IMG/VR virus record: IMGVR_UViG_3300025478_000017
Span: 1-24,799 of that record
DNA from: a virus
Direction: 5' to 3' (one strand)
DNA length: 24,799 nucleotides
Shown here: positions 1 through 24,799 of the stretch, piece by piece
Position numbering within the stretch: the stretch's first letter is position 1
How the letters are laid out: every line of letters starts with the position of its first letter
Notes under the pieces: model-generated
The model's input: only the letters and a program-made list of their open reading frames with translations
Told to the model about the DNA's origin: nothing
Databases searched by the model: none
Position numbers and translations under genes: made by a program

Positions 1-303
1 AGTTGTGCCACCTGTAATAGTCTTAGGGAATCTAGTCTTAACGTCTGCTATGTGAGCATCCCAAGTACCGTCTGTTTGCATACCGAACTGTTCACCTGTA
101 GAGGCATAACCATCTACACCAGTTCTTAGTGCTACGTAATCAGGTTCGATAACATCAGCACCTTCTACGATAGTTAAGCCATTGACTTTAACGTCTTGTA
201 GGAACTGTCGGTAATCTCTGTTGCCTTCAGCCTGTGGGATAGAAGCATTATCAGATAATCTTGTTATTGAATACGAATCTTCAAACTTGTTTAGTTTATA
301 CAT
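1..303 (-). CDS. Small phage tail-associated protein, partial (C-terminus outside window)
   Basis: An ATG at 303-301 opens a frame of 101 codons that runs off the left edge without a stop. A clear AGGAGA Shine-Dalgarno site precedes it. The start lies 12 bases after the stop of the upstream fibre gene, so it belongs to the same operon. The protein begins MYKLNKFEDSYSITRLSDNA and continues with IPQAEGNRDYRQFLQDV around residues 22-38. Near residues 70-95 it has EQFGMQTDGTWDAHIADVK followed by TRFPK. The pattern 'IPxAxGNxDYxxFLxxV', then a Q/DGT segment and 'VKxRFPK', is common in small uncharacterised proteins near the ends of phage fibre clusters. From memory these are structural or fibre-associated, but no function is established that I can name. 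The reading frame is certain; the role is inference. Confidence 0.8.
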   Translation of the reverse strand, partial: MYKLNKFEDSYSITRLSDNASIPQAEGNRDYRQFLQDVKVNGLTIVEGADVIEPDYVALRTGVDGYASTGEQFGMQTDGTWDAHIADVKTRFPKTITGGTT

Positions 304-315
304 AATAATCTCCTA

Positions 316-1437
316 TTAAAGTTCTGCGTCAAAGGCAAACAGTTGTCCATTGTTTGTAGAGGTTGTATAGTTTATTGCCGCTATTATTCCTGTAGTTAAT
401 CCTGACCAACCATTCATCTTAATGAAACAACCATTTGGGGTAGCAGAATAAGAAGTAATTGAACAAGTAGAAGCATCTCTATCAGCTATACCAAACTCCC
501 TAAATCTAACATTAGAGGTAGTTGTTAAAGTTACTGACGGTGTTGTCCTTTTAGGTACTTTAAAAGGAACTTGGGCTACAAACTTACTAGATATTTCAGC
601 TTTTGCCCACTCACCAAAGCCACCTAGTTCATAATACCTCTGACACAACGCTAACTCTTCACCATAACTACGGTGTTCAAAGTCTGTGGCTACTGAGCCT
701 ACTTCTAGTTGGGCGTATTCAACATCTAAATCTAAAGCACCCGAACCTACATTGGCTAATCTTATGTTTATCTTCCCTGCATCAGCAGGTACAGTACCAG
801 TAAATGTGTTAACAGTGTTTGCTACCAGCCCACCAGAAATAACAGTATACTGCCAACTTCCTCCAGTAGTCCTAGTGTAGATCATGGCTCCTGCGTTTGA
901 ACAAACACTTCCAGTTTTCACTGATAACGTAACCGTTTTGCCTGCGGTGTAAGTACCTTCCAACCTGTGTTCTAGGAGGTTTGCCCCAGAGAAGCTTGTT
1001 GAAGTAATCCTAGCTCCTATAGCAGACTGAGTTACCGTAGTATTAGCAGTCCCGTTCCACTGATACCACCTGTCAGCTGTGTACTTATTAGAGCTAAAAC
1101 TCGTACCCCTCTGCCATACATCAAACCCACCATTAATAATCAGGTTCTTTCTACCTGACTTCAGGCTTACAACTGCTGCGTCTGCTATCTTAGCTTCTGT
1201 AATAGCATTGTCTGCTATATCCGCTGTAGCGTGAGTCGCTGGATGTGTATAGTTGTTAGCACTTGTAGCTATGCCATCTAACTTACTAGAGTTTAACTTA
1301 GCATCAGTAATAGAATTATCTGCAATCTCTGCTAGTTCAATCGAACCATCTACAATCTTAGAAGCGTCAATACTGTTAGCTGGAATATCATCTGCTGTTA
1401 CTGGTACCGCTGAGGGTGCTCTACCTACGTATGGCAT
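316..1437 (-). CDS. Tail fibre tip protein with carbohydrate-binding-like module
   Basis: 373 residues, probably a receptor- or polysaccharide-binding fibre tip. Residues 1-30 (MPYVGRAPSAVPVTADDIP and on) are a common phage fibre N-terminus. Residues 19-90 are a stalk of short repeats of the type 'DGSI-x-x-x-x-IADNSIT-x-AKL', with a NYTHPATH element at 62-69. Residues 96-255 open with GRKNLIINGGFDVWQRGTSF and YTADRWYQW and end with QLEVGSVATDFEHRSYGEEL. This framework is typical of phage jelly-roll, carbohydrate-binding-like modules. LCQRYYELGG follows, then a unique C-terminal domain to residue 373 that is the likely specificity region. An AGGAG site precedes the ATG. The gene lies 15 bases after the small protein at 1453-1797 and shares the THPATH stalk element with the fibre at 1808-3280. 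Receptor binding is inferred from the family; the ligand is unknown. Confidence 0.85.
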   Translation of the reverse strand: MPYVGRAPSAVPVTADDIPANSIDASKIVDGSIELAEIADNSITDAKLNSSKLDGIATSANNYTHPATHATADIADNAITEAKIADAAVVSLKSGRKNLIINGGFDVWQRGTSFSSNKYTADRWYQWNGTANTTVTQSAIGARITSTSFSGANLLEHRLEGTYTAGKTVTLSVKTGSVCSNAGAMIYTRTTGGSWQYTVISGGLVANTVNTFTGTVPADAGKINIRLANVGSGALDLDVEYAQLEVGSVATDFEHRSYGEELALCQRYYELGGFGEWAKAEISSKFVAQVPFKVPKRTTPSVTLTTTSNVRFREFGIADRDASTCSITSYSATPNGCFIKMNGWSGLTTGIIAAINYTTSTNNGQLFAFDAEL

Positions 1438-1452
1438 ATTAGTCTCCTAAAA

Positions 1453-1797
1453 TTAAGTGATTTCCATAATTGATAACACTGCATCTAATGCAGAAGCCGT
1501 ATCACTCTGGATTTTAATAATGTCCCCTGCCTCAAGATTAATCTTGTTGCCTGACATCATCTCTACAGATGAGCCAGAAGGTAATGGGATGTTTCTAATG
1601 AAGTACACATCGTCTGCGTTCTCTCCTGTGGTAGAAGCTGTCACAATCTGTGCACTAGCTGTTACTGAAGCTCCTAAGATATTAGCTACTGTTAGCCCGA
1701 TAACTACCGTAGTGGTACTTGCAGGTACTGTGTAGACCGTAGTAAGCGCCGTGCCTACTGCTGCCTTTGTTTTTAATTTAAATGTATTTGTTGCCAT
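1453..1797 (-). CDS. Small beta-rich phage virion protein
   Basis: 114 residues, mostly Thr, Ala, Val and Ser, with alternating hydrophobic strands and no signal peptide. The layout is YTVPASTTTVVIGLTVAN near residues 22-39, then NIPLPSGSSVEMMSGNKINL near 69-88, then EAGDIIKIQSDTASALD and a terminal SIMEIT. This 'TVPa-ttt-viGl-aN ... PlPsGss-e ... L-aGD-i-v-s ... Silei' plan recurs in small proteins of phage tail and fibre clusters and is compatible with a compact beta-sandwich. A precise role (fibre cap, decoration or adaptor) cannot be read from the sequence. It sits between two fibre genes with a 10-base gap upstream and a 15-base gap downstream, and has a good AGGAGA site, so it is probably made in proportion with them. 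Confidence 0.75.
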   Translation of the reverse strand: MATNTFKLKTKAAVGTALTTVYTVPASTTTVVIGLTVANILGASVTASAQIVTASTTGENADDVYFIRNIPLPSGSSVEMMSGNKINLEAGDIIKIQSDTASALDAVLSIMEIT

Positions 1798-1807
1798 TTA
1801 TATTCTC

Positions 1808-3280
1808 CTATCCTAATGCAATTGCCATAGCGACGGCTTCTGCCGTCTTGCTATCTAGCATTGTCTGTAAATTAACCACCTCTGAAATTGAGTGAGTAGC
1901 TGGGTGTGTGTAGTTAGTGGCACTTTCTTCAATATTGTCTAATTTCGTCTGCAATGTAGTTGTGAAGTTCTTTTGCGTTAATCCATTGTCGCCCACTGAA
2001 TAAGTTGTATCAGTGTAGTTGCCAGCATGTAAGTTTGTTGCGCCTTGGTCTGCTGTCCAATCAATATGCTCATTAGCCACAAAGTCACTTAAACCATCAT
2101 GAGTCACTGATACTGCGCCTGTATCCCCATTAACACTTGATACTGCATCAGTAGGAGTTGCTAGCAACGTGTAGTCAGCCATAGTTCCTGCTGTACCCCC
2201 GTTATGGCAGTAAGTCTTATTCTCATCAGAGCGAACAACAATATCACCTTCCTGAGCCGTTAAGGCTAGTTGAGTTACTTGATTAGTCGCTGTCTGTACT
2301 GATGTTAAAGCTAAAGGGCTTGCTGAAAAAACAGTGCCTGCTAGTGTAAGACCTGTGCCTGCGGTATATGTCGTGTTAGTATTTGTATCAGTTGAAGATA
2401 TTGTGCCGTCACCAGCGATAGTCACATTAGTTCCCGCTGTTAAAGCAGAAACAACATTAGTTGTGTCTGTCACATCAGCGCTTGCCTCAACACCATCAAG
2501 CTTAGTTTTAAGCGTGGTAGTGAAATTCTTTTGAGTCAATCCGTTATCACCAACCGAATAAGTAGTATCAGTTGAACTAACCGTACCCCCCGCTGAAATT
2601 GCAACATTAGTGCCTGCTGTCAATGAAGCTACAACATTAGTTGTGTCCGTCACATCAGCGCTATCTTCAATACCTGATAACTTAGTCTGTTCAGCATCAC
2701 TGAATTCATTAGTATCTGTATTAGACTCGTAAGCTGTTTTAATCTCACTGGCAGACTGGTCAGCTGTAGCACTATCCTCAATATTCCCTAACTTAGTCTT
2801 TTCAGCGCTAGTGAAGCTCTTCTCCGATAACTCACCATCTTGTACAGAATAAGTTGTGTTATTATCAGGTATGGTAACTACATCTGTTGACCCATCTCCT
2901 CTCGTAAGAGTGATTGTATGGTCACTAATCGTCATTGCATCCGTTGAAGAGCTTAAAGACTGATTAGACGTTTTATTTGTTTTAGTACCTAGAGCTGTAG
3001 TAACAGTTGAAGCATAAGAAGCATCATCATTAATTGCTTCTGCCAGCTCATTTAGAGTATCTAAGGCTCCAGGAGCTCCTCCTACTAAGTCTGATATCTT
3101 CGTATCTATTGCAGACTCTGAAATAGTAAGAGTAGGTAAATTATCCCAAGGGGCAATACCGTCACCTATTTTTAGTATACTATTGCTAGTATCTTGTCCT
3201 ATCTCTCCTTGAGAGAGTATCGGATTTACAGAAGCCCAATTTGCTGCTGTGTCTCTTCTAAATTGAATTTTTGCTGCCAT
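1808..3280 (-). CDS. Repetitive tail fibre / stalk protein
   Basis: 490 residues. The N-terminus (IQFRRDTAANWASVNPILSQ, then GEIGQDTSNSILKIGDG) is a virion-attachment-like motif shared in outline with the two fibres upstream. The middle is repetitive. The stalk unit 'F-T/S-x3-x-x-KL-x-x-I/V-E-x-SA' occurs four times (for example FTSAEKTKLGNIEDSA and FSDAEQTKLSGIEDSA). The unit DVTDTTNVV...LTAGTNV...SSTDT occurs twice, and a TTYSVGDNGLTQKNF block occurs twice. Later segments include AQEGDIVVRSDENKTYCHNG and SSVNGDTGAVSVTHDGLSDF, both familiar from phage fibres. The end carries NYTHPATH and a short helix to residue 490. The composition suits a long trimeric fibre shaft rather than an enzyme. 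The start overlaps the stop of the upstream gene by one base, and its Shine-Dalgarno site lies in that gene's last codons. It ends in TAG, unlike most neighbours. Confidence 0.83.
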   Translation of the reverse strand: MAAKIQFRRDTAANWASVNPILSQGEIGQDTSNSILKIGDGIAPWDNLPTLTISESAIDTKISDLVGGAPGALDTLNELAEAINDDASYASTVTTALGTKTNKTSNQSLSSSTDAMTISDHTITLTRGDGSTDVVTIPDNNTTYSVQDGELSEKSFTSAEKTKLGNIEDSATADQSASEIKTAYESNTDTNEFSDAEQTKLSGIEDSADVTDTTNVVASLTAGTNVAISAGGTVSSTDTTYSVGDNGLTQKNFTTTLKTKLDGVEASADVTDTTNVVSALTAGTNVTIAGDGTISSTDTNTNTTYTAGTGLTLAGTVFSASPLALTSVQTATNQVTQLALTAQEGDIVVRSDENKTYCHNGGTAGTMADYTLLATPTDAVSSVNGDTGAVSVTHDGLSDFVANEHIDWTADQGATNLHAGNYTDTTYSVGDNGLTQKNFTTTLQTKLDNIEESATNYTHPATHSISEVVNLQTMLDSKTAEAVAMAIALG

Positions 3281-4710
3281 TATGCGGCGCCTCCATCATA
3301 TTGTAAGTCGCTTGAAGTGAAAACTGTACTAGCAGCACCTCCGTCTAAGTTTATATCTATAAGTGTAATAGGGCCGAAGCTAACTATAATTATATCATCC
3401 CCTACCGCAGCTGCTTCTACCAAAGTTATAGAAGTGCCATTGTCCGCTGTATAATCCGCTTTAGGTAATCGGAACCCGTTCAAATATACAGCTTCTTTGT
3501 CTATAGCGTAGTCTGCCGTAAACACGGTCTGCCCAGCAGTAGCCACAAAGTCTGTTTGAGTAAGTACTGCGTTACTTCCGGAGTATACCTCGTTCACTAT
3601 AATGGAAATAACGTCCCCGTCAGTAGTAGTAATCCCTACTAAAGATACTGTAGTGCCTAAGGTAGCCGTGAAATCTTCATCTGCTAGCCTAAGTCCATTG
3701 AAGAACACTGCTGTTACGGTGCTTGCGCCATAAGGTACACCAAAGCTTGTTTGCCCTGAAGTAGTTGAGTCTAGTATAAACTCGTGTTGAGTGGATACGG
3801 AGGATGAAGTATCCCCACCACCTCCTCCAGATACTGGGAACCACTGAGAAACTCCGGCAGAGTCTTGAATATATTTATATAGTAAAGAGTCGTCGGTATC
3901 CCACCACTCATCTCCTAAAGTAGGGTTCGCTGGTTGAGAAGTACTAAAGCTATTAGTATGCCCGTCCTCTAGACCTATGATTAATTGCTTTGGAGTAGTG
4001 CTACTGTCGGTAGTAATAACAACGTTATTACCTGCCACAATTTGTAGACTTTCTTCTCCTGAAGGAGATAGTGTAGTTTGTCCAGCAATAAGCAGGTCTT
4101 TCCAATGAGAACCTAAAGATACCTTAACGGCTCCACCTGTTAAATCTGTGACATTAAAGCCAGTTCCATCGTCAAATCGTATCTCGGATACATCAGTTAT
4201 TACATTAGTACCACTAACATCTTTGACCGTTAATGTCGATGGAAGATTTTGCCAAGAAGTTGTAGTACCATTTGTTGATAAAAATTTACCACTATTAGAT
4301 GACTGTGCGGGAAGTCCTCCACCACTGGTAGCAAAAGTATGCCCTACATGTTCTGATATAGTGTCTGCAACAAATGTCTTGTTTGCAGCGTCGTATGAAA
4401 TAGTAACATCATGAAAGTGGCTAGCAGCAGTACTAGAACGTACTGCTATAGTAGTTCCGTCCTTTATTAAATTGTAAGCTTGTTGTCCTGTAATTGACAC
4501 AGAATGAACGTGCCCGTCAAAATTAGTTAGCTGGAATACTTCTCCAATACTAATTTCAGATATACTAGGGGTTACTCCGTCTGTTTGATGGATAAATATT
4601 TTTCCATCATGCGTATTGAGCCCTATCTCCCCCAGCTCTAATTGAGTTGTAGAAGGTATATTGTGTTGAACGGCAGATCTAATGTGCTTAATCAGATTTT
4701 GTCTTGCCAT
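3280..4710 (-). CDS. Modular tail fibre protein with paired HxH module and two tandem NG-type repeats
   Basis: 476 residues, first gene of the promoter-proximal fibre unit. Residues 20-50 carry the fibre N-terminal motif LELGEIGLNTHDGKIFI. Residues 66-113 are a paired His-x-His module (H67/H69 and H98/H100) that aligns with one in the L-like protein. Residues 258-292 hold QPANPTLGDEWWDTDDSLLY, the 'P-x-x-GD-x-W-x-DT' motif of many phage fibres. A Gly5 hinge at 295-299 is followed by two related modules at about 318-378 and 390-447. Each has an FNGLRL or LNGFRL strand, a D-[FY]-TA turn and a GD-x-I strand. The C-terminus has two DGG motifs (456-458 and 472-474), ending YDGGAA. It probably forms a trimeric fibre or adaptor. 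AGGAG lies 6 bases before the ATG. Receptor binding is inferred; metal binding by the His pairs is only a hypothesis. Confidence 0.83.
   Translation of the reverse strand: MARQNLIKHIRSAVQHNIPSTTQLELGEIGLNTHDGKIFIHQTDGVTPSISEISIGEVFQLTNFDGHVHSVSITGQQAYNLIKDGTTIAVRSSTAASHFHDVTISYDAANKTFVADTISEHVGHTFATSGGGLPAQSSNSGKFLSTNGTTTSWQNLPSTLTVKDVSGTNVITDVSEIRFDDGTGFNVTDLTGGAVKVSLGSHWKDLLIAGQTTLSPSGEESLQIVAGNNVVITTDSSTTPKQLIIGLEDGHTNSFSTSQPANPTLGDEWWDTDDSLLYKYIQDSAGVSQWFPVSGGGGGDTSSSVSTQHEFILDSTTSGQTSFGVPYGASTVTAVFFNGLRLADEDFTATLGTTVSLVGITTTDGDVISIIVNEVYSGSNAVLTQTDFVATAGQTVFTADYAIDKEAVYLNGFRLPKADYTADNGTSITLVEAAAVGDDIIIVSFGPITLIDINLDGGAASTVFTSSDLQYDGGAA
4372..4515 (-). repeat. Paired His-x-His module, fibre copy
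   Basis: Codes for residues 66-113 of the 476-residue fibre. It begins GHVHSVSITGQQAYNLI, continues with a Thr/Ser strand and returns to SHFHDVTISYD before a Phe. The second copy in this window lies in the L-like protein at 18437-18586. The two match in order, spacing and His positions. Confidence 0.65.
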
Positions 4711-4716
4711 ATTGAG

Positions 4717-4740
4717 CTCCTATATACTGTATTCAACAGT
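4717..4740 (-). promoter_or_regulatory. Leader hairpin and Shine-Dalgarno site of the distal fibre operon
   Basis: On the minus strand ACTGT-TGAAT-ACAGT (4740-4726) forms a 5-bp stem with a 5-base loop. It is followed after a few bases by AGGAG (4721-4717), six bases before the ATG at 4710. The hairpin lies inside the predicted 5' untranslated leader of about 83 bases and could affect ribosome access or mRNA stability. It is short, so functional weight is modest. Confidence 0.4.
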
Positions 4741-4799
4741 TCCTTTTTCTAAGTTCTTTTGTAGCTGGGTAAGTTTTTACAGCTCTATTTTTAAAATCA

Positions 4800-4828
4800 A
4801 TTATACGCAACTTTGACCAAATTGTCAA
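4800..4828 (-). promoter_or_regulatory. Perfect-consensus sigma-70 promoter
   Basis: Read on the minus strand, TTGACA (4828-4823) is followed by exactly 17 bases and TATAAT (4805-4800). Both hexamers and the spacer are the bacterial housekeeping consensus. The expected start is near 4793, giving a leader of about 83 bases before the ATG at 4710. It lies directly downstream of a terminator and in non-coding AT-rich DNA. That context makes a chance match unlikely. It should drive the fibre genes from 4710 leftwards. Confidence 0.88.
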
Positions 4829-4853
4829 GAGTTATTTTTCTTTCGTCAGACGT

Positions 4854-4886
4854 AAAAAAGGGGGCAACGAATCCGCTGCCCCCTTT
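4854..4886 (-). terminator. Rho-independent terminator after the 893-residue fibre gene
   Basis: On the minus strand the stem AAAGGGGGCA (4886-4877) pairs with TGCCCCCTTT (4866-4857) across a 10-base loop. The T run continues to six Ts (4859-4854). It begins 11 bases after the stop codon at 4898-4900. The plus-strand reading lacks a proper T tract, so the terminator acts on leftward transcripts. It should end the long tail operon that starts at or beyond the right edge. Confidence 0.9.
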
Positions 4887-4897
4887 AAGGTCACTGG

Positions 4898-7579
4898 TTA
4901 GTAAGTCCCGCCGTCTAACGTATTAGACATCTCAAACTTGTACCCGCTAGCACCATCGGAAACTACTGTTAAGTGTTTTCCTAAGTGTGTAGCGTCCAAG
5001 GCTGAAGGTACTTCTCTTTCCCCAGATAGTGCTGCTTCGCCAATTGGGTTAACCCAAAGCTCTTCATACACCTTCTGCCATTGCTCAGATCTGTTAACCA
5101 TAGTGGTTTCACTATCGCCCAACTTAATCTCTTTAGCAGAAATTGGAGCTGTTTGAACTGTACTGATAGTAGCACCTTCAACATGGTCTGCACCAAATAT
5201 GAAGCTTTCTCTGCTATCGTCCCAACCCATGAAGCCCATTCGTGCTTGAGTATCAAAGTATGGGAATACAATTCCTAGATCATTAGTGGTAGCCGAAGTA
5301 GGAGTTTCATCTCCTCCAATACGGAAAGTAGCATCATCAATAGTAACCACGGTTGAGTTAACAGTAGTCATGTCGCCATTAACTGTTAAGTTGCCCCCAA
5401 TTACAGTGTTGCCCGCTACATCCAAATTACCTAAGTTATCTACTGATAATTTAGTAATACCTGAACCACCTGAAACCTTGAATAGATCAGGGTCTTTAAA
5501 GATGGTTTGGTTACTAAAGGCAGATGAGATATCGTCTGTAACTACTAGTACTGTACCCGAAGTTACAGAAGTAACCGTAGTTACTTCAGCACCAATCTTA
5601 ACAGACATACCTTCAGTAAGCCCATGAGTGCCTCCGAACGTCCAAGTCTTGTTACCTGCACCAGATGAAGTAGCAGTGTGTGCACTAGCAGGAACACTAA
5701 GATCACCTTTTGAGTATACAAGGTTATTGTCCGTAATAGTAGAACTATCTAGAACAACACTTGTAAGAGTACCGTCATTAATATCAACTTTATTAATATT
5801 AACTTCGCCCGCAGCAGATGCGTTAATATTGATATTACCAGAAATAGCTTCAATAGTATTACTACCATCGAATTCTAGATTACCAAAAGTAACTGCACCT
5901 CTTAAACGAGTCCAACCTTTAACATCAAAGTTAGGATCTGCTCTAGTTCCGCCTGTACCATGTACAATAACATCACCATTACCATTGACCTCAAATTCTA
6001 AACCACCCGCTTTGCGTAGTTGAATACCCGAGAATCCATCCAGAGTTAAAGCACCTGCTGTAGTCTTAATTTCAGTAGCTGCACTGAACGTTAAGTCCGT
6101 AGCTCCTAAATCTAAGGCCGTAGCTGAGTTTAACACAATAGAGTTGGCATCGATAGAAACAGTACCTGTCGCATCAATGTCTACACCACCTGCTGAATTA
6201 ACAGTAATGTTCTTACCTGCTGCATCATTATTTAAGTTAATACCGCCAGCTAAAGTTTTGAGCTCAATTGCTCCAACTCCAGTGCCTTGAGTATTCTCAA
6301 TAACAATTGTATCATCTGTACCGCCATTAGCCTGTAGGTTAATAGCGTTAGCACCATCTCGGTTAGAAGCTATCTTAACGCCACCAACATCTGATTGAAT
6401 GCTTACAGAAGTATCCCCTGTGCCTTGATTAGACAGGATAGAGATCGTTTCAGACGCACCACCATTCGCGTGCAGCTTAATAGCATCTGCAACGTTACCT
6501 GTAGAGTATAAGTTTACCCCACCAGCATCGGAAGATAGTTGAACCGAAGCGCTGCCACTTGTAGCGGAAGTACCTTGATCAGAGTGAACACGTATAGTAT
6601 CACTCGTACCACCATCCGTATGGATGTATACAGCGTCAGCTTGATTACCTGTTGAACTGATAGTTACACCACCAGCTACTGAGTCAACTTTTACTGAGTC
6701 TACACTAGTACCTTTCTGAGCCTGTACTAAAATAGTTCCAGAGGTACCACCGTTTTCAAGGATAGTAACAGCAGAGCCATTATTAGTAGAGGTTAGATCA
6801 ATAGTACCTAAAGCACTAACATCGATACCACCTTGTGAGGTAATATCAATTGCTTGTGAAGAAGTACCATTTGAATCGATCTTAACAGTTGCAGCACCAG
6901 TACTATTACTAGCTATTAGCTGAACAGCACCTGTGCCATTTTCACCACCATCTAGTATTACCTTACCACTTGTAGAATCTAAAGTAATAGTCCCAGCTGC
7001 CCCGTTGGCCGTTAAGGCTACGTTTGCTGCAGAAGTTACTGAGTAACCTGCATCGCCAGTACTAATACTAATTCCATTTCCTGTTCCAGTATTGCTAATA
7101 TAGTCAATATTAAGTAAACTAATCTTACTATTAACATCTTTCTTATCTAGTACAACTGTACCATTTAAGCTATAACCATACTTGGAATCTGTACCATAAG
7201 TAGCTCCTGTTCCATCATCGGAACGAACTACTAATTGATTTGTAGTATTTTCAGAATCATATACTACGAAATCGGTTCCAGAGGTGAATAAACTAACATC
7301 GTAACTGTTAGAGCTCCCCTCTGATTTAAAGCGCATCGCACGAGAATTACCACTAGCAGCGTCCGCAGTACCTATTAGGAAGTCCTGCAGAATTACGTTA
7401 GATGATTCATCAAGTTTAAAGAATTTACCTTGTCCGCCGAGTTCTGTTATGTTCCCGTTAGCTTTAGTAATATATAGAGTTTCATTTCCATCTGAATAAG
7501 ATAGTAAACCAAACTCCGTTGCGTTTGTACCCGGCGGGAGTAATCCCGTGGTACGTTTTATTTTTATTAAATTTGCCAT
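4898..7579 (-). CDS. Large repetitive tail fibre protein (probable beta-helical shaft)
   Basis: 893 residues. The N-terminus (NLIKIKRTTGLLPPGTNATE, then FGLLSYSDGNETLYIT) is a variant of the fibre attachment motif also seen in the 476- and 490-residue fibres. Residues about 190-600 are low-complexity strands in register. At least five diverged units of about 45-55 residues contain a 'GG-[VI]-x-[IL]' turn and a '[DN]GG-[TA]-[SD]-[DE]T' turn, as expected of a trimeric beta-helix. The later part contains GNLTVNGDMTTVNSTVVTID followed by an FRIGGDETP and DTQARMGFMGWDD segment, a block widespread in aquatic phage structural proteins. The protein ends TLDGGTY. The GAGGA ribosome site and a 60-base leader with two palindromes precede it, and a terminator follows. 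No enzymatic motif was seen. A role as structural fibre or receptor-contacting spike is inferred. Confidence 0.83.
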   Translation of the reverse strand: MANLIKIKRTTGLLPPGTNATEFGLLSYSDGNETLYITKANGNITELGGQGKFFKLDESSNVILQDFLIGTADAASGNSRAMRFKSEGSSNSYDVSLFTSGTDFVVYDSENTTNQLVVRSDDGTGATYGTDSKYGYSLNGTVVLDKKDVNSKISLLNIDYISNTGTGNGISISTGDAGYSVTSAANVALTANGAAGTITLDSTSGKVILDGGENGTGAVQLIASNSTGAATVKIDSNGTSSQAIDITSQGGIDVSALGTIDLTSTNNGSAVTILENGGTSGTILVQAQKGTSVDSVKVDSVAGGVTISSTGNQADAVYIHTDGGTSDTIRVHSDQGTSATSGSASVQLSSDAGGVNLYSTGNVADAIKLHANGGASETISILSNQGTGDTSVSIQSDVGGVKIASNRDGANAINLQANGGTDDTIVIENTQGTGVGAIELKTLAGGINLNNDAAGKNITVNSAGGVDIDATGTVSIDANSIVLNSATALDLGATDLTFSAATEIKTTAGALTLDGFSGIQLRKAGGLEFEVNGNGDVIVHGTGGTRADPNFDVKGWTRLRGAVTFGNLEFDGSNTIEAISGNININASAAGEVNINKVDINDGTLTSVVLDSSTITDNNLVYSKGDLSVPASAHTATSSGAGNKTWTFGGTHGLTEGMSVKIGAEVTTVTSVTSGTVLVVTDDISSAFSNQTIFKDPDLFKVSGGSGITKLSVDNLGNLDVAGNTVIGGNLTVNGDMTTVNSTVVTIDDATFRIGGDETPTSATTNDLGIVFPYFDTQARMGFMGWDDSRESFIFGADHVEGATISTVQTAPISAKEIKLGDSETTMVNRSEQWQKVYEELWVNPIGEAALSGEREVPSALDATHLGKHLTVVSDGASGYKFEMSNTLDGGTY
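6190..6850 (-). repeat. Tandem diverged repeats of about 45-55 codons inside the fibre gene
   Basis: The protein turns GGIDVS, GGVTIS, GGVNLY, GGVKIA, GGINLN and GGVDID are encoded near 6837, 6672, 6525, 6383, 6247 and 6190. The spacings are about 165, 147, 142, 136 and 57 bases. The linking segments share QGT and '[DN]GGTSDT'-type turns. The units are diverged in DNA and protein, so this is an old duplication in a structural shaft rather than a recent tandem expansion. Confidence 0.7.
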
Positions 7580-7594
7580 TTAATTGTCCTCAAT

Positions 7595-7632
7595 ACTCTA
7601 TATAGAGTCGTGTGAGATCCGATATATATCGG
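7595..7632. promoter_or_regulatory. Two 14-bp perfect palindromes in the leader of the 893-residue fibre gene
   Basis: ACTCTATATAGAGT (7595-7608) and CCGATATATATCGG (7619-7632) are each exactly self-complementary. They are 10 bases apart in a 60-base gap between two fibre-region genes. Candidates are RNA hairpins that affect processing or stability, or operator-like protein sites. There is no T tract, so they do not look like terminators, and I see no sigma-70 promoter here. Confidence 0.5.
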
Positions 7633-7639
7633 GTTAAAA

Positions 7640-8023
7640 TTAATAGTTCCCCCCGTCTAGGGACTCCATATCAACTGTTGTGTAATCGTACACTCCTCCT
7701 ACTGGAATGTCTCCGCCCGCTAGGGCTAAGACTCTCCAATCCAAGGTACCTGGCGATGTCTCCCGATAAACCAGCATTTGGTTATCGTTCGTGTCATACC
7801 AGAGGTCACCCTCAGACGCTGTAGTTGGGGCGTCGTCTTGCACAAATTGTTGATCCGCTATTTGTTCTAATGCAGCTTGTACATTAGTAGCGGTTATAGT
7901 GCCATGTGGGGAGAAAGCAAGATACTGTGCTTCTCCTATACCTGCTATCGTTGTTGCTATGGTCTCATTATTAGTAACCGTTACGTTACTAATAGTTTCA
8001 GTGACTGTTACCGTAATACTCAT
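7640..8023 (-). CDS. Small tail-fibre-associated structural protein
   Basis: 127 residues. It opens with a Thr/Val/Asn-rich stretch of alternating strands (residues 1-30). PHGTITATNVQAALEQIADQ at about 39-58 is a phage stalk motif ('TNVQAALE') usually found at coiled-coil or trimer junctions. APTTASEGDLWYDTNDNQML at about 65-84 is the 'P-x-x-GD-x-W-x-DT' fold element shared with the 476-residue fibre. It ends with a Gly-rich tail SLDGGNY, resembling the ends of the 893- and 476-residue fibres. The ATG overlaps the stop of the upstream gene by four bases, with GGAG eight bases before it. The protein is probably a short trimeric connector or fibre segment between larger proteins. The motifs support a structural role; its exact place in the virion is not visible. 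Confidence 0.78.
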   Translation of the reverse strand: MSITVTVTETISNVTVTNNETIATTIAGIGEAQYLAFSPHGTITATNVQAALEQIADQQFVQDDAPTTASEGDLWYDTNDNQMLVYRETSPGTLDWRVLALAGGDIPVGGVYDYTTVDMESLDGGNY

Positions 8024-8358
8024 CGAGTAACTCCAGGAGATACTGTAACAGTTCCCTCGATAATTCGAGTAACTGCACCAGTATCAGAAGTAACCTCAAC
8101 GTCGTACACATGTGTAAATGCCGGATTTAATGCATCTGTCTGGGTATCTGTTAATGAAATATTAAAAGACCCCATTGGCCCATTTACTAAACTAGTAGTA
8201 AATGATGCCGCCACATCTGACGAATAGTGAGATTTCCTCACCTGAGATTCGAAAGTATAGTTGGTAATGTCGACTGGAGAACCATTCTCCTCAACTCTGA
8301 CTTGCATGTTGTAGGTAGCACCTTGCTCTAGTGTTATATCGTGCTTTCCTGCAGCCAT
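8020..8358 (-). CDS. Small immunoglobulin-like or baseplate-upper-type structural protein
   Basis: 112 residues forming one beta-rich domain. The N-terminus is AAGKHDITLEQGATYNMQVR, then a turn NGSPVDITNYTFESQVRKS, a middle strand pair SFNISLTDTQTDAL, and a final HVYDVEVTS...GTVTVSPG. The order '[DE]-ITxEQGATY', 'DLTGYT-x-x-x-x-R' and a terminal 'EGxVTVxP' fits a family of small phage tail-fibre or baseplate proteins of unknown exact role, similar in plan to the N-terminal domain of lactococcal BppU. AAGGAG lies eight bases before the ATG, inside the 3' end of the S74 fibre gene. Its end overlaps the next start by four bases, so the two small proteins are likely translated together. The similarity is recalled by pattern, not measured. 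Confidence 0.72.
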   Translation of the reverse strand: MAAGKHDITLEQGATYNMQVRVEENGSPVDITNYTFESQVRKSHYSSDVAASFTTSLVNGPMGSFNISLTDTQTDALNPAFTHVYDVEVTSDTGAVTRIIEGTVTVSPGVTR

Positions 8359-8362
8359 TTGC

Positions 8363-9844
8363 TTAGCTCCTTTGTAGTTGCGCTTCTAGAGACTCTACTT
8401 TATTCGTTAATTCCTTAACAGCTTCCACTAGAACGGCAGTTAATCTACTATAATGTAGAGCCTCTGCTTTGCCGTCTTTCGAGCTGACTACTTCAGGAAT
8501 AACATCCAGGACATCATCTGCGATGAGTCCCAACTCCTTTTGCCCGTTGGATTTCTTATTGTAAGAAACACCTTCGAGTTTGAGAACCTTGCCTAAGGCC
8601 CCCATAATTGGTTTAATATTTTCTTTTAATTCTCTTGCAGAACTTTCGTAGATTGTTCCACCTACGTATAAGTTCTTAGCTACTGTTGCTCCACCTTTAA
8701 CTGTGAGGGATACAGAGCTGTCCGAAAGACTTGTTGCCTCTGCTGTATTAGATAGGTATAGCCTGCCATCGTTATACATATACAAAGGAGTAGTCGATGC
8801 CCCTGCTACAGTTGCCTGCCCATGCATAGTAAATTGACTATTCACTCCATACATAGTAGCATTTCCGGTACCTCCTGCAACTTTAAAGTACTGCCCAGGG
8901 TCTTCTGTGTACCACTTAAAGTCCCCATTATTATTGCCGTCACTTCCTGCAATAAAGCTATTATCATTGTCCATAGTAATAGCTCTAGTAGTTATACTAG
9001 AGTTGAAGTCTGCAGTTGAAGCTACTGTTAAGGTGCTTGATAAGTTTAAGGCATCTTTAATATCCACTGTGTTACTTGCACCGTGTATATCACCGTTAAT
9101 TAATATAGTATCTGCAGCTGCGTTGCCTAAAGTAACATTACCATTTAAGGTAGTGGCTCCCGCAACTGTGATTGCGCCTCCTACTGTTAAGTCAGTACTT
9201 GTACCGGATAGAGTAACGTCCCCATTAAAAGTCGTGGCACCTACTGTTCCAGTTAACGTAATAGTATCGGAACTAGCGTTACCTAGAGTAGTGTTACCTA
9301 AAACACTTAGGCTGCCCGAAGTGGCTAAACTACTACCAAAGGAAGTAAGCCCGGAAACGTTTAGCGTGCCTGTAACCACAGCATTGCCTCCCACAGTAAG
9401 ATCAGTTGTTACCCCCTCTAGTACTACGTCCCCCTCGAAGGTGGTACTCTGAAACTTGCCGGTAACTGTGATATTATCAAGAACCGAGTCTCCAAGTACG
9501 GTATTGCCCTTTAGGGTAGTAGTGCCTTCTACTGTTACATTAGAAGAAAATGTTTTTACTCCTGATATAGTCTGAGTAGAAGCTACGTTAACGTACTCCG
9601 ATCCAGTTAAGTTGTCTAGCTTATTTACGTTTATTTGATATTCACTACTAAGGTCTGACCAACCTGTAATAGTTTTCAAATTAAATTTATTCGTGCTTCC
9701 GTCCCACCCGATAACTCCAATAGGTAAGTTAGTAGTTCCCGTGCCGTTAAACATCTTTGCATGATCATCTGCTCTGTCTACTAGTTCATCTCTGAAATCT
9801 GTGTATAATGAATCTAGGGTTGGTTTATTCCAATTTGCTGCCAT
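8363..9844 (-). CDS. Tail fibre with C-terminal S74 intramolecular chaperone/autoprotease domain
   Basis: 493 residues. The N-terminal 90 residues (NWNKPTLDSLYTDFRDELVD and on) resemble the attachment part of phage side fibres. Residues about 90-270 are repeated strands of the type 'GN-T-x-LG-N-x-x-x-DTIT-x-TG' and 'TTF-x-GDV-x-L-x-G-x-x-TDLTVGG', probably a trimeric beta-structured shaft. The last 92 residues are an S74 domain beginning SARELKENI. The predicted nucleophile is S402 with K407, and cleavage should release the chaperone after trimer folding. GLIADDVLDVIPEVV and a terminal coiled coil (AVKELTNKVESLEAQLQ) complete the family pattern. Position 403 is Ala where the common motif has Asp, a variant I recall in phage S74 fibres. 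GAGGAG precedes the ATG, one base after the end of J. Cleavage is inferred from the Ser-Lys pair. Confidence 0.9.
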   Translation of the reverse strand: MAANWNKPTLDSLYTDFRDELVDRADDHAKMFNGTGTTNLPIGVIGWDGSTNKFNLKTITGWSDLSSEYQINVNKLDNLTGSEYVNVASTQTISGVKTFSSNVTVEGTTTLKGNTVLGDSVLDNITVTGKFQSTTFEGDVVLEGVTTDLTVGGNAVVTGTLNVSGLTSFGSSLATSGSLSVLGNTTLGNASSDTITLTGTVGATTFNGDVTLSGTSTDLTVGGAITVAGATTLNGNVTLGNAAADTILINGDIHGASNTVDIKDALNLSSTLTVASTADFNSSITTRAITMDNDNSFIAGSDGNNNGDFKWYTEDPGQYFKVAGGTGNATMYGVNSQFTMHGQATVAGASTTPLYMYNDGRLYLSNTAEATSLSDSSVSLTVKGGATVAKNLYVGGTIYESSARELKENIKPIMGALGKVLKLEGVSYNKKSNGQKELGLIADDVLDVIPEVVSSKDGKAEALHYSRLTAVLVEAVKELTNKVESLEAQLQRS

Positions 9845-9845
9845 T

Positions 9846-12800
9846 TTATTGTACTCCTCGTGCGTTCCAAGTTAATTTTCCTTCAAAAGATTTTATAGCC
9901 CCAGTAAGGGTGCCATAGTCACTTTTATCTAATATGTACACATAAAAGAAGGATGGTGTAGGCACATCTTCGAAATCATGTATAGTGAACCTAGAAGGTA
10001 CTACTGACCCATCTAGTTCTGTTGTGTAGGCTGTATTTAAGTAATTAATATCCTTAAAATCTTTAAGGAAAAAGACCCTAAATACCTTCATACCCTCTTT
10101 TGTGCTGTGCCACTCGCCTCCTTGGGTGTTACAAATCACTTCGTTATTATCTGGTTGGCGAGAAATACCTGCGCCATCTGTATAATAAAAAGGAGCTCCG
10201 TCCTCTCCACTGCCGTAGACGTTACACAGCCCCGAATTTGTGTCAACAGTCTCGGACCCAGAGTCCGTGACCATCTTAAGGCTTAGCTTAAGCTTGAACT
10301 CGTCCAAGGCCATTAAGTCGTTATTACCCCCGTCAGTATTAAATACCGTATGAGCTTTCACATACCTAAAAGTGTGGAGTGCCATAGTGGAGGTACCCAC
10401 TACTTTAGTCCATCCTGTCTCATTTGTTAGTACTCCAGCATCGGGATCAGTATTACTATAATATAAAGTAGTCGAAGGGGTCACCGCCCCGTGTAGTACC
10501 CTAGTATTCATAGCTGCTTGAATAGAGCTCGGGTCTAGTGTAACACCGAAATCCCACTTCTGCCAGAAACTAGCAGATGAGGTACCTGGTTCTAGGTAGA
10601 ACGGGTACCCTGCAGAAACCTGCGACTGAGGACTAGTAAAACTATTATTAACAAAATGCTCTCTCCATGTCTCCACCGTATTAACCGGTAGGAACGCGGA
10701 AGTAGCTCCTTTATGTATACTAGTAGTTTCAATAGTAGTTACTTCTGTAGGGTAACTAGCGGGATTATCTTCATCTAAGGTAGAGTTTCTGTTTTCAATA
10801 AGTATGAAGTCAGGCGGCTCAGATACGATAGCTACTGTACTTAGAGCAGGAGACATATTACCTGCGCTATCTACGGACCTAATCCAATACTTAAACGTCC
10901 CTCCTATAGTTTCCATATGAGATATAAATAAGCCTGCCGTAGTAGACACAGGCTCTAAAACGCCCCATTCAGCCTCGGTAGACGAGCTACAAGAAGGTGA
11001 ACCATCTGGGCACCTTTTTACTTCATAGCTGTTAATATCTAGTTTTGCTACATTAGAGGCACTTGGCCATCTAAGTAGTACGTTGTTATCCACTACTTTA
11101 ATATTTAGAGTGGCAGGAGCATCCGGTACAGGTACATCCACAGCTATATCTGTAGCAACCCCGTAGTTGCCTGCGGAATCTTTAGCTACAATAGTAAAGG
11201 TTACAGGACTACCCGAATGCCAAGTAACAGGAGTAGAATATGAAGTAGAGTACGTAGTCTTTAGGACAGCCCCCGTACTGTCTCTAATCTCATATAAGTC
11301 TACAGGTAAGTAGCCTCCGGCGGAGTCCCCCGCATGTACAGGAGCTGTCCAACTTAATAGAGTCATTATACCAATAAAAGAATTAGATAAGCTCTGTACT
11401 TGTCCCAGTCTCTCTACTTCTGCTAATACCCATCCCGTTCCCTCTGCTTGCACAGAGTGTACGGGCTCCTCTGAGTAGTTACCTGCAGAGTCTATCGCTC
11501 GGACAAAGAATCTTGTATCATCAATATTATTTGCAGGGTCATAAGGTCTCCAGTCCACTCGTAATGTGTGGTCTAGTGTCAAAGCCCTGGTTATAGCCGA
11601 GTTAGCCGTGTTGTCTAGTCTCTTGGCCCAGGTTGCTCCACTTCTTAGTTCGTACTCTACAATATCTAAATCTGCGGAAGGGGCAGACCATTTAATGGTA
11701 GTATTCCCTCCTGAGATACTATAAGTTACTCCATAAGGTATTGCAGGATTATTAATAGTAATATCTATACTATGGTTGGTACCTTTATTTCCTGCGGAAT
11801 CTATTGAGGTTACCCAGTACCTTCTAAACTGTCCTCCACCCCAGGTTACCTTTTCAGAATACCTAGTAGAAGACTTACGAGGGGATAGTATAGTGGCAGA
11901 ACCATACGTGTCTCCCTTTTTAATTTCCCAGAATTTAACAGGAAGTAAGTAATCTACATTATTATCGTAGTCCGCCTCCCCTGCCGTCTGTACTCTCCAA
12001 TTCGTTACTTGATCAGGCCCTACTAAAGTGTAGGCCAAATCCTTTATATCTACAGGGTTACGTATCTCTACAGAGTGTTTCTGCCAAGGGCTAAGGTTCC
12101 CAGCACTATCTATTGCTCTAACCCAGAAGTCTCTAGAGGGCTCTCCCGAAGAAGGGCCCCAAGTTACGTTCTCGGAATGAGTAGTAGTCTTAATAAGACC
12201 AACTAAGGTGGCAGAGTCTCCTGTAAGGCCTCCTTGCCTGATTTCATAGTTGGAAATAGGTAAAGACCCTATGGTAGGGCTTACCCAAGAAAGAACTGCC
12301 GCACCCGTCGAGTCCAAAGTATGAACTACAGGATTAGTGGACCAGTCTGGGCTCTCCACTAAAATGTCTATACTGGCTGGTGCGCCATAATTTTCTGCCA
12401 TATCTTCGGGAGCTACCCAGTACTTTCTAGTACCTCCCCAGCCTACATTAATGCTAATGCTGGGCGCCCCTAGGTTGTGTATTCGGGCGGCGTAATTAGA
12501 TGACCAAGTATCTCCATATCTAATGTCATATTCATTAATTTTATAAAAGCTATTTACTCCAGGTACCCAACTAATAACAACATTTGTACCTACGAAAGAG
12601 TAGGTTAAAGAAGTAGCAGGGTCTGGAACTGTGACTTCAATAGAAGCTTCTGCATCATACGTAGAGTACACCCCACTTGTATCTTTTGCCCTCAATAGGA
12701 AGTTATGTGTTCCCGCTTTTAAGTACCAACCCCCCTCTGCTCCAAATGATAGAGAGTTTTCTTTTAGTAATACGGTATTAGAGGCGTCTCCCCAAGTACT

Positions 12801-15800
12801 CCCTTCTTGTATCTCATAGTACCTTAGGTCTAAATCCTTAATAGGCTCCCAGTCCAGTCTAGTACCAGTACTTTTATCTGTGGTTATAGTGAACTTAGAA
12901 GAGTCTGTAGTCCACACGTTGCCGTCTGACACCCATTGGCCTACACAGGCGTTAGATACCCAACTATGGTTTAAATCACCACACCTAGTTTCGTCTGAAA
13001 CGATGGCTCCGGTTGCAGGGTCTATAGGACTTTGTGCAGTACACAGGGCCTCACTATTTAGTATAGAAGAGCCATCTAACGTACTACATCTACCTTGGCC
13101 CTCACAATCAGACTGTGTTCTAGCGTACGTTAATCCACTACAATACTTGGTAACGGATGAAGGCGGTTTAGCTAGTCCTAGTACCGTTTTTGATACCTGC
13201 ACATACATAGAAACGTTATTAGTTATAATACTCTGAGCTCTTACTTTTACCTCGTAGGTACCTTTAGGAGCGTCTAATACTTCTGTGTTTAAAAATTCGG
13301 TGTCTGGCAAGTCTACCCAAGTACCTTTATTAACACGATACTTTACAGAGTACAAGCGTATATAAGGGTAATCTGTTGGAGCCTGCCATTGAATAATAAC
13401 TTTATTACGTACTTGACCATCTGACCCTACGTACGAAGTCTCGTACACGTCTAGGTCCGCTGGAGGCGGTGTAGCTACTAGAATATTAGGAACATTGCTA
13501 ATATTTCTCTCGTCTAGCTCACTAAAGTCTAGTCCCTCTTCTATTATGCGGTACTTATCCTCATGGTACTCCATGGCAAGTACTTCATACTCATTCTTTT
13601 TTGACTCTTTAACCCCGACAGTGCGCCATACCTGCGCGTCTACTACACCTGTCTCTTCTAACAGCCACATATAATCTGCTTTAGGTTCGTTAGTCAAAGA
13701 ATGATGGTACTCTATACTATCAGGAGCCGAGGCAAAAGACGTGACATCTACATGCACCTCATGGTCTGCAACTATATTAGTAATAGTGGCGGTCGCTCCT
13801 GTAGTTTTATTAGTTACAGTTCGTCCCAGGTACTTACTAGAAAAAGACATCTTGCTATCGTATATTGAGAAAGGTGTCCCAGGTACTCCTGTACCCCCCT
13901 CAGACGCACTAATTTCGGTATCTAAGTCTATGTCTTCAGTAACTAAACTGTCTATAGTTACAGGGTAATTCTCTACGAATAAATAAGGAGCCCACTGGCC
14001 TCCGTCACTTATACAAACTTCCTTAGCTTCAAGACCTGCTACAGGAGCGGTAGGGTAATAAAGCTCACCTGCGTGCGGGTGAGCCACCCCGGGAGAAGAC
14101 TCCTGAGGCTTTAAACACGCTTTATCTGTGTGTATTACATTTAATGTATAGTTTGCTCCGGGGAGCATCTGTACAGCACTATCTAATATAATATTTGTTT
14201 TGGTGGAGCCCGACTTAATTCGCCCTCCGTATCTATTGCCAGAGCGAGTAGGGTCCTGTACTTTTATTAGGTCTCCCGGACGTAGTACTGCAGCTTCTAA
14301 GCCAGACTTGAAACTTAACGTCTCTGTCTCTAGAGTATCGGTTAGTAGAGTCCAAGTACCTATTCGGTGTGCTTGCCCCCTAGAAGTACACCCAAAAGAT
14401 GTAATGTCTGTCTTACGTATACCGTATCTATCTACTCCTTCCCTGTCCTCAACATACTCTACTTTTCTTCTATAGAAGTCGTCAGGGTCGTTCCAGTTCA
14501 CCAAAGCCACGGTCTTTCGTGCCTTCTGTGAAGTACCTGAGTAAGAGAACTCTCCTCCTAATACGTTAGCGGAGGTAAATAATTGAGTAGGCTCTTTTGG
14601 AGAATCTTGTACAGGCACTAATTGCCCATTAGCCCAGTAAGATAGCCCTCTAAATGCGAAGGCTAAATCTTGTATTACTTTTATAGCCTCTTGTTGGTCC
14701 TGTATGTACACGTTACACGCAAACCTAGGCTCCAACAAGGTAGCACCTGCAGCGTCTTTAAATCCGGATTTTACACCTACAAAGTCTCCTGCATCATCGA
14801 CTGCGTCGCAGTATCTTGCAATCTGGTATAGGGCCCATTTATCAATTTGCGTACCTCTAATGTACTCCCCGAGTCCGTAACGTTTATTGGTAATTATGTC
14901 ATAGTAGATCCACGCAGGGTTGCTGGTCCACATTACATTATTGAAAGTGCCGTCCCAGTGCCCCGAATATAGGTTGTCCCCCGCTGCTAAAGTGTCTGGA
15001 TCATATCCGTGGTAGTTTGTAGGAACCTTACACTTTATGCCTCGGATATGGTAAGCTCTCTTAGGTATACTACTGAACTGCCTAGCATTAATTTGAGTAG
15101 CTATCAAAGCAGTATGCGGGTATCTTAATTTGTTATCAATAATACGGGTAAAACTTTCCCAGTAAATAGTATCATTTAAAGCACTATCACTAGCTTCGTC
15201 CGTTAGCCTAAGTATCTTTATAGTAACTTCAGTGCTATAAATCGTCTTATCTAAGTTAATTCTGTGTTGTCTAGTATACTTTGACGTGGTCTTTCCATCG
15301 AAAGAAGCGGATACAACTTTATGCCAGTTACTATCATTATTATACATAAGGTAGATTTCATAGTCTACCTTTGCACCGTGTATATCGCCATTTTCCTTAT
15401 CTTGAGTCGTCAACTGATTACAAGAGATAGTTACTGCTATAGCATCTAGGTCTCCATTATATATAGTAATAGGAGGAGCGGTTCCCACTCCTTTTTTAAT
15501 TTCAGCTTGCACAGCTTCCTGACCCCTAATACTGCCCGCATCCGGAATCACCTCTTGATCAGTTGTTCCCATAACTGAGTATGTCTTAACATTATCAAAG
15601 TTATAAGTACCGTTAGTATTCATCAGAGGGGTCTCATTATAGAAGATACTCTCATGGCCGGCTACTAGACCTACTATTTCTCCCTCAGAAACTGCGTCTA
15701 AAACCTGGGCGTACTGTACAGAATGGAGAGTATCTGGGTCCTCAACTGCCTGTCGAGGAGACCCTCCGCCTTTTCCTCCACCACCTGAGCCTCTTAATAC

Positions 15801-15815
15801 GTTATTACTGGCCAT
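9846..15815 (-). CDS. J: Central tail protein / host-specificity protein J-like
   Basis: 1989 residues, against 1132 in lambda J. The N-terminal half matches the J family: a Gly-rich start, then VLDAVSEGEIVGL near residue 38, GHWDGTF near 287, NPAWIYYDIITNKRYGLGEY near 300, DKWALYQIARYCD near 327 and EPRFACNVYI near 365. These parts form the tube-closing hub. An Fn3-like domain covers about 780-890. A Cys-rich insert of about 70 residues follows (13155-12930). Seven diverged Fn3-like repeats run to about 1660, and a C-terminal receptor-side region with a jelly-roll-like part ends NARGVQ. J contacts the outer-membrane receptor and closes the tail. The start is set by GGAGGA five bases upstream, inside the overlapping end of I. 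The large C-terminal expansion is unusual for lambda but common in environmental phages. Receptor identity is not visible. Confidence 0.95.
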   Translation of the reverse strand: MASNNVLRGSGGGGKGGGSPRQAVEDPDTLHSVQYAQVLDAVSEGEIVGLVAGHESIFYNETPLMNTNGTYNFDNVKTYSVMGTTDQEVIPDAGSIRGQEAVQAEIKKGVGTAPPITIYNGDLDAIAVTISCNQLTTQDKENGDIHGAKVDYEIYLMYNNDSNWHKVVSASFDGKTTSKYTRQHRINLDKTIYSTEVTIKILRLTDEASDSALNDTIYWESFTRIIDNKLRYPHTALIATQINARQFSSIPKRAYHIRGIKCKVPTNYHGYDPDTLAAGDNLYSGHWDGTFNNVMWTSNPAWIYYDIITNKRYGLGEYIRGTQIDKWALYQIARYCDAVDDAGDFVGVKSGFKDAAGATLLEPRFACNVYIQDQQEAIKVIQDLAFAFRGLSYWANGQLVPVQDSPKEPTQLFTSANVLGGEFSYSGTSQKARKTVALVNWNDPDDFYRRKVEYVEDREGVDRYGIRKTDITSFGCTSRGQAHRIGTWTLLTDTLETETLSFKSGLEAAVLRPGDLIKVQDPTRSGNRYGGRIKSGSTKTNIILDSAVQMLPGANYTLNVIHTDKACLKPQESSPGVAHPHAGELYYPTAPVAGLEAKEVCISDGGQWAPYLFVENYPVTIDSLVTEDIDLDTEISASEGGTGVPGTPFSIYDSKMSFSSKYLGRTVTNKTTGATATITNIVADHEVHVDVTSFASAPDSIEYHHSLTNEPKADYMWLLEETGVVDAQVWRTVGVKESKKNEYEVLAMEYHEDKYRIIEEGLDFSELDERNISNVPNILVATPPPADLDVYETSYVGSDGQVRNKVIIQWQAPTDYPYIRLYSVKYRVNKGTWVDLPDTEFLNTEVLDAPKGTYEVKVRAQSIITNNVSMYVQVSKTVLGLAKPPSSVTKYCSGLTYARTQSDCEGQGRCSTLDGSSILNSEALCTAQSPIDPATGAIVSDETRCGDLNHSWVSNACVGQWVSDGNVWTTDSSKFTITTDKSTGTRLDWEPIKDLDLRYYEIQEGSTWGDASNTVLLKENSLSFGAEGGWYLKAGTHNFLLRAKDTSGVYSTYDAEASIEVTVPDPATSLTYSFVGTNVVISWVPGVNSFYKINEYDIRYGDTWSSNYAARIHNLGAPSISINVGWGGTRKYWVAPEDMAENYGAPASIDILVESPDWSTNPVVHTLDSTGAAVLSWVSPTIGSLPISNYEIRQGGLTGDSATLVGLIKTTTHSENVTWGPSSGEPSRDFWVRAIDSAGNLSPWQKHSVEIRNPVDIKDLAYTLVGPDQVTNWRVQTAGEADYDNNVDYLLPVKFWEIKKGDTYGSATILSPRKSSTRYSEKVTWGGGQFRRYWVTSIDSAGNKGTNHSIDITINNPAIPYGVTYSISGGNTTIKWSAPSADLDIVEYELRSGATWAKRLDNTANSAITRALTLDHTLRVDWRPYDPANNIDDTRFFVRAIDSAGNYSEEPVHSVQAEGTGWVLAEVERLGQVQSLSNSFIGIMTLLSWTAPVHAGDSAGGYLPVDLYEIRDSTGAVLKTTYSTSYSTPVTWHSGSPVTFTIVAKDSAGNYGVATDIAVDVPVPDAPATLNIKVVDNNVLLRWPSASNVAKLDINSYEVKRCPDGSPSCSSSTEAEWGVLEPVSTTAGLFISHMETIGGTFKYWIRSVDSAGNMSPALSTVAIVSEPPDFILIENRNSTLDEDNPASYPTEVTTIETTSIHKGATSAFLPVNTVETWREHFVNNSFTSPQSQVSAGYPFYLEPGTSSASFWQKWDFGVTLDPSSIQAAMNTRVLHGAVTPSTTLYYSNTDPDAGVLTNETGWTKVVGTSTMALHTFRYVKAHTVFNTDGGNNDLMALDEFKLKLSLKMVTDSGSETVDTNSGLCNVYGSGEDGAPFYYTDGAGISRQPDNNEVICNTQGGEWHSTKEGMKVFRVFFLKDFKDINYLNTAYTTELDGSVVPSRFTIHDFEDVPTPSFFYVYILDKSDYGTLTGAIKSFEGKLTWNARGVQ
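10825..12900 (-). repeat. Seven diverged fibronectin-III-like repeats in J
   Basis: Each unit of about 92-106 residues has an inner 'Y-E-[IL]-[RKQ]-x-G' strand and ends with '[FW]-[WV]-x-x-x-DSAGN' or a relative. The DSAGN positions lie near residues 1231, 1337, 1440, 1545 and 1648. Degenerate forms (DTSGV and DMAEN) are near 1045 and 1137. The regular spacing supports domain duplication followed by divergence. Such runs act as spacers or as weak polysaccharide contacts in phage tail proteins. Confidence 0.8.
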
Positions 15816-16449
15816 CTGTTTCCTCCGTAGTTACTCCGGCGCTAATAAGAGCGCCACCAACTATTAATTCTCCGTAACACAAAGGTATTGGTAGTCCTTG
15901 TGCAGAAGTATTTACTGGGCCATTAAAGTTGTAAGACTGCCCGTTGTTTACCTCACTAGTCTGAGGCTTGTTTGGCTTAGGGGCCAGCATCTGCGCTATC
16001 CCTGACATCATTAAACTCATTCCCGCTTGAAGAGCAAAAGAGGACAAAGATACCGCAGTACTTGCCCCAACACCAAAGGTACCCATGCCGACTGCCCAGG
16101 TACTAGCAAATGTTGATCCAGTGCCCACGCCAGTAGCTAGCCCTGCCAAATAAGGTGCAAATACAATAAGAGCCCCTAGTAGTATCATGCCTACTCCAGA
16201 ACTCTTAGAGCCGCTAATAATAGGTATAAACTTTAGGTCTCTCGAACCTAGAGGATCCATTAAGTGCTGCTGCCCTAAGTATTCTTCTGCAGAGGTAACG
16301 TGGTACTCTCTGTCCATAATGTACTCGTAAAACCCCGGCATATTGGCCTCTATAGCCTTTGCTGCTTCGTGGGGGTTTGACACGTCTAACGTCCACTCCC
16401 TCCCGAACTTCTCTCCTAAGTCCCCGTATAATGTTACTTTTCTTAACAT
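15805..16449 (-). CDS. I: Tail assembly protein I-like (tail tip)
   Basis: 214 residues. Residues 1-80 look like a beta-grasp (ubiquitin/ThiS-like) domain: a first strand RKVTLYGDLGEKFG, a helix HEAAKAIEANMPGF, and a closing strand DLKFIPIISG. Residues 85-155 are a Gly/Ala/Ser-rich hydrophobic stretch (MILLGALIVFAPYLAGLATG and on) that may cross or insert into a membrane or pack in the tail tip. The C-terminus NTSAQGLPIPLCYGELIVGG followed by ALISAGV is the conserved I-family tail. The gene overlaps K by seven bases upstream and J by eleven bases downstream. In lambda, I is needed for tail-tip assembly. The neighbouring JAMM-bearing K and this ubiquitin-like fold form a known phage pairing. 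Its final residues are encoded by the bases that supply the strong ribosome site of J. Confidence 0.92.
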   Translation of the reverse strand: MLRKVTLYGDLGEKFGREWTLDVSNPHEAAKAIEANMPGFYEYIMDREYHVTSAEEYLGQQHLMDPLGSRDLKFIPIISGSKSSGVGMILLGALIVFAPYLAGLATGVGTGSTFASTWAVGMGTFGVGASTAVSLSSFALQAGMSLMMSGIAQMLAPKPNKPQTSEVNNGQSYNFNGPVNTSAQGLPIPLCYGELIVGGALISAGVTTEETDGQ

Positions 16450-17171
16450 AATGATTTGTGCCTTAATACATGTGTGGTGTTCTTTTGGTATGCCTCTCCA
16501 TATATATCTTTTGTAGAGAGCCTCCCCATTAAATGGTGTAGTATCATATTATTACCTAAGTAGATAGCTAAGTGGTTAGAAACATTAGATAGTACCTTCA
16601 TTAATATTACATCATGTTTCTCAATCTTTGTGTGGTCTTTAACCTCTATAAAATCCCCCTCAGTCCAGCTATCCCAGTTGTCTGCATAGTAGTCTTTGCC
16701 TGTTGCCCACCAATCGTACTCAGAAGGGAACATCTTGTACTTAACACCGAATTCTTGCTCATAGTAATCTATGAATAAGGTTTGGCAATCTAACACCCCG
16801 TAAGCAAATACTCGCCCTGTTAAAGGGGCAGAGTAGGCTTCCGGGAGTAACTTCGACCACTCTTTTGCGGGCCAAGAGATTATGTGCCAAGGGAGTCCTG
16901 ACCTACTGCAGGAAACCTTGTCTGCCTCACTAGGGGTGGAGGACGCATTTGGGTGGCTATGTATAACAGCCAGTATTTCTCCTAAGTCTTCAGCTTTTGC
17001 GTAATCATAAGGGTCTAGTACAAAGTCCTGCTCCTCATGGCCTTCTGCTATATTTTTACACTTAAAGTACTTTTGCTTACCCTTAATATTTAGCAGCAGA
17101 CCACAACACTCTTGGGGAAACGCGTACTCAGCATGCTCTTCTATAGCCTCTTTGGTTTTATCTGATATCAT
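16443..17171 (-). CDS. K: Tail tip protein K-like: JAMM metalloprotease plus NlpC/P60 peptidase
   Basis: 242 residues with two peptidase domains, the usual K architecture and length. The N-terminal domain has the intact JAMM signature: E21 in PQECCGLLL, then H71-x-H73-x7-S81-x2-D84 (HSHPNASSTPSEAD), which would bind zinc. The C-terminal domain has the NlpC/P60 nucleophile C129 in LDCQTLFIDYYEQEFG. The general base is probably H200 in NHLAIYLGNNMI, with H212 or H213 as the likely third residue. The NlpC/P60 part may cut peptidoglycan during DNA entry, and the JAMM part may process a tail protein; both roles are inferred from the families. The start overlaps the stop of L as ATGA, with a weak ribosome site, so translational coupling is likely. 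The end overlaps the start of I. No domain appears damaged. Confidence 0.95.
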   Translation of the reverse strand: MISDKTKEAIEEHAEYAFPQECCGLLLNIKGKQKYFKCKNIAEGHEEQDFVLDPYDYAKAEDLGEILAVIHSHPNASSTPSEADKVSCSRSGLPWHIISWPAKEWSKLLPEAYSAPLTGRVFAYGVLDCQTLFIDYYEQEFGVKYKMFPSEYDWWATGKDYYADNWDSWTEGDFIEVKDHTKIEKHDVILMKVLSNVSNHLAIYLGNNMILHHLMGRLSTKDIYGEAYQKNTTHVLRHKSLC

Positions 17172-19471
17172 CTTCGTAGTCCCAGCCCTACTCCAGGGAA
17201 GCCCCCGTAAGGTAGTATAGCCTTGTTTAAGTTCCAGCAGCTTCCTGTGGAACTATTCCAGTAGTGGTTTTCAAGCACACAAGCTGCTTCAGTTGTTGCT
17301 GAAACATAAGGTTCTGCAAACCTCAGCTCACAGCTTGTAAGCTTCTTAGCGCAGTAGTCCTTTGTTGCATCAGAAGTAGGCTCATCATCTTTAGTATAGT
17401 ACTGGGTGCCCGTGTAACCACACTCTCCTCCTCTATACTTCCATAAGCAAGTATTCTGTATAATCTCTCTTTTAGGTAGTTTAATTCCTTCCACGTCCCA
17501 AGCAGGGGCTAACTCGAATTCTATTAGTATCTTATTTTCTGCCACCTTGCGGTCTATAAAGTATATATCATCTTCGAAAAACGCCTCAGGGTCTGAAGTA
17601 TTGATAACTAGATTATTATAGTACGTTAAAGTGTGCCCGTCTGTGCCCGAGATACTACGAGTACGTAAGTCACCTCTAGCCCAGGTCTGACTTACTTGGA
17701 AGTTATCAACTAGTATTTCATCATTAGATCCTCCCGCGCCTCCAGATGCAAATATCTTGAAACGGGTTCTAGAAGCTCTGCTCCTATCTGCCAAATATAA
17801 GGTTGTACTAAAATTTAAGAATCCGGAAGACGTAGGTGAAGTGTATATGTACCCCGGCATAGTATACCCTGCTGCTACGTACAAATCAGACACTAAAGCA
17901 TACGATGCCTCTGTAGTCCAGGTGCCGTCTCCATTATCTGTCTCTACAACTAACTTCTGAGTACTGCCTGTAACTATTCTGTAATCGAACTCTATGCTAT
18001 ACTCTCTATTAGCAAAAGTGTTAACGTCAATAAAGGCCCAATCTAATATGCCCGAGGCTTCCACTCTTAAACACGTATCGTGGGAGGTGCTGCTTGAGTC
18101 GTATACTGAGGTGAGTGTTGTACCGGCACTCCCGTACCATGAAGTGGTTGCACCTGTAAAGTTGCTATTAACCCCCTCGACTAGCTTCAACTCTTCCGAG
18201 CCTTCATACATATATTCTAGTACTATATTATGGGCATGAGCAGTAGGACGAGGGAGTAATACAAGAACAGCATCCAAACGGTATCCTGCTCCCCCACTTA
18301 TAGTAGTATAACTTTTCAAAGCCCCTTCAGGGGTTAGTTCTATGGAGTTAAATGACGCAGGTACTAAACTACTAGGGTAGTACGCGTAGTGAGGGACTTC
18401 TCCCGCCATAGGGGTATGATTAGTAGTAAATAATATAGTAAATAGTTTGGTAACGTTACTCCACTGCACGGATACATTATGAGAATGGCCCACAGAACTA
18501 CTAGTTACGGCGGATATAGTTAGCCCAGGGGTTTCTAATAAGGAGTATAGCTCTTCGTCTGTAAGTAGTACCTCGTGTGCGTGAGGGACGGAGGCGGGCC
18601 CTACTACTGCTACCCCGTCTGATAGCAAAGGAGGCTGTGCAACCTCTAAATAGACTCCGTCAGCATAATTATACCCCATACCTTGGGTAGCTTCTGCATT
18701 ACTAATTTCAAGTATAGACCCCGTACCATCAGTCTGAAGAATAGGCTGGGACACTAAAGAGATGCTGTTAGTACTTGCGGTTGTGGTAATTTGGGCACCA
18801 TCGCCTAAAGCACATACTTCAGCATTAGTAAGGGTTACTTTATGCGAGTGGTTATGTGTAGCCTCTGGCTCAAGTCTTAACCCCTCAGGGGCGGCTATCT
18901 CTTTCCACTCAGTATTATGGTTTACATACCAAGTACCCCCAGCAGCCGCACACGTAGCACAGTCGTACTCCCCCCAGCTATTCCCAAAGCTAAGGCAGTC
19001 AGACTTGCTATCTTGGTAGGCTGTATCAGTACAAGTCCCTGCCACTACAGTATTATCCGCTAGTTTACAGAAGTTATCTAAGAACCTGCCATAGGTTCTT
19101 TTTCTGTTGACCTGTACACCCACTAAATCATTATAATCTCTAGTTAGCCCCGATATCACCCCTCTAGCATCTCCAGACGCCGTAGTGGTGATATTGGCTA
19201 AACTCATACTTGGTCTAGGTATTTGTTTAGACCCTGTGGCCTCAAAACCCTTAACCTCTATCGGATAAGGGTAGTATACGTCTCCTTGCCATATGATTTC
19301 TCTGTCGATATTATTTGTACCAGCGTGAAATCGCAGTATATCTGTATTCCCTATAGAAGGTACAGAGCCTACATCCACAGTAAATAGCTCAATTAAAGCA
19401 TCCGTATTAAGGGACGACGATATTTGAGATATAGTGGACCTCTCCGCGATTTGTACTAAGGATTTACTCAT
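17168..19471 (-). CDS. L: Minor tail protein L-like with very large insertion
   Basis: 767 residues, against about 230 in lambda L. The N-terminus (residues 22-135, for example ELFTVDVGSV and FEATGSKQIPRPSMSLANIT) and C-terminus (LPKREIIQNTCLWKYRGGEC, then GYTG, then LPYGGFPG) are clear L parts. The four cysteines C675, C684, C707 and C714 match the iron-sulfur-binding cysteines of the family. Between about 135 and 630 lies an insertion: a Cys-rich part (135-183), His-x-His motifs at 206-210, 297-299, 329-331 and 412-414, and a jelly-roll-like module at 430-598 opening NSNFTGATTSWYGS. A small extra Cys/Trp element (729-746) sits just before LPYGGFPG. The gene overlaps M by four bases and K by four. 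L forms part of the tail tip. The insertion is probably exposed and may bind glycan or metal; that is inference. Confidence 0.93.
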   Translation of the reverse strand: MSKSLVQIAERSTISQISSSLNTDALIELFTVDVGSVPSIGNTDILRFHAGTNNIDREIIWQGDVYYPYPIEVKGFEATGSKQIPRPSMSLANITTTASGDARGVISGLTRDYNDLVGVQVNRKRTYGRFLDNFCKLADNTVVAGTCTDTAYQDSKSDCLSFGNSWGEYDCATCAAAGGTWYVNHNTEWKEIAAPEGLRLEPEATHNHSHKVTLTNAEVCALGDGAQITTTASTNSISLVSQPILQTDGTGSILEISNAEATQGMGYNYADGVYLEVAQPPLLSDGVAVVGPASVPHAHEVLLTDEELYSLLETPGLTISAVTSSSVGHSHNVSVQWSNVTKLFTILFTTNHTPMAGEVPHYAYYPSSLVPASFNSIELTPEGALKSYTTISGGAGYRLDAVLVLLPRPTAHAHNIVLEYMYEGSEELKLVEGVNSNFTGATTSWYGSAGTTLTSVYDSSSTSHDTCLRVEASGILDWAFIDVNTFANREYSIEFDYRIVTGSTQKLVVETDNGDGTWTTEASYALVSDLYVAAGYTMPGYIYTSPTSSGFLNFSTTLYLADRSRASRTRFKIFASGGAGGSNDEILVDNFQVSQTWARGDLRTRSISGTDGHTLTYYNNLVINTSDPEAFFEDDIYFIDRKVAENKILIEFELAPAWDVEGIKLPKREIIQNTCLWKYRGGECGYTGTQYYTKDDEPTSDATKDYCAKKLTSCELRFAEPYVSATTEAACVLENHYWNSSTGSCWNLNKAILPYGGFPGVGLGLRR
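18437..18586 (-). repeat. Paired His-x-His module, L copy
   Basis: Codes for residues 296-345 of the L-like protein. It begins PHAHEVLLTDEELYSLL, passes a Thr/Ser strand and returns to GHSHNVSVQWSN before a Phe. The fibre copy is at 4372-4515. Half-copies lie nearby in the same protein at 18797-18859 (HNHSHKVTLTNAEVCAL) and 18212-18244 (AHAHNIVLEY). Confidence 0.65.
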
Positions 19472-19821
19472 AGATCATGTACTCTAGTGAACTTGGCTTG
19501 CACAGTTAGTACACCTAGCTGAGGGTACGACACGCTCCAGTTATTTACAATTACTTTAATAGCTTCTGTACCATAAGGGGGTGTCCATGTAATGGCTTGG
19601 ATACCTCCAGTACTGTCAAAGAAATTAGTTAATTTCTCTCCATCTGCTTGTTTGCGGTTTTTCCACGTTAAGTCCCAGGTTTCTGTTATAGTATTAATAC
19701 CGTCACGAGACCTTTGCATATACCCATCCCCAAATTGGGCGGCCAAAATACGGGGCTTCATGTCCTGCTTTAGTGCCTTATCTGGGTTAAACCCTACTGT
19801 TACATCATAATTATATGCCAT
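19468..19821 (-). CDS. M: Minor tail protein M-like
   Basis: 117 residues, a normal length for the M family (lambda M is about 109). The hallmark AAQFGDGYMQRSRDGINT lies near residues 28-45. Later parts TWDLTWKNRKQADGEKL, FFDSTGGIQAITWTPP and the closing VQAKFTRVHDL follow the family pattern. The protein joins the tail-tip complex between the tape measure and L during tail initiation. The start follows the stop of the tape-measure gene by three bases and has only a weak GGAAA site, which suggests dependence on upstream translation. The end overlaps the L start by four bases. The fold is a compact beta structure with no membrane segment. Assignment rests on motif and order, and I see no competing interpretation. 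Confidence 0.94.
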   Translation of the reverse strand: MAYNYDVTVGFNPDKALKQDMKPRILAAQFGDGYMQRSRDGINTITETWDLTWKNRKQADGEKLTNFFDSTGGIQAITWTPPYGTEAIKVIVNNWSVSYPQLGVLTVQAKFTRVHDL

Positions 19822-19824
19822 ATC

Positions 19825-22800
19825 TTAAATTTCCGAAAGTATTCCACCAGGTCTCTTTTCTTCCATAAGAACCTGTTGTACTTGTCCTGCAATCATATCG
19901 CCTAAAGCTTCTATGTCGCCCCCGTTATCCTTACTGGAAGAAGACTCAGCCTTCGCAGTACCTTGTTCCATATTGATGGTGACAGCTACATTATTGTACA
20001 CTTCCCCACCTGAACCCCCTGGAGGGGTATTCTGTATAACTGGAATAGACTTACCGTCTGGTAAAGGTACAATTGCTTCATTGTGCTTACCTTCCCCTAC
20101 TAAACCTAAAGTAGGTTTATTTACTAAACCTCCATTAGCGAAAGCTTTGAAGCCTCCAGCAGCAACTCCGCCATTTGCGAACATTGCCCCTACTAACAGG
20201 TCTACTCCGGTATCTACCGCTTTACTCATCAATACATTACCAATGCTAAAAGCGATGCTGGATAGCATTGTCTTCCACTCAAACTTACCAGTTCTAAGAG
20301 CTTCGCCCAATGCCATTTTCATGCTACCAGCTGCAATACTATTTATCTGGGTCATCTCAATACCAAATTGATGAGTAAGTTTGCCAAAGTCTGAGTTATT
20401 CATCTTCCAGTCTCTAGCTCTTTTATCTCCTGCTGCTTCGTTGTCTTTTGCTTGTCTATTTAAAAAGTCAGTACCTGCAGCAGAATTATCTGCCGCATAC
20501 TTTTCCGCATCCTCTTTACTAAAGCCATTTCTTGAGGCGTCTCCTAGAAGCTCCGCTCTGCTAGTAGCTTGAGCTTCTATACTAGTAAGTATACTGTTTA
20601 AGGTTCTATAGCTATCAGCACTTATAGTAAGTTTCTCAGCCTCTGATATCTTACCATCCTCTCCTATACCTATTAAGAGTTTAGTGGTAGCTGCGTCTTC
20701 GCTTAGGTATCTTACCTGAGCCTCTGCTGCCGTATACAAGTCTTTAAATATAGCAGCTTTATCCGGAGATATATAAGCTTCTGGGTCTCCTCCCGCATAT
20801 TCAACTAACCCCGTGGAAGGGTTGCGAGTAGCTGAACCGCCTAAAGCTCTTAATAAAGCTTTTTCACTTTTATTAACATGAGCTAACTCAGTGTCGCCGT
20901 TGCGTCCTCTAGAAGCAAGTCCGCCATTTGCGAACCCGAACATTCCTTTAGTCTTAGAATACCCATTTTCTGCTTCTTCCGTCCAGTACTTATCAGCGTC
21001 TGGGCTAAGTAGTCTACCTAACTCGAAACCACCCCAACCTGCAAGTCCTACAAGTCCTACAGTGCCTCCCATGGTAGGCTTAGCGCCCATGAATGACCCT
21101 TGTAATCCGAAAGGCATTTTTCCAGCCTTCCACCATGCACCAGTACTTCCTTTAGAACCGAAGGCGCTTTCAAACATTCCGTTTGGTAACCACCCTTTAC
21201 CCATTCCTTTAGAGTTCATTAAAAATTCTGCGAATTTAGCCGCAGAAGCTCCAAGACCAAAGTTAGTCCAGTAATCCTGGTTAGCCTTGTTAGCGTCTTT
21301 ATCAATTCCCCACGTATTTTTGTAATTCTCATTAGCAGCTTTACCACCGTTAGAGAACTTCTTCATAGTTATAGGGTTAATACCTTTAGTAGGTACAGAA
21401 TCCATAACACTTTGCTGTTCTTCGTTAGACTCCATGTACCAGTCAATTAACTCTGCTATAGAGAGTCCGATACCTGCAGGACCTAGGCCCCACTTTAGGA
21501 ATGACTTACCGAATCTAGCTGCATTAGCTCGCATAGAAGGTCCGCTGCTTCTAGGGATACCTGCCCCTTTGAAAGGTAGCTGTCCTTGAGGGAACAAGTC
21601 TAGTTGACCTGTACCTCTATTAACATTAGCTAAATCTTTTACAAACTGTTTCTTCCACTTATCAGAGTATACATTCTTAGAGTCTACACCCGGTAACCCT
21701 GGTTGATGGCCTGCGCCTTTCAACCACTTCTGGTCAAAACCTTGGTTACTCTTAAACAACGAAGACTGTGTAGCTTTAGGCTTCCCGAAGGCACCTCTAG
21801 CTTCTTGTTCCCCTATAGTCTCAAGTACATTAACACCGTGCAACGCAGCCATAGACTTCCAACTATTAAGAGCCTGAGTCCCCCCGTTCACACGCTTATT
21901 AATACCGTATCCTTTCTTATCTGCAAACTTACTTCCAGTACTTGTTTCTAATGGGTCGATTTGACTAATGTTTGGGTTGGTATTCAGTAGCTTGTTTAGT
22001 AACTGTAGAGAGTTTGGACCCCCTTTAGGGGCGTTCATACTTATAGAAGTTACTTTAGTACCTGTCTTATCTAATGTGTAGGTTAAAGAACCTTTAACCC
22101 CATTCTTAGTGCCGGAGACTTCCCCTGCTCTCCACTTATCTGCAGGGTAATGTTGCATAGTTACACCTTTACTAAATCTACCGTCGAAGATAGCCTTAGC
22201 GGAGCGCATATTATACTTACCAGTAGGGCCGCCTTCTGAAAATCTAGGTACTCTATCTTCGTTAATTGCTTCGATTAGCCCTTGATGCTTCTTGGTCGCG
22301 GCTGCATTAATTACATACTCACCATTAGACAACCAAGCCGGAATCTTATCTTCTTTAGGACCGCCTGGTCCAGCGATGTGTCCACCTGCAGCAAAGGTAT
22401 TAGGCACTTTATTTGCCTTATCACCTAAGGTAGAGGTTACCCCCGCGCCTGTTGTAAGTTCTTTAAACTTATTGGAAAGTGCTAGTACCTCCATCCCCAG
22501 TGTTTTAAAAGGGTTTGCCAAGTCTGCAATAGCCGTAATGGTATTAGTTATACTACCGGAAACCTGTGGAGATAACCTGTGGTCTATAGAAGCCAATAAA
22601 GAAGCTGTAGTTACCAAACTCTTGGCACTTTCTTTTGCTCTATATAACTGCTCTGCAGCTATAGCTTCCGCCTTAGCTAGTTTATCCTTCTCGAAGTCGG
22701 ATAACATAGCCTGCTTAATCTCTGAAGCACCTTGATCAATGAGCTGGTCTCCCAGTCCTCTCCAAGTGTCGTTCCAAAACTCGTTGTACCCGTCTTCCCC

Positions 22801-24799
22801 GTATAAGCTGTTGTCCCCTTTTAGATTTTCTGCCATCCTGTCTATAGGGTCCAAGAAGGCTTCTTCCCACAAGTCTGCTGCGAAAGTAATGCTGTCTCTG
22901 AAGTCCTCCTGGAACTCCACAAATCTATAGTGCATTTCATCACTGAAAGCACTTCCTGCAGCAGAGGCGCTCTCTTTGCTAGTAAATACAGAGTCAGTTT
23001 TGTATACTTCTTTAGTTAGCTTGTGTTCGTCTTCGAAAGTATCTAAAATACGTTTACGATTTACTAAGAACAACTCCTGCTGCTCTAATTGTAGGGTGCT
23101 TAACTCTATCCCCGAAAGGGTCTTAGTGTTAAGGTCGTCCCCTGCCTTAACTATAGTATCCTTAACATTCTTTATCTTCTGTTCTATAGACAGGTACTTC
23201 TTCTGGTAAGAAGCTGTCTCTGCTAATTTCTTAATTGTAAGAGTATTAATACTGTTAAAGAACTCATACTCTTTTGAGGCAACGTCTAATGCTTTATCTG
23301 CCAAGGCACTCTCTGCCTCTCTCTGTGCGTTTAAATCAATATAAAGGCTTAGGTACTCTTTCTCTACTCGTAGCTTCTTCTGCTTTAAAGACACTATAGC
23401 TGCTTCTTTGGATAGAGAGTCCTGTAGCTCTTTGTTACCAGTTTCTTGTGCTAGTGAGTACTTTAACGATGTCTCCCACGCTGCTACTTCTAGCTTATTT
23501 GTTCTATCTTGCAGATCGTACCTGGTCTTCTGGCTATCAGTATGCAGGACTCCGAAGTCGTAGATCTCTTTGTGTAGGTCCGCAGTAGCACTGTAGTGGC
23601 CAGTTTCTTTCGCCATCTTATTACTTTTAACTTCTACGATCTCCCTCTCTTTAGCTAGACGTAAAATTTGCCCCTCTACCTTGTACTGTGCAAGGTATAG
23701 GTCTAGTTTTTTGGTTAGACGTGCTTCTTCAAACTGCAGGAATATTTGGCGATCCTGAGTCTGCTGAGCACTAGGTTTTTTGCCTCCAGTTTCTGCATAA
23801 AGTTTCTTCTTCCTGTTCTCAAAGTCAACTAAATCTTTTGCTGCTTTATTAGTATAGTCCTGGAAGGACTTAGTAGACCCGTGATTAGCTCTACTAATTA
23901 CGGCGTTCTCTTTTGAAACAGTCCCTGCAGCTTCTTGTGCTGCTAATAATGATCTGTCTAGCTCTAATTCTTTTGTCTTTATGTCTAAAGTGTTTTGGAA
24001 CGCCCTGTAATTCTTATTTAGAAGTATGTTGCTAAGGCCATGTAACTTGGCTTGCTCTGCTTGTATCTTAGCCCCAGACTTAAGGATACCTAGTCTGATC
24101 TCCTCTCTTTTTGCCTGGGACAGTTCCTTCGCAGGGTTTAGTAGAGATGCTTCAGCTAACTTCTTCTCGTGCTCTAGTTTTTTAATATTGGTGTTAACCT
24201 GTGCGTCTTCGTGTGTCATTTTCTCAGAAACACTTTGAGCAGACTCAAAAGGAGCGTAAATTTTTGAAAGTCTCCCTTGTTTAGCGGCTAAGTCATTAAG
24301 AGCTGAGTACTCTGCTCTTAGTTTAAATAAAGCCATCTGCAAGGCTTCTACAGCTACTTTTGCCTCGTTGTGCGTCTCAGCACCTTCTAGAGCTATAGAA
24401 AGCTTGCTTCCCTTCAACATACTATCTACGTGTTTTGCTAGACCTACCCAAGACTCGGTAAACTGCTGTAGATTTAACTTAGACAGAATAGTTTTTAGTT
24501 CCTTAGAATCTTTTGCAGCGTCTAACGCAGGTTTCAGTTTTGTGAAGTCTCGAAGAAGGAAGTTATCCTTAGCTACAATATTATTCTGGCTATCAAAAGA
24601 ACGCTTTATTAGCGCTTTAATATGCATAATATGCATGGCACCATTATTACTTTGGCTATATAGGTGCTCGGAGACCGCGTCTTTAATTATTTTTTTAGCC
24701 TCAGGGGTGTCTAAAGACGAAGCGGTGTCCCCCTTCAAGTTATACTTACTTTGGTAGTAAGAGGCGCCTTGTGATAACTCTACTTTCTTCTCTTCCTTA
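19825..24799 (-). CDS. H: Tape-measure protein H-like, 5' end outside window
   Basis: At least 1657 residues. The frame stays open through 20 codons before the TTG at 24738, so that TTG is not the real start and the gene continues beyond the right edge. Counting from 24738, residues 1-600 are charged and heptad-like coiled coil. Gly-rich 'F-[AS]-x-GG' motifs recur six times from about 785 on. The first is followed by DKIPAWLSNGEYVINAAATK; the last by LVNKPTLGLVGEGKHNEAIV and PLPDG, both tape-measure hallmarks. Hydrophobic segments (for example WGLGPAGIGLSIAELI and GGTVGLVGLAGWGGFELG) may help membrane passage. Residues about 833-950 look like a separate inserted domain. The protein should set tail length and enter the cell with the DNA. 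M, L, K and I follow without a gap. Confidence 0.93.
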   Translation of the reverse strand, partial: KEEKKVELSQGASYYQSKYNLKGDTASSLDTPEAKKIIKDAVSEHLYSQSNNGAMHIMHIKALIKRSFDSQNNIVAKDNFLLRDFTKLKPALDAAKDSKELKTILSKLNLQQFTESWVGLAKHVDSMLKGSKLSIALEGAETHNEAKVAVEALQMALFKLRAEYSALNDLAAKQGRLSKIYAPFESAQSVSEKMTHEDAQVNTNIKKLEHEKKLAEASLLNPAKELSQAKREEIRLGILKSGAKIQAEQAKLHGLSNILLNKNYRAFQNTLDIKTKELELDRSLLAAQEAAGTVSKENAVISRANHGSTKSFQDYTNKAAKDLVDFENRKKKLYAETGGKKPSAQQTQDRQIFLQFEEARLTKKLDLYLAQYKVEGQILRLAKEREIVEVKSNKMAKETGHYSATADLHKEIYDFGVLHTDSQKTRYDLQDRTNKLEVAAWETSLKYSLAQETGNKELQDSLSKEAAIVSLKQKKLRVEKEYLSLYIDLNAQREAESALADKALDVASKEYEFFNSINTLTIKKLAETASYQKKYLSIEQKIKNVKDTIVKAGDDLNTKTLSGIELSTLQLEQQELFLVNRKRILDTFEDEHKLTKEVYKTDSVFTSKESASAAGSAFSDEMHYRFVEFQEDFRDSITFAADLWEEAFLDPIDRMAENLKGDNSLYGEDGYNEFWNDTWRGLGDQLIDQGASEIKQAMLSDFEKDKLAKAEAIAAEQLYRAKESAKSLVTTASLLASIDHRLSPQVSGSITNTITAIADLANPFKTLGMEVLALSNKFKELTTGAGVTSTLGDKANKVPNTFAAGGHIAGPGGPKEDKIPAWLSNGEYVINAAATKKHQGLIEAINEDRVPRFSEGGPTGKYNMRSAKAIFDGRFSKGVTMQHYPADKWRAGEVSGTKNGVKGSLTYTLDKTGTKVTSISMNAPKGGPNSLQLLNKLLNTNPNISQIDPLETSTGSKFADKKGYGINKRVNGGTQALNSWKSMAALHGVNVLETIGEQEARGAFGKPKATQSSLFKSNQGFDQKWLKGAGHQPGLPGVDSKNVYSDKWKKQFVKDLANVNRGTGQLDLFPQGQLPFKGAGIPRSSGPSMRANAARFGKSFLKWGLGPAGIGLSIAELIDWYMESNEEQQSVMDSVPTKGINPITMKKFSNGGKAANENYKNTWGIDKDANKANQDYWTNFGLGASAAKFAEFLMNSKGMGKGWLPNGMFESAFGSKGSTGAWWKAGKMPFGLQGSFMGAKPTMGGTVGLVGLAGWGGFELGRLLSPDADKYWTEEAENGYSKTKGMFGFANGGLASRGRNGDTELAHVNKSEKALLRALGGSATRNPSTGLVEYAGGDPEAYISPDKAAIFKDLYTAAEAQVRYLSEDAATTKLLIGIGEDGKISEAEKLTISADSYRTLNSILTSIEAQATSRAELLGDASRNGFSKEDAEKYAADNSAAGTDFLNRQAKDNEAAGDKRARDWKMNNSDFGKLTHQFGIEMTQINSIAAGSMKMALGEALRTGKFEWKTMLSSIAFSIGNVLMSKAVDTGVDLLVGAMFANGGVAAGGFKAFANGGLVNKPTLGLVGEGKHNEAIVPLPDGKSIPVIQNTPPGGSGGEVYNNVAVTINMEQGTAKAESSSSKDNGGDIEALGDMIAGQVQQVLMEEKRPGGILSEI

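Follow-up and report, generated by a model that had tools for sequence, protein, structure and literature searches.

A terminator-promoter pair as the probable boundary between two late transcription units in the tail-fibre region of a marine T5-like phage

In bacteriophage T5, the host sigma-70 RNA polymerase reads all promoter classes in every phase, late genes are preceded by strong sigma-70 promoters, and the discriminator of early promoters contains ATATT. Transcripts from PG25 and PJ5 appear at 30 min, i.e. late in vivo, and how the early-to-late switch operates with all promoters near the host consensus is treated as an unresolved question (PMC7472727). In the T5 genome, PG25 stands directly behind a terminator, with the pore/tape-measure gene on one side of the pair and the tail-tip and ltf genes on the other (AY543070, 92013-92113). 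Vibrio phage pVp-1 carries a similar pair, unannotated in its record (~100245-100319), in which TTGACT-16-TATAAT comes directly after a U-tract hairpin; the pair separates the gene for the pore-forming tail tip from the tail gene that follows, its promoter spacer is 16 nt long, and its position is as in T5 and not as in the DNA described here.

The locus under study lies on the minus strand of a 24,799-nucleotide stretch of viral DNA (the window), in a 187-nt gap at 4711-4897 that is the largest of the window, the runner-up measuring 60 nt, about a third. Reading along the minus strand, an 893-aa gene (end 4898) is followed by the terminator, the promoter, an 80-nt leader and a 476-aa fibre gene (start 4710), as detailed in Table 1. 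The likeness to T5 PG25 consists in the minus strand, the intrinsic terminator followed by a sigma-70 promoter, and the parting of upstream tail genes from a distal tail/fibre operon. The T5 pair, however, stands directly behind the tape-measure/pore gene, whereas the window pair lies further downstream, between fibre genes: the gap behind the window's own tape-measure/pore gene is 3 nt, and the pair is found about 15 kb downstream. PG25 also differs in its -35 hexamer (TTGATA against TTGACA) and discriminator (ATTG against TGAT). Judged from these placements, the window pair is analogous in position to PG25, not orthologous. Since T5, pVp-1 and the early region of the related contig G004 (near 2350-2425) all have terminator-promoter pairs, the arrangement is, by sequence comparison, already known and ordinary in this phage family. 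The premise of the original prediction, that a host-type promoter ahead of tail fibres is unusual, is thereby not supported, T5 late genes likewise using sigma-70 (PMC7472727). The window would add a marine lineage to the phages in which, as in T5, late promoters are of the host sigma-70 type and tail/fibre units are insulated by terminators.

Table 1. Predicted features around the terminator-promoter pair (window coordinates)
Feature	Position	Strand	Remarks
Intrinsic (Rho-independent) terminator	4854..4886 (core stem 4860-4883 plus U-tract)	-	Predicted end of upstream tail unit
A-rich upstream element AAGAAAAATAACTC, adjoining the -35	4829..4842	-	Matches consensus aAAAAtA.ttC (75 distinct promoters, marine T5-like contigs)
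Sigma-70 promoter TTGACA-N17-TATAAT, spacer motif TTGGTCAAAGTT	4800..4828	-	12/12 match
Discriminator TGATTTTAAA, late-type	4790..4799	-	
5' untranslated leader with small hairpin ACTGTTGAATACAGT just ahead of the ribosome-binding site	4711..4793	-	
Last gene of upstream unit, 893 aa, fibre or virion structural protein	4898..7579	-	phrog_697, 8e-26
First fibre gene of downstream unit, 476 aa; N-terminus conserved, C-terminal part exchanged	3280..4710	-	
Second fibre gene, 490 aa, Mtd_N-type N-terminus	1808..3280	-	
Small downstream gene, 114 aa, no assigned function	1453..1797	-	
Tail-fibre gene, 373 aa	316..1437	-	phrog_4492 tail fiber, 5e-41
Fifth gene of unit, at least 101 aa, cut by window end, no assigned function	1..303	-	

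The terminator reads AAAGGGGGCAGCG-GATT-CGTTGCCCCCTTT TTT and comprises a 13-bp stem (10 of them GGGGGCAGCG, 8 G-C), a 4-nt loop and a U6 tail, with a fold of -26.2 kcal/mol (z -5.7); the GC-rich stem, short loop and U-tract that define intrinsic terminators are all present. The claimed terminator is thus real. A custom scan returns it as the sole strong terminator of the window; a generic terminator scan of the window did not list the hairpin, and an Rfam search gave no match. Across three sequences, each from its own lineage (the window, G002 and G005), the stem contains four compensatory pairs with both sides changed, and 95% of the cells of the stem alignment stay paired, against at most 72% in slid versions. 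Beyond the terminator lies the promoter, TTGACA-ATTTGGTCAAAGTTGCG-TATAAT, which matches the housekeeping consensus exactly, as had been proposed, and is the only 12/12 sigma-70 site in the window. The claimed order of terminator and then promoter holds on the minus strand only, where the terminator comes first (4886 to 4854) and the promoter 25 nt beyond. These features support a host-type sigma-70 promoter; termination and promoter activity at the pair are predicted from sequence, with a transcript start expected at about 4792-4793.

Both elements are carried by G002 and G005, where nearby identity is only ~62-80% in most bins, and the -35 and -10 hexamers are kept in both apart from one A-to-T change in G005. 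Because terminator and promoter are kept, with compensatory stem changes, amid 62-80% identical surroundings, the comparison, which covers three independent lineages at this exact locus, points to selection acting on both. Searches with the fibre N-terminus and with the C-terminus of the upstream gene yielded a single further sequence at the locus, a near-duplicate of G002. The proposed split into two transcription units is accordingly borne out at sequence level: a terminator that would close the upstream tail unit and a sigma-70 promoter that would open the distal-fibre unit are both kept in diverged relatives, which supports a separate fibre transcription unit. The "at least five" distal fibre genes first proposed correspond to five co-directional ORFs 3' of the promoter, four of them of 476, 490, 114 and 373 aa and the last, truncated by the window end, of at least 101 aa; the 114-aa and truncated ORFs carry no fibre assignment. 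Within the leader, the hairpin ACTGTTGAATACAGT (window 4711-4760) recurs in both G002 and G005, the latter showing one compensatory change. A regulatory leader RNA was considered and rejected, as the whole-leader fold is not significant (z -0.86) and only the small hairpin is conserved.

By gene content, the window is part of a marine T5-like phage with a Demerecviridae-type genome. It is 99.7-99.9% identical to G001 and G003 across most of its length, and to G003 specifically at 99.7-99.8% over 3813-24799. The late half contains TerS, TerL, portal, protease-capsid and tail tube/tail genes in T5-type order, with protease and capsid fused. The early half, known from G004 and linked to the window and the other late-half contigs only via the end overlap of two metagenome contigs (G003 and G004, in which gene lengths and order match and fibre sequence is shared), encodes D2, D3, ligA, ligB, D5, D6, primase, polymerase and D10-D15 in nearly T5 order, so that a collinear D2-D15 replication block with a T5-type DNA polymerase is present. 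A phmmer search found no homolog of T5.026. The fused gene (G001 39449-41590, L065) encodes homologs of the T5 prohead protease and major capsid protein as a single 713-aa product. In the window, a lambda-like tail tip with L, NlpC/P60-JAB and J domains (9849-19471) lies beside T5-like packaging and replication genes, forming a chimaeric tail.

The fibre promoter belongs to a phage-wide family. A search of the viral collection for the extended motif TTGACNNNTTGGNNAAANTTNNGTATAAT matched 40 stretches, most of them T5-like early regions. The 16 contigs reached through it hold up to 16 TTGACW-17-TATAAT sites each and no match to the reversed control. From 75 distinct sites the consensus aAAAAtA.ttC TTGACA t.ttggttaAa.Tt..G TATAAT At is obtained, and the window site agrees with it as far as the -10. 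The window site also has the sequence form of T5-like sigma-70 promoters, TTGNNN-17-TATAAT with an A-tract, and the early sites of the same phage occupy T5-matching gene positions, preceding homologs of D3, ligB and T5.125 at the places of T5 PN26, PK28a and P31A/B. The T5 early promoters PN25, PN26, PH207 and PK28 resemble it in their upstream A-tract, sigma-70 hexamers and conserved -10, but mostly have TTGCTW at -35 and an ATATT-like discriminator where the window has TTGACA and TGATTTT. A copied host promoter was also considered; it is disfavoured by the motif's 13 matches in the genome collection, which are scattered and follow no consistent lineage, in a collection where marine hosts may be under-represented.

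Taken together, the site very probably marks where one late transcription unit ends and the next begins in a virulent marine T5-like phage, with the fibre unit gated by the early-to-late switch. RNA polymerase coming from the lambda-J-like tip gene and the first fibre genes would stop at the 4854-4886 terminator, and a second host sigma-70 RNA polymerase would start about 60 nt further, near 4792, and read the distal fibre genes. This start would use a T5-type promoter composed of an A-tract, TTGACA-17-TATAAT and a late-type discriminator. The pair may thereby keep fibre dosage independent of the upstream operon, a role suggested by analogy with T5, whose PG25 pair presumably acts as such an insulator. 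Late timing would be gated by a phage early-to-late switch acting on the host polymerase and not by a different sigma factor. In T5, the factors of this switch are D5 and RNA-polymerase-binding proteins.

The downstream fibre genes have been exchanged between phages. G002 (L072) is 99-100% identical to the window from ~4611 to ~2750, about 1.9 kb of fibre genes, and 62-80% identical elsewhere; because such near-identity lies inside a diverged background, this stretch is, by sequence, a recent exchange between diverged phages. G003 departs from the window at 3813 and G001 at 1271. All four junctions (~4611, 3813, 2750 and 1271) fall inside fibre genes, so the pair appears to belong to the stable upstream backbone and would drive exchangeable fibres. 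That G002's near-identical stretch starts close behind the promoter might suggest that the terminator-promoter region itself is the exchange point through which a fibre cassette enters as a whole. This is unlikely, however, since near-identity starts only ~100 nt into the first fibre gene, in its conserved N-terminus, the other departures lie further away still, at 3813 and 1271, and the homology used is likely that N-terminus and not the intergenic region. Of the cassette proposal, the swapping of near-identical fibre blocks therefore stands, whereas junctions at the promoter do not; similarly, comparison of the 187-base region in relatives reveals the anticipated conserved pair with variable downstream genes, but a pair that travels with the backbone. 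The 490-aa fibre (1808-3280) has an Mtd_N domain, as in the N-terminus of the Bordetella phage tropism determinant, and a reverse transcriptase for a diversity-generating system, sought on that account, was not found in six related contigs.

Fibre expression that is late rather than constitutive is the most likely reading, because the window site is without the TATAAT-AT discriminator of the early type and because PG25 of T5 fires late in vivo. AT directly follows TATAAT at 21 of the 24 early sites but at 2 of the 9 late ones (Fisher p 0.0008), a tendency and not a rule, as the sites were hand-picked and are not independent; the fibre promoter begins with TG or GG after the -10, and the window discriminator, TGATTTT, is without the AT typical of most early-region sites. 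The promoter thus precedes late genes and is free of an early ATATT-type discriminator, which places it with the T5 late class as a statistical tendency only, T5 PG25, itself late, being a counter-example that begins ATTG. Early or constitutive expression, as raised in the original prediction, would have the consensus promoter active once DNA enters the cell and fibres made throughout infection. Its core is indeed as near consensus as those of the same phage's early promoters, with which it shares spacer and A-tract, but T5 late promoters are likewise strong sigma-70 sites whose activity in vivo is nonetheless late (PMC7472727), the discriminator differs from the early type, and the site sits in the late half of the genome, all of which makes this alternative distinctly improbable. 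A more specific proposal on the side of late expression, put forward tentatively, is that early and late promoters of marine T5-like phages have a common core (A-tract, TTGACA, TTGGTNAAA spacer, TATAAT), with differences mainly in the few bases after the -10, that the discriminator alone may set temporal class on the host sigma-70 polymerase, and that the fibre promoter represents a naturally occurring late form of the early promoter. The dozens of promoters in these phages with the same core and different discriminators offer a direct comparative test of the T5 switch question.

A fibre cassette that behaves as a moron or is expressed in a lysogen, which would export the fibres or use them at its surface, would fit a unit that has its own terminator and promoter and variable downstream genes. 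Nevertheless, a search of seven related contigs, all fragments, gave no integrase or resolvase of the tyrosine or serine recombinase type, the downstream genes encode virion fibres, and conservation of the pair goes with the backbone and not with the variable genes; the suggestion goes unsupported and is very improbable. To our knowledge, the known relatives of T5 are virulent, and a virulent life style is inferred here as well. That the promoter, known here from its letters, is an inactive chance match to the consensus is scarcely credible, given 0.018 such 12/12 sites expected per window (dinucleotide-based, spacers 16-18, both strands), hexamers conserved in diverged lineages, and a phage-wide promoter family whose reversed control yields no or almost no matches.

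Two further gene arrangements occur in the related contigs. In G004 (L070), a minus-strand cluster at 28276-33325 includes two radical-SAM-like proteins, and in G001 (L065) a PhoH-like gene and a collagen-like/fibre-like gene (48732-49442 and 49446-50801) lie between the terminase subunit genes.

Follow-up and report, generated by a model that had tools for sequence, protein, structure and literature searches.

A His-pair module in two tail proteins of an uncultured phage, the tail-tip protein L and a fibre: probable bacterial relatives and a putative metal site

The known cases of His-x-His (HxH) pairs serving as metal sites in phage tails are a few trimeric needles. In T4 gp37 and in pyocin fibres, these pairs bind Fe(II) with six His at sites on the trimer axis (PMC6116203), and a role as iron ligands has already been proposed for the HxH fibres of marine phages (PMC11705849). 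The tip of the lambda tail contains a [4Fe-4S] cluster, whose ligands are Cys 173, 182, 205 and 212 of gpL, a protein that forms 3-fold trimers in the tip (PMC10721106).

The stretch of DNA analysed here (the window) is a virus fragment from IMG/VR of 24,799 bases with a lambda-like tail cassette on its minus strand, comprising tape measure, M, L, K, I, J and several fibres (Table 1); longer records of 53,048 and 50,194 bases come from the same phage group. The tail-tip protein L is a member of PF05100 (E=9.5e-50, 169 bits against a cut-off of 25) and of TIGR01600 (E=5.7e-56, 189 bits against a cut-off of 70.75), and it matches phrog_18 at E=4.7e-72. Lambda gpL (PDB 8iyk chain L) aligns at E=2e-25 in two pieces, covering query residues 52-134 and 648-717. 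The original prediction of Fe-S cysteines in L is borne out by this alignment, in which the four Cys of its C-terminal domain correspond residue by residue, and with identical spacing, to the four cluster Cys of lambda gpL. Because the large insert of L falls between lambda gpL residues 116 and 146, it is likely to be exposed on the surface.

Table 1. Positions in the window of the features discussed in the text, with residue numbers of the encoded proteins.
Feature	Position	Strand	Residues and remarks
Tape measure	19825..24738	-	
Tail-tip protein L	17168..19471	-	767 aa; lambda L-type core interrupted by an insert of ~490 residues (roughly 135-624)
Half-copy A in L	18767..18865	-	203-235; H208, H210; HxH-strand-helix-strand
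Degenerate GGxGY-type repeat, between A and B	18641..18715	-	253-277; from sequence and L058/L060 alignment
His module of L, copy B	18437..18586	-	296-345; H297, H299, H329, H331; PHAHEVLLTDEELYSLLETPGLTISAVTSSSVGHSHNVSVQWSNVTKLFT
Third His element of copy B	18389..18418	-	352-361, NHTPMAGEVPH; H352, H361
GGxGY-type repeat, between B and C	18257..18325	-	383-405; SGGxGY identical in the three L proteins
Possible half-copy C in L	18200..18250	-	408-424; H412, H414; AHAHNIVLEYMYEG
C-terminal Fe-S domain of L	17312..17530	-	648-720; Cys675, 684, 707, 714
476-residue tail fibre	3280..4710	-	N-terminus phrog_29752, E=5e-4
His module of the fibre	4372..4515	-	66-113; H67, H69, H98, H100; GHVHSVSITGQQAYNLIKDGTTIAVRSSTAASHFHDVTISYDAANKTF
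Third His element of the fibre	4339..4350	-	121-124, HVGH (EHVGH); H121, H124

Further Cys and His motifs are present in the cassette. Residues 135-175 of L (18947-19069, minus strand), which separate the core from the His insert, are Cys-rich, with C-x11-C-x11-C followed by CxxC. A similar segment is carried by L066 and L069, two L relatives that lack the His insert, while the corresponding segment of the relatives L058 and L060 has an additional HSH or HTH. J (9846-15815, minus strand) and the C-terminus of L (residues 727-749) contain small recurring Cys units, sC...gGxW...C in form, that may be disulfide knots or metal knuckles. K (16443-17171, minus strand) is a fusion of a JAB/MPN metalloprotease domain with NlpC/P60; it has the HSHP motif of the former, and one HxH in the cassette is therefore an established zinc-site motif. 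Two other fibres (316-1437 and 1808-3280, minus strand) have a THPATH motif, another His motif of phage tails, and the 490-aa fibre shows weak similarity to PTR (PF12789).

The original prediction was that L and the 476-residue fibre, whose GenBank relatives are mostly from marine phages, share a module with two HxH pairs, and the coordinates it gave proved exact. The Smith-Waterman score of L against the fibre is 86, higher than any obtained with 500 shuffles of L (mean 48.7, maximum 83), and a translated search of the record with the fibre module as query recovers L at E=1.4e-6. As judged from sequence, the similarity is above chance, modestly so in the pairwise comparison and strongly by profile, and we hold with high confidence that copy B of L and the fibre share one domain. 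Two further half-copies had been proposed in L. The first, A, is recovered by a module profile (A3) at E=1.2e-5 over model positions 2-31. The second, C, has His that are invariant in three L proteins, but its profile match is not significant when it is taken alone, and shuffling with the His held fixed gave only marginal p values of 0.05, 0.03 and 0.017 in three orthologues that are not independent of one another. One hypothesis is that A and C could join to form a second full domain around B.

In addition to the two pairs, a third His element, absent from the original prediction, follows immediately on the Phe strand in every fibre and L relative seen. The equivalents of the L element are NHTSGPH in L058 and NHTTPH in L060, and those of the fibre element are GHTGH in L015 and L016 and NHASAH in L204; the viral proteins L133 and L176 carry an equivalent as well.

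Conservation of the His residues was assessed in two ways. In an alignment of 14 sequences, whose distant rows are 19-34% identical to the fibre, the four module His are the only invariant columns; the bacterial seeds in it were found with a pattern that demands HxH, which in part builds in the conservation of their His, while the L and fibre relatives entered without such a requirement. Across the L insert (residues 196-436), 9 of 11 His are invariant among three divergent L proteins that share it (the window, L058 and L060), compared with 45 of 230 other residues (Fisher p=3e-5), and these include the four His of copy B. L058 and L060 were retrieved through core peptides rather than His, so this comparison is free of selection bias. 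The module regions are otherwise among the least conserved parts of L, at 0.11-0.22 for A, the linker and B (0.19 for the module itself) versus 0.57-0.60 for the core. The His might be kept for a reason other than metal, such as folding, hydrogen bonding, pH sensing or contact with a host surface ligand, and this would be consistent with our finding no metal-binding fold and no metal-related neighbour gene. We consider it rather unlikely, since the remaining module residues are poorly conserved and strict HxH pairs at three places, in secreted bacterial proteins as well as phage tails, are a common arrangement of transition-metal ligands.

HxHxVxLT patterns occur in bacterial secreted proteins, and this was the starting lead for a wider search. 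A degenerate pattern requiring HxH identified 8 loci in genome contigs, 6 of which encode such secreted proteins; the other two, from Collinsella, are chance matches. Using profile A3, the domain was detected in 21 of 188 Myxococcota genomes and in 1 of 398 Pseudomonadota genomes, the latter being the seed genome, while for a later profile (A6) the counts were 9 of 80 genomes in the phylum to which one bacterial copy (L138) belongs and 2 of 5 in the phylum of another (L139). The bacterial copies are mostly from Myxococcota, with others in Krumholzibacteriota and Gemmatimonadota and one in Pseudomonadota. Each is ~110 residues long, has an N-terminal region resembling a TAT or lipoprotein signal, and carries three His elements in one chain.

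An HMM built from 21 bacterial sequences and no phage sequences matches the fibre once (residues 56-105, E=1.4e-7) and L twice (E=6.2e-12), the two L domains being A (203-235, iE 2.3e-6) and B (294-336, iE 2.6e-6). Among the matches listed, no other ORF of the window scored better than E=2.5, and the best shuffle reached E=0.12. The same HMM also matches L133 and L176. A motif as short as HxHxVxLT might arise many times over in tail proteins rich in beta structure, in which case the match to bacteria, spanning only ~45 residues rich in H, T, S and V, would be convergent. This explanation appears improbable given E values of 1e-6 to 1e-11, judged against shuffles with identical composition, agreement in the positions of helix and strands, and the intermediate sequences of L133 and L176. 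Homology of the phage module with the bacterial family is therefore our strongly preferred reading, and the module is not private to this phage. L133 (1-3090) and L176 (2-3580) are viral proteins of more than 1000 residues in which the His module is accompanied by GGxGY repeats and a cupredoxin-like stretch whose copper Cys is apparently missing.

In Pfam and NCBIfam, no model scored above its cut-off for the bacterial copies or for this region of L and the fibre; YmaF (PF12788) and PTR (PF12789) do not match L or the 476-aa fibre, and score at best 11.2 or 9.4 bits on the bacterial relatives, against a cut-off of 27. Short tblastn searches of GenBank phages with the module and the whole insert, and searches of phages and plasmids with an idealised module consensus, gave nothing at E up to 5, which low-complexity filtering may explain in both cases. 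The module profile matched 0 of 12 marine phage records, a degenerate pattern with spacing 31 found only the same phage group and chance frames in viral contigs, and a PDB sequence search with the phage profile and one bacterial copy yielded chance matches only. The gene neighbours of the bacterial copies name no metal pathway, and our literature search found no description of the bacterial family. One viral frame, L203 (9102-9208, a 735-residue frame), is very dense in His pairs (HTHTHP, HSHP, HKHP) and is unlike the module.

The phage and bacterial copies differ in the order of their elements. In the bacterial copies the third His element is N-terminal, as NHGH or NHxxPH(xL), and does not follow the last strand; the trailing phage element resembles this bacterial unit 1 (NHxxPHxL). 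When the bacterial profile is doubled, it reaches into the phage element better than column-shuffled controls do, in both the fibre (p=0.017) and L (p=0.033), and the same test on the sum of eight sequences gave a marginal p=0.042. These sequence results are suggestive, and no more than that, of a circular permutation between the phage and bacterial domains.

Structure prediction provides a view of how the elements may be arranged. The model of the bacterial L139 domain (11 sequences; pLDDT 87.9, pTM 0.74) has a b-b-a-b-b-a-b-b order, with strands at 3-8 and 15-18, a helix at 20-25, strands at 29-34 and 40-44, a second helix at 46-53 and strands at 58-64 and 71-74, and each HxH immediately precedes strand 2, 4 or 6 (15-18, 40-44 and 71-74). 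The AF2 model of the fibre module (14 sequences) is of moderate quality (mean pLDDT 63, with 68-82 in the core blocks; pTM 0.55) and has strands at 14-19 and 25-30, a helix at 32-41 and strands at 44-48, 58-64 and 69-74. The nearest solved folds, all of them weak matches, are antiparallel barrels; the best one (Z 5.2, rmsd 3.4 A over 66 residues) scores at a level regarded as common. Fold searches with both models found nothing above the level of common arrangements and no metalloprotein fold, which does not imply that the fold is new. If the strands alternate in direction, the three His pairs would lie at one end of the domain.

We propose a model in which copy B of L and the fibre would each form one small beta-rich domain made of three strand / x-H-x-H / strand repeats, the first of which is followed by a short helix, with the three His pairs at the starts of alternate strands. 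In an antiparallel meander the six His would point toward the same end, and could create one metal site within a single chain with ligands comparable to those of the hexa-His iron site that trimers form in other tail fibres and spikes. L would contain one full domain, one clear half-domain and one doubtful one in a surface insert adjoining the Fe-S domain, while the fibre would have a single domain close to its N-terminal end. The likely role of a bound transition metal would be to keep the tail tip and fibre locked in their folded state, possibly aiding adhesion. We lean slightly towards a six-His domain that binds metal; for the entire proposal, including the single-chain site and its locking role, the chances seem evenly balanced, and iron specifically would be a doubtful choice of metal.

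Alternatively, L and the fibre could be trimers, with every HxH pair joined on the three-fold axis by its equivalents from the other two chains; each pair would then hold one iron in octahedral coordination, as in T4 gp37 and R-type pyocin fibres. This arrangement has precedents in the 3-fold trimers of lambda gpL (PMC10721106), in the axial Fe(II) of trimeric HxH fibres (PMC6116203) and in the similarly modelled Alteromonas phage fibre (PMC11705849). On the other hand, gp37 is not matched by the module profile, a single chain of the small bacterial lipoprotein homologues contains all three pairs, and the module combines a helix with a compact repeat and is no needle; we regard an inter-chain site as unlikely. 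Returning to the single-chain domain, a broader scenario, which we put forward only tentatively and think will probably prove wrong, is that uncultured phages took up a bacterial six-His metal domain in circularly permuted form and placed it in both a hub next to an Fe-S domain and a fibre, such that one virion would have metal sites of one kind in two adsorption parts.

The original prediction went further in relating the module to the T4 long fibre and to the Ferrojan horse hypothesis, and we found no specific support for either link. The module profile finds its own seeds in the window but has no match in the T4 or lambda genome and gives negative bit scores on gp37, in which the eight HxH are spaced by 141, 32, 14, 37, 14, 9 and 9 residues. 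At the level of primary structure, the resemblance to gp37 is confined to the HxH motif, an analogy of ligands and not membership of a family. The Ferrojan horse hypothesis would have the module carry iron so that the phage exploits a host siderophore receptor. HxH motifs and an Fe-S domain do occur together in one tail, and the hypothesis has been proposed for marine phages with HxH fibres (PMC11705849). Yet nothing favours iron over other metals, we found no link to iron, a host or a siderophore receptor, iron that is buried or structural would not be presented to any receptor, and the bacterial lipoprotein relatives have no known iron role; we judge this explanation very improbable. Because its relatives sit in bacterial lipoproteins, the module is not something that phages invented in order to pirate iron.

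That fibres may contain metal has been proposed before; what is new here is a compact repeat common to a tail hub, a fibre and bacterial lipoproteins. If our proposal is correct, a compact mobile domain with the same ligands would represent a new way for tails to carry metal, as well as the first functional hypothesis for an uncatalogued bacterial family. At ~75 residues, confidently predicted and easily expressed, the domain is tractable.

Among known systems, lambda gpL shares with L the N- and C-terminal core and all four Fe-S Cys at the same spacing, but at 232 aa it lacks the ~490-residue insert that bears the His modules. T4 gp37 and R-type pyocin are similar in having HxH pairs in a tail fibre as probable transition-metal ligands, though theirs are single pairs on the trimer axis along a needle, whereas here three elements form a compact repeat with a helix. 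Alteromonas phage vB_AmeP-R22Y gp12 (PMC11705849) is, by its published description, a marine phage fibre with several HxH pairs and a proposal of iron ligands, and was modelled with gp37-like trimer sites. The secreted proteins of Myxococcota, Krumholzibacteriota and Gemmatimonadota (L138, L139 and L150) share the HxHxV-L-T-helix-strand-HxHxV arrangement, with reciprocal profile matches, and differ in their TAT or lipoprotein signal, their size of ~110 aa and an N-terminal third His element; the phage copies have three elements too, with the third trailing rather than leading.
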